The notes under the pieces: model-generated
Databases searched by the model: none
What the model saw: only the letters and a program-made list of their open reading frames with translations
Told to the model about the DNA's origin: nothing
Part shown: positions 1-43,551 of the stretch, in pieces
How the letters are laid out: every line of letters begins with the position of its first letter
How positions within the stretch are numbered: position 1 is the stretch's first letter
Translations under genes and position numbers: made by a program
From: Acidimicrobiia bacterium
GTDB lineage: Bacteria > Actinomycetota > Acidimicrobiia > Acidimicrobiales > Poriferisodalaceae
Reading direction: 5' to 3'
Assembly (NCBI GenBank): GCA_012960315.1
Contig: DUBN01000004.1
Coordinates: 1 to 43,551, forward strand
DNA: 43,551 nt

Positions 1-35
1 TTTTGTTCAGAAACCTGTCAGTTAGAGTCCTTCGC

Positions 36-1442
36 ATGAGTCAAGCGTCAACCGAAGAATTCGACCTCGTCATAGTCGGGACTGGATCAGGAAACAGCAT
101 TCCTGGTCCTGAATTTGACGAATGGAAAATCGCGATCGTTGAAAAAGGCGTTTTCGGTGGAACCTGCCTAAATGTGGGTTGTATCCCATCAAAAATGTTT
201 GTTTACGCGGCTGATGTCGCTGAAACCATCCGCAAGGCCGCGGCGTATGGCATTGATGCGGAAATGAAGAGCGTGGATTGGGTGGCGGTCCGAGATCGCG
301 TGTTCGGTCGAATTGACCCCATTGTTGAGGGAGGGGAGAGCTACCGATTAAGTGACGAGTGCCCCAACATCACGGTATGCAAAGGAGAAGGACGCTTTGT
401 AGACCCACGAACACTGGAAGTAACCGATGAGCACGGCACGACACGCCGAATATCAGGCCGCCATGTAGTCCTTGGAGCTGGCGCTCGTCCCTTTATTCCT
501 CCACACCCGGGTCTGGAGAACATCGAGTTTCATACCTCAGACACAGTTATGCGACTTGACGAGTTACCCCGACGGATGTTGATTTTTGGGGGCGGATACA
601 TAGCCGCTGAACTAGGCCACGTCTTTTCAGCCTTCGGCACCGAGGTAACGATGGTGAACCGCGGTGAATACCTGTTGAAACACGAAGATGAGGACATCTC
701 CCAACGCTTCACTCAATTGATGACTCGCAGATTTGACGTTCGCTGCGCAAGCGAGGTCACTGGAGTCTCCCAAGACGGGAACACCATCCGCGCAGAAATT
801 CTGAGAAACGGAACAGCCGAAACCATAGAGACAGATGTGGTTCTTGTAGCGACTGGTCGGGTACCGAACGGCGACCTACTAGGGCTAGAAGAAGCTGGAG
901 TGTCATCTGATGATGGCCGAGTTTTAGTTGACGAATTTTTTCGAACTGACGCCCCTGGGGTGTGGGCCTTTGGCGATCTATCCAACACGCACCAACTCAA
1001 ACACCTAGCGAATGCTGAGGTCAGAGCTCTCCGGCACAACCTGCTTGTCGCGGAAGGAGAGAGTGAAGGTCCGATGCGGACTGTAGATGAACGCTTCGTT
1101 CCCCACGCTGTGTTTGGCCACCCCCAGGTAGCGTCGGTCGGGCTTACCGAACGAACCGCCCGCGAAAGCGGTGTACCTATAAAGGTTGCCACGAAGGAGT
1201 ACGGAGCCACTGCTTACGGTTGGGCGATGGAAGACAGCGAAAGTTTCTGCAAACTGATCGCCCACGCTGAAAGTCGGCAACTATTAGGTGCACACATCAT
1301 CGGGCCGCAAGCTTCGACACTCATCCAACAATTAGTCCAGGGGATGGAATTCGGGCAGACAGTAGATGATCTGGCTACCAAACAATTCTACATTCATCCG
1401 GCGCTCACCGAACTAGTCGAGAACGCACTTTTGGATCTTTGA
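36..1442 (+). CDS. mtr: Mycothione reductase
   Basis: NADPH-dependent flavoprotein of the pyridine nucleotide-disulfide oxidoreductase family that reduces mycothione (oxidised mycothiol) to mycothiol in the cytoplasm. Seen: an N-terminal FAD-binding stretch with the GTGSGNS pattern typical of this enzyme rather than the GxGxxG of most relatives, the redox-active disulfide motif GGTCLNVGCIPSK, a central NAD(P)-binding GGGYIAAELG, and a C-terminal dimerisation domain ending with the His-Pro pair (FYIHPALTE) that forms the active-site base. I chose the ATG at 36, giving 468 aa, which matches known proteins; the frame stays open upstream to the window edge. It converges with the oxygenase gene, with only 27 bp between the stops. 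Mycothiol is an actinobacterial thiol, so this is the best taxonomic marker in the window. Function confidence is high. Confidence 0.95.
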   Translation: MSQASTEEFDLVIVGTGSGNSIPGPEFDEWKIAIVEKGVFGGTCLNVGCIPSKMFVYAADVAETIRKAAAYGIDAEMKSVDWVAVRDRVFGRIDPIVEGGESYRLSDECPNITVCKGEGRFVDPRTLEVTDEHGTTRRISGRHVVLGAGARPFIPPHPGLENIEFHTSDTVMRLDELPRRMLIFGGGYIAAELGHVFSAFGTEVTMVNRGEYLLKHEDEDISQRFTQLMTRRFDVRCASEVTGVSQDGNTIRAEILRNGTAETIETDVVLVATGRVPNGDLLGLEEAGVSSDDGRVLVDEFFRTDAPGVWAFGDLSNTHQLKHLANAEVRALRHNLLVAEGESEGPMRTVDERFVPHAVFGHPQVASVGLTERTARESGVPIKVATKEYGATAYGWAMEDSESFCKLIAHAESRQLLGAHIIGPQASTLIQQLVQGMEFGQTVDDLATKQFYIHPALTELVENALLDL

Positions 1443-1469
1443 ACTAACTGTTTGGGCAGCCTGGTCCAA

Positions 1470-2432
1470 CTAGCCGTCGCTAAGATTGATCTCCCAAAGC
1501 ACCTGATCTAGGCAATCCCCAGCGGACATCGCAGGGTATTGGCAAGGACGCTCTGCCGTAACGCTAGAGGGGACCGGGGAAAGAATCGTCCATGGTGTTG
1601 GATGACAGAATTGAACGACGCTGAGTCGACCATCGCTTTGTTGAGGATCAGCAATAACCCGATGCCACCCCACCGGAATCAACCCATTAGTCAGACGTTC
1701 AAGCATGATTCCCGTGTTGATAATGACGTGTTGATCGGGCGGTGTAGCGTCGATCCATTCTTCGTCGACTTTGACCTGAAGGCCCCGGGCAGTCGCCCGA
1801 GGGAGTGCGGTAATAAGGTTTATGTCACTGTGCTCTTCAGCCCAGACATGCCCTTCACGCCCGGCATTTGGTGCCTCAGACATTGGCGGGTACCGGATGG
1901 CTCGCGTGAGATGTGAACCGTGCTCGAGCATTGTGTCGAAGAAATGTTCATGTGCACCGATGCCTACGGCGATAATACGTAAGAAGCGAGTCTGCAGTTG
2001 AACCAAATGCTCGTGAAACGCCGACAAAATTCGGTCAGCGCCAGGGATTCGGTCCGACGGAAAAATAGGTTCCCCGTATCTGTGGGGATAACGGTCCCTG
2101 AGAGGGTGACCCGATGGGAGTGCGGCACCCCAATTGAACATCTCCTTCCAATCAGGAGTGTCTGACACCGCAGCGGTCTCGACTAGTAAACCCGTGTAAC
2201 CACTCTGACCTTTGGACCCGTGGGCGAAGTAATCCTCTTTGGCTTCCGTAGATAGAGCAAAAAACTTTTCGAGAACCTCATAGGCTTCGTCCAGTAGTCC
2301 CTCAGAAATATCATGTTTCGTGTAGACGAAGCCCGTGCGAAGGCTCTGCATGACCCCATCCACGGTGGCGGCGCGGTCGACGCTTCCGCCTTGTTCAAAG
2401 GCCAAAAGGTCAACGTTCAAGATGCCGGTCAT
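1470..2432 (-). CDS. 2-oxoglutarate/Fe(II)-dependent dioxygenase, isopenicillin-N-synthase family
   Basis: Cytoplasmic non-haem iron oxygenase of 320 aa. The double-stranded beta-helix core carries the facial triad as H201-x-D203 (EEHSDIN) and H257 (GWHRV), with the RxS motif R269-L-S271 that normally binds 2-oxoglutarate. The N-terminal half resembles the DIOX_N region (GFVYTKHD). Substrate is unknown: relatives include plant-type oxidases, ethylene-forming enzymes and gibberellin-type hydroxylases, and nothing nearby identifies the target. It is the last gene of the minus-strand run that includes selD, the J-domain gene and the NadD-like gene, and starts 37 bp after the NadD-like stop, so co-transcription is likely. 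Family assignment is firm; a specific reaction cannot be given. Confidence 0.88.
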   Translation of the reverse strand: MTGILNVDLLAFEQGGSVDRAATVDGVMQSLRTGFVYTKHDISEGLLDEAYEVLEKFFALSTEAKEDYFAHGSKGQSGYTGLLVETAAVSDTPDWKEMFNWGAALPSGHPLRDRYPHRYGEPIFPSDRIPGADRILSAFHEHLVQLQTRFLRIIAVGIGAHEHFFDTMLEHGSHLTRAIRYPPMSEAPNAGREGHVWAEEHSDINLITALPRATARGLQVKVDEEWIDATPPDQHVIINTGIMLERLTNGLIPVGWHRVIADPQQSDGRLSVVQFCHPTPWTILSPVPSSVTAERPCQYPAMSAGDCLDQVLWEINLSDG

Positions 2433-2469
2433 TGGATGTAAACCTATGTGGATCGAATAGCGTGCGTCG

Positions 2470-3036
2470 TTATTTGTTTTGAGTCAGCCATGTTTCGTAA
2501 CGTTCTGGGTCGGTCCAAGCTCCGGATAATTCATCGAATCGGCGAGCAGGTTCAAGCATCAGGGATGTCATTCCAGCACGTGCCTCAGTGCTGGAAACCG
2601 ATAATAGATTCTCGGGAATCGGTAGCACCAAGTCGGCGGGAGCATCGAAAGGTTCTCGTGGTGCAATGGCAACCTGGGGAAGATTAGATAATGCCTCATC
2701 TCTGAGAACAGGGTCATCGTCGTAAAAGGCGGGGTCTTGAATCTGGTGCCATTTGTCGGCACCCATAACCACCAGGTCGTAACCCAAAGCAATATCTGCG
2801 AATAGTTGGGCATTCGTGACTACCACCTGCAGCCAATCGTACTCAGATGCGACTTCGTCAAGTATGGTCAGCCGATCTTGGAAGCGGGGCGTTGTTACGC
2901 CCTCTTTACCCAGAGCGATCTGGCTAACGCTCCAAACAATGTTGTCTATATGGCAATGGATTCTTACCGCCTGGGAGATTTCTAAATGAGCGACTGTCGG
3001 AGGGTTGAAAGATCCCGGATACACCGCTGTACGCAT
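2470..3036 (-). CDS. NadD-like nucleotidyltransferase
   Basis: 188-aa protein of the HIGH-type nucleotidyltransferase superfamily, closest in appearance to nicotinate-nucleotide adenylyltransferase. Seen: the N-terminal ATP-binding motif GSFNPPTVAHL (residues 8-18), a central MGADKWHQI resembling the NadD substrate-binding segment, and SVSSTEAR (146-153) matching the ISSTxIR motif that contacts ATP. The rest is divergent, with no close match to a housekeeping NadD, so it may use another mononucleotide or be a paralogue. The ATG lies one base after the TGA stop of the J-domain gene (TGA-C-ATG), which implies translational coupling. The fold is sure; the substrate is inferred. Confidence 0.85.
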   Translation of the reverse strand: MRTAVYPGSFNPPTVAHLEISQAVRIHCHIDNIVWSVSQIALGKEGVTTPRFQDRLTILDEVASEYDWLQVVVTNAQLFADIALGYDLVVMGADKWHQIQDPAFYDDDPVLRDEALSNLPQVAIAPREPFDAPADLVLPIPENLLSVSSTEARAGMTSLMLEPARRFDELSGAWTDPERYETWLTQNK

Positions 3037-3037
3037 G

Positions 3038-3754
3038 TCAGATTCGCCTACCGGTAAGAGATCGAAGGACTCGCGGGTTCCCTCCGAGAGCTGTTTCTAG
3101 TTCCCGTGAAACCCCGTGGGCCAGGTTGTCCCATATTCGATCAAGCAGTTGAGCCTTACGAATGATGGCACCGTTGATATCAACGTCGCCATCGGTTGAC
3201 GCTCGAAGAAATGGAACGCAATATTCGTGCAGCCCGATGAGAGCGGCCACTAAAGCTAGATCGAGAGGCGCCGCTCCCGCATCTCGAGCTAGCCGCACGC
3301 GGTCTTCGATCCGGTCACCGAAACTCTTGACGATTTCCTCGGCGATACATTCGTATTCGAGCCGACGCACGCGATGCCGAACGGCGAGGCCTTGACTAGC
3401 GCTAAGGGCAGCTTCGCGTCCCAGCCTGGTTGCCTGCAATTTGAGACCATCAAACCAAGCAGCTTTGCGATTCGACGGCTTAGCTCTAGAAGTCTTAATC
3501 GGCGCATGATGTCGCGACGAGCGGGGACCCAATGATTTGTCGTACGCGGCGCGCCGAGTGGCATCCGACAAGACAAACCAAGCATTGTTCAAATTCGACA
3601 TTGTCTCTGAATCGCCGGTTTGATGGTCAGGGTGATGGCGTAGTGCTTTTCGTCGGTACGCGCGCTGGACAATGGTCCTCGTCGCGTCGCGAGTAACACC
3701 TAATTGTTCGTAGAGGGAGAGAGATTTTGGACTCACTAAAAACCCGTCTTCCAC
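3038..3754 (-). CDS. J-domain (DnaJ-like) protein
   Basis: Protein of about 238 aa with a canonical N-terminal J domain: LYEQLGV start, a basic helix II, the HPD tripeptide at residues 41-43 that stimulates DnaK ATPase, and the NNAWFVLSDATRRAAYD helix III/IV signature. There is no Gly/Phe region, zinc finger or DnaJ C-terminal domain; instead about 150 residues of mostly helical sequence of unknown function follow, so it is a J-domain co-chaperone with a private client domain rather than DnaJ itself. The GTG start lies 3 bp after the selD stop; a second GTG at 3736 would remove six residues and also leaves the J domain intact. The packed order selD, J-domain, NadD-like suggests one mRNA. Confidence 0.85.
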   Translation of the reverse strand: MEDGFLVSPKSLSLYEQLGVTRDATRTIVQRAYRRKALRHHPDHQTGDSETMSNLNNAWFVLSDATRRAAYDKSLGPRSSRHHAPIKTSRAKPSNRKAAWFDGLKLQATRLGREAALSASQGLAVRHRVRRLEYECIAEEIVKSFGDRIEDRVRLARDAGAAPLDLALVAALIGLHEYCVPFLRASTDGDVDINGAIIRKAQLLDRIWDNLAHGVSRELETALGGNPRVLRSLTGRRI

Positions 3755-3757
3755 TTA

Positions 3758-4816
3758 TCAGTGTGTCAGCCTAATTTTTCCAATAGAGCCAGTATCTAAC
3801 GTGCCTATTATCGCGGCATCGTGGTCTGATTCTCTTAGTTCCGCCACGGCATCTAACGCTGCACCTGAATCGCAGGAAAATAGAAGGCCACCAGAAGTTT
3901 GAGCATCGCAAAGGATGATTCGCTCTAGCTGCGAACCGCCTTCTAAATGTGGTTCGAGGAAACTCAGGTTTCTTTCAGTGCCACCGGCCACAAATCCATC
4001 ATCAACTAACTCGCGGACTTTAGGCAGCAGCGGAACGGACGCCGCGTCGATGATCGCGGAAAGTCCGCTAGCCGATGTCATCTCGTGGAGGTGACCGAGT
4101 AAACCGAAACCGGTGACATCTGTCGCCGCTGTTGCGTTAGCGTGATTTGCCGCTGCCGCTGCCGCTTCGTTGAGTCTGGTCATCTCATGGATGGCCTTTG
4201 TGTATGTCTCTTCAAGTGAACCGCCGGTAGTGACTGCATCGACTTTCGATCGTTTCACAGCAGTGGCCAATAGTCCTGTGCCGATGGGCTTGGTTAAGAC
4301 GAGAGCCTGACCTGGCTGACCGCCACCGTTTGTTAAAAGATCTTCAGGGTCAACCTCCCCGATTACCGACATGCCATACATCGGCTCAGGTCCGTCGACG
4401 GTGTGTCCGCCTGCCACGACCCATTCGCCGGCATCAGCGACATGTTGGCCGCCCAAAAGCACTTTGCTCAATAACTCAAGGGGTAATTCGTCTTTGGGCC
4501 AAGCGACCAGATTTAAAGCGAAGAGAGGCTTTCCGCCCATCGCGTACACATCACTGGCGGCATTCGCAGCTGAGATCTGCCCCCAAAGGACGGGATCGTC
4601 AACTATTGGGGTGAAGAAGTCAGCAGTGGCGACTAGAGCCTTGCCTTCGGGCCGCAACCACACAGCAGCGTCATCGCTATTTTCTAACCCAACCAACAAA
4701 TTTTTGTTGTCCGGTTTTGGTAAATGACGCAGCACCTGCGCCAGGTCGCTTGGACCGAGCTTGCAGGCTCAACCAGCGCCGTGGCTGTACTGGGTAAGTC
4801 GAATCAAACTTGTCAC
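3758..4816 (-). CDS. selD: Selenide, water dikinase (selenophosphate synthetase), selenocysteine-containing
   Basis: Makes selenophosphate from selenide and ATP, the selenium donor for Sec-tRNA and selenouridine. The frame open from 4735 lacks the N-terminal catalytic motif, but reading through one TGA at 4771-4769 restores it exactly: from a GTG at 4816 the protein begins MTSLIRLTQYSHGAG, then U16, then ACK. E. coli SelD has LTQYSHGAGCGCK there, so Sec sits at the catalytic Cys17 position and the essential Lys is K19. Downstream follow the glycine-rich and Asp motifs (DDAAVW, TADFFTPIVDDP, AMGGKPLFALN) and the full C-terminal domain, 352 aa in total. The start lies 42 bp below the nucleoside hydrolase stop. 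The Shine-Dalgarno is weak, so the exact start is less sure than the readthrough. Sec-containing SelD proteins are known in other bacteria. Confidence 0.93.
4740..4771 (-). promoter_or_regulatory. In-frame Sec UGA codon and candidate bacterial SECIS of selD
   Basis: The UGA is at 4771-4769. Counting its U as 1, nucleotides 12-19 pair with 25-32: G12-C32, C13-G31, U14-G30 wobble, one C15/U29 mismatch, then G16-C28, G17-C27, U18-A26, C19-G25, closing a five-base loop CAAGC at 20-24. Known bacterial SECIS hairpins lie inside the coding region directly after the UGA, with the apical loop at about this distance. The pairing was done by eye, without an energy calculation. Confidence 0.7.
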
Positions 4817-4858
4817 GGTTCCACGGTACCTGGCCGTGTGTTCGCAGGGGACTAACGG

Positions 4859-5782
4859 TTAGGTATAAGCCGAGACTGCTTCAAGGAAAACTCTCATTCC
4901 TTGATCCCGGTCGATGCTGTATTCCACCTCGCAGTTGAGAGGCCCTTCGCCCCAACCCCTCTCATCCACCACAGTCATTCCTCGAGTATGTGTCCCCTCG
5001 GTCTCGACTCGGACATTTCTGGACTCGAACCTGAATAACCCGGGGTGTGTCACTGCAAGAATGGCGCACGGATCATGTAAGGGCGCTCGCTGACCGTGGG
5101 TGCGTTTCCGGTATGAAGCGAGATAAAAATCGAAGAGGTCGGCGGCAAAGATGCCGGCCCGATTTCGCAGGTCTCTCAGATCAGAAATCAGTTGTTCATC
5201 GATCCCGAATTGCTGCGTGAGATTAAGTCCAGCCATCAACAGTTTTTTGAATCCAGCATCAAAAACGATTGATGCTGCGTGGGGATCCGCCCAGAGATTG
5301 AACTCTCCGGTGGCGGTCACGTTGCCAGCACCTGCGCTTCCACCCATAATCGAAACCCCGGCGACGCGATCAACGATGTCAGGTGCTTGCCTCAGAGCTA
5401 AAGCAATGTTGGTCAACGGTCCTATCGGGACTAGCCACACGTCGTCGTTGTTTCGCACGGTTTCAATAATGAAAGCCACTGCGTCGTTGCTGGCAACTTC
5501 AAGGGTTATGTCTGGTCTGACTGGGCCATCCAATCCCGTTCGCCCATGGGCCTCCGCAGCGTGCCTTGGCGCCAGCAGCAAGGGCCTGTCAGCTCCGGCG
5601 TGCACACCAATGTCGAGGTCGAGGAGTTCTGTGATGATCAACGCGTTTTCGGTGGTCAGGTTTAACGGGGCGTTTCCTGAGACCGTGGTGATGCCGAGCA
5701 CTTCTGTAAGGCGACCTGCCATCATGATGGCTATCGCGTCATCGTGCCCAGGGTCGCAATCAATAATGACTTTTGTTGTCAT
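4859..5782 (-). CDS. Inosine/uridine-preferring nucleoside hydrolase family protein
   Basis: Hydrolyses the N-glycosidic bond of ribonucleosides to base plus ribose. The 307-aa sequence opens with the family's calcium-binding signature DxDxxxDD (D8, D10, D14, D15 in IDCDPGHDDA), followed by TTVSGNAPL, the GPLTNIALAL segment and MGGSAGAGNVT, and ends with the HDPCAI motif whose Asp completes the metal site. Length is normal for the family. Its start overlaps the stop of the upstream DinB-like gene by four bases (ATGA), so the two are probably translated together. Base preference (purine, pyrimidine or non-specific) cannot be told from the sequence. It is a likely salvage enzyme. Confidence 0.92.
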   Translation of the reverse strand: MTTKVIIDCDPGHDDAIAIMMAGRLTEVLGITTVSGNAPLNLTTENALIITELLDLDIGVHAGADRPLLLAPRHAAEAHGRTGLDGPVRPDITLEVASNDAVAFIIETVRNNDDVWLVPIGPLTNIALALRQAPDIVDRVAGVSIMGGSAGAGNVTATGEFNLWADPHAASIVFDAGFKKLLMAGLNLTQQFGIDEQLISDLRDLRNRAGIFAADLFDFYLASYRKRTHGQRAPLHDPCAILAVTHPGLFRFESRNVRVETEGTHTRGMTVVDERGWGEGPLNCEVEYSIDRDQGMRVFLEAVSAYT

Positions 5783-6495
5783 AGCCTCTCCATTCCGGGA
5801 CCATTTTCGTCGGTCTCGCCCCAGTAGTGGGGAAGTCGAAGATAGCCGACTCTTGCTAGGTCAACTGAGGTTTCTAAACCTAGGTGGAGCTTGAGCCTTT
5901 GGATGGTCCGGATGTGAGTCAACATCTCATAGAAAACCATCCACAAGGATCCCTCAAGATCGTAAATAATGTCTCTTTCATTTTCTTCAGAGATGCGGGC
6001 GCCTCTGGGCAGAGTCCAGATCACATATTTCCAAAAGTCTGTTCCGCGGACGGTTCGAACATCGGACCGAAGTACCTCGATGGGTTGCTCTTGCACGACT
6101 TGAGTAAGCCAGCTGACACCTAAGCGAAGTTTGGCTAAAAGATCGGGTACTTCCCAGAAGAGATCGGTATCAAGTACGCGATCCCACCTGTTGTTCGGCC
6201 CCATTTGGTGATCGACCCAGTTGATCGGTTCGGGCACATCGCCGTTCGGCCACAGGAGATGACCGGCGCGTCGCTTCGTAAATACGAGCGAATCCCAAGC
6301 AATGTGAGAGATTTGCGTTCTACAGGACCACCACATCCACTCTTTCTTGGGTGACGAATCATGAAAATCGAGTTGTTCCCTCGACAAAACCAGTGTTTCG
6401 GCCTCCACCCAGTCGACGATGGAGTGATACCAAGGCATGGCGCCCGAACTTGGGTCCTCGGGCATTTCCAGAATGTTGGGATCGGTCAACGCCAT
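5779..6495 (-). CDS. Uncharacterised helical protein, possibly DinB-like
   Basis: 238-aa protein without a motif I can assign firmly. It is rich in Trp and His, with helices such as WWSCRTQISHIAWDS near residues 54-69 and FYEMLTHIRTIQRLKLHLG near the C-terminus. The spaced His residues in predicted helices resemble the metal-binding four-helix bundles of the DinB/YfiT superfamily, several of which are mycothiol- or bacillithiol-dependent enzymes; that link is inference only. No signal peptide or membrane segment is seen. It starts 44 bp after the gcvP stop and overlaps the nucleoside hydrolase by four bases, so it belongs to the same transcription unit. It is a real gene by position and coupling; its function is unknown. 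Confidence 0.75.
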   Translation of the reverse strand: MALTDPNILEMPEDPSSGAMPWYHSIVDWVEAETLVLSREQLDFHDSSPKKEWMWWSCRTQISHIAWDSLVFTKRRAGHLLWPNGDVPEPINWVDHQMGPNNRWDRVLDTDLFWEVPDLLAKLRLGVSWLTQVVQEQPIEVLRSDVRTVRGTDFWKYVIWTLPRGARISEENERDIIYDLEGSLWMVFYEMLTHIRTIQRLKLHLGLETSVDLARVGYLRLPHYWGETDENGPGMERL

Positions 6496-6539
6496 GCTCT
6501 GACGCTAGTCGCGGGAGCGCTGCCAGCGGTTTGGTGCCG

Positions 6540-9389
6540 TTATAGCTCCTCGTACGCTCTGGGATCTGGGCAATTGCACACAAGGTTCCGGTCTCCATGT
6601 GCTCCATCGATCCTGCCCACCGGCGGCCAGTATTTGTCTTGCCGAATGGACGGCATTGGGTAAGCCGCTTCCTCGCGCGTATACGGATGTTCCCAACTTG
6701 ACGTGAGAAGGTCTTCGGCTGGATGGGGGGCGTTGACGAGGGGATTGTCCTCCATGGGCCATTCACCGGCCTCGATCCGGGAAATTTCGTGCCGGATGTT
6801 GATCATCGCATCGCAGAAGCGATCGATTTCCCCCCTGGACTCGCTTTCGGTTGGTTCGACCATCAACGTGCCAGGGACGGGGAATGACATCGTCGGTGCA
6901 TGGAATCCGTAGTCGATGAGTCGCTTGGCAACGTCTTCGACGCTGACAACATGGGAAACGGGTCGTAAGTCAAGTATGCATTCGTGGGCCACGAGGCCAT
7001 TCTTGCCTCGATAGAGCACGGGGTAAGTGTCTTGCAAACGGTTAGCAACGTAGTTCGCGTTAAGAATCGCCACGCTAGTGGCGCGCTCTAGGCCATGTGC
7101 CCCCATCATTGCTATATACATCCAAGGGATAGGCAGAATCCCAGCGGAGCCCCAAGGAGCGCCCGAAATAGCTCCAGGTCCGGATTTCGGTCCTGCTTCC
7201 GCGACCACTGGGTGGTTCGGTAGAAATGGGGCGAGGTGGCTTTTGGCAGCAACAGGACCGATGCCGGGTCCGCCTCCTCCGTGGGGAATGCAGAAGGTCT
7301 TGTGGAGGTTTAGGTGACTTATATCGGCACCAAAATGACCTGGAGGGGCTAGCCCTACTAGAGCGTTGAGGTTCGCGCCATCCACGTATACCTGTCCGCC
7401 AGCATCATGAACGAGCCCACAAATCGTTCCAATGCCATCTTCGAAGACCCCGTGAGTCGAGGGGTAGGTAACCATGATGGCCGCAAGGTTTTCTCGGTAT
7501 TCGCCCACCTTGTTTGTGAGATCAACGAGGTCAACATCTCCGTTCTCGTCGCAGTCAACTACCACTACTCGAAGTCCAGCCATCACGGCGGATGCCGCGT
7601 TTGTTCCATGAGCCGATGAAGGGATCAGACAAACATCTCGTCGTTCCTGACCCATGGCCTCGTGGTACCGCCTGATAGCTAACAGTCCGGCGAATTCTCC
7701 CTGTGAGCCAGCGTTGGGTTGAAGAGAAATCGCGTCATAGCCGGTGCAGGCAAGCAGCCATTCTTCCAGCTCTGCGATCAACTTCATGTAACCCTGGGCC
7801 TGGTCAAGTGGCGCAAACGGATGCATATCTGAAAATTCTGGCCAGGTAATTGGCTCCATTTCGCTAGTCGCGTTCAATTTCATGGTGCAACTGCCAAGCG
7901 GAATCATCCCGCGATCAAGAGCGATGTCCTTGTCAGCGAGACGACGAATATAACGGAGCATCTCTGTCTCGGAGCGATAGGAATTGAAAACCGAGTGGGT
8001 CAAGAAATTCGATGATCGTTCCAATTCGGGCGGTATACCCGATGGATGGTCCACCGTAACTGGAGCCCTGCTTCCACAACCGAATGCGCGCACTAACGAT
8101 TCCACGACGTCTAAATCACAGGTTTCGTCCAGGGATACGCCCACGGTGTTGGAATCAACCCGCCGTAGATTGATTCCCTCGGCAAGCGCACGCTCCAAAA
8201 CGCGATCTGCTTGGTCGGGGACGCTCACCGTCAAGGTGTCGAAAAACGACCCATTCAATACGACGACGCCTGTCGAGTCGAGACTTGCTGCAAGGAGGGC
8301 AGTTAGATCATGTATCCGCTGCGCGATTTGTTTTAGCCCGTTTGGTCCATGCCAAACCGCGTACATAGAAGCGAGAACCGCGAGAAGAACCTGAGCAGTG
8401 CAAATGTTACTCGTGGCCTTTTCGCGTCGAATGTGTTGTTCGCGGGTTTGCAGAGCCAGCCGCGCGGCTGGGCGCCCACCGCTATCCACAGAGACCCCAA
8501 CGAGGCGACCTGGTAGCGAACGTTTGTGACTTTCCCGCGCAGCCAGATAGCCGGCGTGAGGACCACCGAATCCGAGAGGGACTCCAAAACGTTGTGAAGT
8601 TCCTACTACCAAGTCAGCACCGAGCTCTCCGGGCGGCGTCAATAGGCAAAGTGCTAACAGATCCGCTGAGACGCAAACCAATCCCTCATAGGCATGGGAT
8701 TTGGCTACAACTTCTCGGATGTCGCGGATCCTGCCCGAAGAACCGGGATATTGAATTAACACTCCATAACACTCTTCAGGGTTGAGATCCTCCCAGGGAT
8801 CTCCGACCTCTATTTCGATGCCTAATGCTTGCGCTCGCGTATTGACAACATCGACTGTTTGAGGGTGGCAGTCCTTATCGATAAAGAAATGTTGACCTTT
8901 GCTTTTGCTCAGACGTCTAGCCATCATCATTGCTTCAGCCGCGGCGGTGCTCTCATCCAATAACGAACTATTTGCTATCTCCATTCCTGTGAGATCACAG
9001 ACCATCGTTTGGTAGTTGAGCAGTGCCTCAAGTCGCCCCTGACTTATCTCTGGTTGGTACGGGGTGTAAGCGGTGTACCAGGCTGGACTCTCGAGTACCC
9101 GTCGGATCACCACAGCGGGGGTGAAAGTGCCGTGATAGCCCATGCCGATCAGCGACTTCATCGGGTGATTCAGATCCGCAAGTTCGCGTATACGCGCTTT
9201 CGCCTGGACCTCATTTAGAGCCGGAGGAAGCCGCAGCGCATCGCCTCCACGGATCAATTTTGGGAGAACGGCATCACACAGCTCCTGAAGGCTCGAATAG
9301 CCGAGCGAAGCGAGCATCAAATCAACATCAGCTGCTTGAGGGCCTATATGTCTGCTTACAAAGTCACTTTCAAGATTGGCGTTCGTCAT
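6540..9389 (-). CDS. gcvP: Glycine dehydrogenase (aminomethyl-transferring), P protein
   Basis: The PLP-dependent P protein of the glycine cleavage system decarboxylates glycine and passes the aminomethyl group to lipoyl-H protein. This is the long single-chain form (about 949 aa) rather than the split GcvPA/GcvPB form. Seen: the N-terminal FVSRHIGP start, [28 protein letters not shown], and in the C-terminal half [12 protein letters not shown], the SAHGTNAAS segment, and the PLP-binding lysine in [15 protein letters not shown] (around residue 700). I prefer ATG 9389 over an in-frame TTG six bases upstream because it matches family starts and has GAGG about eight bases before it. It follows gcvT by nine bases. 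No gcvH or lipoamide dehydrogenase gene lies in the window, so they must be elsewhere. Confidence 0.97.
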
Positions 9390-9398
9390 GTTCAAGCC

Positions 9399-10532
9399 TC
9401 AATCTCGCCGATAGCGGTGGGGGACAAAAGGAAGTTTCGTGACTTGACAAGGAACGTCTTTTCCTCGAACATCAGCGACCAACAAAGTGCCTGTCTTTGC
9501 GTGCCGGGCGTCGACGTACCCCATGGCGACAGGTTGGTTGCACGTGGGTCCGTAGCCGCCGCTTGTGATGATTCCCACTTGGTTATTTTCTTCTGATCTG
9601 AGTTTTGCCCCTTCGCGAATTGGGCGTTTAGTGAGGGCCGAAACTCCCACTCTCATTCGTTCGGGCCCTGAGGAAAGTTGACCCAAGATTGTGTCTGCGC
9701 CGGCAAATGAGGCTTCGCTTCTCCGGCGTTCTTGAATAGTCCAAGCGAGCCCTGCTTCGACGGGTGTCGTACCCTCATCCAACTCGTGGCCGTAAAGACA
9801 CAAACCCGCCTCCAGGCGCAAACTATCCCTCGCTCCGAGGCCGCATGGAAGGACTCGATCGTCTTCTAAAAGTTGCTCTGCGATACGTCCAGCACTGCTC
9901 GCGGGGACAACCAGTTCAAAACCGTCTTCACCGGTGTAGCCACTGCGGCTGATATCGCACACGATGTCATCCAAACGGAATTCGCGTCGCTGCATGAATT
10001 TCAGTTCAGCTATGTCGCTGAAGAGCATTGAGAGCACTTCGCAAGATTTGGGTCCCTGGACAGCTAATTGCGCCAGATCCTCACGAACTTCGATCCTTAC
10101 GTTGGTGGAAATGTTCCGCTCGATATAGGCGAGATCATCAGCCGTTCGTGAAGCATTCAGTACGAGACGAAGCCGATCGTCATGTCGACTGACAATCAAG
10201 TCGTCAACTACACCGCCTTCGTTGTTGGTTAACAGGCCATATCGCAGTCGTTCGTTTCCGAGATCAGATATTGACGCCGGTGTTATTTTCTCGAAGCTGT
10301 CCATCACTGCGCCGAGCCCGTAGCCGCGCATCGGTATCAGATCGACGATTCCCATGTGGCTGACGTCGAAAAGCCCTGCAAGCGTTCTTGTTGCGTGATG
10401 CTCACTGATTACCCCGTCAAAATTAAGAGGCAACTCAAAGCCCGCGAAAGCAACCATCCTGGCTCCATGACCACGATGAAAACTGTCAAGGGGGCTTTGC
10501 TTGAGATGTTCAGATTGGGAAGCTTCAGTCAT
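9399..10532 (-). CDS. gcvT: Glycine cleavage system aminomethyltransferase, T protein
   Basis: Transfers the aminomethyl carbon from H protein to tetrahydrofolate, giving 5,10-methylene-THF and ammonia. The 377-aa protein shows the hallmark N-terminal LDSFHRGHGARMVAFAGFE-type start, GLFDVSHMG, the folate-binding YTGEDGFEL segment, GLGARDSLRLEAGLCLYGHEL, and the C-terminal ITSGGYGP/AMGYV barrel. All are normal, and the length is close to E. coli GcvT. It is the first gene after the tandem glycine riboswitch, with the ATG about 30 bases beyond the second aptamer, so the riboswitch most likely controls gcvT-gcvP and perhaps the genes beyond. Confidence 0.97.
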   Translation of the reverse strand: MTEASQSEHLKQSPLDSFHRGHGARMVAFAGFELPLNFDGVISEHHATRTLAGLFDVSHMGIVDLIPMRGYGLGAVMDSFEKITPASISDLGNERLRYGLLTNNEGGVVDDLIVSRHDDRLRLVLNASRTADDLAYIERNISTNVRIEVREDLAQLAVQGPKSCEVLSMLFSDIAELKFMQRREFRLDDIVCDISRSGYTGEDGFELVVPASSAGRIAEQLLEDDRVLPCGLGARDSLRLEAGLCLYGHELDEGTTPVEAGLAWTIQERRRSEASFAGADTILGQLSSGPERMRVGVSALTKRPIREGAKLRSEENNQVGIITSGGYGPTCNQPVAMGYVDARHAKTGTLLVADVRGKDVPCQVTKLPFVPHRYRRD

Positions 10533-10561
10533 GTTCCGCCAGCTCGCGTCAATGTCGACGC

Positions 10562-10760
10562 CCCGCGCTGTCGTGGAACCTGAGAGATTGGCCGCTTATC
10601 GCAGTTTTCCCCTTCGGTGGAGAGGCGCCAAAGCCCCCTCGCTTTCCAGCGTTGCTTCTTCCCTGCGGTCCTGGGGCCTGAGAGTTTCCCGGGGCGGTTG
10701 CTCCTTCGGCGCCGACCAGATGAGGCATACAAACCAGTCGAACTCTCCCACTGGGCTTTA
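10562..10760 (-). ncRNA. Tandem glycine riboswitch upstream of gcvT-gcvP
   Basis: Two consecutive glycine aptamers are visible on the minus strand in the gcvT leader. Aptamer 1 (about 10757-10665) contains GGGAGAG, then GGCGCCGAAGGAGCAA, then AAACTCTCAGGC. Aptamer 2 (about 10640-10562) contains CTGGAAAGCGAG, GGCGCC, ACCGAAGGGG and AATCTCTCAGG. These are the conserved core blocks of the family and appear in the correct order twice, joined by a short linker. Tandem glycine riboswitches usually switch on glycine cleavage genes when glycine is high; whether this one acts on transcription or translation is not evident. Edges are approximate to about 10 bases. Confidence 0.93.
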
Positions 10761-10772
10761 GCAGCGAGCATC

Positions 10773-10778
10773 ATCATA
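10773..10778 (-). promoter_or_regulatory. Candidate -10 element for the gcv riboswitch transcript
   Basis: TATGAT on the minus strand lies about 15 bases upstream of the first aptamer, in the gap after arsC. No good -35 hexamer is visible 16-18 bases further up, so this rests on the -10 match and position only. A six-base-pair hairpin (CAAGTT/AACTTG) lies between it and the arsC stop but lacks a T-run. Confidence 0.35.
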
Positions 10779-10841
10779 AACGCGACGTAAGGCGCGAGGT
10801 GCGATAGTTAGGCTGAGAATTCAAGTTGTTTCAACTTGCTT

Positions 10842-11198
10842 CTACCCTAGGAACTCAACAATCCGACCTTTGGGACGTCCGATGATTGCCTTGTCGGACC
10901 TTACGAGCACAGGGCGTTGCATCAACGCCTTACGTTCAACCAGCAGATCTATTACGGCTTGTGGATTGCCGACGTACTCCTCCGGGTTTAACCCGAGTTC
11001 TTTAAATTTGGAGTCTTTCCGCACGAGGTCTTCAACTGGATCCTCAAGAAGAGACACGATCGTTTCCAAAGTCGCGCGATCAGGAGGTGTCTTCATGTAG
11101 AGGACAACTTCGGCTCGCACATTTTGCTCCTCAGCGACCGCCAAGGCATTCTTCGATGACCCTCAATGGGGATTGTGATAAATCGTAACGTCAGCCAC
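10842..11198 (-). CDS. arsC: Arsenate reductase (glutaredoxin type) with selenocysteine at the catalytic position
   Basis: ArsC/Spx-family thioredoxin-fold protein of 118 aa if one TGA (11165-11163) is read as Sec. From a GTG at 11198, preceded by GAGGAG at a five-base spacing, it reads MADVTIYHNPH, U12, GSSKNAL. The plasmid R773 enzyme has MSNITIYHNPA-C12-GTSRNTL, so the match is co-linear to the residue and Sec replaces the nucleophilic cysteine that attacks arsenate. The arsenate-binding arginines are also kept: R60, R95 (LMQRP) and R108 (IGRP). Without readthrough, only a 100-aa remnant lacking the active site would be called. It lies 33 bp downstream of a crotonase and upstream of the glycine riboswitch; no arsR, acr3 or arsB is near, so arsenic may not be its only substrate. 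The electron donor is unknown; mycothiol or mycoredoxin is plausible. Confidence 0.9.
11136..11165 (-). promoter_or_regulatory. In-frame Sec UGA codon and candidate bacterial SECIS of arsC
   Basis: The UGA is at 11165-11163. Counting its U as 1, G15-C30 and A16-U29 pair, A17/G28 is a mismatch, then U18-G27 wobble, G19-C26 and C20-G25 close a CUUG tetraloop at 21-24. The apical loop is at the same distance from the UGA as in selD. The stem is short and not strong by eye, so the placement of the UGA at the catalytic residue is better evidence than the hairpin. Confidence 0.5.
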
Positions 11199-11231
11199 TT
11201 TGACTCCTCGGAATTGATCGGTAGGACGGTA

Positions 11232-11984
11232 TCAGCGTTTGAAGCCGCCTTGAATGCGTTCAACCATGTCAGGCGCTGGCCCGGGACCTTTTTCTCGCGC
11301 CCATTTCAAGCCCTCGGCCCGTCCAAACTCGGCGAGAGTTCTCATCTGACGCTTTTCTTCCCTCAATGTGTGCCAAGAGTTCGCGGCGATGAGATCGGCC
11401 CAAGCGATCGTCGCTTCGGACAACTGTTCGCCCGGGAGAGAACTGTTTGCTAAACCAATTTGGGCAGCTTCATGGCCATCCACGACCCTTCCGCTGTACA
11501 TCATGTCTCGAGCGATGAGCGGCCCAACTCGCTCAGGGAGCCTGCTGGTCATACCCCAAGTGGGTACCATTCCCCATTTCCCGTGGGTGTCACAAAAGCG
11601 TGCGTCATCGGCGCATATAAGAAGATCGCAAGCTAGAGCGAGTTCTAATGCGCCGGTGTAACAGTGACCCTTTACCGAAGCGATAACTGGCTGGGGCATT
11701 GCTTCAATGAGATCAAGAGTTTCTGCCTGTTGATGAGGAGTACTTGCGTGTTCGCCGCGCTCAATTGCCTTTAAATCATTCCCCGCTGAGAACGAACGGC
11801 CTTCGCCCGTCAAAATTACGACACCTACTTCACTCGAATTAGCGGCGAGCTGATCCAAGTGAGATCGAAGTTCCGCAAACATTAAAGGACTAAGGGCATT
11901 TAGAGCTTCGGGGCGGTTAAGAGTGAGTGTGCTCACTCCGTTGCGGTCACTACGTAGAACCAGTGGATTGTCGGGCTCATTCAT
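11232..11984 (-). CDS. Enoyl-CoA hydratase/isomerase family protein
   Basis: Crotonase-fold protein of 250 aa. Seen: the LNRPEALNALS start, GEGRSFSAGNDLKA forming the first half of the oxyanion hole, and KGHCYTGALELALACDLL forming the second. The segment that usually carries the catalytic glutamate (PExxLG) is replaced here by THGKWGMVPTWG, a pattern shared by a subset of actinobacterial EchA-type proteins, so simple hydratase activity is not assured. It starts 33 bp after serB and ends 33 bp before arsC, suggesting a serB, crotonase, arsC transcription unit. The CoA substrate is unknown. Confidence 0.88.
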   Translation of the reverse strand: MNEPDNPLVLRSDRNGVSTLTLNRPEALNALSPLMFAELRSHLDQLAANSSEVGVVILTGEGRSFSAGNDLKAIERGEHASTPHQQAETLDLIEAMPQPVIASVKGHCYTGALELALACDLLICADDARFCDTHGKWGMVPTWGMTSRLPERVGPLIARDMMYSGRVVDGHEAAQIGLANSSLPGEQLSEATIAWADLIAANSWHTLREEKRQMRTLAEFGRAEGLKWAREKGPGPAPDMVERIQGGFKR

Positions 11985-12017
11985 TGTGTCAGCCTCTCAC
12001 ACCAACTGACGATGGAC

Positions 12018-13217
12018 TCAGTCAGTGTGCAAATCGCCCGGAGCGTCGGAAGCATCGGCCGCCTCAACTTCTTCACGGGTGACTCCAAGCATGAACAATA
12101 TTGCATCGAGATAAGGAACATTTACTGCGGTATCAGCTGCTCCGCGAAGTACTGGCTTCGCGTTGAATGCAATCCCCAGACCAGCTTTTTGCAACATCGG
12201 GAGATCATTAGCGCCGTCTCCAACTGCCACGGTTTGCTCCAGCGGCACCCCTTCGGCTTCGGCGATTGTTTCAAGCAACCTTGCCTTGGTTTGAGCGTCG
12301 ACGATTTCGCCTTCAATTCGGCCCGTGATGACCCCATCAATGATTTCAAGACGGTTGGCGTGAGCATGATCTAATTTGAGTTCCTTGGCGAGTTCGTCAG
12401 TAAAATGGGTAAAGCCACCGCTGATGATTGCTATGCGATAGCCGAGCCTTCTGAGCGTTCGCACGAATGTTCTCGCTCCGGGCGTGAGGACCATTCGCGC
12501 GATCGCCCGATCGATTGCCGCAGCGCTGGTGCCCTGCAAAAGTGCGACACGTTTCTTGAGAGCCTCGGAGTAATCAAGGTCGCCCCTCATCGCGAGGTCT
12601 GTCAATCGGGCGACTTCCTCTCGGTGCCCCGCTTCGTCAGCCAAAAGCTCAATCATTTCATTTCGGATCAGTGTGGAATCCACGTCAAGAACCACTAGGC
12701 GGCTTGACCGACGTGACAATCCGTGAGGTTGTACAGCGATGTCGATCGACTCTTCGGCAGCGACGTCCATTAGTGCCGCCTGCAGCTTGTCCGAATCCCC
12801 GCCCTCGACCAGGAATTCGTAGCTCCAGACTGGAAAACGCGAAAGTCTGTGTATTCGATCTATGTTGCCCCCGTTTGCGGCAATAGCTCCACTTGTTCGA
12901 GCTAATGCTTCGGGCGAAAGCTCAGGACCCAGAACGGTGACTACCTGGCGTCGCGCATGCCGCGTCGGCGTCGCATCAACAATTTCGAAATCGATGTCGA
13001 GACCTCGCTCCCATCCAAATAGCAGGACCTCTTTAACCAGATCTCTCCCGGTCGGAGCAACAACGGCGAGCCCCAAGGTCAACTGACGCCTGACCACCAC
13101 TTGCTCCATGTCTTGGAGTTCCGAACCCAGGCTCGCCAGCAAACCTAAGAGGTCACTGGTGATGCCCGGGCGGTCAACGCCGGTCACACGTATGAGAATG
13201 GTCTGGGGGGAGGCCAT
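12018..13217 (-). CDS. serB: Phosphoserine phosphatase with N-terminal ACT domains
   Basis: Last step of serine synthesis, hydrolysing O-phosphoserine to serine. The 399-aa protein has two ACT-type regulatory domains (about residues 5-80 and 90-165; VTGVDRPGITSDLLG is a clear ACT start) followed by a HAD phosphatase domain. HAD motif I is D178-V-D180-ST with the nucleophile D178, motif II is the IISGGF serine, and motif IV is VGDGANDLPML. This architecture matches mycobacterial SerB2, in which ACT domains bind amino acids. It is the first gene of the minus-strand run; the 225 bp upstream separates it from the divergent molybdoenzyme genes. Serine is also the precursor of selenocysteine, which fits the gene company. 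Confidence 0.96.
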   Translation of the reverse strand: MASPQTILIRVTGVDRPGITSDLLGLLASLGSELQDMEQVVVRRQLTLGLAVVAPTGRDLVKEVLLFGWERGLDIDFEIVDATPTRHARRQVVTVLGPELSPEALARTSGAIAANGGNIDRIHRLSRFPVWSYEFLVEGGDSDKLQAALMDVAAEESIDIAVQPHGLSRRSSRLVVLDVDSTLIRNEMIELLADEAGHREEVARLTDLAMRGDLDYSEALKKRVALLQGTSAAAIDRAIARMVLTPGARTFVRTLRRLGYRIAIISGGFTHFTDELAKELKLDHAHANRLEIIDGVITGRIEGEIVDAQTKARLLETIAEAEGVPLEQTVAVGDGANDLPMLQKAGLGIAFNAKPVLRGAADTAVNVPYLDAILFMLGVTREEVEAADASDAPGDLHTD

Positions 13218-13442
13218 GGCACCGACGGTACCTTTGGGAAATGTCTAACGCGCGGCTAATTGTGGATCCCCTGGATGCCTAATCAGCGCCGTCGCTGAGG
13301 GACATGAACATGACTTTCGATCAACCGAAGACAGCCGCGGGTCGTGGACAGTCAATAATCGTCTGACTTGTGAGCAACCTTTAGCTAATTAACGCAATAC
13401 ATTTGCCGTAATGAGCGCGATCTTGAATCTTCAAGGAGGGCC

Positions 13443-14957
13443 GTGACTCGGCTGGGGTTCCTTCTCGATAGCGAGACATGCATTGGATGTCACGCTTGTA
13501 CGGTCGCGTGTAAAAGCGAACACGACGTGCCGCTGGGGGTAAACCGGACCTGGGTTAAATACATAGAGACGGGTGAATTCCCAGATACCACTCGCCATTT
13601 CTCGGTGATGCGTTGCAACCAATGTGAGGATGCGCCGTGTATGGAGATTTGTCCGACGTCCGCTTTATTTCGAGCATCCAATGGTGTGGTGGATTTTGAC
13701 GACAACAACTGCATTGGTTGTAAGGGCTGCATGAATGCTTGCCCATACGATGCGATTTACATTAACCCAGAGACCAATACCGCTAACAAGTGCAATTTCT
13801 GTAACCACCGAATTGAGGTGGGCTTGGAACCGTCCTGCGTAGTCGTGTGCCCGACCCATTCGATCAAGGTGATCGATTTCGATGATGCCGATAACGATGC
13901 GCGACGGATTGTGGATAGAGAAGACTTGCCGGTTCGGTCTCCAGAGCAGGGAACGGTCCCCAAGGTTTTCTACCGAGGCGCCAACGAAGCTTCACTTGAT
14001 CCTCTCCTAACGGCCATCCCCGACGATGGGCTTATTTGGGCCGATGTCACCCTCCAACACCCCACACCACCAACCCGAGAACCAGATCTTGTAGGTCGCA
14101 CGACATACACGACGGCCCATGCGACAGCTTGGAAAACCAAAGTTTCGGGATATCTAGTTACGAAGGCAGTTGCAGCAGGCATCATGCTTCTGGCCGCTCT
14201 GATGGTGCTGCTTGGCGAGGCGGATCAGATAACGACAGTCGGGTTCGTGCCGGCGGCGATCGCCGTTTTCTTTGTGTCTGTTACGGGCGCCCTTTTGGTG
14301 GCGGATTTAAAGAAGCCTTCCCGGTTCCTTCTTGTGCTGACTCATGGGAACTGGTCCAGCTGGTTAGTACGAGGTGCTTACATTCTTGGACTTTACGCGC
14401 TCTTGCTCGGAGGGTGGCTGTTGGCGGCATTGCTTGAGTCACCTCAAATGCTTAGGCTTCTGGCCTTACCAATTGCTGTAGTTGCGGCAAGCACCGCCGG
14501 GTACACAGCGTTTCTATTCGCTCAATGCGATGGCCGCGACCTGTGGCAGAGTCAACTGCTTTTACCTACGCTGCTTGTTCAAGCTGTCGCTGCGGGCGGT
14601 TCAGGCTGGTTCATAGCGGACCTATTCGTCGACATGCCTGAATTGCAGGTGGTGCGCGGGATAACCATCGCTGCCCTGGTCGCGAACGGCCTCTTAGTGG
14701 TGCTTGAGATTTCGGGTGATCATTCTCGACATGTCGCCCTAGCGGTGCATTCCATGACACAGGGTGATCAAAGAACACTTTTCTTGACGGGGATGGTCGG
14801 AGGATTGGTCCTACCCGTTATTTTGCTGACCATCAGCGTGATTGTTGACAGCCAAGCATCGCCACTTTCTTGTGTCGCTGGGGTATTGATCCTAGGCGGA
14901 ATGTGGGCGTACGAAGATAGCTATGTACAAGCTGGCCAATCGGTTCCCCTGTCCTAG
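13443..14957 (+). CDS. Fused 4x[4Fe-4S] electron-transfer and DmsC/NrfD-like membrane anchor subunit
   Basis: 504-aa fusion. Residues 1-160 are a DmsB/NrfC-type ferredoxin with sixteen cysteines in four groups (13, 16, 19, 23; 58, 61, 66, 70; 90, 93, 96, 100; 117, 120, 132, 136), enough for four [4Fe-4S] clusters. After a linker, residues from about 237 to the end contain eight hydrophobic segments of membrane-helix length, resembling the DmsC/NrfD quinol-binding anchors. These are usually two separate proteins. The gene starts at GTG with a strong AAGGAGG four to five bases before it, and is followed after eight bases by the catalytic subunit. It should pass electrons between the quinone pool and the molybdenum site. 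Confidence 0.92.
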   Translation: MTRLGFLLDSETCIGCHACTVACKSEHDVPLGVNRTWVKYIETGEFPDTTRHFSVMRCNQCEDAPCMEICPTSALFRASNGVVDFDDNNCIGCKGCMNACPYDAIYINPETNTANKCNFCNHRIEVGLEPSCVVVCPTHSIKVIDFDDADNDARRIVDREDLPVRSPEQGTVPKVFYRGANEASLDPLLTAIPDDGLIWADVTLQHPTPPTREPDLVGRTTYTTAHATAWKTKVSGYLVTKAVAAGIMLLAALMVLLGEADQITTVGFVPAAIAVFFVSVTGALLVADLKKPSRFLLVLTHGNWSSWLVRGAYILGLYALLLGGWLLAALLESPQMLRLLALPIAVVAASTAGYTAFLFAQCDGRDLWQSQLLLPTLLVQAVAAGGSGWFIADLFVDMPELQVVRGITIAALVANGLLVVLEISGDHSRHVALAVHSMTQGDQRTLFLTGMVGGLVLPVILLTISVIVDSQASPLSCVAGVLILGGMWAYEDSYVQAGQSVPLS

Positions 14958-14965
14958 GAGGGTTG

Positions 14966-17848
14966 ATGTCTAACTCGGATGATTCTCGATATTTAGATGA
15001 GGAAAGTTTCTACAAGGATGCCACCTCGAACGCTGGCCTCACTAACTACCCCCCACACGACCAGTGGCACGACTGGACGGAGTTGGATGCCAAAGCTTGG
15101 CCGCGCCGAGTGGAACGGCATTTTCGCCTTATTCCCACCACATGTTTTAACTGCGAAGCAGCATGTGGACTAGTTGCCTATGTGGATCGCGAGACAGGTG
15201 AGATTGCCAAATTTGAAGGCAATCCTGAACATCCGGCGTCGAGAGGAAGGAATTGTGCGAAGGGCCCCGCGACTCTTAATCAGGTAAACGATCCCGAACG
15301 CATCCTGTTTCCCTTGAAACGGGTCGGTGAGCGTGGTGGGGGCGAGTGGGAACGAATCACGTGGGAGCAGGCGCTGGATGAAATCGGAGCGCGCATCCGA
15401 ACCGCACTTGTTGAAGACCGACGTGACGAGATCATGTATCACGTTGGACGGCCGGGCGAAGATGGCTATACCGAGCGGGTGCTCCAGGGTTGGGGGATCG
15501 ACGGCCATAACAGTCACACCAATATCTGTTCCTCTAACGCCCGAATTGGTTATCAGTCCTGGATGGGTCACGATCGGCCCTCCTCGGATTACGCCAACGC
15601 TGAAGTGATTTTCTTGATCTCGTCTCATCTTGAAGCGGGTCATTATTTCAATCCACATGCGCAGCGAATCATTGAAGCCCAGGAAAGAGGAGCGACTGTC
15701 ATATGTGTGGACCCTCGCTTATCTAATACCGGTTCAAAAGCAGATCATTGGCTACCGGCTTGGCCCGGAACAGAACCATTTCTTCTTTTAGCTCTTGCCA
15801 AACTCTTGCTGGAGAACGGTACGTGGGAGCGCGAATTCATGCGGAGGTGGACTAATTGGGAAACGTACCTCACTGAAACACGTCCTGACCTGGATATTGA
15901 GTTTGAATCGTTAGAGAGGGCGCTGCTTGACCAATACGCTGAATACACGCCCGAACGAGCGGAATACATAACTGGAGTACCGGCCGAGGAGATAAGGGAG
16001 ATTGCGTCAATAATTGGCGCTCATCCCACGAAGTTCGCTTCCCACAATTGGCGTGCCGCAGGTGCTGGCAACCTCGGTGGATGGCAGACAGCGCGTTGTT
16101 TGTTCTTCCTTAACGTACTCACTGGCTCAGTCGGCACTGAGGGCGGAACAAGCGGTAACGGATGGAATAAATTTAAACCTCACGCTCCCTTGGGAACTCA
16201 AAAAATCGAACACTGGAATGAGATGTCGTGGCCACGCGAATACCCGCTGAGCTATCACGAGATGTCAATCCTTCTGCCACATTTCTTGAACGAAGGCCGC
16301 GGCAAATTAGATACGTATTTCACTCGCGTGTACAACCCTGTTTGGACTAATCCAGATGGGTTCAGCTGGATGGAAGCTCTCCTCGACCCCTCCAAAGTTG
16401 AGTGCCATGTTGCTCTCACTCCAACCTGGTCGGAAACGGCCATATTTGCCGACTACGTGCTTCCCATGGGCGTCGGCTCAGAGCGCCACGATCTAGCTTC
16501 CTTTGAGACTCATGCTGGACGGTGGATTGGGTTTCGACAACCCGTCATGCGCCGCTTCGCTGAGCTTGAAGGTAAGTCGATAGGCAAAGATTCTCGCACC
16601 CATGAGTTCAATCCTGGTGAGGTTTGGGAAGAAAACGAGTTCTGGATAGATCTTTCTTGGCGGATAGACCCTGATGGAGAGCTCGGAATTAGGGAGCACT
16701 TCGAGAGCCGGTCAGAACCGGGTCAACCAATGACTGTCGACGAGTATTACGGCCTCATTTTCAGTGAAGAAGTACCTGGGCTTTCAGAGGCGGCCACTGC
16801 GGCTGAGCAAACTCCTCTCGAGTTCATGCGTGACAGGGGCGCTTTCGCCATCCCTACGGACCCATACGTACCGTACGAACGTACGGTCGATCCTGCATCT
16901 GTCCAAGATTGTTTGAGAGACGAGACAGGCGTGTTCAGAAAACCTGGGACTGCCGGAGTATTTGATGGCTCCCCAGAATCGTTTGCGGAAACGGTGCTGG
17001 CACCTTTAGGGGATGGTTCGCCGGCAGTGGAAATCGATGGTGAAATCAAAGAAGGATTTCCGACGCCGTCAAAAAAATTGGAACTGTATTCGACGACGTT
17101 GGCTGAATGGGGTTGGCCTGAATACGCCACCCCAACATGGATTCCGAGCCATGTCCATTGGGAGGATCTTGATCTTGAAGGTGATGAGCGAATTCTTTTG
17201 CCGACGTTTCGGATACCAACTCTCATCCACACACGGTCGGCTAATTCGAAATGGCTTAATGAGATCAGCCACCGTCACCCTCTGTGGATTCATCCCGAGG
17301 ATGCTGAAAAGTTAGAAATTGGAGTAAACGAATTAGTTCGCATCACCACTCGTCTTGGGCATTTCGTCATACAAGCATGGCGTACAGAGGGGATTCGCCC
17401 CGGTGTCGTCGCCGCCTCCCATCACATGGGGCGTTGGCGAATGGGGAAAGAGCAGGGGCGGTCGTGGGGTAACGCGCAGGCTGACATAGAAAACGACGGC
17501 TCTACGTGGAAATTGAGTCGGAGCGAAGGCATGGGCCCGTATAGATCTGAGGACCCTGACAGCGAAAGGATTTGGTGGAATGACACCGGTGTCCATCAAA
17601 ATCTCACCTTCGCCGTGCAGCCAGACCCCATATCGGGGATGCAATGCTGGCATCAACGGGTTCGTGTAACGCCCGCCGAGGAAGGCGACTCTTACGGGGA
17701 TGTCGTTGTCGACACGGCTAAATCGCGCGCTGCATACTCGGAATGGCTTGCGAAGACGAGGCCAGCACCTGGGCCGCACGGGCTTCGCCGTCCGCTTTGG
17801 TATGCGCGCCCACTGAAACCCACAGCCGAGGCCTATCGTCTTTCTTGA
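14966..17848 (+). CDS. Molybdopterin oxidoreductase catalytic subunit (DMSO reductase family)
   Basis: Large Mo/W-bis-MGD enzyme of 960 aa. The N-terminal [4Fe-4S] site is C60-xx-C63-xxx-C67 (CFNCEAACG) with C97 in RNCAKG. A likely metal-ligand cysteine is C188 (HTNICSSNAR), a position where formate dehydrogenases have Sec or Cys. Later segments include CVDPRLSNTGSKADHWLP, FADYVLPMG and a C-terminal MopB domain (GVVAASHHMGRW). There is no twin-arginine signal, so it probably works on the cytoplasmic side. The ATG has AGGAGGG five bases upstream. It forms a two-gene unit with the fused iron-sulfur/anchor subunit. The substrate is undetermined; a sulfur oxyanion or polysulfide is possible, as are others. 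Confidence 0.92.
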   Translation: MSNSDDSRYLDEESFYKDATSNAGLTNYPPHDQWHDWTELDAKAWPRRVERHFRLIPTTCFNCEAACGLVAYVDRETGEIAKFEGNPEHPASRGRNCAKGPATLNQVNDPERILFPLKRVGERGGGEWERITWEQALDEIGARIRTALVEDRRDEIMYHVGRPGEDGYTERVLQGWGIDGHNSHTNICSSNARIGYQSWMGHDRPSSDYANAEVIFLISSHLEAGHYFNPHAQRIIEAQERGATVICVDPRLSNTGSKADHWLPAWPGTEPFLLLALAKLLLENGTWEREFMRRWTNWETYLTETRPDLDIEFESLERALLDQYAEYTPERAEYITGVPAEEIREIASIIGAHPTKFASHNWRAAGAGNLGGWQTARCLFFLNVLTGSVGTEGGTSGNGWNKFKPHAPLGTQKIEHWNEMSWPREYPLSYHEMSILLPHFLNEGRGKLDTYFTRVYNPVWTNPDGFSWMEALLDPSKVECHVALTPTWSETAIFADYVLPMGVGSERHDLASFETHAGRWIGFRQPVMRRFAELEGKSIGKDSRTHEFNPGEVWEENEFWIDLSWRIDPDGELGIREHFESRSEPGQPMTVDEYYGLIFSEEVPGLSEAATAAEQTPLEFMRDRGAFAIPTDPYVPYERTVDPASVQDCLRDETGVFRKPGTAGVFDGSPESFAETVLAPLGDGSPAVEIDGEIKEGFPTPSKKLELYSTTLAEWGWPEYATPTWIPSHVHWEDLDLEGDERILLPTFRIPTLIHTRSANSKWLNEISHRHPLWIHPEDAEKLEIGVNELVRITTRLGHFVIQAWRTEGIRPGVVAASHHMGRWRMGKEQGRSWGNAQADIENDGSTWKLSRSEGMGPYRSEDPDSERIWWNDTGVHQNLTFAVQPDPISGMQCWHQRVRVTPAEEGDSYGDVVVDTAKSRAAYSEWLAKTRPAPGPHGLRRPLWYARPLKPTAEAYRLS

Positions 17849-17890
17849 GTTTTCCTGAGGTCAGTATTGCCGAGCGTGAGATCATTCAGT

Positions 17891-18676
17891 ATGAGTTCAG
17901 AACCCTTCGTTACATATGAACGCACCGGTCATGTTGCGGTTATTACTTACAATCGTCCTGAAGCCCTAAACGCTGTGAATGGCCAGTTGCGTAAAGAACT
18001 CAACTTTGCTTGGGAAAAGTTGCGCACTGATGATGAGGCCTGGGTGGCGATAGTCACGGGCAACGGCAAAGCCTTTTGCGCGGGAGCGGACCTGAAAGAT
18101 CCGGGAAGTTCTGTAGGTAACGACGAACATTCGTTTTGGGAGGTTCCGAGTTTCACTTCCCTGGAATCAGGTAAGGAGATCTTCAAACCCGTTATTGCAG
18201 CTGTCAACGGCTATGCAATCGGATTCGGGTTGACCATGGTTGCGAGTTGCGACTTTGTGATCGCGTCTGAACGAGCCGAATTTGGATTTCCCGAAGTTCA
18301 GTTAGGGGTGCCCACAGTCCAAGGAGCAGTGCGGATGCCAAAACGTGTGGGTTGGCAAAACGCCATGGAATTGTTGCTTTTGGGTGATCGCGTGGATGCA
18401 CAACGCGCCAAAGAAATGGGCTTGGTGATGAAGGTGGTACCGCACAGTGACTTAATGACCGAGGCCACTGGACTCGCTGAAAGACTGATCGCAAATTCGG
18501 CACCGCTCGCCGTTCGGGCAACAAAAGAAATAGCTCGGCGTGGGCAAGAAATGGGTTTCGTAGAGGCAATTCGGTTTGGAGAAACGATGCGCAAGGTTGC
18601 AGGTGCAACAGAAGATGCGAAGGCATTCCGCGATGCGGCAAAATCTGGAAAAAAGCCCGTCTGGCAAGGCCGCTAG
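17891..18676 (+). CDS. Enoyl-CoA hydratase
   Basis: Crotonase-family protein of 261 aa with the standard active site: YNRPEALNAVNG, GNGKAFCAGADLKD (oxyanion hole), NGYAIGFGLTMVASCDFV (second oxyanion glycine), and FPEVQLGV, which supplies a catalytic glutamate. The C-terminal helix LIANSAPLAVRATKEIARRG is typical. I chose the ATG at 17891 since residues upstream do not match the family. It lies 42 bp after the molybdoenzyme gene on the same strand and may share its transcript, although the functions are not obviously linked. A role in fatty acid or aromatic acyl-CoA degradation is likely; the substrate is unknown. Confidence 0.9.
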   Translation: MSSEPFVTYERTGHVAVITYNRPEALNAVNGQLRKELNFAWEKLRTDDEAWVAIVTGNGKAFCAGADLKDPGSSVGNDEHSFWEVPSFTSLESGKEIFKPVIAAVNGYAIGFGLTMVASCDFVIASERAEFGFPEVQLGVPTVQGAVRMPKRVGWQNAMELLLLGDRVDAQRAKEMGLVMKVVPHSDLMTEATGLAERLIANSAPLAVRATKEIARRGQEMGFVEAIRFGETMRKVAGATEDAKAFRDAAKSGKKPVWQGR

Positions 18677-18810
18677 TGTTGTTCTGCAACGGGCCTGATC
18701 ATCGTTTTAGTGGTGCTTAATCTGATGTGAAGTTTCTTGGACGAGCAGTTGGTTACTGCCTCGTCCGCTGTTAATGCAGTTCGATCGGTTCGCGACGCAG
18801 GGGAGCTGCG

Positions 18811-19956
18811 ATGGAAATCCAAGGTCACTACGATGAGCGTTTCTCAGTGGTACGCGATGCTTTCGAAGCGAATTTCGCGGGTGGAGAAGAACTCGGCGCC
18901 AGCGCGGCAGTCACCATTGACGGCGAGTACGTGGTGGATGTGTGGGGTGGAGACCGCAACAAGAATGGCGAGCCGTGGGAGCAGGACACCATCGTTAACG
19001 TTTACTCAACCACAAAAACGATGGCCTCAATTTGTATGCACATGTTGGCCGATAGAGGACAAGTCGATTTCGACGTCCCAGTTGCCGAGTACTGGCCGGA
19101 ATTCGCGGCCAATGGCAAGGATTCGGTTCTCGTGCGTCATGTGATGACTCATCAGACTGGCTGTTCGGGATTCCCGAGGCCCGTGACGCCCGAAGAACTT
19201 TATGACCATGATCTTATGGCTGGTCTTCTGGCCGGGATGCAACCTTGGTGGGCGCCAGGTACGGCTCCGGGGTACCATGCCGTGACTCAAGGCACCCTCC
19301 AAGCTGAGATATTGCGTCGTATCGATGGTCGGACTCTCGGGACGTTCTTTCGCGAGGAGGTAACAACACCACTGGATGCAGATTTCCATATTGGGTTGCC
19401 ACTATCTGAAGGGCGACGCGTCGCTCAATTGGATGTCCCTGAAAGACGCATCGATGAATTCGTAGAAGGCCAACCTGACTCGATAGCGGTAAAAACCTTT
19501 CGGAGTTGCCCTCTCGACGGCACCGAGACTGAGACTGATGAGTGGCGTCGCGCCGAGATACCTGCGGCTGGCGGTATCGGCAATGCCCGCTCGATTTCGC
19601 GTGTCCACTCGGCAATTGCCTGTGGTGGTCGCCTCAATGGAATCACCCTGATGAGGCCAGAAACCATCGGTGCCGCTCTTGAGCGGCAGACTTTTGAGCG
19701 AGACATAGTGCTCGGACTGGCCGTGCCGTACGGGACCGGATTCGGTATCAACCACGAACGAGTCCCTTTGACGCCGAGCGCCAGAACTCTGTACTGGTTC
19801 GGGTGGGGAGGATCAATGGGCGTTATTGACCTCGACGAAAGAATGACGATTTCTTATGCCATGAACAAAATGGCTGGTGGTTTGGTGGGCGATTCTCGCG
19901 CTTTCAATCTGATAGCGGCCACTTATGCCGCTATAGGAAAGCAGCTACAGGGTTGA
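18811..19956 (+). CDS. Serine hydrolase, class C beta-lactamase/esterase family
   Basis: 381-aa protein of the penicillin-binding-protein-like serine hydrolase family. The nucleophile motif SxxK is S66-TT-K69 (VYSTTKTMA), and a YHAVTQG segment probably serves as the second catalytic motif; GWGGSMG near the C-terminus fits the third. No signal peptide is seen, so a cytoplasmic esterase (EstB/lipase-like) is more likely than a secreted beta-lactamase. The ATG is preceded by CAGGGGAG at proper spacing. Its stop overlaps the converging LLM oxidoreductase gene by 12 bases. The substrate is not predictable. Confidence 0.88.
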   Translation: MEIQGHYDERFSVVRDAFEANFAGGEELGASAAVTIDGEYVVDVWGGDRNKNGEPWEQDTIVNVYSTTKTMASICMHMLADRGQVDFDVPVAEYWPEFAANGKDSVLVRHVMTHQTGCSGFPRPVTPEELYDHDLMAGLLAGMQPWWAPGTAPGYHAVTQGTLQAEILRRIDGRTLGTFFREEVTTPLDADFHIGLPLSEGRRVAQLDVPERRIDEFVEGQPDSIAVKTFRSCPLDGTETETDEWRRAEIPAAGGIGNARSISRVHSAIACGGRLNGITLMRPETIGAALERQTFERDIVLGLAVPYGTGFGINHERVPLTPSARTLYWFGWGGSMGVIDLDERMTISYAMNKMAGGLVGDSRAFNLIAATYAAIGKQLQG

Positions 19957-20994
19957 TTGTTGGGGCGCCTGATAAGGCGTTGCTATCCTCTGGATGTCTT
20001 GAATGACTTCGCGGGGTAAATCGGCGGGAATATCGGGAGATGCGCTTGCTCCGACGGCATCAATCAAACCGCCGAATCTTTCTTCGATAGCTGTCGCTAT
20101 CTCGTCGTGTCGTCCGACGGCGGCAAATTGTCGAACCACATCATCACTTATCCGAGATGCCATTTTGTCCCACCCGTCATTCTTTGAAAGGTAGTTGAGC
20201 TCCTCACCGAGGTCGAGGAGATCGTGTTGTTCGAGAACTGGCCAATACGCCCTGGTACTCCCATAAAAGCCGATGCGGTAGCGAACCCAGTCCATCATTT
20301 GGGTGACCGACTCATCGTCGGGCCCTGTACAAACGAAGCCGCCTCCACTTATTTGAAACTTTTTTCGCGTCTTGCCCGCTTCTAACAAGCCCATCCCTAC
20401 CTGCGGCAATATGGATGCTTCAAGGTATTCGCGGGTACAGAATGCGTGAAGCCTTACTCCGTCGCAGGTCCTGCCAGCAGTCCTCAGCATCGCGGGACCC
20501 ACTGCCGCCATCGTGATTTTGGGGGGTGGGCCGTCCAATGCTTCTGGAGTGAAGTTCGGAGTCATGAGAGTGAAGTTGTAGAAATCACCGCGATAGTTCA
20601 AAGGCCCCCCGGAAATCCATGCATCCCAGATTGCTTTAACGGCCTCAACGTATTCCTTCATCCTCGGGGCAGGTGGTGACCAAGGCACGCTGAAGCGGCG
20701 TTCATTGTGACCACGAACCTGGCTTCCGAGTCCAAGCTCAAAACGCCCGGAACTTGCTTGCTGTAAGTCCCAACCGATGTTGGCAGCGATCATTGGGCTT
20801 CTGGGAAACGCGATAGCTACACCGGTAGCGAGTTCGAGACGTTCAGAGTGGACTGCTGCAACAGCTAGCGGCAGAAAAGGATCGTGCCTGTTTTCAAGAG
20901 CAACGATCCCGTCGTACCCGTCTGCTTCAATTCCGCTAACAGCGTCGGGGATGTCTTTAAGGTTGGCCTGCGGAAAGGTGGTGTAGACCTTCAT
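19945..20994 (-). CDS. LLM-class F420-dependent oxidoreductase
   Basis: Bacterial-luciferase-like monooxygenase family, TIGR03617-like in appearance, of about 349 aa. The TIM-barrel signature is seen in KVYTTFPQANL at the N-terminus, ELATGVAIAFPRSPMIAA, SSGRFELGLGSQVRGHNERRF and MAAVGPAMLRTAGRTCDG. Such enzymes mostly use coenzyme F420 in Actinomycetota, which fits this genome, but FMN use cannot be excluded. The ATG at 20994 overlaps the stop of the upstream pyridoxamine-oxidase-like gene as ATGA, so the pair is probably co-translated. Substrate unknown. Confidence 0.9.
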   Translation of the reverse strand: MKVYTTFPQANLKDIPDAVSGIEADGYDGIVALENRHDPFLPLAVAAVHSERLELATGVAIAFPRSPMIAANIGWDLQQASSGRFELGLGSQVRGHNERRFSVPWSPPAPRMKEYVEAVKAIWDAWISGGPLNYRGDFYNFTLMTPNFTPEALDGPPPKITMAAVGPAMLRTAGRTCDGVRLHAFCTREYLEASILPQVGMGLLEAGKTRKKFQISGGGFVCTGPDDESVTQMMDWVRYRIGFYGSTRAYWPVLEQHDLLDLGEELNYLSKNDGWDKMASRISDDVVRQFAAVGRHDEIATAIEERFGGLIDAVGASASPDIPADLPREVIQDIQRIATPYQAPQQSTL

Positions 20995-21593
20995 TGTTGC
21001 GGTTCCTGGGGGAGCACATCGACGAAGGAGTCCCACTGTTTCCACTCTGGCTGTGGGGGAGGGATGGGGCCTCCAGGAGCAAACTCCGACAGTGTCCCAG
21101 ATTCCAGGTCGTGAACATAACGAGGACAGTTGGGAAAGATTCTGCCGATTTTGACTTCGACGACAGCTTCAGCCTCAGCGAAATCAGATAGGTCAACTTC
21201 CTGGAGAAGCACCTGAGCTGTTCCGTGTATGCGAATCCGATTGGCTTTTCCCGTTTGTCGAATGAACAACAACGCCACTTTGGCGGTTTCATCAATGTTG
21301 CCGAGTGATCTGTACATACCGTTTCCGTCATAGGACGGAAAGCGCAGCGTATGTTCATCAACGACCTTGACAAAACCGGGCCGCCCTCCCTTGTAGGACA
21401 CATCAGGAAATCCAGCTTTGTCGACGGTCGCTAAAAAGAAATAGGCGGCCCTCTCGATATATGCGGCAGTTCGCTCATCGATGAATTCACTCACTGTTAT
21501 TTCGTTCAGGCGATCGGCAAGGCGGCGAGCATCGAAGCGGTCCTGTAGATGACGTGCACCGGTTCCGTACAGTTCTCCAGCAATCTCAGTCAT
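20991..21593 (-). CDS. Pyridoxamine 5'-phosphate oxidase-family protein
   Basis: 200-aa split-barrel flavin/F420-binding protein. Seen: AYFFLATVDKAGFPDVSYKGG, the usual N-terminal strand pair of the family, then GNGMYRSLGNI, KVALLFIRQTGKANRIRIHGTA and FPNCPRYV. The last segment recurs in uncharacterised PNPOx-like proteins described as FMN- or F420-binding. It shares a four-base overlap with the LLM oxidoreductase downstream, so the two may work together in an F420- or flavin-linked step. The start codon is only 23 bp from that of the divergent crotonase. True PdxH activity is unlikely given its divergence. Confidence 0.88.
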   Translation of the reverse strand: MTEIAGELYGTGARHLQDRFDARRLADRLNEITVSEFIDERTAAYIERAAYFFLATVDKAGFPDVSYKGGRPGFVKVVDEHTLRFPSYDGNGMYRSLGNIDETAKVALLFIRQTGKANRIRIHGTAQVLLQEVDLSDFAEAEAVVEVKIGRIFPNCPRYVHDLESGTLSEFAPGGPIPPPQPEWKQWDSFVDVLPQEPQQ

Positions 21594-21616
21594 GGTGACA
21601 CCCTACGCTTGCAACC

Positions 21617-22405
21617 ATGACTCGATACGACGGTTACACCGGGGTTGAGGTCCAAGTTCACGATGACGGCATCGTCGTCTGTACTTTGAATCGCCCGGAG
21701 AGACTGAATGCCTTTGATGGCCAAATGAGACAAGACATTCACCGGCTTTTGTACGAGGTTTCCTCCGATGATGAAGCTCGCGTATTCGTGATGACTGGGG
21801 CCGGCCGAGCATTTTGCTCCGGAGCGGACCTCACCGCAAAAGATCGCAGAGGTTGGCCGATCCGAGCACATGAGCCGATGTTTGGATGGTGTACGGACCT
21901 TCTCGAGATGCCCAAGCCAACGATTTGCGCTCTCAATGGGTTAGCTGCAGGGGGTGGATTGGGCTTGTCTCTTCTCTTTGATATCCGGATCTGTTCCTCT
22001 ACAGCGAAGCTCCTACCTATTTGGATGAAAAGGGCTATTCATCCCGATGATCTCATTACATGGACACTCCCTCGCCTCGTCGGATATAGCCGGGCTCTGG
22101 AATGGCTGTATGAAGCGGAGGAAATTCCGCTCACTACTGCGCTGGAAGCGGGAATGATTAATCACGTCGTTGAGCCAAGCGACGTGTTACCTCGCTCACT
22201 GGAACTCGCGCATCGATTTGCTGCCGGCCCAACGTCTCACTACGCAATGACTAAACAAGCGGTGTTCAAAGGGATGCAATCGGACAGTTTTGGGGCGGCA
22301 GTGTTGGAGAGTTGGGGACAGTCCAAAGCGCTTGCTTCAGATGACTTCAAAGAGGGTCTCTTGGCCTTTAAGGAAAAGCGCGAACCAAAGTTCACTGGTC
22401 GTTAG
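21617..22405 (+). CDS. Enoyl-CoA hydratase/isomerase family protein
   Basis: Crotonase-fold protein of 262 aa. The oxyanion-hole parts are intact (TGAGRAFCSGADLT and NGLAAGGGLGLSLLFDIRI), but the loop that normally bears the catalytic glutamate reads LPIWMKRAIHPDDLITW, with neither usual Glu in a recognisable place. It could therefore be a hydrolase, isomerase or decarboxylase variant rather than a hydratase. It converges with the DsbA-family gene with a four-base overlap, and its ATG lies 23 bp from the divergent PNPOx gene. Substrate unknown. Confidence 0.88.
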   Translation: MTRYDGYTGVEVQVHDDGIVVCTLNRPERLNAFDGQMRQDIHRLLYEVSSDDEARVFVMTGAGRAFCSGADLTAKDRRGWPIRAHEPMFGWCTDLLEMPKPTICALNGLAAGGGLGLSLLFDIRICSSTAKLLPIWMKRAIHPDDLITWTLPRLVGYSRALEWLYEAEEIPLTTALEAGMINHVVEPSDVLPRSLELAHRFAAGPTSHYAMTKQAVFKGMQSDSFGAAVLESWGQSKALASDDFKEGLLAFKEKREPKFTGR

Positions 22406-23136
22406 TTGGGTTTGTGATCTTTACGGGAGCCTGCCTCCCAATCCTCCATAAGTGGAGGAGATTCGAGAGTGCCAAGCACATTGATCTGAGGCGGCTCGCG
22501 CAACGAGCGTTTCATTTCGGCGAAGCCCGGGAAGCTGGCGAGTTCAATAACAGCTTCCCAGAGCGGCACGGCCTGCTCGTCGCTGGGGACGCGTGAAATG
22601 ACCGGGCCGAAAAAAGACAAACCATCGGGCGGTTTAAACGAAATGATCGGTGTTCCCACGTCTCGACCCGTACGCGAAAGAGCAAGTTCGGTCTCTGCCT
22701 CGATGACGCTGTCCCAATGTTGCTCATCGACTGCTGAGGCATAATGAGTTGGTAGCCCGGCGGTCTCAAGACACCGCTCAGTATGTTCTGCGGTCCCGAG
22801 CTGTTTACGTAAGCCTGGCTGTTGGTCAAGATCCCAGTAGTGCGTGCCGAAAGCCGCGTAGAAAGAGGCCATAGCATCGCGTCCTTCCCCCTCCCGAACC
22901 TTGGCTGCTGCTCTTAGAAACCTGAGCCCCGACGTGTGTCCCTGTTCGTAACCGGCGGGAAAGTCTGTTTCATAGTTCTTGTCCTTATTCAGAATCCTTA
23001 GCGAGATAAATCGCCAGTCAACCGAATAATCCGATTGCTCGGCCACCTTTTCCACCCATCGAGAGGTAACCCATGCAAAGGGACAGATGGGATCCCAGAA
23101 GAATTCAATGTCGTAATCGTCGCTACTCAAGAGCAC
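22402..23136 (-). CDS. DsbA-family protein resembling mycothiol-dependent reductases (Rv2466c type)
   Basis: 244-aa thioredoxin-fold protein with a helical insert. The N-terminal FFWDPICPFAWVTSRW is the hallmark of the actinobacterial group around Mycobacterium Rv2466c, a mycothiol-dependent oxidoreductase with a CPWC site. Here the site is C-P-F-A, so only the N-terminal cysteine is left, which suggests a monothiol mechanism with mycothiol as partner. The cis-Pro loop is probably in DVGTPIISF. The GTG start has AAGGA at a five- to six-base spacing. No signal peptide, so it is cytoplasmic. It fits with the mycothione reductase at the start of the window. Confidence 0.87.
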   Translation of the reverse strand: MLLSSDDYDIEFFWDPICPFAWVTSRWVEKVAEQSDYSVDWRFISLRILNKDKNYETDFPAGYEQGHTSGLRFLRAAAKVREGEGRDAMASFYAAFGTHYWDLDQQPGLRKQLGTAEHTERCLETAGLPTHYASAVDEQHWDSVIEAETELALSRTGRDVGTPIISFKPPDGLSFFGPVISRVPSDEQAVPLWEAVIELASFPGFAEMKRSLREPPQINVLGTLESPPLMEDWEAGSRKDHKPN

Positions 23137-23223
23137 ATTCCTTCTTATCTCCGCTGGTGCGTAACTCTATTTTATGCCATTAGCTAAGGGCGTTGGCCGT
23201 TTTCGTAGTGCCACCGCCCAAAA

Positions 23224-23254
23224 CGACAAAAGACCGTCCCCGAAGGGACGGCCA
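23224..23254 (-). terminator. Intrinsic terminator after the DUF3303-like gene
   Basis: On the minus strand GCCGTCCC-TTCG-GGGACGGT forms an eight-pair stem with a UUCG tetraloop and is followed by CTTTTGTCGTTTT. It lies about 25 bp beyond the stop of the DUF3303-like gene. Similar hairpins occur at 23627-23647 and 27241-27263. Confidence 0.85.
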
Positions 23255-23276
23255 TTGGCATTAGATCAAGTCGTTG

Positions 23277-23567
23277 TCAACCCAGTTTGGCTTGGAACAT
23301 CGCCCGTACTTCAGCGTCATTCTGTACCGGAGTAATCGTGGAGGTAATGAGTGTGCCCCAATTAAACAGCCAGGCCTGAATGTCTGTGACCGTAGGGGAA
23401 TCACAGATTATCCACCCTTGCTCGCCAGCGAAATCGTGCCAGCGACCGATCATGTCAACAACGCCACTGTCAGCATCGTCGTCCTCCACAGTCATCGCGC
23501 CGAAATTGGCCGCTGCATCCATCTTTGTGTCGGAGTTAAGACTCCAATGAACCATGTACAACGCCAT
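23277..23567 (-). CDS. Small DUF3303-like protein
   Basis: 96-aa protein reading YMVHWSLN at the N-terminus, MIGRWHDFAGEQGWIICDS in the middle and WLFNWGTLITSTITPV near the end. This order matches the DUF3303 family of small alpha-beta barrel-like proteins, to which no function has been assigned; I infer the family by eye. The start is supported by AAGGAG nine bases upstream. It is a single-gene unit, with a strong terminator directly after it and a similar hairpin 60 bp upstream. Some pipelines would leave it hypothetical. Confidence 0.85.
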   Translation of the reverse strand: MALYMVHWSLNSDTKMDAAANFGAMTVEDDDADSGVVDMIGRWHDFAGEQGWIICDSPTVTDIQAWLFNWGTLITSTITPVQNDAEVRAMFQAKLG

Positions 23568-23620
23568 CTATTTTCTCTCCTTGTCGATCGTGCCGGGAGA
23601 CCCTAGCAACTCCGGATACG

Positions 23621-23647
23621 ACAAACGACCGCCCCGAAGGAGCGACC
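23621..23647 (-). terminator. Terminator-like hairpin, minus strand
   Basis: Minus-strand GGTCGCTCC-TTCG-type loop-GGGCGGTC, with wobble pairs, is followed by GTTTGTCG. It shares its loop and tail pattern with the hairpin at 23224-23254. It lies 235 bp after the amidohydrolase stop, so it may end that transcript, and just upstream of the DUF3303-like gene. Confidence 0.55.
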
Positions 23648-23881
23648 TGTCGTCGTCTAGGAGACGGCAAGGACCGGTCTAGCTCAGAGGTTGCACGTGT
23701 TAAAACCGAAAAACCTCTAAGCGCCTACTTGTTCGCTCGTTCAGGAAACGCTGTTGAGAACACGGTGGCAGCCCAGCCCATGTGGCTCGGACTAGGGGTG
23801 GAGTTCATCAATGATCAAGGGAACCTAGGAGAAATGAGTTGATTGAGGGGAAGGTGACAAATAAAGAGGGATCTTCGGTGA

Positions 23882-25570
23882 CTAGACGTTCGCTACTTGT
23901 TGGCCCCCCCGAACCAGCCGTCCGGGCTTTTCTCCTGTGTGTACCCCGTTCTCATACGTCACGACTCCACTGCAAACAGTGGCGGTGTAACCATCCGCTT
24001 TTTGAACCAGTCGTTTGCCGCCGGCGGGCAGATCGAAGACCATTTCTGGATCGTGAAGGCGGAGCTTTGCGTAATCAATGATGTTGATATCGGCCTTGTA
24101 TCCCTCGGCAATGACTCCTCGGTCGCTAAATCCGTATACCAGTGCAGTGTCTTGCGTCATTTTGTGCACCACGAACTCAAGGGGTAGCTGAGGACCCTTC
24201 GTTCGGTCGCGGGTTCCATAAGCAAGCATGTAGGTGGGCACGCTCGCATCACACAAAACTCCCACGTGGGCTCCGCCGTCCGAGAGACCAAAAACTGAGT
24301 CTTCTCGCGCAATGAAGTCAAATTGAGGTTGGACGGTGTAGTCATAGTTGCCGAAGAGGTAAAGAATGGGGCGATCGTCGGCCATGGCATCCATCAAAGC
24401 TTCTCGAACTGAAATTCCCTGACTATTGGCTACGCCTTCTAATGATTCTTCATACCCTGGCTCGTAGGAGAGGTCTTCGGGAAGCACAAACATTCGAGCC
24501 CAAGAAGAAATCATTTTGTTGGTGTCCTTATCCCGAGCGACTTTGGGTTCATCGTTGATCACCCTCGTCCGAAACTCGTCAGTCCTTAAGATTCGCCGTT
24601 GTTCATCGACAGGTAGGTTTTTGATCGAGTCATAGGAGGGGAACTGTCGCATCGGGTTGATGGTTCCCTCAAGGGTCATCAAAACTGATGCGAGGCGCGC
24701 ACCTGCTTGCGGTCTGATTTCTATTCCTTCACCCCGGAGGCGGGATGCAAGTTCCCAGATGCCCTCCCCGGAGTCAGGGGTGACGAGTGTTGTAAGGGGC
24801 CTCCTAGTAATCCTGGCCACGTGCTCTATCCAATCCAATTCATCATCGTTTCGTAGATGATCTGAAATGATCTCAATTGCTCCGTGGTCAACGTGAGTAA
24901 ACGCGTCGGCGATTGCAAGCATTTCGTCGCTGGTTGCGTTCGTCCCAGGCACGAGATTTCCTGCTTTGTCTCGATGTCCGTAGAAGCGGCTCGTGCTAAA
25001 TCCCACAGCGCCAGCCTGAAGGGCCTCTTTCGTAATACGACTCATTTCTTGCATGTCCTCTGCTGTGGCATCGTCGTAGCAGCGTTCTTCCATCACGAAA
25101 TGGCGAATAGCAACATGTGGAGCTTGAGCTGCGATGTCAATTGAATATGGAGTATCAATTACGTCGAGATATTCGGCGAAGGTCTCCCAACCCCATGGAA
25201 TGCCCTCATGCAGGGCGGTTCCAGGAATATCCTCCACGCTCTCCATTAGTTCCACGAGCTGATTTTCAGTACCTGGCCTGACCGGAGCGAACCCAACTCC
25301 ACAATTCCCCATGACGATTGTCGTAACTCCATGCCAAGAGGAGGGTGTTACCTCTTTATCCCAGCAGACCTGTCCATCGAAATGAGTGTGTATATCGACG
25401 AAACCGGGCGTGACGAGTTGTCCACCGGCATCAATTTCTCTGTCGGCGACTCCCGAAACGTCTCCTACCTCGACGATGCGTCCATCAGAAATGGCTACAT
25501 CGCCTTCGTAGGCCTTTTCGCCAGTTCCATCTACGATGAGTCCGTTTCGAATAATTAGGTCGTAGTGCAT
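23882..25570 (-). CDS. N-acyl-D-amino-acid deacylase-like amidohydrolase
   Basis: 562-aa member of the metal-dependent amidohydrolase superfamily. It starts with the small beta-sandwich segment DLIIRNGLIVDGTGEKAY, then the metal-binding H61-T-H63-F-D (DIHTHFDGQ), GVTTIVMGNCGVGFAP (the conserved Cys of D-aminoacylases), GAVGFSTSR, LSDGGAHVG with the metal Asp, and the C-terminal GVIAEGYKADINIID return to the sandwich. The set is typical of D-aminoacylase/N-acyl-D-glutamate deacylase relatives; whether the natural substrate is an acylated D-amino acid is inferred. The ATG is preceded by AAGGGGA. It is flanked by non-coding DNA on both sides, so it is probably transcribed alone. Confidence 0.9.
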   Translation of the reverse strand: MHYDLIIRNGLIVDGTGEKAYEGDVAISDGRIVEVGDVSGVADREIDAGGQLVTPGFVDIHTHFDGQVCWDKEVTPSSWHGVTTIVMGNCGVGFAPVRPGTENQLVELMESVEDIPGTALHEGIPWGWETFAEYLDVIDTPYSIDIAAQAPHVAIRHFVMEERCYDDATAEDMQEMSRITKEALQAGAVGFSTSRFYGHRDKAGNLVPGTNATSDEMLAIADAFTHVDHGAIEIISDHLRNDDELDWIEHVARITRRPLTTLVTPDSGEGIWELASRLRGEGIEIRPQAGARLASVLMTLEGTINPMRQFPSYDSIKNLPVDEQRRILRTDEFRTRVINDEPKVARDKDTNKMISSWARMFVLPEDLSYEPGYEESLEGVANSQGISVREALMDAMADDRPILYLFGNYDYTVQPQFDFIAREDSVFGLSDGGAHVGVLCDASVPTYMLAYGTRDRTKGPQLPLEFVVHKMTQDTALVYGFSDRGVIAEGYKADINIIDYAKLRLHDPEMVFDLPAGGKRLVQKADGYTATVCSGVVTYENGVHTGEKPGRLVRGGQQVANV

Positions 25571-26013
25571 AGCGTCCCCTTGAGCTTTGCGCGACCTTCT
25601 CGAAGTGTGAGAAGTCCGTTTGAAACCCCTAGGTTACGAAACTTTTTGAGGCGATGTTGCCTATAAAGCCTCGGTGCACCCAAAGTCTTTTCGAGACCCG
25701 AAACGGGGCGTCTCTAGATCACAAATACGAGGCAACCTCTGCGCCGAAGAGCGGTTGCACCCCTCGAATATTGAATTGGCGCGCTTCGTCCAAGCGACAG
25801 TTCACACTATTGACTCTAGGGCGTCAGACAGTTTCGCTTGACCGAACACGACACCGGTTTATCCCAGCTTGTAGGGGCACCGATTGGCGTCGTATCAGTT
25901 TTAGCGTTGGTTTCAAGGTGAACGTAGAACTGACTGCTTCCACGTTTGATGGTTTGAACCGCTGAATTAGTCACACCCCTTTTAAACGACGAAAATGCTT
26001 CGTCTGTTCAGTT
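25571..26013. other. Long intergenic region without a recognisable gene
   Basis: About 440 bp between the amidohydrolase start and the Ddn-family stop. I find no convincing coding frame on either strand: the longest plus-strand frame (25654-25965) has low-complexity, unfamily-like sequence. Seen structures are a hairpin near 25593-25616 (arms CTTCTC/GAGAAG), an inverted repeat near 25730-25765 (GCAACC/GGTTGC), and the hairpin at 25988-26004. It may hold the amidohydrolase promoter or an unknown RNA. Confidence 0.5.
25988..26004 (-). terminator. Possible terminator after the Ddn-family gene
   Basis: GACGAA-GCATT-TTCGTC on the minus strand followed by GTTTAAAA, 10 bp beyond the stop. The stem is short and the T-run weak. 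Confidence 0.4.
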
Positions 26014-26439
26014 CTACGGTTCGAGCAAAACCAGCGGGATCTCCCGATCGGTCTTCGCCTGGTATTCGGCGTAGCGGGCCTGCTTGTCGGAAACGACCGG
26101 CCAGAGCCTGTCTCGTTCTTCCGGAGAGGCGACGTGAGCGACCATTGGGACGTCCGACGCGTCTTTCATGGATACCGTGACCTGCGGGTTCTCCCGTAGG
26201 TTCAGGAACCAAGCGGGATGAGAGTCCTCGCCGCCCTTAGACGCGACGATCACCATCCGTTGGCCTTCCCGGTGTGGCGAGGTGAGCATCACCGACCGGG
26301 GCTGACCCGACCTGCGACCGGTGGTAGTCAACACCAGCACCGGCATGTCCATTGCTGCCCAACCGAACCTTCCACCGCTGAGCCTCAGGAGGCCCTTGTG
26401 GGCACCGTTCATCAGCTTGAGATACCTGTCACTCGGCAT
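26014..26439 (-). CDS. Ddn-type deazaflavin-dependent nitroreductase/quinone reductase family protein
   Basis: 141-aa split-barrel protein of the actinobacterial Ddn family, which uses reduced F420 to reduce quinones and nitro compounds. The diagnostic pattern is VLVLTTTGRRSGQPRSVML, then VIVASKGGEDSHPAWFLNLRENPQVTV and ARYAEYQAKTDREIPLVLLEP. It is somewhat more GC-rich than its neighbours by eye. It stands alone on the minus strand; two TTGTACA repeats lie 31-60 bp upstream of the ATG. Another marker that this organism makes F420; the natural substrate is unknown. Confidence 0.92.
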   Translation of the reverse strand: MPSDRYLKLMNGAHKGLLRLSGGRFGWAAMDMPVLVLTTTGRRSGQPRSVMLTSPHREGQRMVIVASKGGEDSHPAWFLNLRENPQVTVSMKDASDVPMVAHVASPEERDRLWPVVSDKQARYAEYQAKTDREIPLVLLEP

Positions 26440-26469
26440 GGTCCGAGCCTAGGGACGAAACCGATCAGG

Positions 26470-26499
26470 TTGTACAGAATTGGTCAGAAAAGTTGTACA
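26470..26499. repeat. Pair of TTGTACA direct repeats upstream of the Ddn-family gene
   Basis: TTGTACA occurs at 26470-26476 and 26493-26499, 23 bp apart (about two helical turns). Each holds the palindrome TGTACA. The position 31-60 bp upstream of the Ddn-family ATG would suit an operator; no regulator is identified. Confidence 0.45.
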
Positions 26500-26702
26500 C
26501 AAATGTCCTACCTCGTAACTAAGCGGATCCTTTAATCCGTACGGCTGAGAACCAAGCGAGACGGGAGTGCCGTGGGCTTGGCACAAACCTGCGCCTACGG
26601 CAGTTAAAGCGTCGGGCGTTAACAGTTCTATGGTGACTCCTACATTGGACAGTTTCAAAAGGGACGAGGTTGGCAGTCACTGCGCCAATAGTTTGTGTGT
26701 CT

Positions 26703-27047
26703 ATGAAAACACGAGTGGACACAAAGGTGTACTGGTGGTTGGGTCACGTGATCGACCTCGTCCACATGCCATTCGTTATCGCGTTGGTTCTCTGGGGCGC
26801 GGCACGGTTCTCAGGTGAGTTGTACGTGTCAATCGTTGTTGTGGCGGTGGTTCTGCAAATCGGATTGATGGGTTGTCCGTTCATGGCACTGACAGGGCAA
26901 CTGAAACGGCTTCACGACCCCTCGTATGTGAACCACTGGTCATTCACCGTCTGGCTCTACCGTAAACACGGCCCATTGGCTGGCATTGCGGTGTTCATCT
27001 TCTTTGCCGGCATCGGCTTGGCGCTTAGCTCATTCTTCTTCTCTTAG
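26703..27047 (+). CDS. Small membrane protein, DUF2784-like
   Basis: 114-aa hydrophobic protein with three membrane-length segments: WLGHVIDLVHMPFVIALVL, VSIVVVAVVLQIGLMGCPFM and AGIAVFIFFAGIGLALSSF. The pattern of an N-terminal helix with His, a QxxxxGCP(F/L) motif in the second helix, and a polar loop before the last helix resembles DUF2784, though the fit is by eye. The ATG at 26703 is preferred, since the frame upstream is not membrane-like; no clear Shine-Dalgarno is seen. Function unknown. It stands between two intergenic stretches, with no partner gene. Confidence 0.75.
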   Translation: MKTRVDTKVYWWLGHVIDLVHMPFVIALVLWGAARFSGELYVSIVVVAVVLQIGLMGCPFMALTGQLKRLHDPSYVNHWSFTVWLYRKHGPLAGIAVFIFFAGIGLALSSFFFS

Positions 27048-27380
27048 ACCCGTTATGTCGTTGATTTGATCAACGTCGATCCCAACGCGAAATCGAACGC
27101 AAGAGACGCCGGGTCGCGGTGCGAAGTGACAGCCAGCTTGTCCGAGTCGACATGTTGTCGAGTAAGCACGAAGCGATGGCGGTAGTCGCCGTCGCACAAG
27201 AGGTAACGAGCAGAAGAAATGCAGCCTGAAAACGACAAAAGGGCCGCCCTGAAGGGACGGCCGATTTCAGGAAATTAAGTTTGTTACCAGCCGGGCTGCG
27301 CCGTTTGTTCAGGGTGGAGGAAATTAGCTTATGTGCTTCCATAAAGACACCAGAGTGCGTATCGCTCTAGGGTCCACTTC
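27048..27380. other. Intergenic region holding an orphan minus-strand terminator
   Basis: About 330 bp between the small membrane protein and the alpha/beta hydrolase. I see no convincing gene. The minus strand has a short open frame (27342-27070) without family features, and a good terminator at 27231-27263 that no annotated minus-strand gene explains. Confidence 0.5.
27231..27263 (-). terminator. Terminator-like hairpin, minus strand, with no gene before it
   Basis: Minus-strand GGCCG(T)CCC-TTCA-GGGCGGCC with a single bulged T, followed by CTTTTGTCGTTTT. The sequence is close to the terminator at 23224-23254, including the tail. The next gene upstream on this strand is over 900 bp away (28262), behind an opposing gene. 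Confidence 0.7.
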
Positions 27381-28250
27381 GTGACTGCAACCGGATCGAC
27401 TGCGAACACAATTCGAGAACCCGAGATGCTGGCCTCCTCTGGGGGAGGTGAAATAGCGCTCCATAACCTGGGCGGTGAAGGTCCGCCGCTCCTGTTCGTG
27501 CATGCGACCGGCTTTAATGCCCGTACATATGAGCCATTTGTTGAACCGCTGTTAACCCATTTCTCTGTGTGGGGCCCCGACCTACGGGCACATGGATGGA
27601 GCACTCAACCGGCTAATGGCGACTATGAGTGGACGAGCTTGGCGAGTGATCTACTGATGGTTGCGGATCATTTGGGAATTAGTTCAGGAGAGCTTGACTG
27701 CGTTGGCCATTCGATAGGAGCGGCAACCCTTCTACTTGCGGACGCAATTCAGCCTGGCCTGATCCGCCGAATGTATGGATACGAGCCGGTTATGTGGAGG
27801 CCCGGTGAAGCGTTTCAACCAGGAGAGAACCCGTTGATCGCTGGCGCCCGAAAACGACGCGAAGTGTTCGAATCGCGAGCTGAAGTATTCGAGAGATTCG
27901 CGACTCGTCCACCATTTTCACAGTGCAGAGCGGATGCTCTTCACAGCTACATTGCTCATGCGTTTGAGGACCTCGACGACGGAACTGTGCGGCTTCGTTG
28001 CCGAAGAGAGGACGAAGCAGACACCTACGATGGCGAGAGAGTTTCCACTAACGATCGGATCGCCAGATGTGAGGCAAAGGTTGTTTTAGGCAAAGGCATG
28101 GACCAGGGGTTCGGAAATCTTGGCGCGCCAGCAGCAGAAGTACTCGCGAATGTCAGGACCATTAGCTACCCGGACCTAGGTCATTTCGGACCGCTCGAAG
28201 CACCGAACCGACTGGCTTCTGACGCTCTAGATGCTCTCTTGGAGAGTTGA
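27381..28250 (+). CDS. Alpha/beta hydrolase
   Basis: 289-aa alpha/beta-fold hydrolase. The oxyanion-hole segment is LLFVHATGFNARTY, the nucleophile elbow GHSIGAAT (Ser in VGHSIGA), and the catalytic His is in DLGHFGPLEAP. No signal peptide. The start could be the GTG at 27381 or the ATG at 27426, which would drop 15 poorly conserved residues; neither has a strong Shine-Dalgarno. It converges with another alpha/beta hydrolase 11 bp away, to which it is not closely similar. Esterase or epoxide hydrolase activity is possible; no substrate is evident. Confidence 0.88.
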   Translation: MTATGSTANTIREPEMLASSGGGEIALHNLGGEGPPLLFVHATGFNARTYEPFVEPLLTHFSVWGPDLRAHGWSTQPANGDYEWTSLASDLLMVADHLGISSGELDCVGHSIGAATLLLADAIQPGLIRRMYGYEPVMWRPGEAFQPGENPLIAGARKRREVFESRAEVFERFATRPPFSQCRADALHSYIAHAFEDLDDGTVRLRCRREDEADTYDGERVSTNDRIARCEAKVVLGKGMDQGFGNLGAPAAEVLANVRTISYPDLGHFGPLEAPNRLASDALDALLES

Positions 28251-28261
28251 TCGTGGTTGTG

Positions 28262-29020
28262 TCATGTCAGAACGTCACTCAAAAAATTGGTTAACTCAGC
28301 AACAACTAACTCGGGCTGCTCCCTGTGGGCGATGTGGCCGCAGTCAGCTATAAAGCGACCAATTGCATGAGGAACTTTGCTGGTAATACCGTGGATCATT
28401 TCAGCGGTTGCGTACTCGTCGCGATCGCCCTGTAGAACAAGAAGAGGGCACTTGATTTTCGGGAGGTCGGCCCTCATATCGAATTTTGCAAACTCTGCGT
28501 CATGCCAAACGTTGGACCATCGATCGAATGTGGTCGCAGGTTCATTGTGATGGCGGGCCATGCCAGTCAATATTTGGCCTCGCCTTCTTGTTATCTCGCG
28601 AACACCGTTTATACACGCTTGCTCAACGAAGATATGCGCGGCAATTGTTATCACCGCCGTAGCCGGTACATGTCCCAATGCTGCTGCGATCAGGGCGATA
28701 GTACCGCCGTCGCTGTGGCCGACTAGAACGGGTTCTTTGATCGCAAGCAAATCGAGAAGATCGGGAAGCGGATGTTCGGCCTCCCCGTACATGAAATCTT
28801 GGCTGTAGCTAGATGGCCCTGACGAAGAACGGCCATAGCCGCTGCGGTCGTAGACAACTACTGGCAGACCCGTCGAGCTATGAAGTCGATCTGGGATATC
28901 GCTCCATTGGGTGATGCACCCGAGGCCTTCGTGGAGCATTACCAACGTCGGGCCTACCGAAGGATCGCCTATACATCTGACGGCCAATTGTGCTCCGCCG
29001 ACCTCGAAGAATTCGTTCAC
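28262..29020 (-). CDS. Alpha/beta hydrolase
   Basis: 252-aa alpha/beta hydrolase resembling the BphD/MhpC-like group. Seen: MLHEGLGCITQW for the oxyanion hole, YDRSGYGRSS, the nucleophile elbow GHSDGGTI, an acid residue in LQGDRDEY and the catalytic His in DCGHIAHREQPELV. GTG start at 29020. It is divergent from the Nudix gene with a 57-bp gap. Such enzymes often cleave esters or C-C bonds in aromatic degradation, which would suit the nearby Box locus, but this is inference from position only. Confidence 0.9.
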   Translation of the reverse strand: MNEFFEVGGAQLAVRCIGDPSVGPTLVMLHEGLGCITQWSDIPDRLHSSTGLPVVVYDRSGYGRSSSGPSSYSQDFMYGEAEHPLPDLLDLLAIKEPVLVGHSDGGTIALIAAALGHVPATAVITIAAHIFVEQACINGVREITRRRGQILTGMARHHNEPATTFDRWSNVWHDAEFAKFDMRADLPKIKCPLLVLQGDRDEYATAEMIHGITSKVPHAIGRFIADCGHIAHREQPELVVAELTNFLSDVLT

Positions 29021-29077
29021 CAGACCTGTGTAGTCGATTCGTTAATCATTTGCCGTTTCGCGGATACGGTGCTGGTG

Positions 29078-29605
29078 ATGGCGTTCACTCCGATTATAGG
29101 AACTTTGATATATCTCCTGGACCGCAACAGTAAAAGGGTGCTCCTAATTAGGCGCGATGCGCGACCCGCAGATGATCATTACGGAAAGTTCAATGGCCTT
29201 GGCGGGAAGCTCGAACTCGACGAATCCGTTGCGTTCGGCGCTCGACGTGAGGTCCAGGAGGAGGCGGGCGTTGCTATGACTTCTTTGATCCTTAGAGGAA
29301 CTGTGAGCTGGTCAAACTTTGGGCCGAAGCGCGAAGAATGGTTGGGATTTATTTTTCTCTCGGACGAATGGGAAGGTGAGCCATTATCGGCCAACGAGGA
29401 AGGCTCTCTCGTTTGGATCGAATTAAAACGCTTCCTTGACGCCTGCAATCAGAATTCGGCCGTGCGTGCCGCAGCAAATTTGCCGATGTGGGAGGGCGAC
29501 CGCCACTTTGTGCCACTCGTTTTTGATGACGACCCGCGACAATTCCACGGAGCAATGCCCTACGACAACGAACGACCCCTCAATTGGAGTTTCGAGCGCA
29601 TCTAA
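29078..29605 (+). CDS. Nudix hydrolase, MutT-like
   Basis: 175-aa Nudix protein. The Nudix box is seen as GGKLELDES followed by RREVQEEAGV, matching Gx5Ex7REUxEExGU, with metal-binding glutamates in REVQEE. The start of the domain (ATG 29078, IIGTLIYLLDRNSKRVLLI) resembles 8-oxo-dGTP diphosphatases, and FNGLGGKL is typical for that group, so removal of oxidised nucleotides is a fair guess. A longer open frame upstream overlaps the opposing hydrolase gene and has no family match, so I reject it. It converges with boxB, with the two stops five bases apart. Confidence 0.9.
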   Translation: MAFTPIIGTLIYLLDRNSKRVLLIRRDARPADDHYGKFNGLGGKLELDESVAFGARREVQEEAGVAMTSLILRGTVSWSNFGPKREEWLGFIFLSDEWEGEPLSANEEGSLVWIELKRFLDACNQNSAVRAAANLPMWEGDRHFVPLVFDDDPRQFHGAMPYDNERPLNWSFERI

Positions 29606-29609
29606 TGCA

Positions 29610-31028
29610 CTAAAGGCGAACGTATTCGTACTCCACGGGCTGTGTATTGACGCCAGAGGTTGGAGGCGCAATCCAACTAGCCATGCGACCGGGTTCGTAT
29701 ACGGGTTGCATTAACGAGACCACAAACCCTCTATCAGCTTCAGTGGGTAGAAAATCAGGTAGAAGTTCGTTCCACGTTACGTCGGTGATGATTTCACCAT
29801 TAGGGGTCACATAATGTTCTTTGTGTAGCCCCACTTGGCGATGGAATCCCTCGTGAGGAAGCGCTAATTGTGTATCTATTCCGTTGTCATCCAACACGCG
29901 ATTCCAGCGACGCATGCCTTTCGCGCAGTCATCTATGTAGGAACGGCGAAGTTGTTGGTTAACGACGGTTATTGCAGGTCGCTCAACTAGCTCCCAGACG
30001 CCGTCGACGATTTCTGAGATTGTCTCCTGGTGACCGACGAGTATGTGGTCGTCATCGTAGGAGTCCTCCGAGAACCGACCCTTCAAACCCGCCGAGTAGT
30101 AGTTAGCAGCGTTGGTGGATGTTTCAGATCCGAACAGATCTAACGACACGGAGAAGTGAAAGTTGATGTATTTCTGGAGGGTAGGGAGGTCCACAACCCC
30201 ATAAGGCCGTACATCGTCGGTGTTGTATTGGTTCATCACATCGCAGGTGCGTTGAATTACTCGACTAATGCCGGAGGCACCCACGAACATGTGATGCGCT
30301 TCTTCCTTAAGCATAAAATCGCAAGTTCGACTGAGCGGATCGAAGGCGGATTCTTTGAGGGCCCCCAACTGGTACTTTCCGTCGCGATCAGTGAAATAGG
30401 TGAAGAAGAGGAACGACAGCCAGTCGGAGGTTTTCTCATTGAACGCGCCCAGGATGCGGGGATGGTCAGGATCACCGGAGTGCCGCTCAAGTAAAGCGTC
30501 GGCTTCATCTCGCCCATCTCGTCCGAAATGAGCATGGAGAAGGTAAACCATCGCCCAAAGATGTCGACCTTCCTCGACATTGATTTGAAAAAGGTTTCGT
30601 AAGTCGTAGAGAGAGGGTGCTGTGTGTCCTAAATGTCGCTGCTGTTCGACCGACGCTGGTTCGGTATCTCCTTGAACCACTATCAAGCGTCGTAGGTCGG
30701 TGCGAAATTCTCCGGGGACTTCTTGCCAGGCTGGTTGCCCTTTAAGTTCGCCAAAAGTGATTCGTCGATCAGTTTGAGGCTGAGAGAGAAATATCCCCCA
30801 GCGGTAATCAGGAAGTTTGACGTGGGAGAAATGAGCCCAGCCTTGTCGGCCTACGTCCACGGCAGTGCGTAAATAAATTTCCTTGTCCTGAAAACCGACA
30901 GGTCCCATTTCAGCCCACCAATTGGCGAAACGTGGCTGCCAGTTTTCCAGTGCACGTTGCAGGCGCCGGTCACTAGCGAGATCCACGTTGTTGGGGATGC
31001 GTTCTGAATAATTTATTCCGTTAGGCAT
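29610..31028 (-). CDS. boxB: Benzoyl-CoA 2,3-epoxidase, oxygenase subunit BoxB
   Basis: Class I diiron epoxidase that, with reductase BoxA, converts benzoyl-CoA to the 2,3-epoxide in aerobic benzoate breakdown. From the ATG at 31028 it is 472 aa, the usual BoxB length, starting INYSERIPNNVDL as in other BoxB proteins. Diiron ligands can be placed as E123, E153-xx-H156 (VEEGRH), D214 and E243-xx-H246 (KEEAHH). Other hallmarks are FSHVKLPDYRWGIF and HAHFGRDGRDEADALL. It lies 22 bp after boxC. BoxA, its reductase, is not seen in this window. Confidence 0.96.
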   Translation of the reverse strand: MPNGINYSERIPNNVDLASDRRLQRALENWQPRFANWWAEMGPVGFQDKEIYLRTAVDVGRQGWAHFSHVKLPDYRWGIFLSQPQTDRRITFGELKGQPAWQEVPGEFRTDLRRLIVVQGDTEPASVEQQRHLGHTAPSLYDLRNLFQINVEEGRHLWAMVYLLHAHFGRDGRDEADALLERHSGDPDHPRILGAFNEKTSDWLSFLFFTYFTDRDGKYQLGALKESAFDPLSRTCDFMLKEEAHHMFVGASGISRVIQRTCDVMNQYNTDDVRPYGVVDLPTLQKYINFHFSVSLDLFGSETSTNAANYYSAGLKGRFSEDSYDDDHILVGHQETISEIVDGVWELVERPAITVVNQQLRRSYIDDCAKGMRRWNRVLDDNGIDTQLALPHEGFHRQVGLHKEHYVTPNGEIITDVTWNELLPDFLPTEADRGFVVSLMQPVYEPGRMASWIAPPTSGVNTQPVEYEYVRL

Positions 31029-31050
31029 ATGGTGATTTTTCAGCTGTTGG

Positions 31051-32652
31051 TTAGGTCCGATGATTATCGAAGTGAGGGCGAGATCCAGTGCCGTATCGCT
31101 GCAGGGCCCCATTTGGTCCGCTTGCATTCGGCCTAGCGAATATCCAATTTTGCCACGCTGACAGCCTGCCGAAGATTTTCGTAGCGATTGTCTCCGGTCC
31201 ACAAAATCGATGGTTCGTTTCCATTGCGGTAAGGGCGTCAGGGGAGAAGCTGCAACGCTCTTCGACGAAAAGTCTGAGTTCGTCTGCCCAATCCAAATCG
31301 TCCGGTGTGATCGTGACTAAACCCGCCTCCAGGGCCTGTGAGGCGATTAGGTCACGATCTTTGAGTTCGCCGGCTCGGGTGAGGGTCTCTTCGTCACCCC
31401 AAAGTCGAGAGGTGAGCCGGCTTAGGTCGTTAGCCATAGGCATTGCACCGAAGTTGGTTGTGGTGAGCCGGATGACCGCTGAGGGGCGCGGGTCGTCTTC
31501 ATCCTCGAAATAGCCATCAAGCATGTAGGTCCTATCCGCTGCGAGAGCTAGTTCGAACAGAACTCCGACGAAACAAGAACCCGGCTCGATAGCTGCAACC
31601 AGTGTTTTCGATGTCAAATCGAGTCGAGATAAGCATCTTTTCCACAACAGTGCAGTCTCATGCTGCGCGTGGTCCGCGGGGGAGTGAAGCTGGGTATCGT
31701 GCTCAACAACGTCTTCTACCCGCCCCTCAGTTTGAAGTATCAGGGTCCCGATTTGTGGGTAATCAAACCTCAGTCGACAGAGCGCGTCGTCGAATTCGCG
31801 AGCGGTCTGAAGCATCCAAACGTCGTCCTGGTCTGCGCTGATCTTTAATTCCGCGTATTGGTCAAAAAGTTTCAGATCAACCCAGCGGTAAGAAATGCGA
31901 TGATCAGATACTTCAATGTCAAGGGGAGGCAGATCAACCGGAGTTCCTTCGATTCGACTTGTTTCGGCTGCTAGTGAGTGCGCTCTGACGGAGACGGCAT
32001 CAGCAAACTTGCTTGGCTTCGCTAATTCATCTACCAGGCCCCATTCCAAAGCTTCCTCACCCAGAGCGCCTTCAGCTCTGGTGGCGAATACATCGGCTCG
32101 ATCTCGTCGCACATGGCGCTTATCAATGAGTCGAGTCAAACCGCCGGTGCCTGGGAGTACTCCCAGCAACGGAACTTCAGGTAGGGATACTGCTGTTCGC
32201 TTGTCATCAATGAGGAGAATGTGGTCACAAGCGAGAGCCAGTTCGTAGCCACCGCCTGAGCATGCTCCGTTGATGGCAGCGAGAAAACGAATACCGCTGT
32301 GTTGGCTCGCTTCTTCCATTTCGAGTCTGGTCTCGTTGGTGAACTTGCAGAAGTTGATCTTGTGAGAGTGATCTACGACCGCGAGCATTCGGATATTCGC
32401 GCCTGCACAAAATGTTCCGTTGAGCGCACTGGTAATCACCACACATTTTATTGCGGGATTCGCGAATCGGATAAACCGGATTGCGCTTGCCAGCTCGATG
32501 TCCACACCAATGTCGTAACTGTTGAGCTTCAACTCGTACTGCCCGAACGCTGGCGCGTCAGAATCAACCTGTAGCTGAAGTGTCGCTATAGGCCCTTCGA
32601 ATTCGATGTTCCAATGACGGAAACTGTTTGGTGTTTGGTGGAACTCCGTCAT
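31051..32652 (-). CDS. boxC: 2,3-epoxybenzoyl-CoA dihydrolase BoxC
   Basis: Crotonase-superfamily enzyme that opens and cleaves the ring of 2,3-epoxybenzoyl-CoA, releasing formate and 3,4-dehydroadipyl-CoA semialdehyde. The 533-aa length is about twice a simple crotonase, as in known BoxC. Seen: GTFCAGANIRML, AINGACSGGGYELALACD (oxyanion hole) and SLPEVPLLGVLPGTGGLTRL with the expected glutamate, followed by a long C-terminal half with a second degenerate crotonase-like region. Its start overlaps the paaX stop by four bases, and boxB follows after 22 bp, so paaX-boxC-boxB is one operon. Confidence 0.95.
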   Translation of the reverse strand: MTEFHQTPNSFRHWNIEFEGPIATLQLQVDSDAPAFGQYELKLNSYDIGVDIELASAIRFIRFANPAIKCVVITSALNGTFCAGANIRMLAVVDHSHKINFCKFTNETRLEMEEASQHSGIRFLAAINGACSGGGYELALACDHILLIDDKRTAVSLPEVPLLGVLPGTGGLTRLIDKRHVRRDRADVFATRAEGALGEEALEWGLVDELAKPSKFADAVSVRAHSLAAETSRIEGTPVDLPPLDIEVSDHRISYRWVDLKLFDQYAELKISADQDDVWMLQTAREFDDALCRLRFDYPQIGTLILQTEGRVEDVVEHDTQLHSPADHAQHETALLWKRCLSRLDLTSKTLVAAIEPGSCFVGVLFELALAADRTYMLDGYFEDEDDPRPSAVIRLTTTNFGAMPMANDLSRLTSRLWGDEETLTRAGELKDRDLIASQALEAGLVTITPDDLDWADELRLFVEERCSFSPDALTAMETNHRFCGPETIATKIFGRLSAWQNWIFARPNASGPNGALQRYGTGSRPHFDNHRT

Positions 32653-33509
32653 GCAGTTGCCTTCGCCGAAATGTTACTCTCGCACAAAGTGACGAATTCG
32701 CGGTTGGCCGCTGCGGCATTTTCAGTCCACACGTTAAAGAAGTCATCTCGCGCCTGAGTCCGGACTTCGCCCCAGTTCAAATGTTGTCGCGCTAGTCCAG
32801 GGTCACGGTGAGGGAATTGTCTCCACTCGTGCATCACGAGTGTTCGTGCTTTTAGGGGGCCTAGGGCGTCGACCCAGGCGCTGTTGCTCCAACGTCGAGA
32901 AAAGGTTTCGTATGCAGTGGCGAGTTCGGTAAAGCATCCCCAAACCGATCTAACGAGTTGGGCGACGTCAGTCACGGACGCGGGTTGTCCTACGAACATC
33001 TCCACTTGGTGTTGCAGATTTAGTTCGACGAGAGTGGGCATCGTGTCAGCGACTCTGTTTCCCGGAGCTATCCACTGGCCGTCCCTAAGTCCTCCAAAGC
33101 CCAGGAAAGAAAGTCTTCTGCGCAGACGATCGCGTGGCGAGCGCTGATCAGCGGGAAGTGAATAGCTGAGAAGGGTCCATTCATCACCGGGGTTTAACTC
33201 GCTGAAGGAAAGGATCCTCTGTTCCCCGTCACTTAATAGTGCCGTCGCCCGCGCCGTTAGTTGGTAGTGAACTTCTCGGCCGTTCTTGGTGGGATCCAAC
33301 ATGCCTCGTTTAACGAGGCGGCTAAGAGCGGAACGGGTTGCCGCCGGTGAGAACTCGTGTTCGCTCAGCGCCGAGACAAGCCCCGCTGACCGAACTTGAG
33401 TATCGGTGCTGCGTAGAAGCTCATTTCCCAACAGCGTCAACAATAATTCTTGGGGTTGTAGGCGATGCTGAAAAACTCCCACAGCAATAGTGTGCACCAA
33501 ATAGGTCAT
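32649..33509 (-). CDS. PaaX-family transcriptional regulator
   Basis: PaaX-type repressors respond to aryl-CoA esters such as phenylacetyl-CoA. The protein (about 286 aa) has an N-terminal winged helix (SAGLVSALSEHEFSPAATRSALSRLVKRGML), the central PaaX domain (EWTLLSYSLPADQRSPRDRLRRRLSFLGFGGL, also NRVADT) and the C-terminal PaaX domain (LVMHEWRQFPHRDPGL). I chose ATG 33509; a TTG at 33518 and a GTG at 33497 are alternatives. Placed between boxC and the divergent benzoate-CoA ligase gene, it most likely represses both directions until benzoyl-CoA accumulates. That effector is inferred. Confidence 0.92.
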   Translation of the reverse strand: MTYLVHTIAVGVFQHRLQPQELLLTLLGNELLRSTDTQVRSAGLVSALSEHEFSPAATRSALSRLVKRGMLDPTKNGREVHYQLTARATALLSDGEQRILSFSELNPGDEWTLLSYSLPADQRSPRDRLRRRLSFLGFGGLRDGQWIAPGNRVADTMPTLVELNLQHQVEMFVGQPASVTDVAQLVRSVWGCFTELATAYETFSRRWSNSAWVDALGPLKARTLVMHEWRQFPHRDPGLARQHLNWGEVRTQARDDFFNVWTENAAAANREFVTLCESNISAKATA

Positions 33510-33599
33510 CTGACGCAAAAGGGGAGAATTTGCTATCAGGTCGTACCAGCCACAAACACGTGAGAAGCTGCAAGCCGAAGCGAACTAGAGGTGATCTTG
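33510..33599. promoter_or_regulatory. Divergent promoter region between paaX-boxCB and the benzoate-CoA ligase gene
   Basis: This 90-bp gap must carry both promoters and probably the PaaX operator. I find no convincing palindrome or -10/-35 pairs by eye. AGAGGTGATC (33587-33596) matches the anti-Shine-Dalgarno and favours GTG 33600 as the ligase start. Confidence 0.6.
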
Positions 33600-35096
33600 G
33601 TGAAAGGAAATGCAGTACATCGGTTTGTCATCGACCCCGCTCGTAGTGCTCCTGATGCAGTTGCCGTGACTGATGCCTCAAGTGGTCTGACGACGAGCAG
33701 AAATGAGATATTGGAAGGGTCGCAACTAGTTGCACGGGTCTTGGTTTCACGTGGCGTTTTGGCAGAACAACGAATCCTCATGTGCTGCACTGACACGGCT
33801 GCCTTTCTCATGTGGTTTTGGGGTGCGATGTGGATCGGCGCTGTCCCCGTGCCGGTTTCCACAATGCTGACTGAAAAGGACTACAGATTCTTACTTGAAG
33901 ACTCGCGAGCTGTGGGCGCAGTGTTCTCACCGGACTTTCAGAAAATTGTGACATCTGCTGCTGAGAGTCAGCCCTTCCTTCGATGGTCACAAGTTGATAA
34001 CGATTTCGAAGTTGCTTGTGAGGGTGTCGAAACTCCGCAGCCCTATTCCGCTATTGAAGACGACGTGGCTTTTTGGCTGTACACGTCGGGTACTACAGGT
34101 TTTCCGAAGGGAGCAATGCATCGACATGCAGATCTAGGTTTTTGTACCGACGCGTACGCGGCGGCGATCCTCGAAATGAACGCTGCGGACGTGGTGTACT
34201 CAGTAGCGAAGCTGTTCTTCGCGTACGGACTGGGTAACGCCGGGTATTTTCCCGCTGGCACCGGGGCGAGGGTGATTCTGAATCCAGGCCGACCTGTGCC
34301 TGAAGATATCGCTGCGCATGTAACTGCACACCGTCCGTCGCTCTTCTTTGGTGTTCCGACCTCTTTTGGACAGCTATTAAGCTCAGAAATCCCCGATGAC
34401 ACCTTTGAATCAGTCAGGGTCGCTGTGTCCGCTGGCGAACCGTTGCCTGGCGAAATTCACAGGCGATTCAAGGAGCGATTCGGTGTGGAAATCCTTGACG
34501 GGCTAGGCACCACCGAACTGGCCCACATCGCAATATCGAACAGGCCCGGGCAGTCGGTACCTAATTCGAGCGGCACTGTTGTTGCGGGCTATGAGGTTTC
34601 CGTCCGTGACGAAAGGGGAGTCGAAGTGCCAGACGGAGAGTCTGGAACTCTTCACGTAAAAGGGGAATCTGTGATGACCGGCTATTGGAATAGAACCGCT
34701 CAGACTAGACAGGCCCTCATTGGGGAGTTCCTAGCGACGGGAGACACGTACGTCCGAAATCCCGACGGAACATATACCTGTCTTGGACGTACCGACGACA
34801 TGTTGAAGGTGGGCGGTATTTGGGTGAGTCCTGCAGAAGTTGAGTCGTGCATATTGGAACTAGAACAAATTTTGCAGGTGGCGGTGGTCGGTGCAGAAGA
34901 TGAGGAAGGGTTAATTAAACCAAAGGCTTATGTCGTTCCATCTGGCTCCCACGAGAACGTAGATATAGAAGCTGAAGTTCAGGGCCACGTGCGATCGCGT
35001 TTAGCCCCATTCAAATATCCAAGATGGGTTGAAATTGTCGAGGCGCTCCCGCAGACAGCGACCGGAAAAATTAAACGGTATTTGCTCCGCTCGTAG
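33600..35096 (+). CDS. Benzoate-CoA ligase family protein
   Basis: ATP-dependent acyl-CoA synthetase of 498 aa in the benzoate-CoA ligase group. Adenylation motifs are seen: YTSGTTGFPKG (P-loop, about 161-171), YSVAKLFFAYGLGN (a segment typical of benzoate-CoA ligases), DGLGTTELAH, the hinge GRTDDMLKVGGIWVSP, and the catalytic lysine in LPQTATGKIKR near the C-terminus. It should activate benzoate or a close analogue to the CoA ester that BoxB/BoxC then degrade. The GTG at 33600 is preferred for its Shine-Dalgarno; a GTG at 33591 adds three residues. It ends one base before the converging esterase stop. Confidence 0.92.
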   Translation: MKGNAVHRFVIDPARSAPDAVAVTDASSGLTTSRNEILEGSQLVARVLVSRGVLAEQRILMCCTDTAAFLMWFWGAMWIGAVPVPVSTMLTEKDYRFLLEDSRAVGAVFSPDFQKIVTSAAESQPFLRWSQVDNDFEVACEGVETPQPYSAIEDDVAFWLYTSGTTGFPKGAMHRHADLGFCTDAYAAAILEMNAADVVYSVAKLFFAYGLGNAGYFPAGTGARVILNPGRPVPEDIAAHVTAHRPSLFFGVPTSFGQLLSSEIPDDTFESVRVAVSAGEPLPGEIHRRFKERFGVEILDGLGTTELAHIAISNRPGQSVPNSSGTVVAGYEVSVRDERGVEVPDGESGTLHVKGESVMTGYWNRTAQTRQALIGEFLATGDTYVRNPDGTYTCLGRTDDMLKVGGIWVSPAEVESCILELEQILQVAVVGAEDEEGLIKPKAYVVPSGSHENVDIEAEVQGHVRSRLAPFKYPRWVEIVEALPQTATGKIKRYLLRS

Positions 35097-35097
35097 C

Positions 35098-36630
35098 TCA
35101 ATCAGGATTATCGGAGCCCCATGCTCGTGCGATGGCGCGAGGAAGCTCTTCTATCCATTGGATGAGGTCGTGGCCGCAAACTCGTTCGGTGAAGTAGTGA
35201 GGCGATTCGTGAAAATGAAGCCATGCTGCCCATGCTTCTGTGGCTTGGTGAAACCCTGGCTCCAAAGTTCCGGCACAGAGGTGGACAAAGGGAGCGCCGT
35301 CGGCATTCCAGCGGGTCTGCTCATCTGGGGGCATCCCTGTTGAATATGCGATGCAGTGACCGAATCGTTGTCTGTGCATTGATGCAGTGGCAAGAGCATG
35401 GCCAGCACCATCCGAACATCCGAATATCGCGCGGAACTCTCTTCGATCGGAAGCGCCGAATTCGCCCTCGGCCCAACTACTGAGCTCATCGACAAAAAAC
35501 CTTTGATGACGATCGAAACGTTGATCATCGAAGCCCGGCAGGTACTCGAGCGCTCGTTCGTTTCCGGTCCTGTCCATCGGCGCAGCATGCGCGCCGATGA
35601 GAATGACTGGAGGGATAGTTGATTCTGCAATTGCTGCATCAACTCTCCGAATGTAAGGCTGGATCATGTTCCCGTCGGTGGAGTAGATGACCGGAAGTGA
35701 CATACCAGTGGTGTGCCCTGGCGGCAGGTAAACCTTTACCCTCCGATTTTCGCGCAACGCAGCGCTAGCGAATTCGTGGGTTTCTAAGGACCCTATGAGG
35801 GCATCGTCTTCATGACTCGGGAGTTCTGCTGGCGCGGCGCTACCTCTAAAACGATGGTCGACTGGGCCCCGTCCTCCAATTGGCATACCGTCTTCATTTA
35901 GAGGCCAGAATCCGTAGCCGAACACCGCCTCTGAGAGCCTGTCAAGCCGGATTTGCGAACACCAAAGGTCGGAAGGACTGCCGTCGTCTTCGTTGACATT
36001 CCACATTGGCAACTCAAAAACTGGTCCAGGGATAATGCCATTGCCAGTTGATTGGCAGACCATCGTCAGATCATTGCCGTCTGCCCAAGCTCCTTCCGGG
36101 TTGCTCGCGAGGCCAGAACGCAGCTCCGCAACGCTCGGATCCGACCAAACACGACAAAACTTCTGACCTAAAGGAAGGCCAACGGCTTGATGACGTTCTC
36201 GCGCTCTTGACTGGTTTTGCTTGTCTATGCGCTGGCGCATCTCGAGCAGGGGAGGCAAACCGAAACTGCTTCTCATTTCGTCGTCAGCGATTCCGTCAAT
36301 GGGACCCATCACCAGGTCCCCTTGATGCTCAAGAACTACGGTGCCGAATCTTTGTGGCCGGCCGCTCATCAGAGCGATCTTGTCAGCACATTCAGCGAAC
36401 AACGCGCCGGCTCCAGGAATGCCTGCTTGATGGGCGCGCCCTGCCAATTCACCGGCTATCGGCAGTTGTTGAGGTCCAGCATGAACAGCGATTGCTCTAG
36501 ATGCACGGAGCGCTTCTCCTCCCTGCAAGTTGGGGAGTTCCGCGTGTTGTAACAATTCCCTCACGAACAAGGGAGCGGTTTCAAGATCTGCGCCCTCGAG
36601 CTGGATTAATAGATCGCCGATGGCGCTCAC
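35098..36630 (-). CDS. Esterase-like protein of the enterochelin esterase/esterase D type, with an unusual N-terminal half
   Basis: 510-aa protein. Residues from about 290 resemble the Fes/IroE/esterase D alpha/beta hydrolases: NRRVKVYLPPGH, LPVIYSTDGN, PVILIGAHAAPM and the nucleophile elbow FGCSDGAGHAL (Ser in GCSDG). The first 290 residues show no family I recognise; they include a Leu-rich helical start and a region with many Trp and Pro. The usual catalytic His at the C-terminus is not placed with certainty. The GTG start is preceded by GAGGAGG. It stands next to the Box genes, but no role in that pathway is implied by the sequence. Confidence 0.82.
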   Translation of the reverse strand: MSAIGDLLIQLEGADLETAPLFVRELLQHAELPNLQGGEALRASRAIAVHAGPQQLPIAGELAGRAHQAGIPGAGALFAECADKIALMSGRPQRFGTVVLEHQGDLVMGPIDGIADDEMRSSFGLPPLLEMRQRIDKQNQSRARERHQAVGLPLGQKFCRVWSDPSVAELRSGLASNPEGAWADGNDLTMVCQSTGNGIIPGPVFELPMWNVNEDDGSPSDLWCSQIRLDRLSEAVFGYGFWPLNEDGMPIGGRGPVDHRFRGSAAPAELPSHEDDALIGSLETHEFASAALRENRRVKVYLPPGHTTGMSLPVIYSTDGNMIQPYIRRVDAAIAESTIPPVILIGAHAAPMDRTGNERALEYLPGFDDQRFDRHQRFFVDELSSWAEGEFGASDRREFRAIFGCSDGAGHALATASMHRQRFGHCIAYSTGMPPDEQTRWNADGAPFVHLCAGTLEPGFHQATEAWAAWLHFHESPHYFTERVCGHDLIQWIEELPRAIARAWGSDNPD

Positions 36631-36780
36631 ACAGCCTCCTCAACGGTTCTTCAGGCTAGCCGTCATGGCGATTAGCAGTCTGACCGATTGGAAATAAGAC
36701 CCGAGATGATGTCGAGACGCGATCGGTTGTAGCGTCAGCAACGGAATAGAACAAGGCCGCTGAGCGGCAAAGGAGATGAT

Positions 36781-37557
36781 GTGTCCGAAGAACTCGTCCT
36801 TACTGAAAAGCGGGGCCATATTCAGATTCTTACCCTTAACCGTCCCAGTGATATGAACGCCTTCAATACCGCTTTAGCTTCTGCTCTTGGCGATGCTCTC
36901 GAAGCTATGGATGCCGATCCAGAAATTCGTGTCGGTGTGCTTACCGGGTCTGGTCGTGGCTTTAGCGCTGGAATGGATCTGAAACAGTTCGCGGATGGAG
37001 GAATCGACGCGATGCCAAACGTGGGTGATCGAGGCTTTGCGGGTATTACTGAAAAAAGTTGTGCCAAGCCTCTAATCGCAGCAGTGGAGGGCTTTGCCCT
37101 GGCCGGTGGGCTAGAAGTGGCTCTTTCTTGTGATCTCATCGTTGCGTCGGAAGGCGCGAAGCTTGGTATTCCAGAGGCTGGCGTTGGTCTTTTTGCCGGT
37201 GCAGGGGCCCTTCTCCGTCTGCCTCGGCAGCTCCCGTATAGCTTGGCGATGGAGATGGCACTCACGGCTGATCCAATTACCGCCGAGGTAGCTCACCAAC
37301 ACGGCATGGTAAATCGTGTTGTGCCAAAGGGCGAAGCCCTCGAAGCTGCGATTGTGCTGGCTGAAAGGATTTCAAAGAACGCACCCAAGGGAGTTCGAGC
37401 GTCGAAGAAGCTGATAAAAGACGTCCTGGGAGTGTCCGAAGACGAGTTTTGGAATTTCCAACGACCGGAACTTGAAGCGGTGTTTGCGTCACAGGATGCC
37501 TTCGAAGGAGCGACTGCTTTCGCGGAAAAACGCCAACCAAATTGGCAAGACAAATAG
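36781..37557 (+). CDS. Enoyl-CoA hydratase
   Basis: Crotonase-family protein of 258 aa with a complete-looking active site: LNRPSDMNAFNT, GSGRGFSAGMDLKQF, EGFALAGGLEVALSCDLIV and IPEAGVGLFAGAG with a glutamate at the usual position. GTG start with an excellent AAAGGAGATGAT just before it. The methyltransferase gene starts 10 bp after the stop, so the two are probably co-transcribed. It may serve the beta-oxidation-like steps after ring cleavage by BoxC, but it is not placed in that operon. Confidence 0.92.
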   Translation: MSEELVLTEKRGHIQILTLNRPSDMNAFNTALASALGDALEAMDADPEIRVGVLTGSGRGFSAGMDLKQFADGGIDAMPNVGDRGFAGITEKSCAKPLIAAVEGFALAGGLEVALSCDLIVASEGAKLGIPEAGVGLFAGAGALLRLPRQLPYSLAMEMALTADPITAEVAHQHGMVNRVVPKGEALEAAIVLAERISKNAPKGVRASKKLIKDVLGVSEDEFWNFQRPELEAVFASQDAFEGATAFAEKRQPNWQDK

Positions 37558-37567
37558 TCTCAAGCCA

Positions 37568-38143
37568 TTGACGAGCAGCCGATGGAGTGGGCGAGCAGAC
37601 CTTGTTCAAGGAGACCGTTATGACGCGCGCTGGGAGCAACTTGCCGAGTCGGGTCAGAACATTCACGGCGAAGCCGACTTCGTAGAGGCATATGGCCCTC
37701 TGTCTGTACTTGACGCTGGTTGTGGAACTGGCCGGGTTGCGATGGAGCTCTACCGACGCGGAATTGATGTCGTAGGAGTTGATCTTGATGAGAGAATGTT
37801 GGGAACTGCACGACGAAAAGCTCCGGACCTAAGTTGGGTGAGCGGTGACCTGACAACACTTGAATTGGGTCGAACCTTCGATGCAGCGATCCTGGCTGGC
37901 AACGTCATGATCTTTGTTCTTCCCGGTTCGGAAAAAGCGGTCTTGAGCAGTGTCAAAAATCACCTGATCACAAATGGCGTACTTATCGCGGGCTTCGAAA
38001 TAAAACCCGATGCCATTTCGTTAGCGGAATATGACTCTGTTATGTCCGAGATAGGGATGGAGCCGACGGGCCGGTGGAGTACTTGGCAGCGAGATCCTTA
38101 CCAAGGTCAGCGCTATGCCGTGTCTGCACACCGCCGAATTTGA
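37568..38143 (+). CDS. SAM-dependent methyltransferase, class I
   Basis: 191-aa Rossmann-fold methyltransferase. Motif I is VLDAGCGTGRVAMEL, the acidic end of strand 2 is VVGVDLDERML, then WVSGDLTTLELG and a motif IV-like FDAAILAGNVMIF. The GDRYDARWEQLAESGQ segment near the N-terminus is common in actinobacterial small methyltransferases. I chose a TTG at 37568 (MTSSRWSG) because the ATGs upstream lie inside the crotonase gene in another frame and add no family sequence. The substrate is unknown. It ends seven bases from the converging small hypothetical gene. Confidence 0.85.
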   Translation: MTSSRWSGRADLVQGDRYDARWEQLAESGQNIHGEADFVEAYGPLSVLDAGCGTGRVAMELYRRGIDVVGVDLDERMLGTARRKAPDLSWVSGDLTTLELGRTFDAAILAGNVMIFVLPGSEKAVLSSVKNHLITNGVLIAGFEIKPDAISLAEYDSVMSEIGMEPTGRWSTWQRDPYQGQRYAVSAHRRI

Positions 38144-38150
38144 TCATTGG

Positions 38151-38459
38151 CTAATCCATCGGAAGACGAGCTAAAAGTTCGATCTTGCGTTCTTCGTACT
38201 CGTCAAAGTCGATCTCTTCATTATCGAATTTTTTTTGGAGTTCTTCTACGAGGCGAAGCAGATCTCCTGCCGAGATTTCCTGCTCGAGGTTCCCGTCAAG
38301 TTGCGCAGCGTCGTCATCAACGACTGGCTCATCATCTCCATAAACCAGCGGCCCGCTTTCAGGCGTCTGACCTAAGCGCTTAGCGCGTTTAGCGTCGGCT
38401 TTGGCTTTCTTTGCCCGGTCCCGCTGGAGTTTTTCGAAGGTTGTGCGGCTCCCTGCCAT
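38151..38459 (-). CDS. Conserved small hypothetical protein, highly charged
   Basis: 102-aa protein with a Lys/Arg-rich N-terminal helix (KLQRDRAKKAKADAKRAKR), an acidic middle (DDEPVVDDDAA) and a C-terminal helical part (LRLVEELQKKFDN, then FDEYEERKIELL) that looks like a short coiled coil or SHOCT-like motif. No signal peptide or membrane helix. I do not recognise a function; small basic proteins of this look are common next to housekeeping genes in Actinomycetota. The ATG stands about nine bases after AAGGAG. Confidence 0.75.
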   Translation of the reverse strand: MAGSRTTFEKLQRDRAKKAKADAKRAKRLGQTPESGPLVYGDDEPVVDDDAAQLDGNLEQEISAGDLLRLVEELQKKFDNEEIDFDEYEERKIELLARLPMD

Positions 38460-38691
38460 AGCGACTCCTTAGTAGCGGCGCGAAAAATCGATCAATGACC
38501 TGTGGACCGAATGCTTGACCGCCGAGGGTGCTCCAAATGAGCTCAAGAACAGCGGCACGGCCAACAAAAGAGCTTACAGCCTCATTACCCGAAATTGGTG
38601 GCTCTAAAGAAGGATCTCAAGTAGCTACAAGCTGATAGCGGCATCTACGTTTACAGGTAGGTCAATGCGAAGGGCCTGTATGAGCTAGCCG

Positions 38692-40320
38692 CTACTCCGG
38701 CCAATCAAATTCTGAAAATCGATCGCGCAAAACCTTTTTGTCGATTTTTCCGGTACCAGTATGAGGGATTTCCTCTACAGCGACTATGGCATCGGGGAGC
38801 CACCACGACGCAACATGGGGTTTGATGGCCTCCACTATCTCATCGCGTTCGAACTCCACATCAGGTTCCAGAACGACGAGAAGCAGAGGTCGCTCCCCCC
38901 AACGGTCGTGAGGTAATCCCACCGCTGCTGCCTCTGCAACTCCCGGGGCCCCAACAGCTGCGTTCTCGAGCTCAATGGAGCTAATCCACTCACCACCGCT
39001 TTTGATCACATCTTTAGCTCGGTCCACGATCGTTATATAACCCTCCGTGTCCATGGTCGCGACATCTCCTGTCCGGAGCCAGTTCCCACTGTCATCTCCG
39101 ATGTGCGTCATTTCGTCGGCCAGCTCGAAATAGGCACCTGCGACCCATGGGCCTCGGGCTAAGAGCTCGCCAGGACTGGAACCATCACGGGGAACGTCTT
39201 CTCCGTTCGCGTCAACAAGTCGAAGTTCCACTCCATAAAGCTCGCGCCCTGCCATGGCCTGACGGCGACGCTGTTCTTCGCGGTTTAGCCCGGCCACTCG
39301 GTGCGTGAACCGCCCAGCGGACCCTTGAGTCATTTCGGTCATTCCCCAGACATGTGAAACAAAAACTCCATAGTCGTCTTCCAGCGTGTCCATAAGTGAA
39401 CGCGGGGCAGCGGAGCCTCCGACCGCTATACGTTGCAGTGAAGGGATGTCGGAACCAGTGTCCTTGAGCTGCTGGACGACCGATAGCCAAATAGTTGGAA
39501 CGCCCGCCGAAAATGTGATCTGTTCGTCTTGGATTTGCCTGACAAGTGCTTCGGCAGAAAGGTCTGGGCCAGGTAGGACCAACTTGGCGCCAGACATTGC
39601 AGCGGCGAATGGGATCGCCCATCCGTTGACGTGAAACATTGGTACGGCAAGCAATATCGACTCGCTTGAGTTGACATTGTGGCCGTCGCCGGTGCACGTC
39701 GCCCAAGTCTGCAGGACGATGGAACGATGACTTTGCATGACCCCTTTAGGGTCTCCAGTAGTGCCTGAGGTATAGCAAAGAGTAGCGGCGCTCCACTCGT
39801 CGAGCAGGGGCCAATCAACCGTGGAGCCACTTTCACTTATCCACTGTTCATATGCGACAGCATTAGGCAACGACGTTTCTTCCAACTCGTCAGTGAGTAC
39901 TACCCATTTGCGCACCGAAGGTGTTTCAAGAGCAATCGCCTCTGCCAAGTGAAGAAAGTCCGGATCGACGAAAACTAATTGGTCCTCAGCATGACGAATG
40001 ATCCAAGCAATTTGTTGATCGCGAAGACGGGGATTGACTGTGTGTAAGACAGACCCAAGGCCAGTAATCCCGTAATAGACCTCTAAGTGTCGATGATCGT
40101 TCCATGCGATAGTGGCGATCCTGTCGCCTTGAGAAATCCCTTCGTCTTTCAAAGCTGAGGAGACCTGTCGGGCACGCGAACAAATTTCTGACCAGTTAGT
40201 GCGATGCACAATTCCCGCGGAATCTGTAGCGATTACGTCAGTGGAGGAGTGGTTCCTACCCGCGTAGTCGATGAGGCTCGAGACCAGCAATTGGCGGTCC
40301 ATATTTAACCCACGAAGCAT
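38692..40320 (-). CDS. Acyl-CoA synthetase (AMP-binding)
   Basis: Medium/long-chain fatty-acid-CoA ligase type adenylation enzyme of about 542 aa. Seen: [17 protein letters not shown] (P-loop), VPMFHVNGW, the acceptor motif [11 protein letters not shown], the hinge [15 protein letters not shown], and the catalytic Lys in [10 protein letters not shown]. The FHVNGW and GEWIS segments suit the family of medium-chain FadK/AlkK-like ligases. The ATG at 40320 lies seven bases after the stop of the epoxide hydrolase gene, with TGAGGG upstream. The two form an operon; the substrate is inferred to be a fatty or alicyclic acid. Confidence 0.92.
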
Positions 40321-40327
40321 GTTGCCC

Positions 40328-41458
40328 TCAGCGAATCTCGGCGAAGAATGAGCGTACATCGTCTATGAAAAGTTCAGGTTGTTCGAAAGCAGCGAAATGG
40401 CCGCCTTTCGACATCTTGGTCCATCTGCGGATATCTGTGTAAATTCCATCGCTCCAGGCTCTCACCGGAGGAATAATTTCGTGGGGGAAGCACGCAACGC
40501 CCGTGGGAATGTCCACCTGTGCTGGTCGCATAGCCCTGAAACTTTCCCAGTAAAGACGTGCGGAAGATGTCGCCGACTTCGTGACCCAGTACAACATGAC
40601 GTTGTCGAGCATTTCGTCTCTGGAGAGGGCATCTTCTGGGTGACCTTCGTTGTCGGTCCATGCCCAGAACTTCTCCAAAATCCAGGCGAGCTGCCCAGCC
40701 GGAGAATCCGTCAATCCGTACCCCAAGGTTTGTGGCCGTGTTCCTTGTTGGGTTGAGTAACCCGAGTCCCACTCCGTGTAATGGGCAGCCGCTTTGAGTG
40801 CTGCCCGTTCTTCGTCATTAGGTTCGCGGTCCTTCGGTCTTTTACCTCTCATGACCATGTTGAGATGGATCCCTAAACAGTGCTCTGGGTGACGTCCCCC
40901 GATAGCGGTGGTAATAGCCGAACCCCAATCACCCCCTTGAGCCCCGAATTGTTCATAGCCAAGACCTGTGACTAATTCGGTGAACACGTCTGCAATTTTT
41001 TCAACGCCCCATCCTGTGGAGGGAGGGTTCCCGCTAAGCCCGTAGCCCGGCAGTGAGGGACAAATCACGTGAAATGCATCTTCAGCGCGCCCACCAAAAG
41101 CAGTCGGATTTGTTAACGGCTCAATCACCTTGTGGAATTCAACGAATGAGCCCGGCCATCCATGGGAAAGAAGTAATGCGGTTGCATCCTCATGGGGTGA
41201 CCGTTGGTGAACGTAATGAATTTCGCAGCCGTCGATAGCAGAAGTGAAATGGTCAAATCTGTTGAGTGCAGCCTCGCGTTCACGCCATTTATAGGACTTC
41301 GCCCAGTAGTCACACATTTCTTGGACGTAGCTGAGGGGAATACCCTGAGACCAATCTTCTACTAGCTCTTTTTCGGGCCAACGAGTTCTAGCTAGGCGAT
41401 CACGTAGGTCGTCTAGAACCTCATCGCCGACTGCTATGACGTACGGACGTATCTCCAT
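40328..41458 (-). CDS. Epoxide hydrolase with EHN domain
   Basis: 376-aa alpha/beta hydrolase of the microsomal-like epoxide hydrolase family. The N-terminal EHN segment is seen (LRDRLARTRWPE, then GIPLSYVQEMCDYW), then HGWPGS at 99-104 for the oxyanion hole, nucleophile D177 in GGDWGSA, and the catalytic His354 in KGGHFAAFEQP. Length and order are normal. It starts the two-gene unit with the acyl-CoA synthetase, and could detoxify epoxides formed in catabolism or by BoxB; that link is speculative, since BoxB's epoxide is normally consumed by BoxC. Confidence 0.93.
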   Translation of the reverse strand: MEIRPYVIAVGDEVLDDLRDRLARTRWPEKELVEDWSQGIPLSYVQEMCDYWAKSYKWREREAALNRFDHFTSAIDGCEIHYVHQRSPHEDATALLLSHGWPGSFVEFHKVIEPLTNPTAFGGRAEDAFHVICPSLPGYGLSGNPPSTGWGVEKIADVFTELVTGLGYEQFGAQGGDWGSAITTAIGGRHPEHCLGIHLNMVMRGKRPKDREPNDEERAALKAAAHYTEWDSGYSTQQGTRPQTLGYGLTDSPAGQLAWILEKFWAWTDNEGHPEDALSRDEMLDNVMLYWVTKSATSSARLYWESFRAMRPAQVDIPTGVACFPHEIIPPVRAWSDGIYTDIRRWTKMSKGGHFAAFEQPELFIDDVRSFFAEIR

Positions 41459-41633
41459 GCGGACAACCTAGCGTTGGGGTGAAGCCAAGGCCCCGTCAGG
41501 GTCGTTGGGCTGAGTGGTGGTGGCCCCGAACGCTAAGTGAAATCAGATGCAACTCGGGCGGTGACCATTAACTCATCGATGCTTGTGCACAGCCCGAAGC
41601 GATCCACAAAAAGATTGGGCCATGGACCATGCA

Positions 41634-43529
41634 TCACTTTCGACCCCGTTTCTTGAGACGAAGCCGTTTGCCAGCGTTGAGCTCAACTTTTCGGAGGCGA
41701 AGGTTGGCCGGTGTCACTTCGATGCACTCGTCGTCTGCAATGAACTCGAGAGCATGTTCCAGAGAAAGATCTCGGGGCGGACTCAGACGGATGGCTTCAT
41801 CAGCCGCTGCGGCCCTGACGTTCGTCTGTTTTTTCTCTTTACAGATGTTCACGTCTAAGTCATCCGGTCTTGGATTTTCACCGATGATCATTCCCTCGTA
41901 CACGGTTTTCCCAGGACCAACGAAGAGTGTGCCGCGGTCCTGAACAGTTGATGCTGCGTAGGCGCTTGTTAGGCCCGAACGGTCAGCGACAATGGAACCA
42001 GAGTGGCGGGTTCGAAAATCGCCTGTCCATTTCACGTAGCTCTCAAAAACATGATGTAAAAGTCCGGTGCCGCGAGTCTCAGTAAGAAATTCAGTCCTAA
42101 AGCCAATTAGACCACGGGCAGGAACGACATAGTCGAGGCGAACCCAGCCGGTGCCATGGTTGCTCATCTGTTCCAAACGACCACGCCTTTCCCCGAGAAG
42201 TTGAGTGACGGACCCCACATGTTCGTCGGGTACGTCAATAGTCACGCGTTCGGTCGGCTCGTGGGTTACCCCATCGATGATTTTGGTGAGCACCTCAGGC
42301 TTGCCTACCGTGAGTTCGAAGCCTTCGCGGCGCATAATTTCAACGAGGACGGCGAGTTGAAGTTCGCCTCGGCCTTGAATCTCCCAAGAATCGGGCCGTT
42401 CGGTTGGGAAAAGGCGCAGTGAGACGTTGCCAACGAGTTCTGCATCTAAACGACTTTTAATTTGGCGGGCCGTCAGCTTGGTGCCATCGCTGCCTGCGAG
42501 AGGTGAGGTATTGATCCCCACGGTCATGGACAGACTTGGCTCGTCGACTTTGATCACCGGAAGGGCGCGCGGCGTGTTGAGGTCGCTGAGGGTTTCGCCG
42601 ATAGTTATTTCAGGAATACCTGCAACGGCGACAATCTCTCCTGGTCCGGCTTCCAGCGCGTCAACGCGTTCCAAACCCTCGGTGACATAGAGCTCAGCGA
42701 CGCGGGTGCTGCTTATGGTGCCATCGGTCCGACACCAGGAAACCATCTGGCCTTTTTTCAAACGACCGTGCAAGATCCTGCAGAGAGCAAGCCTTCCAAC
42801 ATAGGGGTTCGCGTCGAGGTTGGTGACCCATGCCTGCAAGGGATGTTCGGGGTCATGGCGGGGAGCGGGAATCGTTCGAATTAGAACCTCGAATAATGGG
42901 TCCAGATCATGTCCCGGAGAATCCAGGTCGATTGTGGCGGTTCCCTTTCGGGCGTCCGTGTAGACGATCGGGAAATCGATTTGTTCATCTCGGGCGTCTA
43001 GGTCGAGGAACAACTCGTAGGTTTCGTCGACGACCGCAGCAATCCGGGCATCCTGCCGATCGATTTTGTTAATAACCAGAACTACGGGAAGGTTGAGAGC
43101 CAAGGCTTTTCGCAACACGAACCGTGTTTGTGGCAGCGGGCCTTCCGAAGCATCAACTAACAGGACGACACCATCGACCATCGTCAGAGCGCGTTCGACT
43201 TCCCCCCCAAAGTCTGCGTGGCCGGGAGTGTCAACGATATTGATCTTGAAGTGTTGCTCTGCCTCGTTCTTCCATCTAACGGCGGCGTTCTTGGCGAGAA
43301 TAGTTATGCCTTTTTCGCGCTCAAGATCCATAGAGTCGAGAACTCGGTCGGTAACGGCAGCATTCTCGCGAAAGGCTCCGGACTGCCACAACATTGCGTC
43401 GACGAGCGTCGTCTTTCCGTGATCGACATGAGCGATGATCGCCACGTTACGAAGGTCATCGCGCGCGACTGAAGGTTCGGTAGTAGTCAATGGTTCCGAG
43501 GTCGCAATTGGGGGACGCGGCGACTGCAT
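41634..43529 (-). CDS. typA: Translational GTPase TypA/BipA
   Basis: Ribosome-associated GTPase of the EF-G-like family, needed under stress and cold. The 631-aa protein has the P-loop AHVDHGKTT (34-42), switch I/II segments ([20 protein letters not shown]), NKID, a domain II ([12 protein letters not shown]), the domain [22 protein letters not shown], and the TypA-specific C-terminal domain ([35 protein letters not shown]). Length is normal apart from about 22 poorly conserved residues before the first strand. The ATG at 43529 is near the window edge, so its promoter is outside. Confidence 0.97.
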
Positions 43530-43551
43530 CAGTGTGCCAGGAAACGTGCGA

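Follow-up and report, generated by a model that had tools for sequence, protein, structure and literature searches.

An ArsC-family selenoprotein with a conserved SECIS-like hairpin in Acidimicrobiia

A gene of an Acidimicrobiia bacterium (Poriferisodalaceae; assembly GCA_012960315.1) that standard annotation would reduce to a fragment without the catalytic residue encodes, when one in-frame UGA is read as selenocysteine (Sec), a complete ArsC-family selenoprotein; this reading is confirmed at the level of sequence comparison. The product is very probably an R773-type (glutaredoxin-fold) member of the family, with Sec inserted via a hairpin past the UGA and a selenolate that would attack an oxyanion. 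The gene, hereinafter arsC-Sec, belongs to a stretch of 43,551 nucleotides (contig DUBN01000004.1, positions 1 to 43,551), the whole of which we call the window (Table 1).

Table 1. Features of the window discussed in the text
Feature	Positions	Strand	Basis
arsC-Sec, ArsC-family selenoprotein, 118 aa, GTG start, TAG stop	10842..11198	-	translation, family profiles, R773 alignment
In-frame TGA (Sec12, replacing catalytic Cys12)	11163..11165	-	translation, relatives, R773 alignment
Ribosome-binding site GAGGAG, 5 nt ahead of GTG	11204..11209	-	read from sequence
SECIS-like hairpin, 7-bp stem, loop GGUC at 11136-11139, 16 nt past UGA	11129..11146	-	folding, synonymous-site tests
Glycine riboswitch between arsC-Sec and gcvT, belonging to gcv genes	10656..10760	-	Rfam
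gcvT, downstream neighbour	9399..10532	-	Pfam
Enoyl-CoA hydratase/isomerase family, upstream neighbour	11232..11984	-	Pfam
SerB-like phosphatase with ACT domains, further upstream (SerB name is an interpretation)	12018..13217	-	HAD and ACT domains
selD, selenophosphate synthetase, Sec at residue 16 (TGA 4769-4771) in GAGUACKLGP; start approximate	3758..4816	-	profile match, translation

The arsC-Sec gene and its product

Translated with TGA as Sec, the arsC-Sec frame contains a single TGA, at residue 12, and then runs to TAG; table 11 alone yields a 100-aa ORF with a TTG start at 11144. The initial annotation had proposed that reading through the TGA restores a complete ArsC of 118 aa from this fragment, and the extended protein indeed matches the Pfam ArsC family over residues 7-116 with 53 bits (gathering score 24); the genome has no other PF03960 match. 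The model for glutaredoxin-type arsenate reductases, TIGR00014, scores 99.1 bits when Cys is substituted for Sec, slightly under its equivalog cut-off of 106.05, compared with the weaker 50.4 and 34.6 bits of the Spx and MgsR models. The nearest solved structures are likewise arsenate reductases, including the R773 enzyme, ahead of Spx.

In the alignment with R773 ArsC (1i9d), Sec12 falls on C12, the catalytic residue, and R60/R95/R108 fall on R60/R94/R107, the arsenate-binding residues; the match to Cys12 and the conservation of the three arginines had been proposed from the sequence of the gene. The three arginines are invariant in the 93 distinct Sec forms that we collected. Of the traits of the TIGR00014 equivalog, the arginine pattern is present and the score is not reached; arsenate reduction is, on this model, a prediction. 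The UxxS motif is U12-G-S-S15, with S15 in 91 of the 93 Sec forms and H8 also in 91; a second Cys is absent from the aligned part of 88 of the 93, and the window protein itself has Sec only. The ribosome-binding site noted previously is in place and is retained in part among relatives.

Sec and Cys forms among relatives

Matches to ArsC were found in 53 of 61 related genomes (that of the window included) and, within the family to which the window belongs, in 35 of 37, where every best match has one internal TGA; codon-level reading of 30 loci of this family placed it at residue 12 in all of them. Among the loci from named genomes, of which the best 80 of 291 were kept, codon 12 is TGA in 61 and TGC or TGT in 19. 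Combined, these 110 loci comprise 91 with TGA and 19 with Cys at this position, the Sec/Cys pairs that the initial annotation had suggested looking for. Hosts of the TGA forms are Acidimicrobiia, other actinobacterial records (including MedAcidi-G3) and six Verrucomicrobiota records. Most of the Cys forms (17 of 19) are more distant, with at most 41% identity; the remaining two, the actinobacterial ones, are L094 and L098. In an enlarged set, 111 TGA loci stand against 39 others, each of which (39/39) has Cys; this ratio is no frequency, as 40 added loci were picked by state (20 uninterrupted, 20 with TGA) and some species are present twice, via both collections.

Two further observations concern this set. 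A second type of Sec-ArsC, with NPG-U-G or a similar motif and other hairpins, is represented by L161, L163-L166 and L168-L171. Several genomes (G013, G088, G125, G153, G161 and G177) carry two TGA-interrupted ArsC copies each.

These comparisons bear on two readings without Sec. A pseudogene or a base-call error, with the TGA as an ordinary nonsense codon, would agree with the 100-aa ORF of table 11, but is extremely improbable: the same TGA is found in 30 of 30 same-family loci, in other families and in a second phylum, and independent assemblies of relatives carry it. Change is largely synonymous on both sides of the TGA, the differences between arsC-Sec and 15 chosen relatives falling mainly at third codon positions, upstream of the TGA too; the association with selA described below also speaks against a nonsense codon. 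Equally hard to credit is a functional protein of 100 aa that begins after the TGA, at the available TTG at 11144, and has no nucleophile. The codons ahead of the TGA are conserved, residue H8 is retained in 91 of the 93 Sec forms, the Cys homologs are full length, and a search for homologs that all start downstream of the TGA found none.

Selenocysteine machinery and its co-occurrence with the TGA

The assembly of the window (2.8 Mb, 91 contigs, 96.55% complete) encodes the Sec machinery that had been named as a test of the reading: selA (395.5 bits, cut-off 267.9) adjoins selB (284.4 bits, cut-off 242.25) on contig C58, tRNA-Sec scores 65.1 bits (gathering score 47), and selD scores 370 bits (cut-off 125). 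By these matches, the genome is equipped to decode Sec. The selD gene is itself a second Sec gene, located in the same window as arsC-Sec.

Across 148 genomes of the order with completeness of at least 85%, 44 have a TGA-interrupted ArsC, 47 an ArsC match without TGA (one with TAG) and 57 none; here, an interrupted ArsC is one with a TGA within the match, the codon position having been read in the fetched loci only. The selA gene is above cut-off in 87 of the 148, including all 44 genomes with the interrupted form, and the interrupted form occurs in none of the 61 genomes without selA; selA is also present in 28 of the 47 with an uninterrupted match. The Fisher p value, which ignores kinship, is 1.5e-13 against all other genomes and 4.6e-7 against genomes with an uninterrupted match.

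We found no evidence in favor of decoding of this UGA as another residue, such as Trp, by near-cognate or altered decoding. The presence of Cys in 39 of 39 non-TGA loci (20 of them picked as uninterrupted), of tRNA-Sec and SelB, and the selA link in 44 of 44 genomes leave this reading a vanishingly small probability. Placement of Sec at the catalytic position, as initially annotated, is thus supported by the machinery, the Sec/Cys pairs, the co-occurrence with selA and the conserved hairpin examined next.

The SECIS-like hairpin

In the GGUC-loop Sec forms, 482 of 490 cells of the hairpin stem are paired, with compensatory changes; of the 92 distinct Sec forms compared, 70 have this loop. Codon choice in these forms is uniform: the loop Val21 is GTC in 70/70, Ala20 is GCG in 67/67 and Glu23 is GAG in 42/42, in contrast to prolines 38 and 39, which use all four codons. 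One stem pair covaries as T-A (43), G-C (21) and C-G (3), together with Leu/Val19 and Glu/Thr23, and the protein residues at positions 19 and 23 appear to follow the RNA pairing.

Stability was evaluated in two ways. At a fixed position, with the criterion that a fraction of at most 0.05 of synonymous recodings be at least as stable as the native hairpin, 54 of 67 distinct Sec forms pass vs 0 of 19 Cys forms, the position having been picked after the folds had been inspected. At least seven of the 13 Sec forms that fail carry another hairpin, CAAUGC-loop-GCAUUG. The laxer, position-free scan is passed by 41 of 86 Sec forms, three of 22 Acidimicrobial Cys forms and two of 17 other Cys forms; the hairpin of arsC-Sec does not pass it (0.23). 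A bacterial SECIS-type hairpin with a G in the loop is found directly after the UGA, as in Sec-ArsC, with weaker results from the position-free scan; the count of codon choices at wobble positions is stronger evidence for a SECIS than the fixed-position stability test. An Rfam search around the gene gave no match at the hairpin, the glycine riboswitch being its sole hit. The hairpin is maintained by constraint on synonymous sites and by compensatory substitutions, as would be expected of a SECIS element, and selection at the RNA level is thereby demonstrated for the predicted SECIS of Sec-ArsC.

Genomic context and arsenic genes

The context of arsC-Sec recurs in the 30 same-family loci (about 3 kb each), where GcvT is near the gene in 27, SerB in 26 and the enoyl-CoA hydratase in 21; gene clustering around more distant loci gave no usable common neighbor. 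The riboswitch, of which one aptamer is above the Rfam threshold, lies directly ahead of gcvT. On the plus strand, at 13443-17848, an Fe-S/NrfD-like protein adjoins a molybdopterin oxidoreductase.

Pfam annotation of ten nearby proteins showed no ars gene, in agreement with the initial annotation. In the genome as a whole, at 96.55% completeness, neither Acr3 nor ArsB, the exporters by which we would recognize an ars resistance operon, has a match at E 0.001 or better, and no ArsM is above cut-off (the best scores 50.3 bits vs 263). Thus, no usual arsenite disposal route was found in the genome, and the doubt voiced early on as to arsenate being the physiological substrate stands.

These absences, along with neighbors of glycine cleavage, enoyl-CoA hydratase and phosphatase type that have no link to arsenic and recur with the gene, are what would be seen if the protein were a real selenoprotein but a general selenol reductase, acting on another oxyanion or on mixed disulfides with a small thiol, rather than an arsenate detoxifier; Spx/YffB-type relatives of ArsC, which are not arsenate reductases, offer a parallel. 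The narrow miss of TIGR00014 and the weak matches of Spx-type models point the same way. Against this stand the three arginines, kept in every distinct Sec form, and the ranking of arsenate reductases ahead of Spx among the solved structures; the argument from absence is further weakened by the scope of the exporter search, which covered Acr3 and ArsB alone. We regard a general selenol reductase as a serious alternative that falls somewhat short of an even chance.

Evolution of the family

A rapidly built tree for 132 distinct proteins (116 columns, residue 12 masked), with 55 of its 129 inner branches unresolved, needs at least five Sec/Cys changes, two of which are forced by well-supported branches, and gives no direction of change. 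The six Verrucomicrobiota forms make up one branch (SH-aLRT 97) within a supported group shared with Acidimicrobiia (97), a placement that fits a transfer from one phylum to the other; contaminated bins are an unlikely source of six separate records. These forms (L063, L065, L072, L073, L075 and L076) have the motif HFNH-U or HYNH-U. L133 is a Cys form placed among Sec forms, and its host, G130, has no selA above cut-off, which would fit reversion of Sec to Cys following loss of the machinery.

Proposed mechanism and substrate

In the mechanism that we favor, SelB and Sec-tRNA would bind the hairpin and insert Sec, giving the 118-aa enzyme, whose selenolate would attack an oxyanion bound by R60, R95 and R108; arsenate is the likeliest candidate. 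The selenium adduct would then be resolved by an outside thiol, which is needed because the protein has no Cys besides Sec. In the R773 enzyme, resolution is by glutathione and glutaredoxin; here, mycothiol and mycoredoxin may take this part, a guess given that the MshC profile reaches 422 bits in the genome vs a cut-off of 485.1. Arsenate as the main substrate is the least certain step, which we hold with slightly better than even confidence on the basis of the sequence.

A broader and more tentative scenario, which we consider conceivable but on the whole doubtful, is that of an old housekeeping selenol reductase in Acidimicrobiia without a role in arsenic resistance. It would have no arsenite exporter to serve; the serB-hydratase-arsC-gcvT order would have become fixed in one family; the gene would have moved with its SECIS from Acidimicrobiia to Verrucomicrobiota; Cys would have been regained where Sec decoding was lost, as perhaps in G130; and mycothiol might replace glutathione in the resolution step.

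Comparison with known systems

The glutaredoxin-dependent ArsC of R773 and its relatives of known structure (1i9d, 1j9b and others) share with the arsC-Sec protein the fold family, the position of the nucleophile, the three arginines and the single-nucleophile layout; they differ in having Cys12 where this protein has Sec, in the ars operon, which is not seen here, and in the use of glutathione, in place of which this bacterium may use mycothiol. The Spx and MgsR regulators belong to a common superfamily, but their models score far lower on arsC-Sec. The arsenate reductase-like UxxC protein (ArsC 2, NF041106), as far as its published description goes, is also a Sec form of an ArsC relative, with UxxC as opposed to the UxxS without second Cys found here.

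Sec-ArsC with UxxS was already published in 2005, and the novelty of the protein, which the initial annotation had implied, is low: the relevant passages of the Sargasso Sea study (Zhang, Fomenko and Gladyshev; PMC1088965) report 14 selenoproteins of the arsenate reductase type that have UxxS and a predicted SECIS, those of the 2008 GOS study (PMC2398784) list ArsC 1, UxxS, with 77 sequences, and the family is tabulated again in PMC9312934 and PMC13188914. The latter, a 2026 review, describes in the part concerned the functions of nearly all such selenoprotein families as largely uncharacterized. Among the papers listed in literature searches on selenoproteins combined with Acidimicrobi, Actinobacteria, Verrucomicrobia or arsenate reductase, we found none assigning Sec-ArsC to Acidimicrobiia. 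What is added here is a well-defined host group, so that a family from environmental sequences gains named hosts; the Sec and Cys versions found among close relatives that either have or lack selA form a clean test set for the question why a single-nucleophile enzyme retains Sec.

The arsC-Sec protein has all the traits of the published ArsC 1: a UGA at the Cys12 position, UxxS, Sec/Cys pairs, a SECIS-type hairpin and Sec machinery. According to the passages cited (PMC1088965, PMC2398784), the two are alike in belonging to COG1393/pfam03960, in the Sec nucleophile within UxxS and in the predicted bacterial SECIS past the UGA; the published sequences are environmental fragments, with the organism not given in those passages, whereas the gene described here comes with a known host genome, Sec machinery and set of relatives.
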